A stretch of DNA of 64,000 nucleotides from Spiroplasma eriocheiris (lineage in GTDB: Bacteria; Bacillota_I; Bacilli_A; Mycoplasmatales; Mycoplasmataceae): positions 310,001 to 374,000 of the forward strand of contig NZ_CP011856.1 in assembly GCF_001029265.1 (NCBI RefSeq), given 5' to 3'. This document shows, piece by piece, positions 1 through 64,000 of this stretch (within the stretch, counting starts at the first letter, position 1; each line of letters starts with the position of its first letter). A program made the translations under genes and the position numbers. The notes below the pieces were generated by a model. The model made no database searches. It saw only the letters and a list, made by a program, of their open reading frames with translations, and was not told the DNA's origin.

Positions 1-461
1 CAGCGTCACCTGCAACAAAAGGTGATGCTTTAAAAAGTTTAATTGCTAAAAATGAAGCCGAAAAAGATGCCAAAGCCAAAGCAACAACGCCCAAACCAGC
101 GAAACCAGCAACGGTTACTGTTAAATCAGTAACTAGTGCGAAAGCAGAAATTGAAGTGGAAAAATTAGCACCAAAAACTGCGAAGGGTACTGGGGAAGTT
201 AAAGCTAAAGTTGAAAAAGATGCCAAGGCGAAACTAGCAGAAATGAAGAGTACTTTAGCGGCGGGAACTGCTAAAGGAAAAGGAACTGGTGTTAAAATTG
301 ATATCAGTACTAAGCAAAAAGACCCTAATGCAAAAGAATATACATATGGGGCCAACTGGGAAGAAAACCGTGATAAAATTGCCAAAGCAACAACTAAAAA
401 AGTTAGTGCTACTAGCGAAACTGCCAAAAAAACAACAGCTAAGAAAGGAACAACAAAATAA
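1..461 (+). CDS. rpmC: 50S ribosomal protein L29, C-terminal part (5' end outside window)
   Basis: The frame is open from base 3 to the TAA at 459-461. The visible part is a long Ala/Lys/Thr-rich tail of about 150 residues with repeated KAKA- and AKPA-like runs, then a less biased stretch ([19 protein letters not shown]) and a Lys-rich end. It lies directly upstream of rpsQ, where rpmC sits in the S10 operon, and overlaps the rpsQ ATG by one base. L29 is usually 60-70 aa; long L29 tails are known in some mycoplasmas. The identity rests on position and on that precedent, because the conserved L29 core lies outside the window. A separate hypothetical protein is possible but unlikely. Confidence 0.7.
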
Positions 462-718
462 TGGAAAGAAATTGTCGTAAAATTTTACAAGGACGAGTAG
501 TTTCAGATAAATCTGATAAAACAATTGCCGTTCTTGTTGAAACATACAAAAACCACCCCTTATATGGTAAACGAGTTAAATATTCAAAAAAATATTTAGC
601 CCATGATGAACAAAATGAAGCTCACATCGGAGATAAAGTAAGTATTATGGAAACAAGATCACTATCAAAAGTTAAACGCTTTCGTTTAATTGCCGTGATC
701 CAAAAAGCAATTGGTTAA
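461..718 (+). CDS. rpsQ: 30S ribosomal protein S17
   Basis: This 85-aa OB-fold protein binds 16S rRNA in the small subunit. It carries the family pattern [17 protein letters not shown] near the N terminus and the K[10 protein letters not shown] and [13 protein letters not shown] segments of S17. The ATG overlaps the last base of the upstream stop (TAATG), which implies translational coupling. An AAAGGA motif about 11 bases upstream can act as ribosome site. Length and gene order (L29-S17-L14) are standard. Confidence 0.97.
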
Positions 719-744
719 GATAGGAAAACTGTGAGGAAGAAATA

Positions 745-1113
745 ATGATCCAACAAGAATCTAGATTAAAAGTTGCTGATAATTCGGGAGCGAAAGAAGT
801 TTTAGTTATTAAAAACTTAGGTGGTTCATTTCGTAAGTTTACTAATATAGGTGATATTGTTGTATGTACTATTAAAAAAGCTGTTCCTGGTGGGATTGTT
901 AAAAAAGGACAAGTTGTTAAGGCAGTAATTGTTCGTACAAAACGCGGACTCCACCGCAATGATGGTAGTCACATTCGGTTTTCAGAAAACGCGGTTGTAA
1001 TTATTAAGGAAGATAAAACACCAAGAGGAACTCGGATTTTTGGTCCGATTGCCAGAGAAGTTAAAGAAGCAGGATTTAGCAAGATTGCTTCGTTAGCGCC
1101 AGAAGTACTATAG
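745..1113 (+). CDS. rplN: 50S ribosomal protein L14
   Basis: This 122-aa large-subunit protein begins [16 protein letters not shown], the classic L14 start, and has the [18 protein letters not shown] segment and the [12 protein letters not shown] motif. It forms part of the subunit interface. A GAGGA ribosome site lies a few bases upstream. It sits between rpsQ and rplX as in most bacteria. Confidence 0.98.
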
Positions 1114-1123
1114 GAGGATAACC

Positions 1124-1444
1124 ATGATAAAATTAAAATTTAAAAAAGGTGACTTAGTAAAAGTTATTTCTGGAAAACATAAAGGTGTTGAAGGTCCAAT
1201 TATGAAAATCATTCGTGATAAAAACCGGGTTGTAATTGAAGGAATTACTAATACTAAACATGTAAAGCCATCACAAGACAATACTGAAGGGGGAATCCAA
1301 GCGGTTCCTGCTTCAATTCACATCTCAAATATTGCATTAATTGATCCGAAAAATAAAAAAGAAACCACAAAAATTAGTTATCAAATCAATGATAATGGTA
1401 AAAAAACAAGAATTGCTCGTAAATCAAAAGCGCATTTGGCGTAA
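1124..1444 (+). CDS. rplX: 50S ribosomal protein L24
   Basis: This 106-aa protein has a KOW motif near the N terminus (KGDLVKVISGKHKGVEG) and the downstream VIEGITNTKHVKPS segment typical of L24, an assembly initiator that binds the 5' end of 23S rRNA. Its start follows the L14 stop by ten bases, with AGGAGG overlapping the L14 stop region. Length is normal. Confidence 0.98.
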   Translation: MIKLKFKKGDLVKVISGKHKGVEGPIMKIIRDKNRVVIEGITNTKHVKPSQDNTEGGIQAVPASIHISNIALIDPKNKKETTKISYQINDNGKKTRIARKSKAHLA

Positions 1445-1466
1445 GAAAGGAATAACAAGATAAAAT

Positions 1467-2006
1467 ATGGAACGAATTGAAAAACGTTATAAAGAAGAAA
1501 TTTTACCAGAGTTATTCAAAGAGCAAGGTTACCAATCAATTATGCAAGTTCCGAAGGTTACAAAAATTGTAATTAATGTCGGAGCTGGAGATGCGACTCA
1601 GAATTCAAAAGCAATTGAAGATGTTGTTAACGAGTTAAGTTTAATTGCCGGATTACGTCCAGTTGTAACCTTAGCGAAAGGTTCAATTGCTTCATTTAAA
1701 TTACGGGAAGGAATGCCAATTGGGGCAAAAGTTACTCTTCGCGGAAAAAAAATGTACCAATTTTTAGATAAATTAATTAATATTGCTTTACCACGGGTAA
1801 GAGATTTCCGTGGCGTTAGCAAAGATGCTTTTGACGGCAGAGGAAATTATTCATTAGGAATTAAAGAACAAATCATTTTCCCCGAAATTGACTATGATAA
1901 AGTTAAAAAAATTCGAGGAATGGATATTACGATTGTAACAAGTGCCAACAAGAACGAAGATGCTTATGCATTATTGAAAAAAATGGGAATGCCATTTAAA
2001 AAATAG
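1467..2006 (+). CDS. rplE: 50S ribosomal protein L5
   Basis: This 179-aa protein binds 5S rRNA. It contains the family pattern [19 protein letters not shown], the [19 protein letters not shown] segment and the [19 protein letters not shown] motif. It ends in a Lys-rich tail. Order L24-L5-S14 is conserved. Length is the usual one. Confidence 0.98.
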
Positions 2007-2018
2007 GGGGAAAGAAAC

Positions 2019-2201
2019 ATGGCTAAAAAATCATTAAAAGTTAAACAAGCTCGTCATCCAAAATTTAAAGTAAGAGGCTACACTCGTTGTGGAAACTGTG
2101 GACGTCCTCATGCGGTATTACGTAAATATAACTTATGTCGTTTATGTTTTAGAGATTTAGCTTACAAGGGACAAATCCCAGGTGTTAGAAAAGCTTCATG
2201 A
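2019..2201 (+). CDS. rpsZ: 30S ribosomal protein S14, zinc-binding type
   Basis: This 60-aa protein is the short, zinc-binding form of S14. The two Cys pairs CGNC and CRLC give the four zinc ligands, followed by the conserved [17 protein letters not shown] end. It has a strong GGGGGAAAG ribosome site about seven bases upstream. It organises the head of the 30S subunit. No second, zinc-free S14 gene is seen in the window. Confidence 0.97.
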
Positions 2202-2223
2202 TAGAAAGAGAGACTAGATAATT

Positions 2224-2613
2224 ATGATGATCGATCCAATTGCTGATATGTTAACAAGAATCAGAAATGCGAACCAACGGCTACATAAAAGTGTGGTAAT
2301 GCCACCAAGTAAAATGAAAGTTAAATTAGCTGAAATTTTAAAAGCCGAAGGTTACATTGAAGATTTTAAAGTAACAGGAGAAGTTAAAAAAGAATTAAGT
2401 ATCTTGCTAAAATATAAAGGAAAAACAAAAGTTATTTCAGGGTTAAAAAGAATTTCAAAACCAGGACTACGAGTTTATGTAACTGTTGATAGAGTACCTC
2501 AAGTATTAAATGGATTAGGGATTGCAATCATTTCAACAAGCCAAGGGGTTATGACGGATAAAATGGCAAAACAAGCTCATCTCGGTGGGGAAGTTATTGC
2601 TTATGTGTGATAG
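2224..2613 (+). CDS. rpsH: 30S ribosomal protein S8
   Basis: This protein, 129 aa with UGA read as Trp, has the S8 start ([14 protein letters not shown]) and the C-terminal [21 protein letters not shown] motif. The last codons are GTG-TGA-TAG, so the protein ends AYVW. A C-terminal Trp is conserved across S8, which makes this direct proof of UGA=Trp. There are two in-frame ATGs (2224 and 2227); the family start fits either. S8 binds the central domain of 16S rRNA. Confidence 0.98.
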
Positions 2614-2633
2614 AAGGTTACAGAGGTAGCAAA

Positions 2634-3173
2634 ATGTCTCGAATTGGAAATCGCGAATTAAAAATCCCAACCGGTGTTGAAATTACAGTCCAACCAAATA
2701 ATGTTATTGTTAAAGGCACAAAAGGACAATTAGAACAAAAAATTCCTAATGTTATCAAAGTCGAAGCAAAAGATGGGGTTGTTAAAACAACCAGAGTTAA
2801 CGAAGTTAAACATACTAAACAATTACACGGAACTATTAATTCACTAATCCAAGGAATGATCCAGGGAGTTAGTGTTGGGTTCAAAAAAGAATTAGAAATC
2901 TCCGGGGTTGGTTATAAAGCTAACTTACAAGGAGATAAACTAATGTTAAACTTAGGGTTCTCTCATCCAATTGAATATCATATTCCAAAAGGAATTACCC
3001 TAACTGTCCCAAAACCAACGCAAATTACAGTAGAAGGAATTTCAAAACAATTAGTAGGTGAAGTTGCTGCTAATATTAGAAACTTTAAAAAACCAGAACC
3101 TTATAAAGGAAAAGGGATTAAATATAAAAATGAACACATTATTCGTAAAGAAGGAAAATCAGCTGGTAAATAA
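2634..3173 (+). CDS. rplF: 50S ribosomal protein L6
   Basis: This 179-aa protein begins [15 protein letters not shown], the standard L6 start, so the ATG at 2634 is chosen over an upstream in-frame GTG at 2607 that lies inside rpsH. Two L6 repeats are visible, and it ends with the RNA-binding motif [13 protein letters not shown] near residue 155. It sits near the sarcin-ricin loop of the large subunit. An AGAGG ribosome site lies close upstream. Confidence 0.98.
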
Positions 3174-3194
3174 CAGCAGGGAAGGAAAAAGAAG

Positions 3195-3551
3195 ATGAAT
3201 AACAACTCACGTAGTAGTAATCGCAAAAAAAGACATTATCGTGTGCGTAACAAAATTTCTGGAACCTCGCAACGACCAAGATTGAATGTGTTCAAATCAA
3301 ACGGCCACTTTTATGCCCAATTGATTGATGATGTGAAACAGACAACCCTTGCTTCCGCATCAACTTTAAAAATGAAAGATTTAAAATCAACTTCAAACAT
3401 CGCTGCTGCTGAACAAGTAGGAGCTGAAATTGCTAAATTAGCAATTGCTAAGAAAGTTACCAATGTCGTATTTGATCGTAGTGGGTATTTATACCACGGA
3501 AAAGTAAAAGCATTTGCAGAAGCCGCCCGTAAAGCTGGCTTAAAATTCTAA
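3195..3551 (+). CDS. rplR: 50S ribosomal protein L18
   Basis: This 118-aa 5S rRNA-binding protein has the L18 signature [20 protein letters not shown] and the C-terminal [20 protein letters not shown]. It starts 21 bases after rplF with a GGGAAGGA-type ribosome site. Length and order (L6-L18-S5) are standard. Confidence 0.98.
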
Positions 3552-3569
3552 TAAAGGAGAAAGAAAATA

Positions 3570-4211
3570 ATGGCAGAAAATAAAGAAGCATTAGCAGTTA
3601 ATACTAATGACCAAGGAAAACCAGCAGAACAAGCACCCGCAAAATCACACCAAGAAGGAAAACCAAATTTCCACCAAAACAAACCTTTTAATAAACAAGA
3701 CAACAAATGATTTAACCGTCGTGATAACCAAGACAACATGTTTGAAGAAAAAGTTGTTGCAATTAACCGGGTTACAAAAGTAACAAAGGGTGGTCGTCAC
3801 TTCCGCTTTGCCGCGGTTGTTGTAATTGGTGATAAAAAAGGAAAAGTTGGCTTTGGAACTGGAAAGGCTAATGAAGTACCTGATGCAATTAAAAAAGCAA
3901 TTAAAGAGGCCAAAAAACAACTAGTAAGAGTTCCAATTGTGGGAACAACAATTCCCCATGAAGTTATTGGTCACTTTGGAGCTGGGAAAGTGATGATGAA
4001 ACCAGCCAAAAAAGGGACGGGAGTAATTGCTGGAGGACCAGTGCGTGCTGTGATTGAACTTTCAGGATTAGCAGATGTTTATACGAAATCATTAGGATCA
4101 AATACCCCAATTAATATTTTACGAGCAGCTTTTGAGGGATTCAAAGAATTAAGAACAGCGGACCAAATTGCCAAATTACGTGGTAAAACACCAGAAGAAT
4201 TACTAGGATAA
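3570..4211 (+). CDS. rpsE: 30S ribosomal protein S5 with N-terminal extension
   Basis: This 213-aa protein has a normal S5 core from about residue 57 ([20 protein letters not shown] onward) with the double-stranded RNA-binding fold and [13 protein letters not shown] motif. Before it lies a hydrophilic, Gln/Asn/Lys-rich extension of about 55 residues that contains one UGA-Trp (near residue 47). The start at 3570 follows a strong AAAGGAGAAAG site. S5 takes part in decoding accuracy and translocation. The extension is longer than in Escherichia coli S5 (about 167 aa in all). Confidence 0.96.
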
Positions 4212-4224
4212 GGAGTTTATATTA

Positions 4225-4662
4225 ATGAAATTACATGAATTAAAATATAGTGATGGCGCTCGTCATGAAAAAAAACGTTTAGGACGAGGAACATCTTCCG
4301 GAACGGGAAAAACTTCTGGAAAAGGTAATAAAGGTCAAAATGCTCGTACTGGTGGAGGAGTGCGCCCTGGATTTGAAGGGGGACAAACTCCAATCTTTCG
4401 AAGAATCCCGAAAGTAGGATTTACCAATATTAATACCAAAAGCTATACAATCTTTAACTTAAAAGATTTAGAAAAATTAAATGTGAGTGAAATTAATCAC
4501 CAAACATTAGCTCAAAAAAAATTAATTAAATCAGAAAAAGAATTAATTAAAATCTTAGGTAGTGGTACAATATCTAAGAGCGTCAATGTCAAAACAAATA
4601 AAATTTCAAAAGCAGCCCAACAAGCAATTGAAGCGGCTGGGGGGAAAGTAGAGGTAATATAA
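4225..4662 (+). CDS. rplO: 50S ribosomal protein L15
   Basis: This 145-aa protein has the Gly/Lys/Arg-rich N-terminal part typical of L15 ([19 protein letters not shown] and the [20 protein letters not shown] segment) and an acidic-basic C-terminal domain ending in AAGGKVEVI. It follows rpsE by only 13 bases. The usual rpmD (L30) between S5 and L15 is therefore absent, as known for mollicutes. Confidence 0.98.
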
Positions 4663-4664
4663 TA

Positions 4665-6092
4665 GTGAAAACCAAAGCTAAAAAAAGAAAGGCCAAGAAA
4701 GCAGCACAAGTTGATCTTGTCAAATCAAATAACTTTTTTGTCAAAAATAAGTATCTAATTAAAAGAATTGCTTTCACCCTAATTGTGTTAGTTGTAATTC
4801 GATTAGGAAGTTATTTGACCATGCCCGGAGTTACCGTTAGTCCTAATATTCAAGATTTATCAAATACTGATCAGTTCTTCAGTTTAATCTCAATGTTAGG
4901 GGGAGGAACTTTAGGAAAATTCTCAATTTTAGCTTTGGGAGTTTCGCCATATATTACTGCCTCAATTATTGTCCAGTTGTTATCAACGGATGTGATTCCA
5001 CCATTATCGCGTTGAGCGAAGGGTGGGGAAAAAGGTCGCAAAAAATTAGACCGTTTAACAAAATGATTAACAATTCCTTTTGCAATTATGCAGGGAGTAG
5101 CCACAATCTTTACAATGGCGAACCAGGGAATTATTAGTCCGAAGTGATCAACCAATGATTTTGGAACGGGGAGTCCAATTTTCTACTACATTTTAGTTCC
5201 ATGTGCTTTAATTGCTGGAACCATGTTTATGTTATGAATTGCTGATCAAATCACAATTCGGGGAATTGGAAACGGAGTTTCAATCATTATTTTTGCGGGA
5301 ATTGTGGCAAAGTTACCAAGTAACTTAGAAACAACCTTTAAGTTTTGAATTTCTGACCAAGAAGACATTAACCTATTATTTGATGGGATTTTAAAATTCC
5401 TTGTTTATGTGGTAATGTTCTTATTAGTAATCTTGTTTGTTGTCATGTTAAATGAATCGGAACGAAAACTACCAATTCAACAAACCGGAAGTGGACTGTC
5501 CTCGGGTGGTGAACAGAACAAACCCTTCTTGCCGTTAAAAATTAACTCGGCGGGGGTAATTCCTGTTATTTTTGCCTCAGCTTTAATTTCCGCTCCTATT
5601 ACAGTTTCCCAAATTATTAGTGTTTCGAACCCTAATAATGGGTTTGTCCAGTTTACAAATAACTACTTATCATTTTCAACTTGACCAGGAATTATTATTT
5701 ATGCAGTTTTAACAATTCTTTTCACATTCTTGTATTCGCAAGTACAAATGAATCCTGAGAAAATTGCTGAAAACTTTCAAAAAGCGGGAACCTTTATTCC
5801 CGGCGTGCGACCAGGGAAGGAAACTGAAAAATATATTAAGGGAACAATTAACCGCTTAAGTATTTTAGGGTCGATTTTCTTAGCCGCCATTGCGATTTTA
5901 CCATATGTTATTAGTAAGCTAACTAGTTTACCAAGTGCCTTAGCAATTGGGGGGACTGGATTAATTATTATGGTGTCAGTTGCGTTAGAAACAATGCGTC
6001 AAATTAAAGGACGAATTACGCAACAAGCCTTTATTGATAAAAAATCACAAAGTTTGAATCAAGATTTAAATGATAATTCATACTTGTGATAA
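4665..6092 (+). CDS. secY: Protein translocase subunit SecY
   Basis: This 475-aa protein is the channel of the Sec translocon. It starts at GTG 4665, two bases after the L15 stop, with GAGGT about nine bases upstream. It has ten expected membrane spans, the first near residues 30-48, a plug-region [20 protein letters not shown] motif and the late SecY motif [18 protein letters not shown]. Several UGA codons encode Trp, including the last sense codon before TAA at 6090. A short basic N-terminal tail precedes the first span. Confidence 0.97.
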
Positions 6093-6113
6093 GAAAGGTG
6101 TGTTATTAATTTT

Positions 6114-6752
6114 ATGCGCAATATTATATTATTAGGAGCACCAGGCAGTGGAAAGGGAACCCAATCAGAAAAAATTATTGCTCAGTTTGGTTATAACCAT
6201 ATCTCAACCGGTGATATTATTCGGGACAATATTCGTAATAACACCGCAAAGGGGAACTTAGCTAAAAAATATTCTGAACAAGGGAAACTAGTTCCTGATG
6301 ACTTGATGATTGAGATGCTAGAAGATTATTTACAAACAGTTCAGGGTGATATCATTTGAGATGGTTTTCCCCGCACTGTTAATCAAGCGGAAAAACTAGA
6401 CGAATTATTAGCAAAACGAAATGCAAAAGTTGATCATACGCTATACTTTGAAATTGCGGAATCAAAACTAATCGATCGGATTACGGGACGATTAACATGT
6501 CCAACTTGTAAAAGAACTTATCACATTACCTTCCACCCTCCGAAAGTGGCCGGAATTTGTGATTATGATCAAACCCCACTAGTCCGTCGTGCGGATGATA
6601 CCGCTGAAAAAGTCCAAGTAAGATTAGCAGAATATAAACGAGATACTGAACCATTAGTTCAATATTATCTTAATAAGCAAAACCTATCAGTTATTGATGC
6701 TGATATGGAAGGTGACGCTGTTTGAAACCAAATCGTTGCAATTATTAAGTAA
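6114..6752 (+). CDS. adk: Adenylate kinase
   Basis: This 212-aa enzyme interconverts ATP + AMP and 2 ADP. It has the P-loop [10 protein letters not shown] at residues 7-16, the AMP-site region [17 protein letters not shown] and the DGFPRT motif (its Trp just before is encoded by UGA). The LID domain has a zinc site C-x2-C...C-x2-D (CPTC, then CDYD), as in Gram-positive long-type kinases. In most Firmicutes map follows adk; here infA follows, and map is found at 9357. Confidence 0.97.
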
Positions 6753-6775
6753 CAAAAGAGATTGGAGGTAATAAA

Positions 6776-6994
6776 ATGGCTAAATCTGATTTACTAGATG
6801 TTCAAGGAAAAGTTTTAGAAGTATTACCAAATACAATGTTTAAGGTCGAATTAGAAAACGGCGCAGTTATTTTAGCTCACGTCTCTGGTAAAATTCGTAT
6901 GAATTACATTCGCATTTTACCGGGCGATTTAGTAACTGTTGAAATGTCACCATATGATTTAGAACGTGGGCGTATTGTCTTTCGACACAAATAA
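6776..6994 (+). CDS. infA: Translation initiation factor IF-1
   Basis: This 72-aa S1/OB-fold protein binds the A site of the 30S subunit. It shows the typical IF-1 sequence: [36 protein letters not shown] and the end [23 protein letters not shown] ribosome site lies about five bases before the ATG. It is followed by rpmJ, the usual neighbour. Confidence 0.98.
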
Positions 6995-7020
6995 ATTAAG
7001 TTTGAGGAGGAGTATGCACG

Positions 7021-7134
7021 ATGAAAGTACGATCATCAGTCAAAAAAATCTGCGACAAATGTCGGGTAATTAGAAGAAAAAATCGCGTTATGATAATCTG
7101 TCAACAACCAAAACACAAGCAAAGACAGGGATAA
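7021..7134 (+). CDS. rpmJ: 50S ribosomal protein L36
   Basis: This is a 37-aa zinc-ribbon protein: [20 protein letters not shown] with CDKC, followed by a later Cys and His (ICQQPKH) that complete the zinc site. A TTTGAGGAGGAG ribosome site lies upstream. It sits between infA and rpsM as in most bacteria. Confidence 0.98.
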
Positions 7135-7152
7135 AAGGAGGAAAATAGAAAC

Positions 7153-7518
7153 ATGGCACGTATCGGAGGAGTCGATATTCCAAATGATAAAAGGGTAGTT
7201 ATTGCCTTAACTTATATCTTTGGAATCGGAAAACCACTATCTCAACAAATCTTAGCAGATGCTAAAATCTCAGAAGATGTACGAGTAAAAGATTTATCAG
7301 AAGAAGAATTAACTAAAATTAGAAATGAAATTGCAAAATACAAAACCGAAGGGGATTTACGTCGTGAAGTTGCCCTAAATATTAAACGATTGATGGAAAT
7401 TGGAAGTTATCGGGGAATGCGTCACCGTAAAGGGTTACCAGTTAGAGGGCAATCAACAAAACAAAACGCGCGTACTGCTAAAGGACCACGAAAAACAGTA
7501 GCGAATAAGAAAAAATAG
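7153..7518 (+). CDS. rpsM: 30S ribosomal protein S13
   Basis: This 121-aa protein of the 30S head contacts the 50S subunit and P-site tRNA. It has the [20 protein letters not shown] start, the helix-two-turn-helix region and the C-terminal [20 protein letters not shown] motif. An AAAGGAGGAAAA site precedes it. Length is normal. Confidence 0.98.
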
Positions 7519-7530
7519 AGGAGTGTAATT

Positions 7531-7920
7531 ATGGCTGTTAAAAAAGTAACTAATAAGAAAAAAGTTAAAAAAAATATTAATAAAGGTGTGGCCCACATTC
7601 ACTCAACTTTCAATAATACAATTGTCACTATTTCCGATGAAGGCGGGAATGTAATTTCATGATCATCAGCGGGAGCGATGGGATTTAAAGGAAGTAAAAA
7701 ATCAACCCCATATGCTGCGCAAATGGTTGCCGAAGCGGCGGGAAAAGCTAGTCAAGAACACGGAATGCACAGCATTCAAGTTGAAGTAAAAGGACCAGGT
7801 CCGGGTCGAGACGCGGCAGTAAGAAGTTTACAAGCAATTGGGTTAGATATTACTTCAATTAAAGATGTAACTCCAATTCCTCATAATGGGGCTCGTCCAC
7901 CAAAAAGACCACGAGGATAA
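7531..7920 (+). CDS. rpsK: 30S ribosomal protein S11
   Basis: This 129-aa platform protein starts at 7531 after AGAGGAGTG. The core [20 protein letters not shown] is followed by [20 protein letters not shown], where the Trp of the conserved SWSSAG motif is coded by UGA at about residue 44. It ends with [14 protein letters not shown]11 binds the Shine-Dalgarno helix region. Confidence 0.98.
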
Positions 7921-7936
7921 GGAGAGTGATAGTTAG

Positions 7937-8890
7937 ATGAAACAATTTATTAGACCAGAATTTAAATTAGAAGCGGAAGACAAATCAAACAATTATGGAA
8001 AATTTTTAGTTGAACCATTAGAACGTGGATTTGGAATTACCCTGGGAAATGCATTGCGCAGAACATTATTATCTTCAACTCCCGGAGCGGCAGTGTTTGC
8101 AATCCGGATTAAAGGAGCCTCACATGAATTTACCGCAATTCCCGGTGTTGTCGAACATGTTACAAAAATTATTTTAAATATTAAAAACCTTGTGTTAAAA
8201 ATTGATCAAAATATTATTCCCGATGGGGAGTCAGTAATTTTAAAAATTAATTCTAACAAGGAAGGCGATGTGTTAGCAAAAGATATTGAATTACCAGCTG
8301 GTGTTGAAGTAATCAATAAGGATTTACATATTGCCACAATTGCGAAGGGCGGAGAATTAAACTTAGAATTACATGCTCGTAATTCGCGGGGATATAAATC
8401 ATTTAATGATAATAAAAAAGAAAAGAAATATGCGGACTTAATTGTCATTGATTCAAACTATTCACCAGTTCAAAAGGTTTCTTATACAGTTGAACCAACC
8501 AAAGTAGGAAAAAATGCTGATTTAGAAAAATTAGAAATTGAAGTCCAAACTGATAGTTCAATTACGCCAGTTAACGCGATTGCGATGGCAGGTAAAATTC
8601 TATCGGAACACTTAGAATTCTTTATTAACTTAAATGAAGCAATTAAAGCAACCCAAGTTATTTCATCGGAAACTGAAAAAGAAGAGGATGAATTAGACCG
8701 TAGTATTGATGAGTTAGAATTTACTCCACGTTCACAAAACTGCTTGAAACGTGCTAAAATTGAAACCCTTCGTGATCTAATATCAAAAACCGAAGAAGAA
8801 ATCCAAGAAATTCGAAACTTAGGTAAAAAATCATTAACTGGAATTAAAGAAAAAGTAGCCGCTTTAGGTTTACATTTTAGAAGAGATTAA
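7937..8890 (+). CDS. rpoA: RNA polymerase subunit alpha
   Basis: This 317-aa protein has the alpha N-terminal dimerisation domain (LEPLERGFGITLGNALRRTL near residues 28-47) and a C-terminal domain near residues 250-310 with the helix-hairpin-helix motif LGKKSLTGIKEKVAALGL that binds promoter UP elements and activators. An acidic linker lies near residues 235-250. The start has an AAGGAGAGTG site. It is next to rplQ as usual. Confidence 0.98.
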   Translation: MKQFIRPEFKLEAEDKSNNYGKFLVEPLERGFGITLGNALRRTLLSSTPGAAVFAIRIKGASHEFTAIPGVVEHVTKIILNIKNLVLKIDQNIIPDGESVILKINSNKEGDVLAKDIELPAGVEVINKDLHIATIAKGGELNLELHARNSRGYKSFNDNKKEKKYADLIVIDSNYSPVQKVSYTVEPTKVGKNADLEKLEIEVQTDSSITPVNAIAMAGKILSEHLEFFINLNEAIKATQVISSETEKEEDELDRSIDELEFTPRSQNCLKRAKIETLRDLISKTEEEIQEIRNLGKKSLTGIKEKVAALGLHFRRD

Positions 8891-8910
8891 ACAGAAAGGA
8901 GCAGCAATTC

Positions 8911-9270
8911 ATGTCATATCAACAAAAAAGAGGTAAAAATACATCATGACGTAATGGTTTAATGCGTAATCTTGCAGCGGAGCTAATTATTAATGAAAGA
9001 TTAGAAGTAACAGAAACCAGAGCAAAAGAATTGCGTCGCCATGTTGACAAATTAATTACCTTAGGAAAACGTCAAGACTTACATGCTCGTCGAAGAGCGG
9101 CTAGTTTTTTAAGAGATATTGAAGCAAACGAAAAAGAAACTGCTTTACAAAAATTATTTAATGGCATTGCCAAAAAATACAAAGATCGCAATGGTGGTTA
9201 TACCCGAATTTTAAAATTAGATAATCGTCGTGGTGATAACGCCCCTATGGTAATCATTGAATTAGTATAA
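8911..9270 (+). CDS. rplQ: 50S ribosomal protein L17
   Basis: This 119-aa protein starts at 8911 ([20 protein letters not shown], the Trp coded by UGA). It shows the L17 pattern [21 protein letters not shown] and [16 protein letters not shown] and ends with the [10 protein letters not shown] strand. It is the last gene of the operon and is followed at once by an intrinsic terminator. Confidence 0.98.
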
Positions 9271-9283
9271 GCAACCTTTTTAG

Positions 9284-9315
9284 CTAATGGCCCCACGTGG
9301 CTATTAGTTTTTTCT
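9284..9315 (+). terminator. Rho-independent terminator of the spc/alpha operon
   Basis: A 9-bp stem (CTAATGGCC with GGCTATTAG, one G-T pair) with a 6-base loop is followed by six T and further T-rich sequence. It lies 14 bases after the rplQ stop and separates the ribosomal operon from map. Confidence 0.9.
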
Positions 9316-9324
9316 TTCTTATGT

Positions 9325-9330
9325 TATGAT
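9325..9330 (+). promoter_or_regulatory. Extended -10 promoter of map
   Basis: TGTTATGAT gives an extended -10 (TATGAT at 9325-9330) 27 bases before the map start and downstream of the operon terminator. No good -35 is visible. Inference from sequence only. Confidence 0.55.
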
Positions 9331-9356
9331 AGATAAGTAGAAAAGATGGTGAAAAA

Positions 9357-10100
9357 ATGATAACCTTAAAATCGAGCGAAGATTTAGTTAAAATGCGGGT
9401 TGCTTGTAATGTGTTAAAATTAGTCCACCAGGAATTACGGGCAATGATTAAACCAGGAATTACCGGGGTTGAACTAGATAAAAGGGCAGAGGAAATTATT
9501 CGCCAACACCAGTGTGAACCGAATTTTAAAGGTTTATATGGTTTTCCGGCCACAATCTGTGTGTCAATTAATGATGTTTTAGTCCACGGGATTCCTAATA
9601 ATACACCGCTTAAAAATGGTGATTTAGTGTCAATTGATGCTGGGTGTGCCTACCAAGGGTTTAATAGTGATGGTGCTTTTACAATGATTGTCGGTGAGCC
9701 GTTAAGTGACTTACACCAACAACTAGTGGATGTTACCAAAAATTCGTTAAACCAGGCGATTGCCATTCTAAAACCAGGAGTTCGGATTGGTGATATTGGC
9801 CACGTGATTCAAGAATATGTTGAAGGCAATGGTTTTTTCTTGCCCCAAGAATTTACTGGCCACGGAATTGGAAAAGAACTACATGAAGATCCCCACATTC
9901 CCAATGTTGGTGAACCACACACGGGCTTACGCTTGCAAGCAGGAATGACCATTTGTATTGAACCAATGGTTCAAATCGGAACTGCTAAAATTAAAATGCT
10001 GAGTGATGGGTGAACCCCCGTTTCGGTTAATGGGTTACCAAGTGCCCATTTTGAACACACTATTTTAATTACCGAGAATGGACATGAAGTTTTAACTTAA
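9357..10100 (+). CDS. map: Methionine aminopeptidase, type I
   Basis: This 247-aa metalloenzyme removes the N-terminal Met from new proteins. The metal ligands are visible: VSIDAGCAYQGFNSDGAF gives the two Asp, TGHGIGKELHEDP the His, and CIEPMVQIG the first Glu; the last Glu is in the ENGHEV end. The Trp in DGWTPVSVNG is a UGA codon. It has its own promoter and terminator and is separated from adk by the whole infA-rplQ block, an uncommon place. Confidence 0.97.
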
Positions 10101-10116
10101 TGTTATTTTAATAATC

Positions 10117-10144
10117 AAAAATCTAGTTTTTAACTAGATTTTTT
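10117..10144 (+). terminator. Rho-independent terminator after map
   Basis: A perfect 12-bp stem (10117-10128 with 10132-10143) of AAAAATCTAGTT and its complement closes a 3-base loop and runs into T-rich sequence. Confidence 0.9.
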
Positions 10145-10207
10145 AATTTTTACATTAAAAATTTTTAAAAATCCCCAATTTTTGCCCTTTTTATCTGTTT
10201 AAATTAA

Positions 10208-10216
10208 TGTTATAAT
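10208..10216 (+). promoter_or_regulatory. Extended -10 promoter for the 10248 gene
   Basis: TGTTATAAT, an ideal extended -10, lies 32 bases before the ATG at 10248; AGGAGG (10232-10237) is the ribosome site. The -35 region is not clear. Confidence 0.6.
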
Positions 10217-10247
10217 AAATTAACTCTTACTAGGAGGCTATGAAAAA

Positions 10248-10949
10248 ATGAAAGTTAATTTTAAGCAATTTTATCGTGGTTTTATTAGTACTATTTTAGG
10301 ATTATTTAGTGCTTATATTTTAATTTCGTCATCATTTTCAATAATTTATCCTCAGGGAAAACTAAATTTTGTCAATATTATTTTAAAGTTAACTTATTTA
10401 GTCTTTATTAGTTTTGTGATGTTATTTTTTGTTGGGATCTTATTGCAAATTATGTTGAATTTTAAATCTTATCAGCACCAAACAAATATTCAGTGAAAAC
10501 AAGTTTTAAAAGCTAATTGATTAATTATTATTTTATGAATTTTTAACTTATCATTATTTTCATACTGCTTATATGTTACTGTTCTTTACAATAATTATTT
10601 TGATAAACATTTTTATCCAACTTTTTTAACTTCTTTTTATTCGTTCTATGGAATTTTTTCAATCGGGTTTATTATCACTTTAATATTATTTCGTATTTAT
10701 ATCGCTTGAATTAAAGATGTCAGCAATATTACTGATTTAAATAATTTGACTATTTTAAAATATTTAGCCCACGATGATTTGGTTAAAACAATCCCATATA
10801 ATTTTACGATTGCTTTCCCCAATATTTGTGAGCTGCCAATTGCCTGGTTTTTACTAGAAAAAGCGAAATTAATTAGTAATTTACGCAAAACATATTTATT
10901 AACCCAGTTTAAAAAACAAACAACACCCCCTCATCTTTTTTGTTTTTAA
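10248..10949 (+). CDS. Membrane protein of unknown function
   Basis: This 233-aa protein is open only with UGA as Trp. I do not recognise a family. Four hydrophobic segments are apparent: about residues 12-32, 44-70, 90-112 and 130-152. The last 80 residues are more polar and may be cytoplasmic. The start at 10248 is ten bases after AGGAGG; an ATG at 10240, in another frame, is only two bases from that site and is not used. It precedes the large FtsX-type permease gene by 38 bases and may share its transcript, so a role with that permease is possible but unproven. Confidence 0.75.
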
Positions 10950-10987
10950 TTTATTAAGTAAAAAATAAAAAGAAGGTGAAAAAAATA

Positions 10988-13900
10988 ATGTCCGGTTTTA
11001 AGTTATTGTTTCAAAATAATATTAAAAATACAATCAAGAACAAAATCCAATTTATCGGGTTAGTAATTTTAGTATTTTTAACTTGCTTAATTTTTACAAT
11101 AATTGAAGTTTCCAAACAACGTGTTGAAAATGTTTATCATAATTTTATTTCAGAAAAAATGAGTAATCAACATGATTTTGTTGTTGATTTTTCGCAAACT
11201 AGTTATGTTGAAAACACTGCTAGTGGTGCGGACCAGTTTTTAGCAATTTCCGATATTGAAGTTCGTCAAAATGCAATTTTAGATTATTTGCAAGCAGCAA
11301 CTATGAATTCCGATTATCAATTTAATTTTGATTGGGTGGAAGCACGAGTTTTTAACTTAGGTAATAATAAGGTTATTAAAGCAGTGACTCTTAATCCCCA
11401 TCAAGCAATTGATAAATTTGTTGTGAGTGCAGGGATGCCCCTAGGTTTTTATCAACAGTATTTAAATTCATTAAATAATGAAACCATGCATTGGGTTTAT
11501 TTAACTCCTGAATTTGCCAAAAAGAATAACATCAAAATTAATGATGTCATTCGTTTACAAGCTGATAGTTACGGAACAACAATTAAAGTTGCGGATAGTG
11601 AATTACAACCAGTTGATTTAAGTCCTTATCAAAAAGAAGACATTAATAAGTGATTACCAAAATCACCATATGCCAACCAAAATTGGTTCCGGGTAGTTGG
11701 TTTTGGCCAGTCTGCTGATTTTATTACGCCAATCATAGACCAGTCGCATCCGTTTCCAAATATGAAGAATGAAGGGTTAGCATATGTTGACCAAAAATTA
11801 TTTGGGCTAGTCAACGATACTGTCCGTGATGCTAATAATCAAAGCTACGATATTACGAGACTAGATATTACTAAACAAGTCTTAACCCCTGCCAGTCAAT
11901 CTGATCGGGAAGTTTATTATGTTGGAAAATTTACTAATAACTATCGTGATGAGGTCAAGGAAAGTTTAATTAATAATACTCTAAACCCTTATTTAAATAG
12001 CAAACGTGGGGTGACAATTGGTTTACATTCCTATTATAGTAAAACGCTTACGGGTGACACCCCAGTCCTTACTTTCCGTACTGATAAGCGCTATCCGTTT
12101 GCTAAAAGAACAACTTATTTCTTAACAACCTTAAATGGGTTTATTACTGGCTCTTATATTCTCATTGCGGTTATTTTAATTATTTCTTTCTTTGTGTTAG
12201 TCTTAGTTATTAAACGTCAGATTGAAGCTACTGGTCCCCAAAATGGGATTTTACGAGCATTGGGTTATCGTCGTCGAGAAATTATTAGTAGTTATTTAAG
12301 TTATCCACTTTTAATTGCCCTGGTTGGAGGAATTGTTGGGTATTTATTAGGAATTTCAAGCCAGTCAATTATTCGGATTATTTTTGGGGCATACTTTAAT
12401 CTTCCGTATACTGGTTTTGCTTTAGCACCCTGAGCGTTAGTAATTTCTTTTATTGCAGTTTTTGCATTATTAACAGGGGTGACAATGATTAGTGCCACAA
12501 TTATGATGCATTCCAAAACACCTTTGCAACTAATTAAGAAAGAAGAATCGTTTTCTGCCGGACGGATCAAAAAAATTGTTCAAAGAATTTGTACCGTTCG
12601 TAAAACATTTGATAACCGGTTCCAAGCAGTGCAGTTCTCTAATTCATTGGGGAAAATGTTTGGAGTTTCGTTGACAATGATTATTAGTACCATTCTAATT
12701 ACAATTTCAACAACAATTCCGTTTATTTTACAAAATAATATTCGTTATTCTTATGCCGGTGATAATTATAATACCTTAGTTGAATATCAAGCCCCAGTTT
12801 ATAATCTCCCCACAACTTTCTTAAAAACATATGATCCTACTCAACAACCATGAGATATTAATAATAGTGCCCTTAGTGATACTAATATGACGCGGAATGC
12901 CGATCAGTATATTAAGGATTTTGAACAAGCAACGATTAATCCTGAAAATTACTCACCAACTTATAATGCCACTGAAATGCGATCAATGCTATATAAAAAT
13001 ATTTCAAAAGAATTTTTAAAAAGCAATAAGTTAAGTGTTCCCGCTGGTGATCAGTATTTGTCAAGAGCAGTTTGTATGAGTACCTGGGGTGATTATAAAG
13101 ACTATGGGTTAGGAAACTTAACTAAAGCAACGCTTGAAACTTACTTAGCTAATCCTGATACGGCAAAACAACATATTAATGAATTAGAACAGTATCGGTT
13201 ATTCTATTGAAAATATCGTGAGACAATTGCATTAGATGTGAAACGACCACAATACTTCATTAACAATAATTTAAATTTAGATGATAGTTTAAATAGTGAA
13301 TTGTTTACTAGAAGTGATTACCAAAAAAAATTTGGTACTAGTTCGACCATGATTGTTTTAGATAATAATCATTTTCGTCCCGGACTTGAAGCCCCTCTTA
13401 AAACATCATTCCGAAAAGTGTTAGATAGTGGTAATGTCCAAGATTTTAATGCCAATTTAAAAAAACCAATGTATGATTTATATGATTGAATTTATTCATT
13501 CTTTATCAATAATGTTAGCCAATGTTTTACCCAGGGAGTTTATACACGCTCTCCCCAAGCAGTACGAACTGAAATGGCAGCAGCTTTTAAAGATCATAGT
13601 AAAAGTTTTAATTTAGCATTCGGAGTGGTACCGTTTAATCCCCACACTGATAATCGGGGAACAATGTTCCATGGCCAAGTTAATAATATTAATGTTGATG
13701 TCTATGGAATTGACCAGAGTTTTAACAACCAAACTTTAAGTGATGGGAAAAATACCTTAAATAATAAATTATTTGCTAATAGCAATAATATTGTTATTAA
13801 CCAAACCCTTGCTAAAAGGTTAGGATTAACAACTGGTGATCAAATTACAATAAAGGTTCTCCGCCAAGCGTTATTTAAGAATAGTGTAAATGGTTATCAG

Positions 13901-15085
13901 GATGCCCAACAAATTCTAAATAGTTGGGATGAATCACAAGTAACCGGAACTGATAGTAGTGGTCAAACAGTTGGAAAACTACTATTTAATGGTACAAATA
14001 ATTACCAAAATGTGGCCTTAGGAGAGAAGGGAAATAACAAAGTTTTGGATAGTGCTTTAAATCCAAGTGATCCCAATGCCACAAATCCTACTATTTTAAA
14101 TAATAAAATTGTTGATGGTAGTTATCTCTTAGGAAATGATAATGGTGATCAAGTCTTTAATATTGTTGGGGTAAATAATCAGTATGGTAGTGCGCGAGCT
14201 TGAATTAACAATGAGCGTGCCAATACAATTTTAGGTTATGACCAGACCCGTAATCATTTATTACGATTATTTATGAATGAATGACAAAATTCATTTGTTA
14301 AATCCTTACCAACATTATCAGCACCTTATCAAACCGCCCTTAGTGCTTTAGAAACGTTTATTAAAAATAACCAAAGCACCCCAATTAATCAATTATGAAC
14401 AGCTTTTGTTAATAATTTTCAAAAACAAGCATTGGTTGTTAATTGAATTAAGGTTTTTGAAAATGAATATCCACTGTTTAATTATAAATTATCAAGAAGT
14501 CTAACTACTGATGATCTGCAAAGTGGTTTGGCCACTGTTCAAAGTTTTGGGGATTATAGTTTCTATGGATTAAACGGGGGTACAGTTGGAACGACAGTCT
14601 ATCCACCGTATTCCGAAAGTTCATTTAATAATTTATTGCCAATTACCACGGCCAAGGAAATTTTACAAAATTTAGCCCAGGCGGTGTTGGGAGTGATTGC
14701 CTTTATTATTGCAATTTCCTTCATTCTAAGTTTTATGATTATTATTTTAACAAGTAATGTTGTTATTGCTGAAAACCGAACAATCATTGCCACAATGAAA
14801 GTTCTGGGTTATAGTAACCGTTATATTACTAAACTAGTAATAGGAATGTATATTCCTGTTATTGTAATAATGACCATCGCCGGGTTTGGTTTTGGTTGAT
14901 TATTCTTAACAATTGGTATTAATGTGCTAACTAATATGGGAATGGTCTTCCCCCTAATGATGAATGCCGCGATCCCAATCATTGCGATTGCGAGTGGTTT
15001 TGCTTTATACCTAATTGCCTATTTAATCAGTTGATTTAATATGAATAAAATTAATCCGTTGGTGGCAATTATGTCCGCAAATTAA
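10988..15085 (+). CDS. Large FtsX/MacB-type ABC transporter permease
   Basis: This 1365-aa membrane protein is open across many UGA-Trp codons. Its layout is: N-terminal span (about residues 18-38); extracellular region to 380; a first FtsX-like domain (about 385-510) with three spans and the cytoplasmic motif NGILRALGYRRREI; another span (about 558-585); a long extracellular region (about 590-1215); and a second FtsX-like domain (about 1215-1360) with the matching motif IATMKVLGYSNRYI. Such permeases work with a MacB/LolD-type ATPase to move or release lipoproteins, peptides or lipids. No ATPase gene lies beside it; the next one (17778) belongs with its own permease. Two lipoprotein genes follow at 15098 and 16088, probably in the same operon and possible partners. 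The start at 10988 follows AGAAGG; GTG 10976 is within the ribosome site. Confidence 0.88.
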
Positions 15086-15097
15086 AGGAGTGACAAT

Positions 15098-16057
15098 ATG
15101 AAAAAATTATTAACAATGCTTGGTGCACTTACCATTGTGACTTCTTCAACAATGAGTGTTGTTAGTTGTCAAACTGGGAGTGGTAATTGGAATGATATCC
15201 CTGTTGACCCACCTATCTTAGCATTGGATGTCAAAGGCTTTGCTGGTGTTAATTTTAAAGATGTTAATCCGCAAGATAATAATCAAACCATTCCGATGTT
15301 ATTTGCCCAATTAGCAAAACTTTTTCAAGGAACAAAATGAGATTTTAACACCCTACATCAACAGATTAAGTTCAACGGATCGCTAATTACTAATCCCAAC
15401 CCGGATTTATACCGGAATGGTGAGTATAATATTGTAATTAATGATAATACTAGTGAAAATGAACTAACAATTAATAAAACGGTTGTTAATTCAAACCATA
15501 TTGCCGATAAAGTAAAAAATTTAGATTTAGGAATTGTTGATGATGCTCGCCCCAAAACGCTCTTGATTGCTACTGTTTTCAATAATATGGGCTTAATTTC
15601 CGAAATTGATAAATTTGGAACATTCTTTATTGGCGAAGAAACCGAAGCAATTTGAAATCAACAAATTACCAGTGTTCCCCGTTTAAAAATTGATGCAAAT
15701 AACGGAACTGCCATTTTAGAAACTGGGAAGGATCATTGAACTGACCATGATGATCCCCACAAAGATTATTATGGGACAGTTATTGTTCATTTTACAGTTA
15801 AATCAAAACAACCTCCCGCCAATCCAATGGATCTTACCAATTCAGGATTGTCCACTAATTTAGGTAAATTACCACAAGTATCAATTTTACAGATTATGAT
15901 GATGTTTATTACCCTAAATTTTGCGGGAAGTCTTGATAAACTAAGTGAACTCTTAAATGATTTATATGTAAAAAATATTACTAACAATTCTGCGGATATT
16001 GAAGCTTGATCAGGCTCAAAATATTTTAGCGGAGCACTTAAAGTTAATTTTAGTTAA
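15098..16057 (+). CDS. Lipoprotein of unknown function
   Basis: This 319-aa protein begins with a lipoprotein signal peptide: Lys-rich start, hydrophobic stretch, and lipobox SVVSC with the lipidated Cys at residue 24. The rest is hydrophilic and rich in Asn/Asp. An AAAGGAG ribosome site overlaps the end of the permease gene, and the ATG comes 12 bases after the permease stop, so the two are surely co-transcribed. It is expected on the outer face of the cell membrane. I recognise no functional domain. It may act with the permease upstream. Confidence 0.85.
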
Positions 16058-16087
16058 ATTAAATTTATTAAAAAGGAGATGAACAAA

Positions 16088-17248
16088 ATGAGAAAATTAA
16101 TGATGATTTTAGCATCACTAACAATTACAGCAACTACTGCAACGACGGTTGTTGCTTGTAATAATGGGACAAAAGAAAACAAGGTGAATGTTAAAGACAA
16201 ATACCAAGTTGTCCCGACAGTTAAAAATATTAAAGCTGCTATCCAAAAAGATGGCGTAAATCCTGATGATGTTGATATTGATATTCAACCGGGAATGAAG
16301 TCAGCTATTATTCGTTATATGCCAAATACGCCTAACTTACCATTTTTAACAAAAAAGATTGCCTTAGAGTGAGCAACAACTGATATTAATCAGATGTTAA
16401 AAATTCTTTCGGTTCCCTATAGCAAAGATGACCTTGGTGAAAATGTTAAACCAGAAACAGCATTAGCAATTATTAATATTTTAAATGGAACTCAATTTAC
16501 GCTTGACCAGGTGGATGTTGTTGTTGACAATGATAGCCATATTATTACGCTAACTCCAAAAGCAGGTAGTGGTTTAACTGGCAATGCGGTAACCATTGAT
16601 GGTCAACCAATTACTTTTAATGATATTTTCCAAGAGACAAATTTAGGAACAATTTATATTGATAAAGATTTATATGATAAATATATTAGTAATCCGAGTT
16701 CTAACATATTATTTATGGCTGCTGCAATTATGGAATTTGGTGGTGATCGTAACCGTTTCCCCGCTTATTATAAATCAACAATGGCCACTGCTATGATTAA
16801 TGCCATTGGTTCAGCGGTAGTTAATATTGATCCTAATACTAAAAAAGGGACATTTTCAATGGAAACAAAAGTGGATGGGGTTATTGCCCAATCCGGATTT
16901 ACCTTTAATTTTACAGTTGATACTAATCCGCGAACATATTTAACCGAAAATAATACTAAACCAACATCAGGTGATACTATTAATGTGACATTACCAGGAA
17001 CTTATACAGAGCAAAACCTTGATCAATTACGTTATGATTTAGTTAAACAATTATTAGGAGAAAATTTTGCTAATAAATACAAAGATATTTTCTATGATGA
17101 AATTTGAGTATTAAGTTTTGATGCCAATACTAAAAATGCAGTACTAACACCAAAACCAGGTTCGAAAATCTTTGAAATTTCAGATGAGGCTGCTGCACCA
17201 TTAACTGGAATTCCATATTATACTTTAAATGTTACGTTTGGTGGTTAA
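16088..17248 (+). CDS. Lipoprotein of unknown function
   Basis: This 386-aa protein has a lipoprotein signal with lipobox TVVAC, Cys at residue 24. The ATG at 16088 is nine bases after AGGAG; an in-frame ATG at 16079 touches that site and is less likely. The mature part appears to hold two similar stretches (one starting near residue 103, the other near 300), each with a Trp followed by an Asp/Asn-rich strand and a 'xLTPKxGSx' end (LTPKAGSGL and LTPKPGSKI). This hints at a duplicated module. It forms the end of the operon with the FtsX-type permease and the first lipoprotein. Confidence 0.85.
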
Positions 17249-17260
17249 TAAGGTTAGTAA

Positions 17261-17293
17261 AAAAGATGTTATTTTGTAATAACATCTTTTTTT
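17261..17293 (+). terminator. Rho-independent terminator
   Basis: A perfect 12-bp A/T-rich stem (AAAAGATGTTAT with its complement) is followed by a T run. It ends the permease-lipoprotein operon. Confidence 0.9.
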
Positions 17294-17343
17294 CAATATT
17301 TTCCTAATTAAATTTTTTATTTTATGAAATTCTTAATTTTAGT

Positions 17344-17372
17344 TTGATATTTATTTTAAATTGAGATATTAT
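17344..17372 (+). promoter_or_regulatory. Sigma-A type promoter of the small 17421 gene
   Basis: TTGATA (17344-17349) and TATTAT (17367-17372) are 17 bases apart, near consensus. Transcription would start about 40 bases before the ATG. Confidence 0.7.
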
Positions 17373-17420
17373 CTTAGATATCACTTTATTAGAAGAAATG
17401 ATATAGGGGGAGAGGATATT

Positions 17421-17606
17421 ATGAAGTTTTTCTCAAAAGTTAAAGAGTATAACTGAGTATATAAAACAGGTTCAAGAAAGCGAAGTGGGTCTGGAAGTTG
17501 GGATCCCTTTAATTATAAAAGAATTGCTCGCATTGAAAGAGAATTAATTTGTTTACGTAAAAAAGAAGAAGCCCAAAATAAAGATGATCTTTATTACGGT
17601 CGTTAA
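17421..17606 (+). CDS. Small basic protein of unknown function
   Basis: This 61-aa protein contains one UGA-Trp near residue 12. It is preceded by a strong GGGGGAGAGG site and a good promoter, and followed by a structured terminator, so it looks like a real single-gene unit. It has no signal peptide or membrane span. A basic, Ser/Gly-rich middle (KTGSRKRSGSGSWDPFN) precedes a charged helix (RIARIERELICLRKKEEA). I do not recognise the family; a nucleic-acid-binding or regulatory role is only a guess. Confidence 0.65.
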
Positions 17607-17618
17607 TAATTAATAATG

Positions 17619-17689
17619 AACACCTAACCAATGGATACCTAAAATAAATAGTTATTTTATTGTTAAGTCCTTTTAGTTAGGTGTTTTTA
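17619..17689 (+). terminator. Structured terminator or small RNA after the 17421 gene
   Basis: A 10-bp outer stem (AACACCTAAC at 17619-17628 with GTTAGGTGTT at 17676-17685) encloses an inner hairpin (TAAAATAA / TTATTTTA near 17640-17659) and ends in T5. The branched layout is more elaborate than a plain terminator. The CCTAAC/GTTAGG arms resemble those at 45735 and 62177. Confidence 0.75.
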
Positions 17690-17777
17690 TATGCCACAAG
17701 AAGATTTCTAGGGGTATTATGAAATACTTTTTAATTATGCTATAATTTTATTAGTTTATGTTTATAGGAGAATAGTT

Positions 17778-18481
17778 ATGATTCAGATTAATGATCTTAA
17801 TAAAAATTATGGGAAGAAAATTGCTAATTTTAATATTAATATCAATATTAATGTGGGTGAAGTATATGGAATCTTAGGGCCAAATGGCGCGGGGAAAACT
17901 ACCTTAATAAGCAAATTATGGGATTTATTAAATCTGATGCGGGGACAATTTTAATTGATGGTTTGAATCCTTGAACAGATGCCAAACAAATTATGAAATC
18001 TACTGGTTATGTGGCTGGAGAAATTAGTTTATATGATAATTTAACTGGAATTGAATATTTAAAATTAATTACAAAATTTAGACCAGAAGTTGATTGAACA
18101 TATGTAGAAAAATTATTGTTGCATTTTGATTTGGATGCTAGTCAAAAAATTAAAAGAATGTCAAAAGGTATGAAACAAAAAACTGCGTTAATTGCGGCCA
18201 CTATGATTAAGCCTAAATTTTTAGTTTTAGATGAACCAACAAGTGGTTTGGATCCTGTTATGAAAAACCAATTTAATGAATTAATAATCAAAATGAAACA
18301 GGATTATCAAACAACGATTCTGATTTGCTCCCATGTTTTTGAAGAAGTAACAAAACTTTGTGATCGTATTGGGTTTATTAAAAATGGTAAATTAATTGAT
18401 GAAGTTAAAGTTGTGGAACGTGATATTAATAAAATTGAAGAACATTTCAAAAAATTATATGAAAGAGAGAGTGTTTTATAA
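17778..18481 (+). pseudogene. ABC transporter ATP-binding protein, frameshifted
   Basis: The gene splits into two frames. From ATG 17778 the protein reads to the Walker A motif (GPNGAGKTT near residues 36-44) and then leaves frame; that frame stops at 17952-17954 after 58 aa. The other frame continues from about 17912 with IMGFIKSDAGTILIDG, the signature MSKGMKQK, Walker B FLVLDEPTSGLDP and the H-loop SHVFEE, ending at 18481. One missing base around 17907-17912 (an A in ATAAAGCAA is the simplest) would restore about 234 aa, a normal size. The downstream permease is intact. This could be a real mutation, a sequencing error or, less likely, a frameshift used in translation; no classic slippery heptamer is visible. 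Confidence 0.85.
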
Positions 18482-18486
18482 ATATT

Positions 18487-19422
18487 ATGAAAAAGGAATT
18501 TCTACATGATAATTTTAATGTAATTAAAAATCACTTTCGCCTTAATTGAAAATTAATATTATTTTTTGTTATTTTTTGATTAATTATAACAATAGATTTA
18601 TTAGCAATGACCTTAATGTCTCATCTTCACGGTGTTAAAGTTCCAGTGATAGGGAATTTTACAGCGGAAATTAAAACAAGTGGTTCTTCAACCGGAACGA
18701 CCTTAGTTTCAATTTCGCAAATGCTAAATTGAGCATTATTTGCTGGTCCGGGGATTGTCTTTTTTTCAATTTTTTCCTTAGTATTAATTAATAAGAATTT
18801 TATTAAAGAAGTAAATGGCGGACAAATTAACTTTTGATTAGTTTTGCCGTTATCGAGAAAGCAAATTGCAAGTGCTAAAATGTTTTATATTATTATTGCA
18901 AATATAATTGTTTTTGTTCCATCTTTTATTATTATTTTAATTTTTGCCGGAATTAGCTATGATGCTAAGCAATGATTTGGTTATGTATTTTTATATGGAA
19001 TCCAATTTATTTTGTTTATTGCCTTATTGATAATGATTTATACTTTAATTTCAGTATGGTTAGTTGAAAAAACAATGACAATTAATATTATTAACGCTTT
19101 GATAGCATTTTGAATTTTAATAACATGAATTATTTTGTTAATATATGATATGAACCCAACTCAATTTCCGGGATTAGAATATATTAAATATATTTCTTTA
19201 CAATCAATGGTAGTTGTTCCGCTTAAATTTTCTTCATCAAAAATAGGTTCTGAAACTATCATTCCAATTGATAGTAGTCATGATTTATATTTGAAAGCAT
19301 ATCAGCATTTACAATTTAATAAAATTGCTATTACAATTTGTACAATATTATTACCAATATTAGCAACTGGATTTGGTTTTTGCGGAGTATATCTATTTAA
19401 TCGGAAAGATCTAAAAATTTAA
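18487..19422 (+). CDS. ABC-2 type transporter permease
   Basis: This 311-aa protein with UGA-Trp codons has six hydrophobic segments: about residues 22-42, 80-100, 130-155, 165-185, 195-216 and 285-305. A polar loop PLSRKQIASAKMF between the second and third spans is typical of ABC-2 exporters (the LPLSR..I..AK motif). It starts five bases after the ATPase gene and would form its membrane partner, probably for export of a lipid, peptide or drug. As the ATPase is frameshifted, function depends on whether that shift is real. Confidence 0.85.
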
Positions 19423-19432
19423 AATATATTAA

Positions 19433-19459
19433 AAAAATAGCAATTAATTGCTATTTTTC
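19433..19459. terminator. Bidirectional terminator
   Basis: AAAAATAGCAATTAATTGCTATTTTT is a 13-bp self-complementary arm pair flanked by A and T runs on both sides. It can end the permease transcript on + and the decayed gene on -. Confidence 0.85.
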
Positions 19460-20023
19460 TAACCAATAAGAAATTGAATTGAATCTACTTGGGAAGTTGT
19501 TGAGCATTCATGTACTGAACCAGCTGTTCTTACATAAATTTATGATATTAATTCAAGTGCAGTAATTCCTTCATCATCATTATATGCTGCTTTTAGAGTT
19601 AAATCAATTTTACTTGTTTGGTGGTCTCAACCTGCTCATTGATCATTGGTTTCAGAATAATTTCAAACCCGCAAATTTTTGGTACTTTCTTTTGCATTAA
19701 ATTTTAACTCAACAATATTATAATATTTAGCATTATCATAAGGGTGTAATGCAAAATAACCGTTAGCGTTAACAAAATTTGATTGACTAATAATATCCTC
19801 TCAATTAATTTTTGCAGTTGCTTTTGTAGCAGTTTGTGTGTCTTCAGTATCATGGGTTCCAGCAGCAGGAGTTGCAATTGAGTGTTTGATGCCAACACCA
19901 TTTCAAATATTATTTAAATTGCTATTTTCTAATGTAATATCATTTTTTTCATACATAATTAATAGGTGGAACTCCGCTACTAATTAATCCAATCGATCCT
20001 AAGATTGCTATTAAACTTTTCAT
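19459..20023 (-). pseudogene. Decayed secreted-protein gene
   Basis: On the minus strand, an ATG at 20023 after AAAGGAG begins a signal-peptide-like sequence (MKSLIAILGSIGLISSGVPP). The frame then shifts near 19963: the original frame soon stops, while the next frame gives about 140 codons of sensible, UGA-containing protein (for example YEKNDITLENSNLNNIWNG). It meets an in-frame TAA at 19540-19542, after which the same frame goes on for 26 codons (IYVRTAGSVHECSTTSQVDS) to a TAG at 19459. Two independent lesions mark a pseudogene of a secreted protein of about 190 aa. The family is not recognised. Confidence 0.8.
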
Positions 20024-20053
20024 TGGCAAATTCTCCTTTAAATATGTCATTTT

Positions 20054-20072
20054 AGAAAGTACATTACTTTCT
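20054..20072 (-). promoter_or_regulatory. 8-bp palindrome in the leader of the decayed gene
   Basis: AGAAAGTA-CAT-TACTTTCT forms perfect 8-base arms in the 5' leader of the minus-strand pseudogene. TATAAT-like sequence lies further upstream on that strand. It could be an operator or an mRNA hairpin. Confidence 0.45.
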
Positions 20073-20204
20073 TAATTTAAATATAGCATAGTTATTATAA
20101 ATTTAATTCTAAATTATAACAAATTTTATAAAATTATTTCTATTAAAATATTATATTTTTAACATACAATTTTAAAAAGTGGATATATTTTAAATTACTA
20201 AAAA

Positions 20205-20231
20205 TTGACAAAAATAAGATATAATTATAGT
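20205..20231 (+). promoter_or_regulatory. Promoter of the glycosyltransferase gene
   Basis: A consensus TTGACA (20205-20210) is followed by TATAGT (20226-20231) at 15 bases, and a better TATAAT at 20220 that is too close to pair with it. The arrangement is a little short but the region is clearly promoter-like. Confidence 0.5.
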
Positions 20232-20261
20232 AATAATAAAATTGTGAAAGGATGTCGGATT

Positions 20262-21233
20262 ATGTTTTTATCAATTATTATTGTAACCCAAAATCACCCC
20301 GTAAAAATTCTACGAACATTATCGTCAATAAAAGCACAAAGCGATAGTGACTATGAAGTGATCTTAGTTGATGATTCTGGATTTCAACCAAAATCAACAG
20401 CGTTAGAATTATTAAGTGATAATTTTTATAATTTTGATAATAAAATTCAGGTGATTTCAAGTTTACGTGGGCAAGGGTTTTCATATGCAGTTAATGCGGC
20501 AATTAATATCGCGAATGGGGAATATTTTTTAGTTTTAGATGAGGGACAAATTTTAAAAGAAAATGCTGTTGCTACTTTAAAAACAAAAATTAAGGCAAAT
20601 CATAAAGAACTAGTTCCAATTGATATGTTAGAATTTAAGTTATATTACAGTACTATTAAGGGAGAAAGTTACCTTCGGAATGATTTAAATAAACTATTAA
20701 CTCCAAAAATTCAAAAAGAAGTTTTTGCCAATGTGCATACTTTAATTAACACGAAAGTATTTCGAACACAGTTTATTAAAGACCATAGAATTGAATTTAT
20801 TAATTATGTTCGTAATGATAGTTTATTTATTTACAAAGCACTAGCCAATAGTGATGGTTTTTTAGCGATTGATGATGTTTTAGCAGAATATGAATTAGGA
20901 ACAATTAATTATAGTGTTTTTGATCTTTTGAAGCAGTGAGTTCACATTTTTAACTTTTATCGCGAAATTGGGTTATATAAAGAGTATCATGAAGAATTAG
21001 AATATGCTTTTATTCGGTTCTGTTTAATTAGTTTCTTACGAATGGTTCGTTTACAAAATAATAAAAAATTAGCAATTAAGGGAGTTGTCAGCGCCCAAAA
21101 TAAAATTGAACGAAGATTACGAAATTTTAAAGATAACAAGTATGTGCAAAATATCAATGATGAAAAATTTGCCCCAATTGTGCAGGATATTGAAGGATAT
21201 CTTAAAAATTGAAAACTTACTTATGCAAAATAA
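20262..21233 (+). CDS. Glycosyltransferase family 2
   Basis: This 323-aa protein has a GT-A fold N-terminal domain: FLSIIIVTQN at the start, VILVDDSG (Asp37-Asp38) for nucleotide-sugar binding, and AINIANGEYFLVLDEGQ where a DxD-like acidic site is expected. It has no clear membrane span. GT2 enzymes transfer sugars from NDP-sugars to lipids or polysaccharides; here glycolipid or capsule synthesis is likely, substrate unknown. The ATG at 20262 follows GAAAGGATG; an upstream TTG at 20205 lies within the promoter and is rejected. The gene leads an apparent operon with the RDD protein and PcrA. Confidence 0.85.
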
Positions 21234-21256
21234 ATAGTTAAGAATGATGAATACCA

Positions 21257-22078
21257 ATGAAAGTTATTGATAAAAAAACCACCCGTCAAAAGCAACCTTC
21301 AACCCCAACGCCAGATTTTGGTGATGCTAAGCAAATAACAACAAAATCTGATCCTTCGCAGCCAGAGAGCGAAAATAATAATGTGCAACTTAGTGATGAT
21401 GACTACAATTACCACCAGTTATCACGGCCATTGAGAATTATTTTTGCTCGTTTTTTAGATCTAATCTTATCAAGCATTATTCCGCTAGTTCTTTCGCTAA
21501 CGATGCGTCAGTGGGATCCTAACCATAGTGTCTGAGCACCAATTGTGGTTATTATTGCAACGTTTATTATTTTCTTTTGTTATTTTGTTATTATCCCGTA
21601 TGTATGAAGGGGAAAAACCTTGGGAAAATGGCTAATGCGGATTACCTTAGTGACTACAAATGATAAATTACGAATGATTGTAATTTTTACCCGTGAATTA
21701 TTTATTATTTTCATTCCGTGGTTCGTTGAATTAATTTTTAACTTTGTTTTTGATGTAATTTTTAAAGTGAACTTAGGTGAAATTTTAGCAGGACGCACAG
21801 AAACTAGTCAAATTGCCGCCATTGTGATGAAAATAGTTACCACATTTTATTTTTTATGGTACTTAGGGCTTGCTTTTGGTGTATATTTAAATAAGAACCA
21901 TCAAATATTATTTGATAAACATTTTAATTTATTTATTGTTAAAATTAAACCAAACCAAGTTAAAAAACCCAAAAAGAAACGCGAAGCAATTACGCGTAAC
22001 AAAGAACATGTTCATTTGAAAAAGGACCAACCAGGAAATATTTCTGATGAAGCATTAAAGGAAATTGAAGATTTATAA
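21257..22078 (+). CDS. RDD family membrane protein
   Basis: This 273-aa protein has a polar, Pro/Gln/Asp-rich N-terminal tail (residues 1-58), then RPLRIIFARFLDLILSS, which fits the RDD start (Arg, Asp in the first span). A span near 95-115 and the loop WRGKTLGKWLMRI are diagnostic of RDD proteins. Two more spans (about 140-162 and 192-214) and a Lys-rich C-terminal tail follow. RDD proteins are thought to transport ions or small solutes, but this is poorly known. It starts 23 bases after the glycosyltransferase stop. Confidence 0.78.
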
Positions 22079-22118
22079 GGTAAATACTAAGTAGAAAGAA
22101 TAAAGGGGTATCTTTGCA

Positions 22119-24323
22119 ATGTTAAATGAATTTATTAAAGATTTGAATCCTAACCAACGCGAAGCAGTCTTAGCAATTAATGGACCGGTTCGAGTAATTG
22201 CTGGGGCTGGTAGTGGTAAAACACGTGTTATTATTAATAAAATTGCTTATTTAGTTCGTTATGGTAACCACAAACCATGAAGAATTTGTGCCCTAACTTT
22301 TACTAATAAGGCAGCTAATGAAATGAAAAATCGGATTGTTGATTTAATTGGCCAGGAGGGACGAAAAACTTGAATTTCAACTTATCATGCCTTATGTGTG
22401 AGAATTTTACGAGAAGATATTGAAACCCTAGGTTATCCGCGCAGCTTTAATATTATTGATACCACTGACCAAGACCAAATTATTCGAACAATCTATAAAT
22501 CGGCAAACTTAAAATATGATGCCCAAGAAAGCCGAGTAGTAAAGTCACAAATTAGTAGTTGAAAAAATGATTTTTATTCACCAAGTCAAGTTATCGATGG
22601 CGCTTATGAAAATAGTGACAAAAAACGCTGAGGCTATGTTTATAAAGAATATGAGAAAAGATTAAAAGAATTAAATAGTTTAGATTTTAATGATTTAATT
22701 TTATTTACCCACCGTTTATTTTCTTATCATAAAGACATTTTGGCGAAATGACAAGATCGTTTTGATTATTTATTAGTTGATGAATTTCAAGATACGAATG
22801 ATTTACAATTTGATATTATCAAATGATTATCAGAAACAAAGCAAAACATTACTGTGGTTGGTGATCCTGACCAGACTATTTATTCATGGCGGGGAGCTAA
22901 AATTCGCTTAATTTTAAATTTTGAACATTATTTTAAAGAAACCCAAACCATTATTTTAGATGAAAACTATCGTTCTAGTCAAAATATTTTATCCCTCGCC
23001 AATGATTTAATTGTTAATAATACCAATCGCATTAAAAAAGAATTGTTTACTAGTAAAGAATTAGGTGTCAAACCAATTTTATACCATGCGAGCAGTAGTT
23101 TAGATGAAAGTGATTTTATTGCCAGCAAAATTATCCAACTGGTGAAAAAAGAGGACTACCATTACCAAGATATTTTAATCTTATACCGTGCTAACTATTT
23201 ATCTCGTGATATTGAAGGTTCCCTTGCTGATTATGGGATTTCTTATCGAATTTATGGGGCCTTTAAATTTTACGAACGGAAAGAAATTAAGGATGCCTTA
23301 GCATTATTAAAATTAGTAGTTAATAATGAAGAACTTGCTTTAGACCGGGTGCTATTATTTACTCCTAAAATTGGGCCAAAAGCCGTTGAGCAGGTGAAAG
23401 CAATTCTCAAAGAACACCAGGTAACTTTTAGCCAATTATTACTTGAGCATTTTGATTTATTACCAAATAGTTTAAAAAATAATTTAACGGCGCTTAGCGA
23501 AGCAATTTTTAGTGTTAATAGTTTATTACAAGACACTCAAAGTGTTAAAATAGTTATTGAAACCCTACTAGAAAAATCAGGTTATTTAAAACGTCTTGAA
23601 GATAATTTAGAAACTGAACGCGTAGAAAATATTAAAGAATTAATTGATGGAATTGCTAAATTTGACTTCCAAAATGCTGACTTGCAAGGTCTTGAATTAG
23701 TTAATGAATACTTACAATTAATTAGTTTACAAACCGACCATGATAATGATGAAATTAATGATGATAGTGTTTCATTAATGACAATTCATAATGCGAAAGG
23801 TTTAGAAAATAAAGTTGTTTTTATTGTTGGTCTTAATGAAGGAATTTTTCCTTCAATCCAAGCGATTAAAAGTGGTGAAAGTGAGTTAGAAGAAGAGCGT
23901 CGAACTTTATATGTTGCAATCACGAGAGCAAGAGAACTTTTATTTATTAGTTACGCCGATGGTTATTCATATGTTACCGGAAATGAAAGATTTCCTTCGC
24001 GTTTTGTTAAAGAGTTAAATCCGGACTTTTTAGAAACAATTGAAAGTGATTTATTAGGAACAACTGTTAAGTATAAAAGTAATTATAGTTTAGATGGGGA
24101 ATGAGAAAATAGTTTAAGTAATTTTTCAAATAATGCTCTTAACACAAGTTCACAACCTTCCCATGAAAATTGATCCATTGATGATAGTGTTAGTCATGAA
24201 ATTTTTGGAATTGGGGTTGTTGTGAAAAAAATCGGAGCTAACATTCAAGTTATTTTTCCTAGTCCGATTGGTTCAAAAATTATTTCAGCGGATAGTAAAG
24301 CTATTAAGAAAGTTAAGAATTAG
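22119..24323 (+). CDS. pcrA: ATP-dependent DNA helicase PcrA/UvrD
   Basis: This 734-aa superfamily 1 helicase unwinds DNA in nucleotide excision repair and clears RecA filaments. All core motifs are visible: Q motif LNPNQREAV, Walker A AGAGSGKT (28-35), [24 protein letters not shown], Walker [11 protein letters not shown] (Asp221), [26 protein letters not shown] and the motif [11 protein letters not shown]. The C-terminal end [13 protein letters not shown] resembles the Tudor-like tail of PcrA. Many Trp codons are UGA. The gene follows the RDD protein by 40 bases. Confidence 0.96.
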
Positions 24324-24348
24324 CTAGGTTTAAAAATGAGGTGGAGAT

Positions 24349-25260
24349 ATGAAAATCAAGAATTATAAGGAAATTGCCAAGATTGCTGGTTGTGGAGTAG
24401 GGACAGTATCACGCTACTTTTCGGGTGGTTCGATTTCGGCAGAAATGTATGAACGAATTGATGCGATTGTGCAACGGAGTAATTTTGTTCTTAAAAACCC
24501 TAAAAATATTGATAATATTGGAGTGATTACAACTAGTATTTTAGATTATAATACTAATCTTTTAATTGAAAAATTAGCAAAGAAATTATGAGCACAAAAA
24601 TTATCTTTAAATATTATTTATTTTGATTATCAGCATCAACAGTTGCAAGATATTATTGAAACCTTTTTTCAGAAGAAAACTAAAAAAATTATTTTATTAT
24701 TAAACAATCTTGATGAATTAAACCACGAAACTTTGCAGACAATTGAAAAATACCATCATAATTTAATTATTTATGGTCAAAAGTTGGCTAATCATAATTG
24801 TGTTTATTTAAACTATGAAAAAATGATGTATGATTTAACTTTACAATTAATTGCCAAATATCAGAATGTTTTATATGTTAGTACGGTGTTAGAAGATAAA
24901 AAAGAACTTTACCGGGGTTATTTTAAGGCTTGCCATGATTCAAAAATTGAGCCACGATACTTACATTTAAAAACAGCGAATTTTAACGAAGACCACCATT
25001 TGTTAGCCAATAGTATTGCTGATTACCAACTGAACGCGGTTATTTGTGTTGATGAATACAGTTATTTGCAAGCCCAGAGTTTACACCTTGCTAATTTAAT
25101 GATTGCTAATTTATATTCTCCGGCCTTGCAAAAAGGATATTTGAAAGCTAATAGTTATATTAATATTAATTTTGAAAGTATTACTGATAATTTGGTACAA
25201 TTATTAATTAATGGCAATTCAGAAAAGTTAGCAGTTGAAATTCAACACCAAATTTCCTAA
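24349..25260 (+). CDS. LacI-family transcriptional regulator
   Basis: This 303-aa protein has an N-terminal LacI helix-turn-helix (residues 5-45; YKEIAKIAGCGVGTVSRYF then a hinge-like RIDAIVQRSNFVLK). The rest fits a degenerate periplasmic-binding-protein-like sensor domain. Such proteins repress sugar-use genes in response to a sugar or sugar phosphate. It lies 25 bases after pcrA and just before ptsH, the general PTS carrier, which hints at carbohydrate control. The ligand cannot be inferred. A GAGGTGGAG site lies before the ATG. Confidence 0.85.
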
Positions 25261-25339
25261 TTTACCAAGATAAACAGGTTAAATTATTTTGATTTTTAAA
25301 AATAAATTTAAAAAAAGTTAGGATTTGTATTAATTTTGA

Positions 25340-25345
25340 TATAAT
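25340..25345 (+). promoter_or_regulatory. Promoter -10 of ptsH
   Basis: TATAAT at 25340-25345 is placed 30 bases before the ATG, upstream of a strong GAAGGAGG ribosome site. A weak -35 (TTAGGA, 25318-25323) lies 16 bases away. Confidence 0.65.
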
Positions 25346-25375
25346 AATTTTGTATATTTTGAAGGAGGAAATCAA

Positions 25376-25639
25376 ATGGCATCATTTAAAGCTGTTATTA
25401 TTGATCCTGTCGGAATGCACGCCCGCCCAGCAGCCCTAGTTGTTGGAGAAGCAAGTAAATATTCTTCAGACATTTCTATTAAAACTGCCGATAAAGAAGG
25501 AAATTTAAAATCAATCATGAACGTGATGGCCTTAGCAATTAAAACTGGAACTGAAGTTGAAATAATTGCCAACGGGAGCGATGCGGACAATGCTATTGCA
25601 GGTATTCAAAAAGTAATGAAAGATAACAAAGTTATCTAG
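25376..25639 (+). CDS. ptsH: Phosphocarrier protein HPr
   Basis: This 87-aa PTS protein passes phosphate from enzyme I to sugar-specific EIIA units. The active site His15 sits in GMHARPA, and the regulatory Ser46 lies in GNLKSIMNVMAL, the site used by HPr kinase in Gram-positive relatives. It is a single-gene unit with its own promoter, strong ribosome site and terminator, which fits high constitutive expression. Confidence 0.98.
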   Translation: MASFKAVIIDPVGMHARPAALVVGEASKYSSDISIKTADKEGNLKSIMNVMALAIKTGTEVEIIANGSDADNAIAGIQKVMKDNKVI

Positions 25640-25667
25640 TCTTAGAGATTCAATATACACATTAATG

Positions 25668-25705
25668 AATAACATATTTTAGTTATAAAATATGTTATTT
25701 TTTGT
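25668..25705 (+). terminator. Rho-independent terminator after ptsH
   Basis: A perfect 14-bp A/T-rich stem (25668-25681 with 25686-25699) is followed by a T run. Confidence 0.88.
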
Positions 25706-25773
25706 AATTTTTTTCCATAATTATGTTGTTTAATTTTCCGTTTAGGATATAATTAGAAGCGAGGTGTATTAGT

Positions 25774-26724
25774 ATGTGGATTTTAGCGCTTGAAACAAGT
25801 TGTGACGAAACAAGTGTTGGGATTATTCATAACAATCAGGTGAAAACGAATGTTATATCATCACAAATCGCCGACCATCTTAAATATGGTGGGGTGGTTC
25901 CAGAATTGGCAGCAAGATTACATTTAAATAATCTAAACACTGTTTTATCTTCCGCATTCCTAGAAGCAAATATTAGTCCCTTTGACCTTGACTATATTGC
26001 TTATACAGAAAAGCCCGGCTTAATTGGTGCGCTTCATATTGGTAAAATAGCCGCTGAGACCTTAGGCAGTTATTTGGACATTCCAGTTATTAAAACAAAC
26101 CATTTATATGGTCATATTTATGCTGGCGCAATTGACCACCAATTTAAGTTTCCCATGCTAGCAGTTTTAGTTAGCGGGGGGCATACTCAAATCGTGTATT
26201 TAAGAAAGCATTTAGATTTTGAAATCCTTGGTACAACATTAGATGATGCAATCGGTGAGTGTTATGATAAAGTAGCACGAATGCTCGGATTAAATTATCC
26301 TGGAGGACCAGTTATTGACAAACTTGCGCAACAAGGAAATCCAAATACTTATCGATTTCCCTTACCATTAGATGATGGAAGTTATAACTTTTCATTTAGT
26401 GGTTTGAAATCAGCTTGTTGAAATGTTATCAATAAAGCACACCAAAATCATCAAGAAATTAATTTAAATGATTTTTGTGCTTCATTTCAAAAAGTTTGTC
26501 TGGAAATAATAGTAAAGAAAACTATGAAAGCGATAAAAGAATATCACCCACAAATGTTAACGCTAGTCGGGGGAGTATCGGCCAATTCTGCCCTACGTGC
26601 GGCATTTAAAAGTTTAGCACGAGATGGTTTAGAAGTTATTATTCCTAAATTAGAATATTGTACTGACAATGGTGCAATGATTGCTCGTGTAGCTTATCAA
26701 ATGGTTTTAAATAAAGAACGCTAA
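25774..26724 (+). CDS. tsaD: tRNA N6-adenosine threonylcarbamoyltransferase TsaD
   Basis: This 316-aa protein is the essential TsaD/Kae1/Gcp enzyme that makes t6A37 in ANN-decoding tRNAs, with TsaB and TsaE. It has LALETSCDETSVGI at the start, the metal site HLYGH (HxxxH) near residue 110, LVSGGHTQ, the DDAIGECYDKVARMLGL stretch and GGVSANSALR for nucleotide binding. An ATG after a GCGAGGTG site starts it. tsaB or tsaE are not in the window. Confidence 0.97.
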
Positions 26725-26753
26725 AAACAATTAATTTAAGGAGTGAACAAAGA

Positions 26754-27566
26754 ATGGCGTCATTTTTATCGAAATTAGAAACTTTTGATTCTAAAAATTT
26801 TACAAAGAAAGAAAATGAAATTATTAAATTTATCAAAGAAAATATGAAAGAAGTAACAACCATGAATATTGAACTATTAGCCCAAAAAGTAAACACCGGG
26901 TATAGTGCTATTTATGGGTTATTGAAAAAAATGCAAATTAGAGGTTATCGTGACTTTTTAATCTCAGTTGCTAGTGATGTTGAAATTAAGTCATTAGACT
27001 TTGAAAATATGGAAAGTCTAATGAAAAAAAATTACTTTGATATTATTAACCAAAATGACAGTATGATTAAAACTGAACTAGTGGAAAAAACATTAGAAGC
27101 AATTAAAGGAGCATACCGTATTTTTGTGATTGGAATGGGTTCGACTAATGCCTTATCAAGAACATTAGCGTTAGAATTATACCGTTTTGGTTTCAATGCC
27201 TTTGACTTGGATGAAAGTGAAGAAGACTTATTAATTAGAACTAAATTTATGACTAAGAATGATTTAATTATTGCTTATTCATTATTTGGGGACAACGAAT
27301 CAATTAATAAAGCGTTACAAGTCGCCAAAGAAAAAGGAGTGAAGATTATTGCCATTTCGGGAAAAGATATGTCAAAAGCAGTTAAACTAGCTGATTGAGC
27401 CCATATTATTTCAACTCCGAACCAAAGAGCGAATGATCATCGTATTTATGTAAATAAACTATTACCTTGAATGTACTTTACTGATGATTTAATCAATAAA
27501 GTATGAGAATCAGATATCGTTGATCGCGATTTTGTATTATCACAACAAGCTAACCAATGGGATTAA
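26754..27566 (+). CDS. RpiR/MurR-type transcriptional regulator with SIS domain (copy 1)
   Basis: This 270-aa protein has an N-terminal helix-turn-helix of the RpiR type (about residues 1-75; FTKKENEIIKFIKEN and KVNTGYSAIYGLLKKM) and a SIS sugar-phosphate-isomerase fold (about 105-240; RIFVIGMGSTNALSRTLALE, IAYSLFGDNESI, KGVKIIAISG). Members sense phosphosugars such as N-acetylmuramate-6-P or ribose-5-P. Many Trp are UGA. It lies 29 bases after tsaD and is followed at once by a paralogue. The effector cannot be told from sequence. Confidence 0.9.
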
Positions 27567-27570
27567 AAGT

Positions 27571-28413
27571 ATGATGGACAACAATAACAATATTTCAATC
27601 TTATCGAAATTATCGATGATACAAGAAAATTTAACGAAGAAAGAAGCAAGGGTAGTTGATTATATTCGCGAAAATGTTAATAGTCTGCGTGATATTAAAA
27701 TTGAAGATTTAGCGAAAGCAACCGGAATTGGTTATTCACCAATTTATTCTTTAATTAGTAAACTAGGATTCTCGGGTTATCGGAATTTTATTATCGCCTT
27801 AGGAGCTGAACAAGAACATTTAAACAGCAGTAATTTAAAATTTGAGGCAACGGAAGATATTTATAATTATTATTTAGATGTCATCCAACGTAATAACCAA
27901 ATTTTTGATAAGGATAAAATGTTAGCAACCGTTAATCTTTTAAAGAAAGCCCGTAATATTTATATTGCGGGAATTGGAAATATGGGGTTAGCTACTAAAG
28001 AATTATCAAACCGCTTATTCCGTTTTGGTTTTATGTGTAATGTTTTAAATGAAGATGAAGACAGTATTAAAATGCGTGCAAGCTTATTGCATGAAAATGA
28101 CCTGTTAATTTGTATGAGTTTATTGGGGCAAACTGCCTCTGTTATTGAAGCGGCTAAAGAAGCCAAAGATAACAAAGCAAGTGTGGTGGCCATTACTTCA
28201 AAAAGTAATTCGGAATTATCTAAGTATGCGGATATTACCCATTTAATCATATCTTCCGCTTTATATGAAAAAAGTGAGATTTTCTTATCAACTCTTTTAC
28301 CACTAATTTATTGGAATGATAATTTAGTACAGTTATTGTTATCAACAGACAAGGACCGTGAATATTTAGATATTCGGTTAAAAACTAATAAAATCATTAA
28401 AAAATATCGTTAA
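27571..28413 (+). CDS. RpiR/MurR-type transcriptional regulator with SIS domain (copy 2)
   Basis: This 280-aa paralogue of the gene before it has the same layout: HTH (NLTKKEARVVDYIREN, KATGIGYSPIYSLISKLGF) and SIS domain (NIYIAGIGNMGLATKELSNR, ICMSLLGQTASVIEAAK). The chosen ATG at 27571 comes five bases after the stop of copy 1. No good ribosome site is seen, so translation may be coupled to copy 1. The longer reading from 27520 runs inside copy 1. The pair arose by tandem duplication and has diverged strongly. They could form homo- or hetero-oligomers. Confidence 0.9.
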   Translation: MMDNNNNISILSKLSMIQENLTKKEARVVDYIRENVNSLRDIKIEDLAKATGIGYSPIYSLISKLGFSGYRNFIIALGAEQEHLNSSNLKFEATEDIYNYYLDVIQRNNQIFDKDKMLATVNLLKKARNIYIAGIGNMGLATKELSNRLFRFGFMCNVLNEDEDSIKMRASLLHENDLLICMSLLGQTASVIEAAKEAKDNKASVVAITSKSNSELSKYADITHLIISSALYEKSEIFLSTLLPLIYWNDNLVQLLLSTDKDREYLDIRLKTNKIIKKYR

Positions 28414-28416
28414 TTC

Positions 28417-28439
28417 AACGGAATTTATATTCCGTTTTT
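28417..28439 (+). terminator. Rho-independent terminator after the RpiR pair
   Basis: An 8-bp stem (AACGGAAT / ATTCCGTT) with a TTAT loop and a following T run. Confidence 0.85.
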
Positions 28440-28495
28440 AATTTTTATAGTAAAATATTTATAATTACGTAGTTAGAGAAAGAAGGATAACATTT

Positions 28496-29206
28496 ATGAC
28501 ACCACATATTAAAGCAAAAAAAGAAGAAATTGCCCCTGTTGTTTTAATGCCTGGGGACCCTTTACGTGCAAAATATATTGCGGAAAATTTCTTAGACAAT
28601 TATAAGTTAGTTAATGAAGTACGAAACATGTTTATGTATACTGGCGAATACAAAGGCAAAAAAATTACCATTGCCGGAAGTGGAATGGGTTGTCCCAGCA
28701 TTGGAATTTATTCATATGAATTATTTAAATTTTATGATGTCGACACAATTATTAGAATTGGGTCAGCAGGAAGCTATGATCTCAATGTTAAGATTTATGA
28801 TTTGGTTAACGCTTCAAAAGTATACGGTGAAAACTCATACGCTAAAATTGTTGCTGATATTGATGAACAAGTGCTTACTGCTCCTGGGAAAGTTTACGAA
28901 GTAATTAATGCAACTGCGCAAGAAATCAACCAACCGGTAGTTACGGGAACTATTCACTCTTCGGATGTCTTCTATCGTAAACATCCCGATGATTGAAAAA
29001 AAATTCATGACCAATACCAAGCAGTTTGTGTAGAAATGGAATCATTTGCCTTATTTGCCAATGCTATTGAGCTAAAGAAAAATGCTGCTTGTTTATTAAC
29101 AATTTCTGATTCATTAGTAACCGGAGAAAGTACAAGTCCGGAAGAACGCCAAACTAATTTTGTAAAAATGATGAAGCTAGCATTGGAAAGTGCTATTAAA
29201 TTATAA
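28496..29206 (+). CDS. deoD: Purine nucleoside phosphorylase, DeoD type
   Basis: This 236-aa protein is the hexameric phosphorylase of purine (deoxy)ribonucleosides, giving free base and (deoxy)ribose-1-P for salvage. It begins MTPHIKAKKEEIAPVVLMPG with DPLRAKYIAE, and has GSGMGCPSIGIYSYEL, RIGSAGS and VEMESFALF, the phosphate and sugar sites of the DeoD family. An AGAAGGATAA ribosome site precedes it. It leads a two-gene unit with asnS. Confidence 0.97.
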
Positions 29207-29227
29207 AATATTAAAAGGAGTAGGAAA

Positions 29228-30595
29228 ATGGAAATCGTTTTTGACTTATACCAAGATAAAATTAAAGACCAAACTAAAATTGAAGTTTTAGGATGAGTAA
29301 GATCAAATCGAAATAATGGGAAATTAGGGTTTTTAGTTATTAATGATGGGACTTGTTTTGATGACTTACAAGTTGTTTATAAAAAGGAAACCATTAGTAA
29401 TTTTGATGAAATTGCGAGTGTGCGCTTATCTTCTGCCATAAAAATAAGCGGAATTTTTACCTTAACGCCAACTGCTAAGCAACCATTTGAATTGCAAGCA
29501 ACGGCTATTGAAGTGTTAGACTTAGCAGATGAAAATTACCCCTTACAAAAAAAAGAACATACCCATGAATATTTAAGAGAAATTGCCCATTTGCGGGCAA
29601 AAACAAAAACCTTTAATGCTGTTTTTCGGATTCGCAGTAGTGCTGCTTTTGCCATCCATGAGTATTTTAACCGTCAGAACTTTGTGTATGTCAACACCCC
29701 AATTATTACGGGGAACGATGCAGAAGGAGCTGGGGAATCATTTATCGTGACAGTTCGTGATGATAACAAATATCACGAAGATTTCTTTGGTAAAAAAGCA
29801 AGTTTAACAGTTTCGGGACAGTTACATGCGGAAGGTTTTGCCCAAGCCTTCCGGAGTGTTTATACATTTGGACCAACTTTTCGGGCTGAAAACTCAAATA
29901 CAACCCGCCATGCTGCTGAGTTTTGAATGATTGAACCAGAAGTTGCCTTTAGTGATTTAAATGATATTATGAAGCTTGCCCAAGGAATGGTAAAGCATGT
30001 TATTAAATACTTATTTGATCATAACCATTCGGAACTAAGCTTTTTAACAGCTAATGTTGATGCTGAATTATTAACAAGATTACAAAATGTTTATGAAAGT
30101 GAGTTTGCCCAAACTTCATATACGACAGCGATTGATTTATTATTAGCGGCTGTTAAAAATGGTCAGCAGTTTATTAATAATGATATTTTTTGAGGAATGG
30201 ATTTACAAACTGAACATGAACGTTATCTTTGTGAAGTTATCAATAAAAAACCAACATTTTTAATTGATTATCCAAAAGATATCAAAGCTTTTTATATGAA
30301 AATTAACGATGATAACAAAACAGTTGCTGCTTGTGATTTATTAGTTCCCGGAATTGGTGAGCTAGTTGGGGGTAGTCAGCGGGAAAATGATTATCAAAAA
30401 ATTGTTAATCGTTGTTTAGAAATGAAGATTCCCACTCCTGATTTACAATGGTATTTAGATTTGCGTAAATACGGATACTATAAAAGTTCTGGTTTTGGAT
30501 TAGGATTTGAAAGATTAGTAATGTATGTAACCGGAATGACCAATATTCGTGATGTGATTGCCTTTCCAAGAACACCAAAAAATTTATTATTTTAA
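29228..30595 (+). CDS. asnS: Asparaginyl-tRNA synthetase
   Basis: This 455-aa class IIb enzyme charges tRNA-Asn. It has an N-terminal OB-fold anticodon domain (residues 15-105; [18 protein letters not shown]) and the class II core: motif 1 near 135-165, motif 2 [20 protein letters not shown] with its Trp coded by UGA, and motif 3 [16 protein letters not shown] near the C terminus. The [11 protein letters not shown] segment is typical of AsnRS. The ribosome site is AAAAGGAGTAGG. A terminator follows directly. Confidence 0.97.
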
Positions 30596-30625
30596 AAGTT
30601 TCATTATTATTAGAAACTTTTTTTA
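30594..30625 (+). terminator. Rho-independent terminator after asnS
   Basis: AAAGTTTC and GAAACTTT (8 bp) with a 10-base loop, overlapping the asnS stop, followed by seven T. Confidence 0.85.
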
Positions 30626-30722
30626 TTTTTTAACAAAAAAAATTTTAAAAAAAGATAATTGTTTACTAATAATTTTAATGTTTTAATAAAATTATTACTT
30701 TAAATATAGAAAGGATCTTCTA

Positions 30723-31226
30723 ATGAAAAAATTATTTACATTATTAGGGGCCATTACTTTATCAGGAGTTAGCACAAGTTCATTAGTTGCTTGTAATCAT
30801 TCCACAAAAAGTGACATTAATAAGACATACGCTCAGGCAATTTATATTTCATTCTTTTTTGTCCCTAGTTCAGAAGGACAAACAAAATTAGTTACTAAAT
30901 TAGGACAAATTCCAGTTGATATGACGCAACAAATTGCCAAAGAAGCTGATTTAATTCAATTAAAAGATTTTAATATTGATCAGGTTGCCCAAATTGTCAA
31001 TGCTGATCTTGCTCATTTAGCTGAGGTTTTAAAAATTATGAATGATAAAACTTTCTATGACTTTAGTGGTGTTACTTTGACAACAACCGGCGCCAATTAT
31101 TTTATTCATCAGAACAATGAAGTAAAATGAGAAGTTAATCTTACTTTAACACATCAAGTTGCTAGTTCAAGTTATGTTACTGAAATCCACTCAAAAGGTT
31201 ATTTTCCGGCGACTCTTAATAAATAG
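30723..31226 (+). CDS. Small lipoprotein of unknown function
   Basis: This 167-aa protein has a lipoprotein signal (MKKLFTLLGAITLSG..., lipobox LVAC with Cys24). The mature part (about 144 aa) is polar with a helical middle and a C-terminal strand region containing one UGA-Trp. No family is recognised. An AAAGGATC ribosome site precedes the ATG. It is flanked by terminators on both sides and so seems to be a single-gene unit. Confidence 0.82.
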
Positions 31227-31254
31227 GAATTGGGTAATAATAAATATCGATTGC

Positions 31255-31310
31255 AAAAACCATTTTTAACTATATCATTGCTAATCTTGGTTAGTTAATA
31301 TTGGTTTTTT
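31255..31310 (+). terminator. Nested-hairpin terminator
   Basis: Outer arms AAAACCA / TGGTTTT and inner arms TAACTA / TAGTTA, ending in T6, lie about 30 bases after the lipoprotein stop. Confidence 0.65.
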
Positions 31311-31408
31311 ATATTGTGAAATAATTCGCTGCTTCAACAGTCTAATGTAAGAAAATTCATTTTGTAAACTGTTTATTTTAATAATTTTTAATTTCATTAA
31401 TACAAAAT

Positions 31409-31436
31409 TTTACATTTAGATAAATTTTTTTATGAT
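31409..31436 (+). promoter_or_regulatory. Promoter of the XRE regulator gene
   Basis: TTTACA (31409-31414) and TATGAT (31431-31436) are 16 bases apart. The leader of about 65 bases carries an AGGAGG site; the sequence CTAAT...ATTAG pairs across the start of that site. Confidence 0.6.
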
Positions 31437-31506
31437 AAAATACTTGTGCATATTAATATAAAAAATTAAAACTTGCTAATTGATTAAAAGATTAGGAGGA
31501 GTTAAT

Positions 31507-31824
31507 TTGAATGGTGTTATTAAAATGCTAAGAATACATCGGGGTTGAACCCAACGGGAATTAGCCCAAAAAACTGGAGTTCAGCAATCAACAATTTGCC
31601 GAATTGAAGCAGATTGTTCTTCAACTAGTTGAAATAAAATTTTACGAATTTTAGTTGCTTTAAAAGTAGATATTAATAAGTTTTATCAAAAAATCCAACG
31701 TTATAATGTAGCTAAAATTCATGACTTTTTAACATATCTAATTAATAATTCAACAGTCCGGTTAAAAATTATTAAAGACCCTAAACTAGTTGCCGAAAAA
31801 CTTATTCAGATGTTGCTTGACTAA
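31507..31824 (+). CDS. XRE-type helix-turn-helix regulator, TTG start
   Basis: This 105-aa protein is read with two internal UGA-Trp. The start is TTG at 31507, seven bases after an ideal AGGAGG (31494-31499); the next in-frame ATG (residue 7) is too far from that site. Residues 7-60 form a Cro/CI-type HTH: LRIHRGWTQRELAQKTG, QQSTICRIEADCSS, and a following WNKILRILVALKVD helix. The C-terminal 45 residues have no known fold. It probably binds DNA as a dimer and may control the zinc-ribbon genes just downstream. Confidence 0.85.
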
Positions 31825-31848
31825 TGATTAGTTAAGTAGCATCTTTTT
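31809..31848 (+). terminator. Rho-independent terminator overlapping the XRE gene end
   Basis: A 16-bp stem with several G-T pairs (31809-31824 with 31828-31843) and a 3-base loop is followed by TTTTT. The 5' arm codes for the last residues and stop of the XRE protein. Confidence 0.85.
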
Positions 31849-31885
31849 GTTTGCGTTGCCAATATTTTTCATTCTGGGTGGAAAA

Positions 31886-31894
31886 TGTTATAAT
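31886..31894 (+). promoter_or_regulatory. Extended -10 promoter of the zinc-ribbon operon
   Basis: TGTTATAAT (31886-31894) lies 39 bases before the ATG at 31934. No -35 match is obvious. GAGAGGGG near 31915 is the likely ribosome site. Confidence 0.6.
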
Positions 31895-31933
31895 TATAAA
31901 GATCAAAGATAAGAGAGAGGGGTTAAAACGGGA

Positions 31934-32422
31934 ATGATGGTGTGAGATTATTATTTTATTTTTGATAGTAACGGGATTGACCAAACTTTGCGTTGTATTT
32001 GTAAATCAGAAAAAGATGCTGTTGAGGCATTACAAGACTGTTATTTAGATAATAAATATAATGAGGATGTTATTAAGCAAATTTCTTTTTGTTTAGTTTT
32101 TAGTTACGATAGTACCACTGAAACCTATGAGTTTAATAAAAGAGAAACCCAGAGTTTTATTGATAATTTACCATTGTGTAAACAATGTAACCGGATTCGG
32201 AATAAATTAAACAACGAAGGAATTTGTTCGGAATGTGAAAATGAATTAATAGGGTTAGAGACATTTAAATGTGATTTATGTAAAAAACGAAGAATTACCC
32301 GCGATGATTTTGATCGAGAATTATTTGGAAAACTAATTCTGGAAAATAAAACTTATACAATTTGTTTTAAATGTGCGGAAGAAAATTATAAGCCATTTAA
32401 AAAAGAAAGGGCGGTTAAATAA
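31934..32422 (+). CDS. Zinc-ribbon protein with four CxxC motifs (first of a pair)
   Basis: This 162-aa protein starts at ATG 31934, with Trp4 coded by UGA. The N-terminal 75 residues form a small domain (WDYYFIFDSNG, a helix, FCLVFSYDS strand). The rest holds four Cys pairs: CKQC, CSEC, CDLC and CFKC, enough for two zinc ribbons of the treble-clef/rubredoxin-knuckle kind. No family name is recognised. The stop overlaps the next ATG (TAATG), so the two are coupled. The next protein has a similar layout, suggesting duplication. A role in nucleic-acid or protein binding is inferred only from the zinc sites. Confidence 0.78.
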
Positions 32423-32892
32423 TGAATACCCAAAAAAATTTATACATTATTTATTATGTAGAAGACCCAACCCAACCACGTGGTGCAAAAATTGTAAAAG
32501 TATTTACGAGTCCCGAAGAAGCCCAAAAATATTTATTAACCAAAGTAACTGTGAATGGGAAAAAGGTTAATAAAGATGATAAATGAATTATTCAGGTTTA
32601 TTCTTATGTTGGTTCAAATGATCGCTATGAATTTTCAAAATGAGAAACCGGCCAGTTTAAAGGAACAATTGGAATTTGTACACACTGTCATGAGTATTTC
32701 TTAAGAGAAAATAATCAAAATATGTGTGCTGATTGTTTCAACTTTGTAAACCAAGGCTTAAAAGAATGCGATGTTTGTCACCAGTTTTTTAACCCAATTG
32801 GAACAAAATTTACTTCAAATGGTGATGTCTTTCCATCTCTTGCTTGCATAAATTGTTCAGAGCTTTTATTAAAAAATTTAAAAGTGAAATAA
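32422..32892 (+). CDS. Zinc-ribbon protein with four CxxC motifs (second of a pair)
   Basis: This 156-aa protein is open only with two UGA-Trp codons. The N-terminal half (about residues 1-88) begins NLYIIYYVEDP and includes a helix FTSPEEAQKYLL and the strand WIIQVYSYVG, resembling the layout of the protein before it (short strand, helix, strand). The C-terminal half has CTHC, CADC, CDVC and CINC pairs. It overlaps the preceding gene by one base. The two are probably diverged paralogues that act together. Function unknown. Confidence 0.78.
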
Positions 32893-32916
32893 TTATTTTA
32901 AAAAAGAGGGACTATT

Positions 32917-33420
32917 TTGCAAAATATTGTAATTAAACAACAAGATATTGTGATGGCAAATCACTTAGATAAATTTAATCACTGATCACGACATCCTTTT
33001 ATTATTCTGGGGACTTATCAAAATTATGCGTTGGGTTTACAGTTTACATCGGTCAAAAAATTACGGGGCAAAGCCATTGGCTATTTTGACCATATGACTC
33101 TTAATAACATGTATGATAATGAATGCTATCATAGTGAGACAAAAAGTTTTGATGAACTTTGAGATGATTTTTTTAAAAAAGAGGAAAAGTTTGAAACAAT
33201 CGATCTTGATGATGATGATGGATTTGAGTATTGATCACGAGCAAGTTTAAATGATTTATATTTGTTTAATTTAAATGATATTTTAATTTATGATTTTGAT
33301 ATCAAAAGTTGTGTAATTGATAGTAAGTTTGAAGAAATTATGATGAAGTTAAAAAAATATCAATGGGAGAATGATGTTATTAATACAATTGTTAATGATA
33401 ATAATCGTCATTTAAAATAA
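32917..33420 (+). CDS. Possible PemK/MazF-like protein, TTG start
   Basis: This 167-aa protein starts at TTG 32917, six bases after AGAGGG; three UGA-Trp codons lie inside. The stretch HPFIILGTYQNYALGLQFTS resembles the first strands of PemK/MazF-type fold proteins, and the C-terminal LNDILIYDFDIKSCVIDSKF resembles their last strand and helix. Between them is an acidic insert with DLDDDDG near residue 100. The match is by eye and partial. If correct, it could be an mRNA endonuclease toxin with the zinc-ribbon proteins as possible partners. It may equally be an unrelated beta-rich protein. Confidence 0.6.
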
Positions 33421-33439
33421 ATGAACGGAGGCTGATAAA

Positions 33440-34300
33440 ATGTTAAAATGAAATGATAAAATTCTTTTTTATATCCGCTTAGGGGGATTAATTTTAATAA
33501 CTTCTTTTTTAGTAACGGACTTAATTTTAGCAATTACCCATCCCCAACCACAATTTAAAGATTTAAATTATTCAGAAAGGGTATCAAATTATTATTCTTT
33601 TTTTACAACCCAAACTAACTATATTGTAGCGGTTTACTTTTTTGCTTATTTATTCGAAAGTAAATTTAAACATAAAAAACCAAGCTATTTAATTAAATTG
33701 GCAGTTACGACTTATATTACGGTGACAATGCTTGTGTTTTGATTTGGAATTATTACGAAAGCCCAGGATTCTAATCAATATGATGCATACCATTGAGTAT
33801 CAACAGTTATTTTACATTTAATTATTCCAAGCAGTATGATTACTAGTTATGTTTTAACTTCGGGAGATATTATTTATCATCTTAAAACACACCACAAGTT
33901 ATACTTATGATTAATATTATTATATCCGTTCTTATATTTCCTAATTATTTCGGTGCGGGGAAGTTTACGTTATTATAGTGGCCGTCCGGTGGGCACTTGG
34001 TACCCATATTTCTTTTTAAATGTATATCAACATTTAGGGTGATTAATTATGATATTTTCGGTATTATTAATTATTGGTTTGTTTGTGGGATTACAATATT
34101 TGTATATTTATATTAATAATTTATTATATATTAAATATAAAGGTCAAACTTTGAATAAAACAGTAAATGAAAAAATCTTTGGGATTAAAGAAAATTCTGT
34201 TTCTAATTCTTCACCAATTATTAGTTTTGAACCAGAAATTGCTGGGAAAGATGATAATAGTTTCTTTTCCCCACCATCCAATCCTGAAAATGAGTATTAA
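33440..34300 (+). CDS. Pr6Pr/DUF1600-like membrane protein
   Basis: This 286-aa protein with UGA-Trp codons has about six membrane spans (residues 10-32, 55-75, 88-110, 122-145, 156-175 and 200-225). Conserved-looking features are YYSFFTTQTNYIVAVYFF, the HLIIPSSMITSYVL span and SVRGSLRYYSGRPVGTWYPY, an arrangement like the Pr6Pr family of mollicutes (six-helix proteins with polar residues in their spans). The C-terminal 55 residues are polar, Ser/Pro-rich and probably cytoplasmic. It follows the 32917 gene by 19 bases with a CGGAGG site. Substrate and role are not known. Confidence 0.7.
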
Positions 34301-34376
34301 TTTTCTAAAATATTAAAAATATTTAGTATTAATTTTTATGTCAACCATTTTTTCGTAAAAATAAGACAAAATTAAT

Positions 34377-34407
34377 AAAAATTGGTAAAAATTGCCAATT
34401 TTTTTTA
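34377..34407 (+). terminator. Rho-independent terminator
   Basis: AAAAATTGG and CCAATTTTT arms (9 bp) with a 9-base loop are followed by a T run. Confidence 0.8.
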
Positions 34408-34433
34408 TTTTTTATAACTATTTAGTATTATTT

Positions 34434-34464
34434 TTGATTTTTTTATTTTTTCAAGGTATATAAT
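34434..34464 (+). promoter_or_regulatory. Promoter of the nox-lplA-pdh operon
   Basis: TTGATT (34434-34439) and TATAAT (34459-34464), 19 bases apart, lie 140 bases before nox and after the previous terminator. Confidence 0.6.
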
Positions 34465-34603
34465 GAAATTACGATATGATTTACAATACTATGAATAAAA
34501 TCTATTGCTGATTTTTTTATGCAAGTTTATTCTGTTAGTTATATCGAACGAATAAAAAATACTAAAACTTTGTAATGATAAATAAGGAGGAGACATACAG
34601 AAT

Positions 34604-35962
34604 ATGAAAGTTATAGTAGTAGGAACCAACCATGCAGGAACAACTGCAGTTAGAACATTAAGAAGATTGGACCCATCAGCAGAAATTGTTACTTATGATA
34701 AAAACAATAACGTATCATTTTTAGGATGTGGAATTGCTTTATGAGTTAAGGGTGAAGTACAAGATCCCCAAGGATTATTTTATGCTTCCCCAGAAATATT
34801 AGAAAGCGAAGGAATTAAAGTTAATATGGAACATGAAGTTCTTAATATTGACAATAAAAAGAAAACAATCCATGTTAAAGATTTAAAAACGGGTAAAGAA
34901 TTTGATGATAATTATGACCGTTTAATTTTGGCAATTGGATCATGGCCAATTATTCCCCCAATTGAAGGAATTACCATGGAAGGAGTTCACATTGTTAAAT
35001 GATACCAACACGGAGCATTAGTTAAAAAAGCTAATGAAGATCCAAACATCAAAAATGTGGTAGTTTGTGGAGCTGGATACATTGGTGTTGAATTAGTTGA
35101 TGCTTTCCACGCCAAAGGTAAAAATGTTACTTTAGTCGATATTTCTGATCGTATTATGCCAAGATATTATGATAAACCATTTACTGACCGTGTTGAAAAT
35201 GCGATGAAAGCAGCCGGAGTGCATTTAGCAACTGGTGAAAAGGTTATGAAATTTGAAGGTGAAAATAATAAAGTAACAAAAGTTGTAACCGATAAAGGAA
35301 GTCATGCTGCTGATATGGTTATTTGAGCAGTTGGATTTAAACCAGCTACTGAAATGTTAGCGGGAGTTGTTGACTTAGATAATAATAAGGCAATTATGGT
35401 TAATGAATTTATGCAAACTTCCGATGAAAATATTTTTGCCGTTGGTGACTGTATTGAAGTTTATGACAATGCTAAACAACGCCCTTGCTATATTGCGTTA
35501 GCAACAAACGCGGTGCGAACAGGAATTATTGCGGCGGTTAATGCTTTAAAACCAGCCGGATTAGCTTCACCAGGATTCCAAGGGTCAAATGCGATTAATG
35601 TTTTTGACTGATGTTTAGCATCAACGGGAGTTACTGAAACAGTTGCCAAAGAATTAGGAATGGATTATGAACAAATTACTTTTGAGGATAATGACCGTCC
35701 AGAATTTATGCATTCATATAAAAAAGTCCTAATTAAAATCTTATGAGATAAAAAAACAAGAAAAATTATTGGAGCACAAGTAGGTTCTGAAAATAACCAT
35801 ACTGAAGTTATGTATATGTTTTCATTAGCAATTATGAAAGGGGTTACAATTGATGAATTACCATTAATTGATATCTTCTTCTTACCACACTTCAATAAAC
35901 CATATAACTTTATTACACTACCTGCCCTAGAAGTCTTGGGATTAAATTACTTTAAAAAATAG
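34604..35962 (+). CDS. nox: NADH oxidase (flavoprotein, CoA-disulfide reductase family)
   Basis: This 452-aa protein re-oxidises NADH with oxygen. It has the N-terminal FAD site (VIVVGTNHAGTTAVRTL), the single redox-active Cys42 in SFLGCGIALW, the NAD site VVVCGAGYIGVELVDAF, the second FAD motif IFAVGDCIEVYDN and the C-terminal dimerisation domain. The single Cys fits the water-forming NADH oxidases of Gram-positives and mollicutes. The stop TAG is three bases from the lplA ATG. As first gene of the pyruvate dehydrogenase operon it would supply NAD+ for PdhD. Confidence 0.95.
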
Positions 35963-35965
35963 GTA

Positions 35966-36955
35966 ATGATATACTTTAATAATCCCTCAACTGATGTCTA
36001 TTTCAATCTTGCTTTAGATGAATACCTCTTGAAACATGATTTTGGGGATGAGATTTTCTATCTTTGACAAAATAACAATACTGTTGTTGTTGGTAAAAAC
36101 CAAAATACGTTAGAAGAGATTAATCTTAAAGCAGTTGAAGAAGATCAGGTTAATATTATTCGAAGATCTTCTGGCGGGGGTGCTGTTTATCAAGATAAAG
36201 GAAACTTATGTTTTTCCTTTATTGTTGATAAAAATAGTCCACTAGCAAAAAATTATCAAACAATTTTACAACCTATTATTGAAGTATTACAAAAGTTAGG
36301 ATTATCAGCAAAATTTGCGGGTAAAAATGATATTGAAATTGATGGCAAAAAAATATCGGGTAACGCCCAATTAACCTATCAAAATCGTTTGTTGCATCAT
36401 GGCACAATTTTATTTGATGTTGATTTAGCAAAATTACCAAAATATTTAAATGTTGATCAAAGTAAAATTATTTCGAAAGGAATTAAATCAATCCCTGCCC
36501 GTGTTACTAATATTCGTCCATTATTAAAAATAGATATTACAATTGAACAATTTCGTGATTTTATTATTCAACAATTAGTTTCCGACAAGGGAGCACAAGT
36601 ATTAGATTTACCAGCTCAGGTAATTGCTGAAGTAAATAAATTAGCTGATGAAAAATACCGGACATGGGATTGAAACTATGGAAATTCACCAGAGTTTACT
36701 TATCAACACAAAATTCGTTATGAAGGTAAAGGAACGGTTGATGTACGGTTAAATGTTGAACAAGGTAAAATTACAAAAATTAAAATCTTTGGTGATTTTT
36801 TAGGTTCCCACGGAACTGAACAATTAGAAGCAGCGTTAATAAATTGTAAATATACGCGTGCGGATATTAAAAATGTTTTAGAACAATTTGATATTCAAGC
36901 AATTTTTGGACAAAACTTTACAACTGATGAAATTATTGATGTTGTAATTAATTAA
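35966..36955 (+). CDS. lplA: Lipoate-protein ligase A
   Basis: This 329-aa protein activates lipoate with ATP and attaches it to the lipoyl domain of PdhC. It has the family motifs RRSSGGGAVYQDKGNLCFSF and FAGKNDIEIDGKKISGNAQ, and HGTILFDVDL. The C-terminal accessory domain (about 245-329) is present. The ATG lies three bases after the nox stop with only a weak AGG site, so it is probably translated by coupling. Placement between nox and pdhA joins lipoylation with its target. Confidence 0.95.
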
Positions 36956-36987
36956 ATTACTTAAGTTAAAAGGAGGCAAAAGAAAAA

Positions 36988-38091
36988 ATGTACTTTGATA
37001 AGTTTGATTCATTGAAAAATGAAATGGTTCAAATTATGGATAAAACTGGGAAAATTATTAATCCTGATTTAATGCCCAAAATCAAGGATAAAGACGTTGT
37101 TGAAGCTTACAAACTAATGTGTTTATCAAGAAAACAAGATGAATTTCAAAATAAAATTCAACGTCAAGGAAAAATGTTATCATTTTTAAGTTCAACTGGC
37201 CAAGAAGCTTCAGAAGTTGCTTATGCAATGCAATTAATTAAAGGTAAAGATTGATTTTCTCCAGCTTATCGGAACAATGCTGCTTGATTAGCAGCGGGAA
37301 TTCCAATGCGTAACATTATGTTATATTGGTGTGGAAATGAATTGGGAGCAAAAACTCCAGAGGGAATTAATGTGTTGCCAGTTAATATTCCAATTGCGAC
37401 CCAATATTCACATGCAACTGGTCTAGCCTTTGCGGAAAAATATAAGGGAACTGATGCAGTTGTAATTACAACAACTGGTGATGGTGGTTCTTCGGAAGGT
37501 GAATTCTACGAAGCTATGAACTTTGGAAAACTCCATGAAGTGCCAGCTATTTATATTGTCGAAAATAACCAATATGCGATTTCGACTCCGCGTAAAAAAG
37601 CAACTAAAGCAATTAACTTTGCAGTAAAAGCAATTGGGGTTGGAATTCGAAATGTCATTGTCGATGGTAATGACTTCTTTGCCGTATACGGAGCTGTGCA
37701 AGAAGCAATTGCGCTTGCGCGAAAAGGGGAAGGTCCATCATTTATTGAATGTAATACTTACCGTTTAGGGGCCCATTCTTCGGCGGATGATCCAAAAGTT
37801 TATCGTGATGAAGAACAATACCAAGATGCTTTAACCAAAGATCCGCTAATAAGAATGAAAGCATATTTAATTGGTAAAAAATTATGATCAGAACAAGATC
37901 AAGAAAAACTAGATAAAGAACAAGAGGAGTTTATTAAAAATGAATTTGCTTGAGTTGAACAAAATAATGTTGTTGAACTAGAAGACATTTTTAAATATAC
38001 TTATGCAGAAATGCCAGAATTCTTACAAGAACAATATGAAGAAGCAAAAGCATACTTTGCTGCGCACCCAAGTAAAGGAGGACACCACTAA
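36988..38091 (+). CDS. pdhA: Pyruvate dehydrogenase E1 component, alpha subunit
   Basis: This 367-aa thiamin-diphosphate enzyme subunit decarboxylates pyruvate together with PdhB. The ThDP-Mg motif is TTGDGGSSEGEFYEAMN...VENNQYA near residues 160-195. It starts after AAAAGGAGGC and ends with a one-base overlap with pdhB (TAATG). The length is normal. Several Trp are UGA. Confidence 0.97.
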
Positions 38092-39080
38092 TGGCTACTT
38101 TTAATAATATTCAAGCGTTAACACATGCTTTAGACTTAGCAATGGAAAAACACCAAAATGTTGTTATTTATGGTGAAGATGCCGGGTTTGAAGGTGGGGT
38201 CTTTCGTGCCACAATGGGCTTACAAGCAAAATATGGTGAAAAACGTTGTTTTGATGCGCCAATCGCGGAAGCGACTTTAGCAGGAAGTGCTGTTGGAATG
38301 GCTATTAATGGGTTATTACCGGTTGTTGAAATGCAATTTGAAGGATTTTCTTATCCCGCAATTCAACAATTATTTACTCATATTGCTCGTATGCGCAACC
38401 GTAGTCGTGGTCGTTTTACTTGTCCGTTAGTTATTAGAATGCCAATGGGTGGGGGAATCCGTGCGCTAGAACACCACTCTGAAGCAATGGAAGCAATGTT
38501 TGCTCATAACCCCGGGTTAAAAGTTATTATTCCTTCCACTCCTTTTGATACAAAAGGATTATTATTAGCAGCAATTGAATCACCAGACCCCGTAATTTTC
38601 TTAGAACCAACAAAAATTTATCGGGCATTTAAACAAGAAATTCCAGATGAATATTATACTTTACCAATTGGGGAAGGATATAAAATTCAAGAGGGAACTG
38701 ATTTGACAATTGTTACTTATGGAACCCAAACAGTTGATTGTCAAAAAGCAATTGAAGAATTAAAAGCTGCTGGTGATCAGACAAGCATTGAGTTAATTGA
38801 TTTACGAACAATTCAACCATGAGATCGCCAAATGGTTATTGAATCAGTTAAAAAAACAGGGCGCTTATTAGTTGTTCACGAAGCTGTCCGCTCATTTAGT
38901 GTGGCCGCTGAAATTATTGCAACAGTTAATGAAAAATGTTTTGAATACTTAGAAGCACCATGTGCTAGATTAACTGGTTATGATATTGTGATTCCGTTTG
39001 ACCGTGGTGAGCATTATTATCAACCATCAGTGGAAAAAATTGTTACAAAAGTTAAAGAAATTATGACTTATGAAATTTAA
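38091..39080 (+). CDS. pdhB: Pyruvate dehydrogenase E1 component, beta subunit
   Basis: This 329-aa partner of PdhA has VVIYGEDAGFEGGVFRAT, DAPIAEATLAGSAVGMA, EMQFEGFSYPA and the C-terminal transketolase-type domain (LTIVTYGTQTVDCQKAIEEL, VVHEAVRSFSVAAEI). The two proteins form an alpha2beta2 E1. It overlaps pdhA by one base; the ribosome site AAAGGAGG is inside the pdhA end. Confidence 0.97.
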
Positions 39081-39094
39081 AGGAGGAATTTTGG

Positions 39095-40384
39095 ATGTTA
39101 AAATTTAAATTTGCCGATATTGGTGAAGGACTAACCGAAGGAGTAGTTGGTGAAATCAATGTTCAAGTTGGCGACAAAATTAAAGATGGTCAAACAATGT
39201 TTTCCGTGGAAACCGATAAAGTAAATGCTGAAATTCCTTCCCCAGTTGATGGAACCATTACAAAAATTAACATGAAAGTTGGCGATACAATTTTTGTGGG
39301 GGATGTTGTGATTGAAATTGATGACGGAAGCGGTGATAGTGCTAGTCCATCGTCAGCACCGCCAGCAGATACAAAACCAGCTGAAGAAGAAAAAGCAGCC
39401 GGGGTGGTTGGAGCAGTTCCAATTTCAAATACTGTGATTGCTGCTCGTTCGTTACCGGCAACTAATAATAGTCAAACTGTTAATAGTAAAGTATTAGCAA
39501 CTCCTGTTGCCCGCCGAATGGCGAGTGACTTAAAAGTTGATTTGACTAAAATTCAGGGAACCGGACCAAACGGCCGAATTAAAAAAAGTGATATTCAAAA
39601 TGCGAGTCACCATAGTGGAGGACCGGTTGCCACGGGACCAACAATGATGGCATCAAATATTACAATGCCAAATATTAAAACAACTGGCCAAGTTAACCGG
39701 GTACCAATGAGTCCAATTAGAAAAGCAATTGCTAAACAAATGACATTATCAAAAACAGTAATTCCGGAAACAACATTAATCAAAAATGTTGATGTTACGA
39801 AATTAATTGAATTACGTAGTCAATTAAAACCACAAGCTGAAAAACAAGGCATCAAGTTAACCTTTATGCCATTCTTCATTAAAGCTTGTGCAATTGCCTT
39901 ACAAGAATTTGCAATGCTAAATTCTTCTTATGATCAACAAACAGAAGAAGTAGTTTATAAACAATATTATAATATTGGAATGGCTGTTGATACCCCTCGC
40001 GGATTAATGGTACCTGTTATCAAAGGGGCCGACCAGTTACATATTTTACAAATTGCCCATGCTGTTAATGATTTAGCTGAACGTACCCGTGATGGTAAGC
40101 TTAAAATGGATGAAATGAGCGATGGAACCTTTACAATTACTAACTTTGGATCCGCTGGTGTTGAAATTGCGACCCCTGTTATTAACTACCCCGAAGCCGC
40201 AATTTTAGGAGTTGGAACAATTGAAAAAAAACCAACTGTTGATAAAGAAAACAATATTGTCATAAAATCAATTTTACCATTATCATTATCAATTGATCAC
40301 CGTTTAATTGATGGTGCTGATGGGGGACGATTCTTAATGCGTTTAAACGAATTATTAGAATCCCCAGCTTTATTGTTATTATAG
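39095..40384 (+). CDS. pdhC: Dihydrolipoyllysine acetyltransferase (E2) of pyruvate dehydrogenase
   Basis: This 429-aa core protein has one N-terminal lipoyl domain (residues 1-78) with the lipoylated Lys42 in VETDKVNAEIPSPVDG, an Ala/Pro/Ser linker (about 85-100), a peripheral-subunit-binding domain (about 130-168; TPVARRMASDLKVDLTKI, GPNGRI) and the catalytic domain (about 205-429) with His402 and Asp406 in IDHRLIDGADGGR. It passes acetyl groups to CoA. An AAAGGAGG site lies eight bases before the ATG. Confidence 0.97.
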   Translation: MLKFKFADIGEGLTEGVVGEINVQVGDKIKDGQTMFSVETDKVNAEIPSPVDGTITKINMKVGDTIFVGDVVIEIDDGSGDSASPSSAPPADTKPAEEEKAAGVVGAVPISNTVIAARSLPATNNSQTVNSKVLATPVARRMASDLKVDLTKIQGTGPNGRIKKSDIQNASHHSGGPVATGPTMMASNITMPNIKTTGQVNRVPMSPIRKAIAKQMTLSKTVIPETTLIKNVDVTKLIELRSQLKPQAEKQGIKLTFMPFFIKACAIALQEFAMLNSSYDQQTEEVVYKQYYNIGMAVDTPRGLMVPVIKGADQLHILQIAHAVNDLAERTRDGKLKMDEMSDGTFTITNFGSAGVEIATPVINYPEAAILGVGTIEKKPTVDKENNIVIKSILPLSLSIDHRLIDGADGGRFLMRLNELLESPALLLL

Positions 40385-40399
40385 TAAGGAGCTTAAAAA

Positions 40400-41785
40400 A
40401 TGGATAATAAATTTGATATAATTATTGTTGGTGCTGGCCCGGGAGGTTATGTATGTGCGATTAAAGCATCCCAAGAAGGATTAAAAACTTTAATTGTTGA
40501 AAAAGAATACTACGGGGGAGTTTGTTTGAATGTCGGATGTATTCCGACCAAAGCCCTTTTAAAAGGGGCAAAGGTTTATGATATGATTCAACATGCGGAT
40601 ATGTATGGAATTGATATTAAAAACTTAACTGATGTTGCGCCCAACTGAGTTAAAATGCAAGAACGAAAAGCCAAAGTTGTTGACCAGTTAACAAAAGGGG
40701 TTGAATACTTATTGAAAAAAAATAAGGTTACCTTAGTTAAAGGGGAAGCAAAGGCGTTGGATAAAAATACAATTGAAGTGGATGGGAACAAATATACTTG
40801 TGATAATTTAATTATTGCAACAGGAAGTGTTTCTAGAAGTTTACCACTTCCAGGTTTTGATAAGGCAACTGCTGATGGTTTTGTGATTAGTTCAACTGAA
40901 GCATTATCATTACCCCAAATTCCGAAAAAATTAGCCGTAATTGGGGGTGGAGTTATTGGAGTTGAATTTGCTTGTCTATATCGTCGGTTAGGAACCGAAG
41001 TAACTATTTTACAAGGTCTAGATACAATTTTAGAAATGTTAGATAAAGATGTTCGCGAAGAAATGACTAAGCTATTAATTAAAAACAAAGTTAAAATTGA
41101 AACTAGTGTTAAAATTAAAGAGATTAAAGGGAAAACAATCATTTATAATAACAAGGATGGCCAAGAAGTTAAGTTAGCAACTGATTATTGTTTAGTATCA
41201 GTTGGTCGGGTTCCTGTGTTAACCGGATTTGAAAACATTGGTTTAAAAATTGGTGAACGTAAAAATATTGAAATAAATGACCAATGTCAAACTAATCTCT
41301 CTGGTGTTTATGCAATTGGGGATGTTGTTGGGAAAGCAATGCTAGCCCATGTTGCTTCGGCACAAGGAATTGTTGCAATCAATAATATTAAGGGTTATCA
41401 AGATAAAATTGAATACAATAAAATTCCATCATGTATTTATTCACACCCTGAAGTAGCAATGGTTGGTTTAACTGAAGAACAAGCAATTAAACAAAATATT
41501 CAGTATAAAGCTTTTAAATTTCCTTTAAAAGCAAACGGAAAAGCGCTTGCGGATGGTGAAACAGATGGTTTTGTTAAAATTCTTTGTGAACCTAAATATG
41601 GTGAAATTTTAGGAGCTCATATCATTTGTGCAACAGCAACGGATATGATTTCTGAAATTACCTTATGTATGGAAATTGAAGGAACAATTTATGATTTGGC
41701 AAAAGCCGTTCATCCTCACCCAACGTTATCCGAAATTATTATGGAAGTTGCTCATGGTCTTGAGGGTCACCCAATTGGGATTTAA
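40400..41785 (+). CDS. pdhD: Dihydrolipoamide dehydrogenase (E3)
   Basis: This 461-aa flavoprotein re-oxidises dihydrolipoamide with NAD+. It has the FAD site [18 protein letters not shown], the redox disulfide CLNVGC (Cys42, Cys47), the NAD site [26 protein letters not shown] and the C-terminal catalytic His-Glu in HPHPTLSE. It has no lipoyl domain, unlike the longer E3 of some mycoplasmas. It ends the operon, and a terminator follows two bases later. Confidence 0.97.
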
Positions 41786-41786
41786 T

Positions 41787-41815
41787 AGAGAATTTTAAAA
41801 ATTCTCTTTTTTAAA
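41787..41815 (+). terminator. Rho-independent terminator of the pdh operon
   Basis: AGAGAATTTT and AAAATTCTCT (10-base arms) followed by T6, beginning right after the pdhD stop. Confidence 0.88.
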
Positions 41816-41829
41816 TCTTTTAATTTCGT

Positions 41830-41835
41830 TATAAT
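41830..41835 (+). promoter_or_regulatory. Promoter -10 for the 41857 gene
   Basis: TATAAT lies 21 bases before the ATG, giving a very short leader; AAAGGTGGG is the ribosome site. No clear -35. Confidence 0.5.
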
Positions 41836-41856
41836 ACCTATAAAGGTGGGCATTAT

Positions 41857-42942
41857 ATGAACATAACTAATAAGACCAAAGATTATATTAAACAAGACCT
41901 TAATCATTTAGTGGCAACAACTTTTCCTAATCAAAAAATAAAACCACGGTTTGCCAAAAGTTTTTACTATGTTCTGGGATGGTTATTATTAGCAATTTGA
42001 ATTATCGGAGTAGTAGTTAGTGCGATTATTTTAAGTGCTCTGAACAAAATTAATAGTTGGACAACACCAATTATTATTTATTTTATAACCGGATTTTTAT
42101 TTATTGGGGCAAGTATTTTCTTATTTAGTTTTTATCGCAGAAATAAAAATTATTTAATGAATATTATGAATCAGCTTAATTGGTTAAAATACTATGAATT
42201 TGCTTTTAAACATGATTATAATCCTGAAGTTACTTTTAATAATATGAAACCCAGTTTTGATTTAAAACCAATTCCATCCGCTCCCCAATTGCAACGAAAT
42301 AAAACAGTCTTTCATACTATGGCTGAAAGTGTGGCCTTTACTAATCCACGAGTTTTTAACCGCAATGATGATTTAGTTTTTAATTTAGAACTTAAAAACC
42401 ACTTATTATCATTGGGAACATTAACCCAAGAACGTGACGCCTTAGCGCTTGATGTTGCTGCCGCCGTGGCAACCCGGATGGTGGCTGATTTTAATAAACA
42501 AGATTGTTTTATGTATTTAACTTACCAATTAGTAAAAGAAACCGGAGTTAATGGTCGGGTTATCCCTAACCAAGGAAAATTAGAGCAATATTTATCTCGG
42601 CATAAAAATGATCAGTTAGAATCTAGTGAATTTGAAAAAATCTTTGATGTTTATAGTAATGATCCAGTGTTGGTACGGAAACTATTAACACCAAAAGTAA
42701 TGGTTAACTTAATTGATTTAGCCAATAAATATCATCGTTTAGTTCCGATGATTATTGAAAATAACGAAATAACCTTATTACTATCGGAAAATGCTATTAA
42801 TAATAAACTAGGTTTAACTAAGATTAATTATGCCGATGATTTAGATAAGATTGCTAAAAATATTAGTGATAAGATTGCAACTGATTTTTTTACTTTAAAT
42901 TATGGGTTAGAATGACTAGCAGCTTATGGTCTGGTTGATTAA
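41857..42942 (+). CDS. DUF3137-like membrane protein
   Basis: This 361-aa protein has two adjacent membrane spans (about residues 39-62 and 72-94) and a large soluble domain on the same side of the membrane. The stretch EFEKIFDVYSNDPVLVRKLL followed by TPKVMVNLIDLA and later IENNEITLLL matches by eye the DUF3137 pattern (F.K.F.VYS.D....ILTP..M..L). DUF3137 proteins have no known function. It ends with a UGA-Trp near the C terminus and is followed after 18 bases by a small gene, likely in the same operon. Confidence 0.75.
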
Positions 42943-42960
42943 GAGAAAGGAAGAATAAAA

Positions 42961-43350
42961 ATGGCAATTGAAATTAATGTTTTAAAAATTGATTATTTAC
43001 AAATTTTATTTTCTGATTTAAATGAACAATATTTAACCCAACCAATTGAGGAAGATTTAATGTTATATGATGGTGATCTGCAAGTAGAAAATTTTCGAAT
43101 GAATTATCAAAATTCTTATGTCGAAAATGACTGAGCTTCTTTTAAACTGAAAATTACTGCGCAAGAACTCTTAAATAAATTTATTATGATAGCGCAACAT
43201 TTAAATTTTCATAAAACACCAAAGATTAAAGTGATTTGTAAATTAAAACCCCATCAGAAAGCAATTATTTCTTGCATAGCAAGTGTTAGCTGTATTAATC
43301 CTGACCATCCAGTTGCGGATAACCTGGCGATTAATATATTAAAGGGATAA
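42961..43350 (+). CDS. Protein of unknown function
   Basis: This 129-aa protein with one UGA-Trp has no signal peptide or membrane span. It alternates short strands and a helix (ASFKLKITAQELLNKFIMIA), then a basic strand (TPKIKVICKLKPHQKAIISC). The gene has an AGAAAGGAAG ribosome site and lies 18 bases after the DUF3137-like gene. I recognise no family. Confidence 0.75.
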
Positions 43351-43351
43351 G

Positions 43352-43378
43352 AAAAGACAAACAAATGTTTGTCTTTTT
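43352..43378. terminator. Bidirectional terminator between convergent genes
   Basis: AAAAGACAAAC and GTTTGTCTTTT are perfect 11-base arms. The A run on one side and T run on the other serve both the + gene ending at 43350 and the - gene ending at 43377. Confidence 0.88.
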
Positions 43379-43568
43379 AAATTCCCCGTTTAATAAATTC
43401 CCCGTTAATAACTCGAAGTTCATTTTCAATAGTTTTTAATTTTAAATTTTCTGCCACACTCCGATTTTTTTTACTTTGTAATGTTTGGAACTCTTTATTT
43501 TTATCATTTAATGCTTTAATTAAATCACTTGTTGATAATTTTTCAATTTTACTAACATCAATTGCCAT
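43377..43568 (-). CDS. Small coiled-coil protein of unknown function
   Basis: This 63-aa protein is the only intact minus-strand gene. It reads MAIDVSKIEKLSTSDLIKAL and continues with a charged helix (KNKEFQTLQSKKNRSVAENL) that looks like a coiled coil. A good ribosome site (AAAGGATGTGAGA) lies before the ATG at 43568 and a TATAAT -10 at 43598-43593. It converges on the bidirectional terminator. No name is known; the helical register slightly recalls L29-like two-helix proteins, but it is not in a ribosomal context. Confidence 0.75.
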   Translation of the reverse strand: MAIDVSKIEKLSTSDLIKALNDKNKEFQTLQSKKNRSVAENLKLKTIENELRVINGEFIKRGI

Positions 43569-43592
43569 ATTCTCACATCCTTTAATAATTTT

Positions 43593-43598
43593 ATTATA
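43593..43598 (-). promoter_or_regulatory. Promoter -10 of the minus-strand small gene
   Basis: TATAAT on the minus strand, preceded by AG, 25 bases before the ATG at 43568. No clear -35. Confidence 0.5.
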
Positions 43599-43832
43599 CT
43601 AAGATATTGTGTAATAATGTTATAAAATTAAATAATTGTGGTCGGTAATATTTTGGAACTCCTTAAAATTTAGGATTTTAAAGATTTTATTGTTAATTAT
43701 GTATTATAAAATTTTTAAGTAAAAATAAGCCACGAAGTTACGAAAAAAATAGGTAATTTGCTAGTAATATGTTAATATTTTATACGGAGTTATAAAAAAT
43801 ACTATTATTTAAAATTTTAAAGGGGAATTTAA

Positions 43833-45662
43833 ATGTCACATCAAAAAATTATTAATATTGCTGTTATTGCCCATGTTGATGCTGGAAAGTCAACCCTCGT
43901 GGATGCTTTTTTAGCCCAATCAGGGGTTTTTCGAAGTAATGAAGAAGTTAGTGCCCAAGTTATGGATAGTAATGATTTAGAGCGTGAACGCGGAATTACT
44001 ATTTATTCAAAAACATGTTCAGTTGTCTATAAAGATATTAAGATTAACATTGTTGATACACCGGGCCATGCTGATTTTTCTTCAGAAGTTGAAAGAATTA
44101 TGAAGACTGTTGACACTGTTATTTTATTGGTTGATAGTTCGGAAGGGCCAATGCCCCAAACACGGTTTGTTTTATCAAAATCATTAGAACTAGGGTTACG
44201 CCCAATATTGTTAGTTAATAAAATTGATAAAAAAGATCAACGGGCAAAAGAGGTTGTTGATGAAGTCTTAGAATTATTTATGGATTTGAATGCTAATGAT
44301 GACCAGCTGAACTTTCCTACTTTACATGGGATATCTAAAGAAGGAATTGTTAAATATGAACTAGAAGATGAGGGGAAAGATTTAACCCCGTTATTTGAAT
44401 GTATCATTAATCATGTTGGAGAATATCCACAAGAATTAAGTCAAAATCCAACCCGTCTGCAAATTAGTTCTTTAGACTATGATTCATTTATTGGTCGGTT
44501 AGGAATTGGTCGCTTATTTGAGGGAACTATTAAAGTCGGGCAGGAAGTTGCTATTGTTGATAATGCTGGTAATCCCCGTAAGGGAAAAATTACCGAGTTA
44601 TTTACATACCAAGGTTTAAAAAGAGTGGCTGTTAAAGAAGCATTTGCTGGAGATATTGTCGTGGTGGCGGGAATTACTAATATCTTAATTGGAGATACAG
44701 TTTGTGATAAGGATAATATTCGACCAATGCCACCAATCATTATTGAAAAACCAACAATGTCAATGAATTTTCTTGTTAATAAATCCCCATTTGCTGGGAA
44801 AGTTGGAAAATATGTCACAACCAGAAATATTAAAGATCGTTTAGACAAGGAATTAGAAATTAATGTCGGTCTACGAGTAGAACCAATGAGTGATTCTAGC
44901 GCGGATGGTTTTAAAGTTTATGGTCGTGGTGAATTACATTTAGCTATTCTAATTGAAAATATGCGTCGTGAAGGTTATGAATTAGCAGTTTCGAAACCAC
45001 AAGTTGTTTTTAAAACAACACCAGAGGGAAATATTTTAGAACCAATGGAAAAAGTTATTATTAGTGTTCCTACAGATTATAGTGGTAGTGTAATTAATAA
45101 GTTAAATGTCCGCAAGGGAATTATGATTGATATGGATTCTGATGGAATTCGGGACAAAGTAACTTTTTCAATTCCGACCCGCGGGTTAATTGGTTTTCGT
45201 CGAGAATTTACCAATATTACCCATGGGGAAGGGATTATGATTCGTAGTGCCGAAGGCTATGAACCTTATAAGGGAGAAATTGCTAAGCGTCCAAATGGCG
45301 TATTAGTAAGTATGACTGCGGGAGTTACCCTTGCTTATGCGTTACGACCTTTAGAAGAACGGGGAATTCTGTTTGTGGGACCCCAAACAAAAGTTTACGA
45401 AGGAATGATAGTAGGGCTACATTCACGGAGCAATGATTTATATGTTAATCCTTGTAAAGCAAAACAGTTAACAAATACCAGAGCGGCTGGAAGTGATGAA
45501 GCAGTTCGGCTAACTCCCCCGACAGTTTATACTTTAGAAGAATCATTAGAATTTATTGAGTTAGATGAACTTGTTGAAGTAACCCCAACTGATATTCGCT
45601 TACGAAAATTATATTTAACGGAAGCTGAACGCAAATTAAATAGCAAAAAAATTATTAAATAA
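43833..45662 (+). CDS. typA: Translational GTPase TypA/BipA
   Basis: This 609-aa GTPase binds the ribosome and helps 50S assembly or stress adaptation. It has G1 AHVDAGKST (residues 10-18), the switch I region DLERERGITIYSKTC, G3 DTPGHADFS, G4 NKIDKKD, then EF-G-like domains and the BipA C-terminal region (LEERGILFVGPQTKVYEGMI, GLHSRSNDLYVNPCK). It has no UGA-Trp. An AAAGGGGAA site lies before the ATG. Length matches the family. Confidence 0.97.
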   Translation: MSHQKIINIAVIAHVDAGKSTLVDAFLAQSGVFRSNEEVSAQVMDSNDLERERGITIYSKTCSVVYKDIKINIVDTPGHADFSSEVERIMKTVDTVILLVDSSEGPMPQTRFVLSKSLELGLRPILLVNKIDKKDQRAKEVVDEVLELFMDLNANDDQLNFPTLHGISKEGIVKYELEDEGKDLTPLFECIINHVGEYPQELSQNPTRLQISSLDYDSFIGRLGIGRLFEGTIKVGQEVAIVDNAGNPRKGKITELFTYQGLKRVAVKEAFAGDIVVVAGITNILIGDTVCDKDNIRPMPPIIIEKPTMSMNFLVNKSPFAGKVGKYVTTRNIKDRLDKELEINVGLRVEPMSDSSADGFKVYGRGELHLAILIENMRREGYELAVSKPQVVFKTTPEGNILEPMEKVIISVPTDYSGSVINKLNVRKGIMIDMDSDGIRDKVTFSIPTRGLIGFRREFTNITHGEGIMIRSAEGYEPYKGEIAKRPNGVLVSMTAGVTLAYALRPLEERGILFVGPQTKVYEGMIVGLHSRSNDLYVNPCKAKQLTNTRAAGSDEAVRLTPPTVYTLEESLEFIELDELVEVTPTDIRLRKLYLTEAERKLNSKKIIK

Positions 45663-45687
45663 TCTTTGCTAATGAAGATAAATATAT

Positions 45688-45693
45688 TATAAT
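45688..45693 (+). promoter_or_regulatory. Promoter -10 upstream of repeated element A
   Basis: TATAAT at 45688-45693, 19 bases before the conserved core at 45713, consistent with a transcript that begins just before the core. Confidence 0.5.
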
Positions 45694-45712
45694 AATAAAG
45701 TAAATTAAATAA

Positions 45713-45777
45713 GTTAACAGAGTACAAATAGTACCTAACTAATTCTTACCAATTATGTTAGTGCTATTTGTTTTTTT
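45713..45777 (+). ncRNA. Structured element A: possible small RNA or leader with terminator
   Basis: GTTAACAGAGTAC is followed four bases later by AGTACCTAAC and a hairpin (CAAATAG...CTATTTG with inner CTAAC...GTTAG) that ends in T7. A second copy with an identical 13-base core lies at 62156. Both stand between a -10 sequence and the next gene, and the hairpin could end a short transcript. It may be a small RNA, an attenuating leader, or only a shared terminator type. Confidence 0.5.
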
Positions 45778-45847
45778 ATTAATATTTAATTTATACATTT
45801 AATTTACTTACCATTTTTAATTAAATAATAAAAAGGAGCAACCATAT

Positions 45848-46315
45848 ATGGAACTGAAAAAACAAGAAAACTATGATTATCAAAATATTTTAAAAGAAAT
45901 GAATGAAATTGAAGCTTTAGAAGAAATTAGCACTACTAATAAAAATGCCTTATTTTATTTATCTAAAAACTTTATTGGTTTTCGCACAAAACAAGGAAAC
46001 TTACAACATAATAAAGCACTAACTGTTAAAATTGATAATTTTTTATCTGATACTTTTGATAACCTCAAAATTAAAAACGAAAATATGATGGGCGAACTAG
46101 TTCGCTTAAATAAACGATATTTCCAAATTACCCTTAATCCAAAACAAGAAATGGATAAAATCTTAAGTAAAGCAATTAAACTAGTTGAAAATAAATACCA
46201 TGATCATTTACACATTTTATTTTCATTATTAGTAGAATATTACATTTCTTTAGACCTAGCAGCTAAAATTAAAGATATTTTAAAAATTATTGGAATGACT
46301 TCGCGAGTAATTTAA
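45848..46315 (+). CDS. Helical protein of unknown function
   Basis: This 155-aa protein has no signal peptide, membrane span, Cys or UGA codon. It is mainly helical and charged, starting MELKKQENYDYQNILKEMNE and ending in a more hydrophobic helix (HILFSLLVEYYISLDLAAKI). AAAAGGAGCAAC gives its ribosome site. It lies 70 bases after structured element A and is followed by a terminator, so it is a single-gene unit. No family is recognised. Confidence 0.75.
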   Translation: MELKKQENYDYQNILKEMNEIEALEEISTTNKNALFYLSKNFIGFRTKQGNLQHNKALTVKIDNFLSDTFDNLKIKNENMMGELVRLNKRYFQITLNPKQEMDKILSKAIKLVENKYHDHLHILFSLLVEYYISLDLAAKIKDILKIIGMTSRVI

Positions 46316-46353
46316 CTTCGGTGTTATCATAATCTATAAGTTCTAATTGATAG

Positions 46354-46382
46354 GCTTTTAATCTTGATTAAAAGCTTTTTTA
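46354..46382 (+). terminator. Rho-independent terminator
   Basis: GCTTTTAATC and GATTAAAAGC are perfect 10-base arms with a 2-base loop centre and a following T run. Confidence 0.88.
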
Positions 46383-46424
46383 TTTAATATTTAACTTCCT
46401 TTTAAAAATAGATAAAACATTAAA

Positions 46425-46452
46425 TTGTAATTTTGCAAAATTTTGCTATAAT
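46425..46452 (+). promoter_or_regulatory. Promoter of the 46584 surface-protein gene
   Basis: TTGTAA (46425-46430) and an extended -10 TGCTATAAT (TATAAT at 46447-46452) are 16 bases apart. The leader is about 125 bases. Confidence 0.7.
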
Positions 46453-46501
46453 GAAAGCAGATTATATAGGAAATAGTCTGAAGGGTTTTTATTTAATATT
46501 A

Positions 46502-46529
46502 AAAAATATGATTATTAATCATATTTTTG
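46502..46529 (+). promoter_or_regulatory. Terminator-like hairpin in the leader of 46584
   Basis: AAAAATATGAT and ATCATATTTTT are perfect 11-base arms around a 5-base loop, 55 bases before the ATG and downstream of the promoter. Its T-rich 3' arm makes it look like an attenuator, though G and C follow soon after. Confidence 0.5.
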
Positions 46530-46583
46530 GTATTATTAATCTTAAATAAGGGGTTATTTAGGATTAGAAAGGTGTTTGAATTA

Positions 46584-48662
46584 ATGGCAAAAAAACCAGG
46601 AAGTTGAAAGGCACTTAATAAAATTACAAAAACAGTTAGTGTTGCGAGCCGTAAAAAATCAGTGATTGCTGCTTTTTGTGCGACATTATATATTGGTGCT
46701 CTAATTCCCGGAGCTTATTTTGGTGTTCAATTTTTACAAAATATCCTGAGTTATAATGGAATTAAAACAAATGGAAAACTACCGGATATTAATGAGGGTG
46801 ATTATTTCCAAGTTGATTTTACTAATACTCCCCTTCGGGACAATTTTAAAGGGCAAAAGACTTTTGAAGAATATAATGTACCAGCGAACCCAACAACGGG
46901 AGTTGTTGAGCGTATTAATGTTCGGGCAACTTCTTTACGATTAGAATATGCTTATAATTATATTTTTAACCAAGCACCAAAAACATATATTTCTCGCAAT
47001 TTCCTTTATAAAAATATTTATAAAGACCCGAATAAAATTGCCATTTTTAAAATTTATACTGATGCTTATGCGCAACATGAGTTGTCATTAAAAGATGTTC
47101 AACGAAATAATTTAAATTTAGTTAATAATATCTTATATTTAAAAATTAAATATAATGGAGAAATTCAAAAAAACTTGATTATTATGCCAACCGTTTTTAT
47201 TGGAATAGAAGGGTTTTTATCTAATTTTATCCAGTTTAAAATGGCTGAAAGTATGAAAAAAGATGAAGATAAGCCAATTGTTTGAACAAACCAAAAAAAT
47301 ATTTTAGGAAAACAAGCAAATGGATTAGTTGTCAAGGGTGAAACTAATGGTCTAAAATTAGATGATGAAGTATATGACCAATATCAAAAATATTTTGATA
47401 ATTTATATTTAGAAAATAAAGGGGATAATAAGGAATTTGTTGGTGATTATAACCCTTATAGTAACTTTGTTATTTCTAGTGTTTCTGAACAAGACCGCCT
47501 GGATCCTTCTTTACCACTACCAGTTATTGATGATTATCAATATTTATTTGATATGAATGCGATTATTAATGATTCCAACCATCATTTTAAAACTACTAAT
47601 TTAGCAGTTAGCAATTCATCACCGACTCTTGGTAAAGATATTAAAATTAATACTAAATATGTTCCGCAGTTATTTGTGTTTTTAAAAAATGTTTTAGCAA
47701 CCACAAAAAATCCTAATTTAGTTTTACCAAAAGATATTGTTCCTGATGATTGAAAACCACTTTATGATTTATTAACCCCAAAAACATTGGATATTAATAA
47801 ACCAGAAGAGTTTTACTTTATGTTCTTACCAGAAGGAGAAACAATTCAAAATATTTTAGAAAATAATATTAATAGTCAAATACGGGAATTATTAAATGGG
47901 GAAATTCAGTTTGCTGATTTAGTTGATAAGATGAAAACTGATATTTTAACTAATCCCGCAGACCCCAAATATCAATGGCTATTTAAATGAAATATCCTTC
48001 CTTTTCAAACATATGCCAATAGTGAAACCAGTGATTATTTAAATGTTAAAAAACGAACTATTCAAGAAGCAAAGGATTTAGAAATTAATTTGCCATTTAT
48101 TAACAGTTCGGAATTTATTACAATTGATCATCCCCAATTGCATCATATTCTTAATTTAAAAGGCACAGTAAGTTCACCGGGAATGTTAGATTTTACTAAT
48201 TTAGCCCAACGAAATTACTTATTTAGTAATTATTGAAATACAACAGGGGTTTATGGCACAGCTTCAAATCAAAATAATGTTATTAAAATTGATCCCCGTT
48301 TAGTTAGTGATCCGCACCAATTGCAGAGCTTAATTTTAAAGGAATTTACTAACAATACCTGAAAATTTGCCGAAGATATTAATAACTATACAGCCGGCGT
48401 CTATAATGTTTTAAATGGTTATACTAAAGCTCAATACGAAAGTTCGCTAAGTAATGATTATACTATTGAATATAATGTTTTAAATCAATACCATATTAAA
48501 AATAATTTTAATGCCTGGGCCACTGATTTAGTAAGCGGAGATAGCGCAAAATATTATCAAAATACCGCCTTCGATTTAATTTTAAAATTAAAAAACCCTA
48601 GTGGGGTTGAAAAGCAGTTTCAACAGATTGTTTTCCGTTTTAACTTAGATTATGTAGTATAA
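46584..48662 (+). CDS. Membrane-anchored extracellular protein of unknown function
   Basis: This 692-aa protein is open with many UGA-Trp. It has a basic cytoplasmic start (about 25 residues), a single span (about 26-50; VIAAFCATLYIGALIPGAYF) and a long polar, Asn/Asp/Tyr-rich ectodomain. It has no lipobox. No catalytic motif or clear repeat is seen. It shares this anchoring layout with the 993-aa protein at 53311. A GAAAGGTG site precedes the ATG. The lipoprotein gene at 48728 follows after 65 bases, with a possible internal promoter (TATAAT at 48678). An adhesin-like or complex-forming role is inferred. Confidence 0.8.
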
Positions 48663-48727
48663 TTTTATTAATTACGGTATAATGTATATACTAAAAATGG
48701 CATTTTTAACATAAGTGAGGTGAGAAA

Positions 48728-50971
48728 ATGAAAAGGTTATTAGCAATCTTAACGGCAACCATGTTAGCAACTTCGTTAGTCCCAACGTTGGTTGCGTGTG
48801 GTAATTCCCACTCCGATATTATTGATGGGAAAAAGAATGTTTCAACTGAATTTACTTTAACCAATAGCGTTTATGTTTCTTCGGAAACAAAAGACATTAA
48901 TGCTGATATTTTAGCCGCGGCTAAAAAAGAGGGGCGAATTGAACAAGGACTTGATCTCCACATGGGAGATATTACGGACCAGGAAAATAATACCTTACCT
49001 CCTAATAATGGTGATCAAGAAGCAGGTTATATTGTCTTTACCTTAAAAGATAAACCAGAAATTAGTTATATTGGCTCAATTACAATTTATTTTACTCTTA
49101 TTAATAGTAGTCCCGTTGATATTACCCAAGACGTTGACCTCTCAGTTACGTTAAAAGATGTTACTAAATATGATGATTTAACAACACTTCAAAATGAGAT
49201 TTGAGATGAAGCTAAAACACAGTTTACTGCTAACACTCCCGATAATATTAGTGGCTATGATTTATCAGGTTTAGCATTACCAACTAAATTTAACCAACCA
49301 TTAAGTGAACAATTAATTGCTAAATATAATGGGAAGTTTGATAGTGGTATCAAAAAATACAAGGGAACAATTACAATTAAATTAAATATTATTAGCTATT
49401 ATATTAACTTACCCCTAGAACTTAAAAATGATGTTGGGGATAAAGATACTTTATACCAATTTATTTGGCAAAATGTTAAAAATAGTCCGGAATTTAGTAC
49501 TGATCCCCGCGTTTCTGCGAGTTATAAGGATTATGACATTGACTTTAGTAGTGTCGTTGAACCTGGACGTGGCCAAAGCACCAACTTTAAGTTCTTAGCA
49601 ACTCCGAAAGATGAAAGTGTTAACCATTATCTTCGTGTTGAAGGAAGTTTAACGAAAGATCCTTATACAATGCCAAAAGACATAAGTTTAGCAGTCCCAA
49701 TTATTGTTTATGAAAAAGATCGTTATCAAGTTGATAAAGCAAAAGTTTGAAGTGATGCTATGGCAATTGCTGGCTTACCGGTAACACCTGAAATGAAGGA
49801 TTTTGATCTAAGTGGTTGAGATGCAGTAATTAGAAATAATTGGCCAAATATTGGGACAAAACATGCCATTACGTTAGTTGCTAAAAATAACAATACTAAC
49901 CCTGTCTTTAAAGGTGATACAACTATTCATGCTATTATTATGAATGATGGGGTGGTCAAAACAATTAATACTGGTCCCATATTATTATCAGCTGCTTCAA
50001 ATCCAACTGTTGACTCAATATTTGTTTCAACTTGACATAATGCGGTTGGTCAATTTGGAGGAGAAATTTCAACCAAATCAACAGATTATGTCGATAGTAA
50101 AGGAAATAGTACTATTGATAAATCAGGATTAGAAGCTGCTTATAAACAAGCGGTTGCAACTAAAGGATGAACCGATTATGCAATCAAAGCTCGTGGTGAT
50201 GCGCAAACAACCGGGAAAGATGCTGATTTAACAATTACCGGTAAGTTACGAATTATTGATAGTCCGTTAACTAAACCAGTTCCAATTAACTATTCAACCC
50301 GGGATTATAAATTTAACCAAGATCCCGCAACGATTGATCGTCAAATTAAAACATTAACTACAAGAATTTGAAATGATATCATTGGTTACTCATCATTTAA
50401 TAATGAAGCGTATACTTTATATGGAGTGTCAAAAAAAATATCTGCTTGGGATAGTGACTATGAACAAAAAGTTGCCGCGGCAATTAAAAACTTTACCCCC
50501 GGGGGAAGTCCAAATATTCCACTAGAATTAAAATTCAGATTAAAAGACCAAACTATCTATCAGGGCGAAATGACTGTGCAGATTACTTTAAAATATGATA
50601 GTAATAGAATTCCAATGAATCCTAGTGGCGATCCAATTGACGCAACAGCAAATGGACCATTAGTGTTCTACTTAGATAACTTAAATATTCAAAATCCAGG
50701 ACAATATATTAGAAACTTAATGATAACAATTTGACATAATGCAATTACTTACAACTACGAATTGCAGAAAAAATACCCAAATCTGTTATTACCAACTTCA
50801 AACTATAATTACTGAGATGATGAAGTTGTGAGCCGGGTAGTATTACCAACAGTTGATAATCCAGTTTCGGATATTACTTTAGATAACATTATTCCAAAAT
50901 ATAATGGTTTATATGAGGGAACAGTTATTATTAAGATTAAAATTATTTATGATATTAATCATCATCCATAA
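48728..50971 (+). CDS. Large lipoprotein with repeated modules
   Basis: This 747-aa protein has a lipoprotein signal (MKRLLAILTATMLATSLVPT, lipobox LVAC, Cys24). In the mature part a short pattern (hydrophobic-hydrophobic-Trp-polar-x-Ala/Val) recurs at Trp 159, 247, 341, 436, 548 and 669 (for example IWDEA, IWQNV, VWSDA, TWHNAV, IWNDI, TWHNAI), each followed by a strand-rich segment that ends in a glycine strand such as YKGTITIKL, FKGDTTIHA or YEGTVIIKI. This indicates about six modules of 88-121 residues. Most of these Trp are UGA. It is expected on the outer face of the membrane, likely with an adhesive or structural role. Confidence 0.85.
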
Positions 50972-50997
50972 GAAGAGGAAATCCTCTTCTTTTTTTG
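50971..50997 (+). terminator. Rho-independent terminator
   Basis: AGAAGAGG and CCTCTTCT (8-bp perfect stem, 4-base loop) then T6, starting at the last base of the stop of the lipoprotein gene. Confidence 0.92.
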
Positions 50998-51012
50998 GAA
51001 AAAAGTTAAAAT

Positions 51013-51042
51013 TTGCCTTTTTTAAGTAAAAAATGCTATAAT
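51013..51042 (+). promoter_or_regulatory. Promoter of the tetraspan/RavA-ViaA operon
   Basis: TTGCCT (51013-51018) and an extended -10 TGCTATAAT (51037-51042 for TATAAT), 18 bases apart, lie just after the preceding terminator and 55 bases before the first gene. Confidence 0.7.
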
Positions 51043-51097
51043 CAAAATACGAATTAGGTAAATTCGCAGATAGGGCATAATAAAATGGGTGAGATTG

Positions 51098-51760
51098 ATG
51101 GCCAAAATTAGTGAAAATCAAGAACTAACTTTACAAGAAACAATGGTTGGCGAAGATAATCAACAACAACCATCTTTTTTAGCGAATTCAGAACCGGTTA
51201 ACCAACCAGTTTCGCTTCCAGAAGATTTACATCTTACGCGGATGTATTTTAGTAGTCCCGCTGAAATTTTTGGCCGATTATTTATTTTAATTTCCCAAGG
51301 ATTAATGTTGGGCGTGATTATTATTGTTTCTGCTTCTTTAGCAATGATTGCCACAACGCAGTTACCAATTCCTGCCGCTTTTAACCAATTTGGAGTAGCA
51401 GATGGTGTTTTTCGCGGAATGACAGTAGTGATTGCCGTGGGGGGCGTTATTTTTAGTCTAGTTTTTGTCATCCCAATTTTAATTGTCCGTAATATTCGGT
51501 TAGTAAAACTAACAGGGATCTTATTAAATTCACTAGGTTTTTTATTCGGTTTAGTAATGTTAGGATTAAGCATTGTTTCTTATTTGTACATTCCCGTGCG
51601 GTTAAATTTTCCCGGGTTTATTTTAGCTGCTCTTTGCTGTCTATTAATCTTTACAGGTAGTGTGTTATTATGAAGTGCGGCCATTCATAAAAAAAGCAAA
51701 TTACGAAAAGCAATTGTGGCTAGTGAACAGTTTACAGCAGTTATTAATCCTGAACAATAA
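51098..51760 (+). CDS. Tetraspan membrane protein (first of four paralogues)
   Basis: This 220-aa protein has a polar N-terminal tail (about 55 residues), four spans (about 60-84, 108-132, 138-162 and 170-192) and a short basic tail. Motif PAEIFGRLFILIS precedes or begins the first span, and the second span ends with VIPILIVRNIRLV. The same two motifs recur in the genes at 51773, 52547 and 56311. It has one UGA-Trp. ATG 51098 is chosen; TTG 51095 or GTG 51089 are possible. It is the first gene of a closely packed operon with RavA- and ViaA-like genes. Function unknown. Confidence 0.82.
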
Positions 51761-51772
51761 GGAGGTGGGTTA

Positions 51773-52519
51773 ATGGTTAACACGGAAGAAAAATTATTAT
51801 CTAATAATTCCGCGGAAGAAACCCCTCCCGTGCGTGAATTAAAATTTGTGGAAGATGATCGCCCGGAGAGTCTTAAAAAATTGGATCGTACCGTTAGTGA
51901 AAAAGTGACAAGAAATTTAGGAAGTTATGAATTAAAACAACGAATGCAGTTTAAGCATCATGCTTATAATTATGATCTAGGAGCATTTCGTTATTATTTT
52001 AAAGATTCAGTAGAAAGTTTTGGGCGAATTGCAATTCTTGTTGGTTCGCTAATGATGATTATTACGGTGGCTCTATTTATTTATCCCTTAGCCCAAACAG
52101 CGACCAGTGTTATTTTATCAATTATTGGATCGAAAACCGGGGGGATTGTTGGTTCAAACCTTGATTTAGTAAAACCTTATCTGCAGATTGCCATTATTAG
52201 TTTATTATTTTTATGGTTAGCAATAACTATTCTTATTGTAGTACCGATGTTAGTGTGTCGAACAATTAAAACAATGCGAATTTGGTTAGTTGTGGTGGGC
52301 ATTATTGGCACTGTGAATGGTCTGGGAATAATTGGTTTGGCGGTTGTTTATTCATTATTTATTGCTAATCCAACTAATTGAAAGGCCACAATTTTAGGGG
52401 GAGTAGCGTTAGTAATCTTTTTGTTGGGAACTATTATTGTTAGTGTTAATTTAAAACATTATTATCGGGAACTAGAAAATAATGTGGCACAACAAATTAG
52501 AACAATTCGTACTCGTTAA
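51773..52519 (+). CDS. Tetraspan membrane protein (second of four paralogues)
   Basis: This 248-aa protein has an acidic/basic cytoplasmic tail (about 80 residues), then the shared motif SVESFGRIAILVGSLMM at the first span, further spans near 125-150, 162-188 and 206-228, and the shared sequence VVPMLVCRTIKTMR after the second span. A strong AAGGAGGTGGG site lies before the ATG. It starts 12 bases after the previous gene. It is similar to its neighbour in layout and in the two motifs but not closely in sequence. Confidence 0.82.
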
Positions 52520-52546
52520 TATTGTGTGATGAAAGGGGGCAACAAT

Positions 52547-53275
52547 ATGATTGGAAAAGTAAGCACTAAACGCGAAGAACTAGCGTTACAATGAAATACG
52601 CGGATTGAAGTTGCAACCCGACTTTTAATTCTGGGTTTTTCAGTATTAGGAATGTTTATGGGCTTTTTCTTAGCCGCTGGTTGTGCAATGAGTTTTAATT
52701 ATATTAAGAATATTACCGGCTTAATTACACACCAAGCCTTTGAAACACAATACATTATTGCGGGAGTTATTGGGTTAATTATTAGTTTATTCTTTTTTGC
52801 TTTCATTGGAGTTCCGTATTTACGACTACGCCGGGCAACAAGCTTTAAACCATGAATTATTACTTCTACTGTTTTTACCTTATTTTATTATCTTTTTGGT
52901 ATTGTGGTGATTTTTTATTTTTGAACCCAGTATAATTATCATAATAATTATTTAATTATTGCCCTAATTGGGTTTATTATTTGTCCGCTAGTAATTATCA
53001 TTTGTTATGCCTTATTATGACGAGAAGTTGGTAAACAATGAAAATTACGCAAAGTAGCAGAGTATTTACAAGATGAAAAAAGTTTTCGGGTAAAGGATGA
53101 GAAATTAAAAAGATTAGAGCAAGAACGGTTAACTTTAATAGAACAAGAAACTTATAAATATGAACAGGAAAAGTTAAAATTAGAAAATCTTCATCCAAAT
53201 GACCATATTTTAAACCAAGAAACAGTTGTCAATGAAGCAGCCATGGTTGATGTCGATGTTGATAATCAGCAATAA
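52547..53275 (+). CDS. Tetraspan membrane protein with coiled-coil tail (third of four paralogues)
   Basis: This 242-aa protein with several UGA-Trp has a short N-terminal tail, four spans (about 24-48, 70-93, 105-125 and 134-155) and a C-terminal charged coiled coil (about 160-220; EKSFRVKDEKLKRLEQERLT). The shared motifs appear as IEVATRLLILGFSVLG and IGVPYLRLRRAT. An AAAGGGGGC site precedes the ATG. The coiled coil may dock a cytoplasmic partner such as the AAA+ or VWA protein. This partner idea is inference. Confidence 0.8.
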
Positions 53276-53310
53276 CATTACCCAATAAAAAATACGAGGA
53301 GGTGAATTAT

Positions 53311-56292
53311 ATGAGTGATAATTTTAAGGATAATGAACAGGTATTATCTCCACCAATTAAGCATAAAACCCGTCGAATTAATAAAAAAACTAATTTAAGA
53401 ATTTTTGCTGTAATTGGTTCAGTGGCGATTGCCTTAGGGTCGGCCGGAATGATTTATGCTTTTGTCGCGCCTTCTTCATATAATGAAACTGACCCGTGAC
53501 GAGATGCTATTCCATTAGGAGATAAAATTACCAATTATATTAATGGATTATTATCCAAAGATTTAGCCCAACCCGAAAATCTTAATACCTATGTTCATTT
53601 TACTTTGTCAGAAAAACCAACGATTGATAATTATGCCAATAGTAAAGATACCGATTTAATTCGAAATGTCTTCCAAACGAGTGATTGAATTAGTGCCGAC
53701 TTAACGAAAGTAGAAGCATTACTAGCGGGGACAGGAGCTAAATTATCAGGAACCAATATTATTTATAAAGGTTCTCAAATGAAATTGACCTTACTACCCC
53801 GTGTGTTAAGTTATCCTTATAATGCTGGGGATGATAAATATGGTCTAATGTATTTAGATACGAGCGCTGCAAAGCAAGGAATGTTTAGTTACAAAATGCG
53901 CTTTGCTTTGGAACTGGTGGCCAGTGATGGTGCTAATAATTATATTGATTTAAAAAAACGAGTTGATTATTGATATGAAATCCCACATTTAATTACCATT
54001 GCGCAGTTGTTAAATTTAGCAAATAATTCTGAAATTCAAAAGTTTATTCAAGATACCAAGTTAGATTTGAATACTACTAATGAACAACTTTTAAGTAAGT
54101 TATTAAAACAGTATTATCGTTTAAATAATGATGATCACAACCAAAATATTATTGTTAACCAAGAAATTACTGGTATTAATGATAGACCATTTGCACCAAT
54201 TAAAACAGCGGGGGCTTCAGCAGATGATTTTGCTGTCAATGTTTTATATGATAGTCGTAAAATTAATAGTTTTGACCAGTTAGGAGCTAGTTTATTCAAT
54301 AATCACCAGGCGGGTTATGACACAATTGCCAAAATTTTTAATACCTTAAATGTCCAAATGCCAATTTTTTCCAATGTTGGTGGCAATGGGGGGTTTACTC
54401 GCTATGATAAAACTCCTGTTAAACCAAATCCCCAAGATAATTTTGGATTACCAATGGGAGCTGAAAAAGTTAATAGTTATCAGGGTTATATTAAAGACTT
54501 AGGGGTTGAAAGTGATAATATGCAGATTTGAAATTCTGAGCACCAAATTTTTCATAACCAAGTGCAAATTGACTTTTTAGATACCAAACGAATACCCACG
54601 GATTTATACTATAACCAACAAACTTATACTAATCGGGCCCTTAATTTAGATAGTTATCAGTATCTGAATGACTTTCAAACGCTTGTTGATAATATTCAAT
54701 ATGATGACACCAATGCTGCGCTTGATTTACGTTTGACCCAGCTAATTCCGATGGCTAAAAATAACTTGACGAGATATTTATGAAATAATTTAAATGATCC
54801 GAATGCTCCGCGGGATGTTAATTTAAAAGAATTAACAATTTCAACAAATGGGACCAGTGAAATTCGGGGAACAACTAATTCCTTAAATCCCCCTGTTAAC
54901 GGGCAAGAGCGGGGGAATGTTAATAAAGTTTATCAAGATCGTGTCTTTACTCTACCGAAAGTTAATGTCAAAGCTACTTTTTGATTAAATGATGCGAAAA
55001 CACAAACAAAAGATATTAAAACGGCTTTCACTTTACCATCAAAAGTTGTACTAGATTCTCGTGGGGTTGATAAAAATGATTTAAATACCCAATGAATAGC
55101 TAATAAAGTTAAAGATAAAATTAGTCGTGAACGGTTTTCGACTTTAACTAGTCAATATACTTTTGAAAATAAAATTAAAAGTACTTTTTTAAACACCACG
55201 GTGGAATGAGCGCGCGCCTTTCCTCACGGAACCAAAGGAGAATATCCAGTTAATTTACCAATTTTGAATGATTTTAATTTTGATATCACGCCCCCTAATG
55301 GTCGCAATAATGGTAATAATTTAAAAGTAGGAGCTTATAGTGTTAAAGTACAGGCTTTGGGTTCCTCGTTAAATTTTCAAGGAGTAACAACTTTCGCAAA
55401 CATCCAAGTTGTTAAAGCTAATTTTAATGAATTATCCTTACCGATGCTTTCAATGTCAACGATGGATACCAATGCTGCTTTATACAAGCGAATTCAAGAA
55501 AGTATTATCCGAACTGCTCGGGATAATGGGTTAGAATTAGAAACAAGCGATTTTACAATTCTGGGTCTTGACCCTAATGATCAAAATCACTTGATTCCTG
55601 GCCATCAAGCAATTCGTGTTACGGCTGGAGGCGGTGATAGTTTAATTAGGGGCGATACTACAATTGATGTAACAGTTGCAAAAGCCAATGTAGAAAGTTA
55701 TTTGGGAAATCAAATTAATTTAAGAGCTTATACGATGAATGATCATGGTAATGATATTATTGCCCAAGCCCAAGAACAATTTCGAAAAGGACTTAGTGGA
55801 TTAAATTTAGACCAAAGAATTATTAATCAGTTTAATTTTATCTTATATGAGCCAAATGGTCGGATGGCAAATCCGAACGAGAAATTAGTGGGCGGATTAT
55901 ATACCTTAACAATTATTGCTGATAATAGTGGGGATAATCCCTTCTATGGTAGCATTCAAAAAGAGATTAATGTTCCTCGCGAAAGCTTAGATAAAATAAG
56001 AACGGCGATTACGGTTAATGCTAACGAAATTAATTTAGCGGCAAGCCCCGCCCCAACAGTTCAAACGTTACAGAATAAGTACCAAAACAAGATTTTCAAT
56101 TATTTTAATCAAAATAATTGAAATCTTAGTAGAATATCCTATAATATTGAAGTAAAATTAAATAATAATTGGTTACAACCAACCACCCAATTACAGGCTG
56201 GGAATTATTATATTAAGATTAGCTTTACTGGTGATTATTTAGAAAATGGGTTTGTAGAATTTAACATAACTCTCCAAAACCCAACCCAATAG
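53311..56292 (+). CDS. Large membrane-anchored extracellular protein with modules
   Basis: This 993-aa protein begins with a basic cytoplasmic tail (about 29 residues), one span (about 30-52; IFAVIGSVAIALGSAGMIYA) and a large Asn/Asp-rich ectodomain. The last 300 residues show about three modules that begin with a charged helix (for example DTNAALYKRIQESIIR, GNDIIAQAQEQFRKG, LQNKYQNKIFNYFNQ) and end in a glycine strand (RGDTTIDVTV, FYGSIQKEINV, ENGFVEFNITL). The same helix-then-strand plan is seen in the lipoprotein at 48728. ATG 53311 lies five bases after AGGAGGTGA. It sits inside the tetraspan/RavA-ViaA operon, so it is likely the surface part of that system. Confidence 0.85.
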
Positions 56293-56310
56293 AAAGGAAG
56301 AGTGATAAGG

Positions 56311-56982
56311 ATGAATAAAAAACCAACTTATGGTAGTAAATTTCCTGATTTAGAGTTGCTTGATAACGCTGAGCAACGAGCTAAATATGAAGAAGAAATT
56401 GCGGAATTATCAGAACAAGAACAAAAGAAATTTAGTTATATTTCACCAACTCAACATAATGATTTTTCCCAACGACGTATGTACTGAAGTAGTACGATGG
56501 AACAAGTTGGTCGGGGATTTATTATTTTTGCCCAAATCTTAGCAATTACTCTTGCCTATTTTATTGGTCAAAAAGTTATTTTGATTGCCGTTGGTAGTTT
56601 TGTTAATCCAAACTTAGAAATTACCAAGGGAATTTATGTTCGTGATTTTTTAGCATATGGATTCTTAATTATTACAGTTTTATTTGGTTTATTATATTTT
56701 ATTCCAATGGCGATTTGTCGTACAGCCGGGGCAGTTTATGGGTGAGCAATTACTTATATTATGTTAGCAATTTTATATTTCTTATTCTTAGAAATTATTT
56801 GTGCTGTTTTATTAGTTTTATCAAGTATTAAAGTATCATCAAATGATAGTGGTGATATTAATACTTGAATTCCAGTTTTTATGATTGTCGTGTTGGTAAT
56901 TACTTCAATTTGAATAGTGGGTGCTTGTATTTTATTAGTAAAATCTGATGATGTAAAACGTAAAATCAGTTTAGAAGTGTAG
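56311..56982 (+). CDS. Tetraspan membrane protein (fourth of four paralogues)
   Basis: This 223-aa protein has an acidic cytoplasmic tail (about 58 residues), then the shared motif STMEQVGRGFIIFAQILA, and spans near 65-88, 108-130, 140-165 and 185-210. After the second span comes FIPMAICRTAGAVYGWA, matching the P-x-x-x-x-R motif of the other three. UGA codes Trp several times. It starts 18 bases after the 993-aa protein gene and ends 12 bases before the AAA+ gene. ATG 56311 or GTG 56302 could start it. Confidence 0.82.
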
Positions 56983-56994
56983 GGGGAAGATAGG

Positions 56995-58470
56995 ATGACA
57001 TTAACACAAAGATTAGAAGAGTTAACGAAACAATTACAAAAAGATGTTTATGAAAAAGAGGTTATTTTTAAGTTAGCAATGTTAGCAATGCTTAGTGGCG
57101 AATCAATTTTTCTATTGGGGAAACCCGGGATTGCGAAATCATTAGTCGCCCGTCGTCTTAAACATGCTTTTAAAAATGGAACAATTTTTGAATATTTAAT
57201 GAACCGGTTTTCAACTCCCGAAGAAATTTTTGGTCCAATTTCAATTGAAGATTTACAACGGGGAGTTTATAAACGACTAATAGATAAATACTTACCAACT
57301 GCTGAAATTGTCTTCTTGGATGAAATTTGAAAAGCGGGGCCTTCAATTCAAAATACCTTATTAACAATTATTAATGAAAAGATTTTTCGAAATGCTGGAG
57401 TAGACATTAAAGTACCGATGAAATTATTAATTTCTGCTTCGAATGAATTACCAGCGGAAGGACAAGGTTTAGAAGCTTTATATGACCGTTTTATTATTCG
57501 TTATATTGCGCAAGGTTTAAAAGAAGAGGAAAACTTTAATGATATGATTGCAGGGGTTACCAATTTAGATGTCCAAGTTGATGAGGCCTTACAAATTACC
57601 CATGAGGAATATGATGTGTGACGAAAAGAAATTAACCAGGTTAAAATGGAACAAGATACTTTTGATTTTATTAACCGTTTTCGTAAAGCGATGTATGTTG
57701 CCACCGAAGGACAATATTATATTTCGGATCGGCGTTGAAAGAAAATTGCGCATTTAATGAAAGCATCGGCTTATTATAATGGCCGCGATACAGTTGATAA
57801 ACCGGACTGGTTAGTCATTCCTTATTGTATTTGAGATGATGAACAGCAAGAAGAAGAATATACAGCAATTTTTAATGAATTTTATTTAGATGCGTTAACA
57901 TTTGATGTTAAGCAAAAGAAAATTCGTCTTGATAAGGAACTAGAAGAATTAGCGCATCAATATGATGATATTCAAGAATCAATTAGTAAAAAAAGTGAAT
58001 ATTATGATATTTTTGATGGGAAAGTGCAGGGAACTTTTCACCGGATTTTTTGATCAGATGCCCAATACCCAGTGTGTTTCATTCGGGTAGAAGATTTTAT
58101 TGATGCTCGTCATAATAAAGAACAACCAACCTTAGTTGAATTATACTATGGAGAAGACTTAGATAATATGCATGATGTTATGCAAACAGAAGTTATTTAT
58201 TTAAATGATAAAACATTAAAAAACTTAACTTTAAATTCTAACATGACTGTTGAAGTTAAAAATGCTAAAGGGGATAATAGTGCCGCTGAAATTGAGCGAA
58301 AAATTTTAGCCGTTGAAAAAGAAATTGATAGTTTAGAAACTGCTTTTCCTGATGAAAAACACCGTCTTTTAGCTGAACCATGTATTTTCTTCAAAGAAGC
58401 TTATTATTTAGCAGTTAATAATGCTTTTGATGGCCAAGAATTAAAATTTGATGAATCAACACCTAATTAA
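56995..58470 (+). CDS. MoxR-family AAA+ ATPase, RavA-like
   Basis: This 491-aa ATPase has an N-terminal AAA+ domain with Walker A GKPGIAKS (residues 42-49), Walker B VFLDEIW (Asp109-Glu110, Trp coded by UGA), sensor 1 [11 protein letters not shown] and the arginine-finger stretch [10 protein letters not shown]. The C-terminal half, with a helical region and a beta-rich end, is like the RavA family. MoxR proteins act as chaperones that activate or assemble protein complexes together with VWA proteins. The VWA gene follows by 15 bases. A GTAGGGGGAAG site precedes the ATG. Confidence 0.9.
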
Positions 58471-58485
58471 AGGGGGAATTTGTTG

Positions 58486-60048
58486 ATGAAAGGGTATTTA
58501 GAGGATCGCTTAGATAAAAAAATGAATACTTACTTATCTAAACTAAAAAATCAGGATTTGCAAAATCCTCATTTTGTGTTGTTTAAACAAAACAATAAGT
58601 GATTAGCTGATACTTTTGATCAGCAAATTACTGCTTTTTATGATGAAAAAATTAAAAAAGAAATTCGCAGGATTACCTTACCGAGTGAAATGGAAAAAGA
58701 AATTTATTTATTAAACTGGGTTAAAGTTAATGGTTATAGTGCTTTAAAGGAAAACTATGCCAAAACTCAAGATTTTTTGTTTAAAGTTAAATCACCATTT
58801 TATGATCGGTTAAATTTTTATCGTTATGAGTTCAATAAAAAAGATAATGATCCCTCATTATTATTTAAAGATTTTATTAATAGTTGAGAAGGAATCTTAA
58901 TTAAACGAATTGCAGATTATCGCTTTGCGAAAATTGAAGAATTACGAAATAAGTATTTGCAAGAACTTTATAATCGGATTGAAATTATGCAAAAAACTAA
59001 TAAGCTACTCAAAACAGTTTGAAACTTTTTTGGTTTAATGTGAAGCCCAGAAGAAAACCTAACAAAAAGTCTAAAAATGGATGCCATTGAAAAATTTGCC
59101 GAGTTTTTAAAACAAAACCCTGCTATTATGGAAATTGCTACTTTATTAGGGCGCTACCATGGGGAAAGCAAGTTAATTGAGGAAAGATTAGCTGAAGAAA
59201 TTGTGATGGATTATGAATGGCAGCCAATTGGAAATTCTCCCGAAGAAATTGTGGGGGCCACTGAATCAAAAGATTTAGAGCATATGTTTCCAGCGGAATT
59301 AGTTCTTTTAAAAGATCCTGTATTAAAATACATTTTTTATAAAAAATTTATTGAAGGAAAACTAACTACTTTTGAGTTTATTTCGCAGGATCAGGTCCCG
59401 GTTGAAAAAATTAAATTAAATATTGTTAAAACGAGAGTTCCCGAAGAAAAAGGGCCAATTATTTTATGTATTGATACTTCTTCATCAATGCGGGGAAACC
59501 CTGAACAAATTGCCAAGGCTTTATCTTTAGCAATTGTTAAAATTGCCTTGCAAGAAAAACGCCCTTGTTATATGATAAATTTTTCAACTAATTTAGATGT
59601 CTATGATTTTTCTTCTGTTCGTAATTCCGTTCCAAATTTAATTAAATTTCTATCAAAAAGTTTTAGTGGGAGCACTGATATTGAGCCAGCAATTAACCAC
59701 GCATTAAATGTGATGGAAAAAAATGAATATTTTAATGCTGATTTGTTAATGATTAGTGATCTTTTAACCTCTGATTTATCAGAACGAACAACTGCAAAAA
59801 TTAACCAGTTAAAATTACGCCGTAATCGTTTTCATGCAATAGTAATTGGTACAATGGGCCATGAATCACCAGCAAGTGCTTTTGACAATGCTTGAATCTA
59901 TGATCCACGTGATCCTTTTGCATCTGAACGAATTATTGCATCGTTAACTGACCAAGTCGGAACTAAATATAATAATCATCCCGAAGCCAAAAATTTGTTA
60001 AAATTAATTAAGGAAGGAAAGGTGGATCTGAACTATGATAAGCAATAA
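58486..60048 (+). CDS. VWA-domain protein, ViaA-like
   Basis: This 520-aa protein has a helical N-terminal domain (about 1-300) and a C-terminal von Willebrand A domain (about 325-490). The MIDAS is complete: DTSSS (Asp330), the Thr in FSGSTDIEPAINHAL, and the Asp in ISDLLTSD. GPIILCIDTSSSMRGNPEQI and EKRPCYMINFS match E. coli ViaA. In that species RavA and ViaA act together at the inner membrane. The last 14 bases overlap the dUTPase gene. Here the target is more likely the tetraspan/ectodomain proteins of the same operon; this is inference. Confidence 0.9.
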
Positions 60049-60544
60049 CGAACTAGTTAACTTGGCTGTTAACCAAACTAAATTAGATCATCATATTTAT
60101 CAAAAACATAATATTAATGAAAGAGATACTTTGGAAAAACGAATTTTAGCTTTTTTAATTGAATTAGCTGAATTTATTAATGAACAACGTGATTTTAAAT
60201 ATTGAAGTTTAAAACCACCATCAGAACGCGCAGTGTTACTTGAAGAATATATTGATGGTATTCATTTTTTAATTAGCATTGGGAATACTTTAAAAGTAGA
60301 TTTTAATGAGTTTAATTATCAACCAAGTGATTTAAGTTTATCAACTAATTTAACAACAATTTATTTGAATTGTTTTGTTGAATATACGAACTTTATTAAA
60401 GATCATAGTGTTACTAATTATTTTAATGTTTTAACAAGTTATTTTGTGATTGCCGAAAAATTAAACTTTACAGAACAAGAATTATTAACTGCATATAATC
60501 AAAAAAATGCTACTAATTTTGCTCGGCAAGCTAATAATTATTAA
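60035..60544 (+). CDS. Dimeric dUTPase (all-alpha NTP pyrophosphatase)
   Basis: This 169-aa protein hydrolyses dUTP to dUMP and diphosphate, keeping uracil out of DNA. It has the all-alpha MazG/dUTPase-2 motifs: LIELAEFINEQRDFKYWS (Glu ligands, Trp by UGA), LKPPSERAVLLEEYIDGIHF (Glu and Asp of the metal site) and the FLISIGNTL helix. The ATG at 60035 lies inside the 3' end of the VWA gene, with AAGGAAAGGTGG upstream. The 14-base overlap implies coupled expression. Why dUTPase is tied to the RavA/ViaA genes is not clear. Confidence 0.92.
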
Positions 60545-60601
60545 AAAGACTAAAATATTTTTATTTTCTTTTTTTATTTAATAAATAATATTATTGTTCT
60601 T

Positions 60602-60628
60602 TTGTTTTACGCTATTTTTTGCTATAAT
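60602..60628 (+). promoter_or_regulatory. Promoter of the GntR-type regulator pair
   Basis: TTGTTT (60602-60607) and extended -10 TGCTATAAT (TATAAT at 60623-60628), 15 bases apart, lie 82 bases before the ATG. Confidence 0.6.
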
Positions 60629-60639
60629 ACTTTTTGAGT

Positions 60640-60659
60640 TAAAATTACTCGTAATTTTA
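60640..60659 (+). promoter_or_regulatory. Inverted repeat at the transcription start: possible operator
   Basis: TAAAATTAC-TC-GTAATTTTA has perfect 9-base arms and starts 11 bases after the -10. Its place suits autorepression by the GntR-type protein encoded next, or an mRNA 5' hairpin. Confidence 0.5.
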
Positions 60660-60709
60660 CTTAAGAATGAAAATATTACATAATTTGGATAGAAAAAACA
60701 GGAGAAAAT

Positions 60710-61366
60710 ATGAGGTCTAACCTAACACGAAAGCAATTATATAATTGCATTTTAGAAGATATTTTGTCGGGTCGGTATCGTCCCAATGCCGTTCTTAATA
60801 AAATTCCTTTTTGTGCTAAATATGATGTTAGTAAGGAAGAAGTTGATAATGTTTTTGCAGCCTTAACTGATGATTATTTAATTGCCTATGATCAAAAGAA
60901 AGGATATTTTATTAAGAAATATTTAGAATCAGAAATTAAACAGTTAGTATATTTAAACTATACAATTACCACAATTCGGTTTATTAAATTAATGCATAGT
61001 TTAACTCCGAGTGTAATTGAAAAAATTAATAGTTGTTTGCAAGAATTAAAAAAGCTTAGTCATCAAAAAAATGATTTAACTAAAATAATGCAGGTAATTG
61101 ATAATGTTGTTGATAATATTACCCAAATTGTCAAAACACCATTATTAGATAATATTTTAAAAAAAGCTATTAACTTATGATTATATACTCGCAAAGTAAT
61201 TGCTTATAACATTCAAATGTATGGTAAACAATTAATTAATTTTTATATAAAGGTGCTAGAGTTAACTTTAAGTCAAGATGAAAAAAGTTTACGCGAGTTT
61301 TTATTAAGTTTTATCAATATATGAGAAACTGCTTTTTTAGAATACTATGGCAAAATTTTAAAATAA
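60710..61366 (+). CDS. GntR/FCD-like transcriptional regulator (copy 1)
   Basis: This 218-aa protein has an N-terminal winged helix of GntR type (about residues 6-70; LTRKQLYNCILEDILSGRY, KYDVSKEEVDNVFAAL, DDYLIAYDQKKGYFIKK) and an all-helical C-terminal domain (about 75-218) like FCD ligand domains but without obvious metal-binding His. It has an ACAGGAG site. The following gene codes a similar protein. Effector and targets are unknown; the inverted repeat upstream may be its site. Confidence 0.8.
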
Positions 61367-61391
61367 TTTTACGAATGGAAAGGAACTAACC

Positions 61392-62039
61392 ATGGCCCTG
61401 AAAAAATGAACTGACCGGGAAATTATCATTGATTTATTAACAAAGATTGCTAATAAAACTTATCAAGTTAACGAACCAATTAGTATTTTTAATCTTGTTG
61501 ATACCTACCAGCTTTCGGAAGTGCAAGCTAAATTCTTTTTAGATAAGATTGCAGATAGTTTTTTATTAAAAACTACTAAAAGTGGGGATTATCTTGTGCG
61601 TCAATTAACAATTGCTGAAATTGAAGATATTTTTTTAATCCGCGCTTCAATAGTTGAGATGAAATATACACGATTAATCAAAGCACTAACGTCCAAGAAT
61701 AAAAAGGAATACTACCAAATCCTCGCCGAAGTTCAAAGGTGGGATTCTGCTAATCTTTACCAAATTATTGAAATTGAAACAAAAATGTTTTATTTTTTAA
61801 ACCGGGTAGTTCCTTGTGATTTAATTAATAATATTTTTGAAGAAGAAACTTTACTATCCTTATTTTTACGAATTTATAGTTTGATTAATATTCCTGAGCA
61901 ACCCCAACAAATTAAAAATTTTTATCTAAAAATAGCCGACTATTTAATTAATAATAAAATAAAAAACTTACATCATTTTATTTATGAAACCCTTAAAAAT
62001 GCTCAGGATACATTTATTAGGACATATTTAAATAATTAA
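61392..62039 (+). CDS. GntR/FCD-like transcriptional regulator (copy 2)
   Basis: This 215-aa protein starts with MALKKWTDREIIIDLLTKIA (Trp by UGA) and has a winged-helix-like N-terminal part (about 8-72; NLVDTYQLSEVQAKFFLDKI, DSFLLKTTKSGDYLVRQL) and a helical C-terminal domain that begins AEIEDIFLIRASIVEMKYTR, the usual FCD entry. It follows copy 1 by 25 bases with an AAAGGAAC site. The two may be diverged paralogues and could pair. There is less sequence support than for copy 1. Confidence 0.72.
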
Positions 62040-62119
62040 GAATTTTTATTGTCTAAATATAATAATTATTTTCCCATGATAATTATTGTGATTTTTTCAA
62101 AATAATTTATTATAAGGTG

Positions 62120-62147
62120 TATACTTAAATTTAAAAATAAGTATAAA
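62120..62147 (+). promoter_or_regulatory. Promoter region with inverted repeat before element B
   Basis: ATACTTA (62121-62127) and TAAGTAT (62138-62144) form 7-base arms; the second overlaps a -10-like TATAAA (62142-62147) that precedes structured element B. A regulator bound to this repeat would cover the promoter. Confidence 0.4.
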
Positions 62148-62155
62148 ATACTATT

Positions 62156-62208
62156 GTTAACAGAGTACTAGAAGTGCCTAACAAATATTTTTTGTTAGGC
62201 ACTTTTTT
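62156..62208 (+). ncRNA. Structured element B: possible small RNA or leader with terminator
   Basis: GTTAACAGAGTAC is identical to element A at 45713. Four bases later comes AGTGCCTAAC, part of a perfect 12-bp hairpin (62172-62183 with 62193-62204) ending in six T. Only the last A/G of AGTRCC differs from element A in the shared arm. It lies between a -10-like sequence and the gene at 62231, so it could be a short RNA or an attenuator for that gene. Confidence 0.5.
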
Positions 62209-62230
62209 ATAAGATATGAAGGAGAATAAA

Positions 62231-63544
62231 ATGCCACAAAATGAACAAAATAATCGAATAAAAGTAGAATATAAAATAGTAACAAAAATTATTAATACTG
62301 ATAATAGAACTGCTGAGTGTTTAATTTCTGAAGAATATAATGTTGATGAGACATCAGAAATTCTTAAAGAGGGGATATTAAAATTAGCTAATTCGATGAA
62401 GATTCCATTGAAAAAACCTAACTTAGTTCAGCAAGAAGTTTGTTCAATTGGTTATGATCCCGAAAAAGATGGCAGTAATTATGATGAAATTTTTGGAATT
62501 AATTCTTGAACAATTAAAATTATTAATAAAAGTCCTGAAATAGCGGGAGTGTTACAAATGATAAGTGCTATTACTTCTTTTACACTTCCTGTTAAATATG
62601 ATGTTTGAAAAAAAGTTAATATTTATTTGTTATCCGGAGAAGCACTTAGTTATGCAGGTCGACCATTTATTGAGCGAAAATTACACCATAAAGAGTGATT
62701 AACATATAACCAACAAACAGTTTTAAAATTATTATTAGTATTGAGTAATCTCTCCCTGGTGGCATCGGGGATTTATACTATTATTTATAATTATGGGGAA
62801 GAACCAGAAGATGATAGTGTCTGAGAATTTCTGAAAGCAAAATTTTTTGGGAATGAAATTTCTAAATTTGCTTTAGCAGCCCAATTGGCACCCTTGGCCC
62901 AGGCGATAACTACTTTTGCTCCTGACAGTTGTAAAAATATTATTAAAAGTATTATTTCGGGAATCGGAATTACCCGGGGTAGTTGTGGGCTTAAGTTTGC
63001 TTATGATTTAATTATTAAAGAAATTAATAATAAAAAATATGTTGCTAATTATGGAGCTGCTATCTTAGGCGTTAGCATTCCGATTGCTTTAAACTACCTT
63101 GTTGATTTAATTGCTTATTCAAGCCCATCTTTAAAGTGACTAAAACAAAAATTAATGTGAAAATTTAAAGGTGCTAATTGTGAAAGTATCAGTGGTCAAT
63201 CGGAATATTCAAGACTCCTTGATTCAGAATCACAAGATTGTCCTGACAGTAATCAAACGCATGTTGAACCAATTATGAATAGTTGTTGTTCAAATGGGTT
63301 GATTCTTACAAATGAAAAATCTGGAGGGCAGGATAAAATATTAGTTATTGATCAAGATAAGATACGCGCTACAATTGATACACAACATAGATTAATTTGA
63401 AACGACAAAAAAAATCAAATTATTTTAAAAGAAAAGCAGAATGAATTAGCACAAAGCAATCAGAAAAATGTTAATAATGTTATTATTATTCAGGAATCAG
63501 AGCAAGAATCAGAGCAAGAATCATCTATTTTTTGTTGCTGATAA
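62231..63544 (+). CDS. Membrane protein of unknown function with Cys- and Glu/Ser-rich tail
   Basis: This 437-aa protein is open with many UGA-Trp; the end is TGC-TGA-TAA, giving a C-terminal CCW. The polar N-terminal domain (about 165 residues) is followed by hydrophobic segments near 168-190, 215-235 and 278-300, then a long polar tail that includes ESEQESEQES, a perfect 12-base tandem repeat at DNA level (GAATCAGAGCAA). The ATG at 62231 follows AAGGAG; ATG 62216 lies before that site. I do not recognise a family. It lies just after structured element B. Confidence 0.75.
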
Positions 63545-63570
63545 GTTTTTAAAAAATATTGTTTGTCATA

Positions 63571-63579
63571 TGTTATAAT
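63571..63579 (+). promoter_or_regulatory. Extended -10 promoter for the last gene
   Basis: TGTTATAAT (63571-63579) lies 40 bases before the ATG at 63620. No clear -35. Confidence 0.55.
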
Positions 63580-63619
63580 TACCATAGGAGCAGAATTGTT
63601 ATTTAGCAAGGGGGCGACT

Positions 63620-64000
63620 ATGAAAAATACCGAGGAATGTGAAGTTGAACTAACCGGAATTATTGAAAATAATAGCCAACAGTTACTTCCACAATACATT
63701 AGAGACATTGCAATTGCTAAAGAATGATTAGAGGAATTAATTGCCCGTGAGAGCGTGACCAACGAAGACTTATTGGCAATAAACAAATTATTAACTGACT
63801 TACTAACAAAAATCAGAATTGACCAACAATGCCAACATCAAAAAATCACAGCAACACCACTAGAAGTTGATGTTGAACAAATGACTGTGACTTGGGATCT
63901 TTTTTGTGAAGGCTGTTCAATTCGTAAAGAAAAAACTAGTAATTTAGATTTATCAGTACCCTTATCAGAGTTAGCAAAAGCAATCCCGTTTAATGAATAA
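63620..64000 (+). CDS. Protein of unknown function
   Basis: This 126-aa protein is complete, its TAA being the last three bases of the window. It contains one UGA-Trp near residue 37. The N-terminal half is helical (IRDIAIAKEWLEELIARESV, NEDLLAINKLLTDLLTKIRI). The C-terminal half has a strand pair and CEGC, with another Cys-x-His (CQH) earlier; a zinc site is possible but not certain. A GCAAGGGGGCG ribosome site precedes the ATG. No family is recognised. Confidence 0.75.

Follow-up and report, generated by a model that had tools for sequence, protein, structure and literature searches.

A nine-gene Spiroplasma cluster linking four paralogous tetraspan proteins to a RavA-ViaA-type pair, and the surface complex it may encode

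Chaperone pairs consisting of a MoxR AAA+ ATPase and a VWA protein act on a dedicated client complex that is usually encoded alongside them. One such pair, RavA-ViaA of E. coli, works at membrane complexes; respiratory complexes and lipids have been proposed as its clients, and the LARA domain binds LdcI. With the membrane complex Frd, ViaA has been found to serve as the bridge to RavA (PMC10585395).

The locus described here lies within a 64,000-nucleotide stretch of the Spiroplasma eriocheiris genome (the window; positions 310,001 to 374,000 of NZ_CP011856.1), to which all coordinates below refer, every feature being on the forward strand. Spiroplasma are wall-less spiral bacteria, and insect symbionts and pathogens of plants or crustaceans are found among the members of the genus. 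Translation used code 4 (the Spiroplasma code, TGA=Trp); a table-11 reading, under which the four proteins of interest are truncated or broken, was dropped. With code 4, the open reading frames that an initial annotation had reported at 51098, 51773, 52547 and 56311 are all present, encoding T1 (51098..51760, 220 aa, one TGA), T2 (51773..52519, 248 aa, one TGA), T3 (52547..53275, 242 aa, five TGA) and T4 (56311..56982, 223 aa, four TGA); a GTG at 51089 is an alternative start for T1. Each protein has four hydrophobic spans, as had been stated, and the motifs quoted for them match letter for letter. The polar N-terminal tail ascribed to the whole set is not long in T3, in which only about 25 residues precede span 1 and a charged tail, of about 89 residues, is C-terminal. 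The motif entering span 1 is longer than had been noted, roughly [TRK]xYFxx..E...R[LIV]xI[LIF], with W-N/S-S/T replacing YF in T3 and T4; its Arg is invariant in 23/23 diverse family members, and the Pro of the P...R motif leaving span 2 is nearly so. The outer loops are short, with 12-21 residues between spans 3 and 4.

These genes belong to a cluster of nine in the conserved order EX1-LP-T1-T2-T3-EX2-T4-RavA-ViaA, comprising T1-T4, three large surface proteins and a MoxR AAA+/VWA pair. The surface protein, RavA and ViaA genes, and a probable transcription unit reaching ViaA, were absent from the initial annotation. EX1 (46584..48662, starting at the ATG at 46584) has a cytosolic N-terminus carrying the motif GSWKxLNKITKxVTVASxKK, one span and a large ectodomain; across families, the N-terminal segment retains 45-65% identity, and the ectodomain 22-44%. 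The EX1 open frame itself begins at 46527. LP (48728..50971) is a 747 aa surface lipoprotein with a lipobox ending in VACG, conserved in genus g1, which matches NF038029 (LP_plasma) at E 6e-4 and 20.3 bits, below the cut-off of 24. A terminator-like hairpin with a T-run 3' of LP (50970..50991) and a promoter-like TTGCCT-18-TATAAT with TG 5' of T1 (51013..51042) are both consensus matches only; the transcription unit from T1 most likely extends through ViaA. EX2 (53302..56292, likely ATG 53311), which in genus g1 separates T3 from T4, consists of one span and an ectodomain of about 930 aa; no similarity could be detected between it and the ectodomain genes in the matching place in families f5 and f9. 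The EX and LP ectodomains diverge fast. Searches of Pfam, NCBIfam, PADLOC and PDB sequences returned no family for T1-T4, EX1 or EX2. The PADLOC models, which cover known anti-phage defence systems, matched the RavA-type protein only as a generic AAA protein and gave nothing for the other cluster proteins. Weak matches to FA_desaturase, EPS_sugtrans, MAG0110, PIH1 and 3psq fell far below cut-offs and were judged compositional.

The AAA+ protein (56995..58470) has a MoxR core with Walker A (GKPGIAKS) and Walker B (IVFLDE) motifs and a lid, matching bpMoxR (6.8e-49) and AAA_lid_8; residues 2-332 match PRK13531 (E 3.6e-106), and the RavA entries 3nbx and 6sza are matched in the PDB. It is termed RavA-type, rather than a RavA equivalog, because it scores 356 bits against the NCBIfam equivalog cut-off of 681, in a match ending at residue 332; residues 333-491 have no Pfam match beyond chance, LARA included. 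About 10 bp further 3', the VWA protein (58480..60048) can be aligned for most of its length with PRK10997 (E 2.5e-84) and ends in a VWA domain (VWA_2, 1e-7) with an intact MIDAS starting DTSSS; it is likewise called ViaA-type because it reaches 284 bits against an equivalog cut-off of 500. T4 is always directly upstream of RavA, 8-25 bp separating the two genes, and in a phylogenetic tree the RavA-ViaA pairs of loci bearing T genes all fall on the same side of a branch that does not follow the GTDB families but cuts across them.

Profile-profile comparison supports the proposal of the initial annotation that the four tetraspan proteins are diverged paralogues. Alignment of orthologue profiles with hhalign gave 3e-16 for T1-T2, 7e-12 for T1-T4, 8e-12 for T2-T4 and, for T3-T4, 1.7e-9 at full length and 1e-9 without the T3 tail; the best match to sequence-reversed profiles was 3e-4. 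On these sequence comparisons T1-T4 are one family, descended from a single ancestral protein, that is uncharacterised and has T3 as its most diverged copy. The copies had also been expected to escape simple searches, which proved too pessimistic, since BLASTP with T1 as the query matches T2 orthologues at down to about 1e-9. Each of T1-T4 forms its own clade, and four such monophyletic orthologue groups point to old duplications with no recent exchange.

Single-chain models of T3 and T4 (mean pLDDT about 70) share one topology, a four-helix up-down bundle in which the E...R and P...R motifs occupy equal helix positions. Foldseek and VIA-align with the T4 model, and Foldseek with the T3 model, returned only generic four-helix matches, with Z up to about 11 and Foldseek E >= 0.5, the level expected by chance for helical bundles; this does not imply a new fold. 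Charge and the models give a topology with both termini in the cytosol, which would also be that of the ancestor of T1-T4. In T4, the cytosolic segments are 69-76% conserved, as against 33% in the outer loops, and T2 and T3 show the same bias; T1 has no such excess of inside over outside conservation. The cytosolic C-terminal tail of T4 has invariant K211, D213 and D214, and its spans 3 and 4 contain no invariant charged residue.

The number of tetraspan genes is fixed by lineage. The S. eriocheiris genome has exactly four, all in this cluster, and a search relaxed to E<=10 gave no fifth; four are found in 14/14 system-bearing genomes of g1 and g10, three intact copies in 4/4 f9 genomes and two in 4/4 f5 genomes, each genome having one copy of each T and the orthologue groups being strictly single-copy. 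RavA and ViaA are present in 22/22 genomes bearing T4, and three relatives that have no T proteins (G007, G022 and G073) also lack RavA, ViaA, EX1 and EX2. The pair occurs with no T genes in 28/50 RavA-bearing relatives and therefore has other clients, and in one genome (G008) RavA is interrupted with T1-T4 retained. At least three genomes (G001, G002 and G011) have a broken EX2 next to T genes that are intact, and EX1 lies elsewhere or is inverted in some, which indicates a looser constraint on the surface proteins than on the T core. The T family has been seen only in Spiroplasma, and in a class-wide search of 395 genomes the T4 family was found, among those sampled, in genus g1 only. No description was found in open-access papers on Spiroplasma or Mollicutes with a MoxR, RavA or VWA protein.

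Lineage-fixed copy number, single-copy orthologues and all-or-none loss favour the suggestion of the initial annotation that the four copies are not redundant, and the hetero-oligomer it proposed can be inferred from them. With a probability of roughly 0.6, T1-T4 are non-interchangeable subunits of one membrane or surface complex that is assembled or remodelled from the cytosol by RavA-ViaA. T1-T4 would form or organise a single membrane complex with EX1, LP and EX2, the two motifs common to the copies suggesting a shared assembly interface, and a RavA-type AAA+ hexamer with its ViaA-type VWA adaptor would assemble, remodel or recycle that complex through T4. The dock may be the conserved cytosolic face, with E...R entering span 1 and P...R leaving span 2, and chiefly the T4 tail with its invariant VK(S/A)DD, which could plausibly serve the ViaA MIDAS as an acidic ligand.

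That the resemblance is convergent, at least for T3, reflecting the similar composition of amphipathic tetraspans instead of homology, is very improbable. Direct profile matches of T3 are weak (2e-5 to T1 and 6e-5 to T2), and one unrelated 4-TM family also reached 2e-5 against the untrimmed T3 in the first background run. T3 joins the family via T4, however, and once its tail was trimmed the best background across all families was 4e-3, against 1e-9 for T3-T4; the equal helix positions of the motifs in both models and the shared operon also argue for homology. Surface lipoprotein families expand in Spiroplasma, and the fast divergence of the EX and LP ectodomains could suggest redundant or variable surface paralogues, generating antigenic variation and merely co-transcribed with a housekeeping RavA-ViaA. 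Single copies in four clades, fixed copy number, joint loss with RavA-ViaA and the shortness of the T outer loops make this scarcely credible, and redundancy or antigenic variation was rejected on the tree and copy number.

It is unlikely, if less so, that there is no joint complex, each tetraspan instead partnering or escorting a single surface protein of its own, and T4 being the common RavA-ViaA adaptor. Intact loci have one more T gene than ectodomain genes (two and one in f5, three and two in f9, four and three in g1 and TIUS-1), and the cytosolic tail of EX1 is conserved with the T set; the relation, though, is one of three lineages only, EX2 decays without loss of any T, and the two motifs are common to all T copies. 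Rather improbable is a small-molecule or lipid channel, transporter or membrane-shaping assembly regulated by RavA-ViaA, with the surface proteins binding substrate. The bundle loosely resembles the membrane domains of synaptogyrin, claudin, TARP, LRRC8 and pannexin, and anionic lipids are ligands of RavA and ViaA in E. coli, where the two also alter membrane lipid composition (PMC9489729), but those structural matches are at chance level, spans 3 and 4 of T4 have no invariant charge, and Pfam and NCBIfam searches gave no transporter family match. Returning to the complex of non-interchangeable subunits, the odds are about even that it represents an undescribed, Spiroplasma-specific surface machine with a four-tetraspan heteromeric core and three giant ectodomain subunits, built or driven from inside by its own RavA-ViaA branch, which would have grown in subunit number stepwise across lineages from two to three to four tetraspans with one, two and three ectodomain proteins.

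Eukaryotic tetraspanins, claudins and TARPs have four spans with both termini inside and partner other membrane proteins. T1-T4 have the same span number and orientation, but differ in lacking any sequence match to them, in a structural resemblance (Z 8-10 for claudin, TARP and synaptogyrin) no higher than that of unrelated helical bundles, and in having neither the CCG motif nor the large second outer loop of tetraspanins. The RavA-type and ViaA-type proteins resemble the E. coli pair in their adjacent genes, their PRK13531, PDB RavA and PRK10997 matches and the DxSxS of the MIDAS, and depart from it in scoring far under the equivalog cut-offs, in leaving Pfam LARA unmatched and in sharing their locus with a dedicated set of membrane and surface genes that E. 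coli lacks. As the families of complex I and LdcI, which are partners of RavA in E. coli, were not found in this genome, and a PF00890 search of it gave no FrdA-length match, another client is needed here. NorQ-NorD is also a MoxR/VWA pair, for which a proposal has the VWA MIDAS of NorD binding to an acidic patch on NorB, a membrane protein (PMC9976466); its client cNOR is a metalloenzyme, whereas the candidate client here is a set of tetraspans not described before, together with large ectodomains. Both co-encoding and co-loss of RavA-ViaA with the T set are seen. The cluster adds to Spiroplasma an uncharacterised tetraspan family with a lineage-fixed number of paralogues and a candidate surface apparatus; to RavA-ViaA, the role of which is poorly understood, it adds a concrete client candidate, and its nine genes form a system that would allow tests of how MoxR/VWA pairs act on a membrane complex.

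The source genome, a single contig of 1,365,714 bases in which TGA is read as tryptophan, contains under code 4 an unbroken gene series: EX1 (46584-48662), LP (48728-50971), T1 (51098-51760), T2 (51773-52519), T3 (52547-53275), EX2 (53302-56292, between T3 and T4), T4 (56311-56982), a MoxR AAA+ gene (RavA, 56995-58470) and a VWA gene (ViaA, 58480-60048). T1-T4 are tetraspan proteins, EX1 and EX2 single-span proteins with large ectodomains, and LP a lipoprotein. Intergenic gaps from T1 to ViaA are approximately 9-35 bp, and as a terminator-like hairpin lies 3' of LP and a promoter-like site (TATAAT) 5' of T1, T1 through ViaA probably constitute a separate transcription unit. Elsewhere (10976-15085), a 1369-aa protein resembling an FtsX/MacB-type ABC permease, with large external domains, is adjoined by several lipoprotein genes.

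The initial annotation proposed that T1-T4 were diverged paralogues sharing Arg and Pro...Arg motifs; profile-profile E-values, phylogeny and concordant T3 and T4 models confirm this, making common descent almost certain. Neither of the outcomes that the annotation named as counting against it, divergent topologies or a lack of profile similarity, was observed. Orthologue profiles, each comprising 12-21 relatives, matched with E-values of 3e-16 (T1-T2), 7e-12 (T1-T4) and 8e-12 (T2-T4) and, with full-length T3, of 1.7e-9 (T3-T4), 8e-6 (T1-T3) and 2e-5 (T2-T3). The best reversed-sequence control was 3e-4. A background of 30 other multi-span families gave E-values above 5e-4, apart from a single family, itself bearing a charged tail, that scored 2e-5 when compared with full-length T3. 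With the T3 tail removed, T3-T4 still gave 1e-9, the best background being only 4e-3. Judged against these backgrounds, sequence similarity makes the relationship of T1, T2 and T4 secure, while T3 joins them mainly via T4. Each protein forms a single, highly supported clade, and the duplications are therefore older than the genus, without recent copying.

The models, built from 18 sequences for T4 (mean pLDDT 70) and 16 for T3 (pLDDT 69), agree in topology, with predicted helices at 62-95, 110-135, 139-173 and 181-221 in T4 and 19-57, 63-93, 97-129 and 134-214 in T3. The span 1 Arg, invariant across an alignment of 23 diverse members, lies six residues into helix 1 in both (T4 R68; T3 R25), and the nearly invariant span 2 Pro three residues short of the end of helix 2 (T4 P132; T3 P90), with a basic residue right behind. 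Judging by loop charges, the N- and C-termini and the loop joining spans 2 and 3 are cytosolic, so the two motifs are predicted to sit together on the cytosolic side of the membrane. Searches for similar structures with both models found nothing beyond generic four-helix bundles.

Even with the threshold relaxed to E<=10, a search of the source genome yields T1-T4 and no fifth family member. Among 25 genomes surveyed, with a profile that includes members of the counted groups, so that very diverged copies could escape, there were four copies in 13/13 system-bearing members of genus g1 and in TIUS-1, three in four genomes of GTDB family f9 (one with an extra decayed copy), two in four of family f5, and none in G007, G022 and G073. 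T1-T4 are thus counted as likely non-redundant subunits, and the combinations of two tetraspan and one ectodomain gene, three and two, and four and three, in only three lineages, suggest stepwise growth of one complex. Genome G088 has a second site with T copies (C1:862617-865636), including a T4-like one decayed by several stops, apart from its main T4-RavA-ViaA locus.

RavA and ViaA are present in 22/22 T4-bearing genomes, with T4 directly preceding RavA, and neither these two nor EX1 and EX2 were found in the three T-less genomes. Co-occurrence is not reciprocal, as 28 relatives have RavA without T4. In a joint RavA-ViaA tree, a branch with an SH-aLRT value of 95 sets apart the T-associated pairs, which come from three GTDB families, the root being insecure. 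The named relatives (S. poulsonii, S. phoeniceum, sp. TIUS-1, S. ixodetis and insect endosymbionts) are all Spiroplasma; in S. phoeniceum P40 (G005, L035), T1-T2-T3-EX2 is inverted and split from T4-RavA-ViaA, T4 still lying immediately upstream of RavA.

Several loci differ in other respects. In S. poulsonii (G002, L040:5275-13405), all T genes are intact although EX2 is fragmented into several parts; a 150-aa ORF is repeated there, and one segment of EX2 is also present as an inverted duplicate. In G008 (L067:13932-15409), an interruption leaves RavA as two ORFs of 253 and 245 aa, through frameshift, sequencing error or recent loss; T1-T4 and ViaA are intact. RavA-ViaA loci without any T gene in genera g8, g11 and g12 (L047-L049, L055-L066, L070) have a helicase-like gene upstream and, in some, a surface-like protein of ~530 aa. 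In f5 and f9, the gene downstream of ViaA (L043 ORF 17, L046 ORF 13, L052 ORF 16) encodes another type of charged-tail protein with 3-4 spans; profile comparison found no relationship to T1-T4.

Identity to orthologues elsewhere in the genus is ~80% for RavA, ~68% for ViaA, 67% for T4, 61% for T1, 52% for T3, 46% for EX1, 37% for EX2, 33% for LP and 31% for T2; on the whole, divergence appears slowest inside and fastest outside the cell, T2 being the exception. Across families, the T4 cytosolic loop and C-terminal tail retain 69-76% identity to the window protein, against 33% for outer loops, with K211, D213 and D214 of the tail invariant. The cytosolic parts of T2 and T3 are likewise the more conserved, although T1 has no such bias, and the cytosolic N-terminus of EX1 is recognisable in f9 loci (weakly in f5), where ectodomains differ.

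MoxR/VWA pairs remodel specific client complexes. Family searches of the source genome found neither complex I nor LdcI, and an FrdA-type domain search gave short fragment matches only. The simplest reading, to which we assign a probability of roughly 60%, is that the tetraspan and surface proteins form a putative membrane complex that would be the client of the co-encoded RavA-ViaA branch, which may dock at its conserved cytosolic face. The DD tail of T4 would be a candidate ligand for the VWA-domain MIDAS; in NorQD, the proposed ligand of this site is an acidic patch of NorB, a membrane protein (PMC9976466). ViaA binds lipids (PMC9489729) and connects RavA with Frd, an enzyme of the membrane (PMC10585395).
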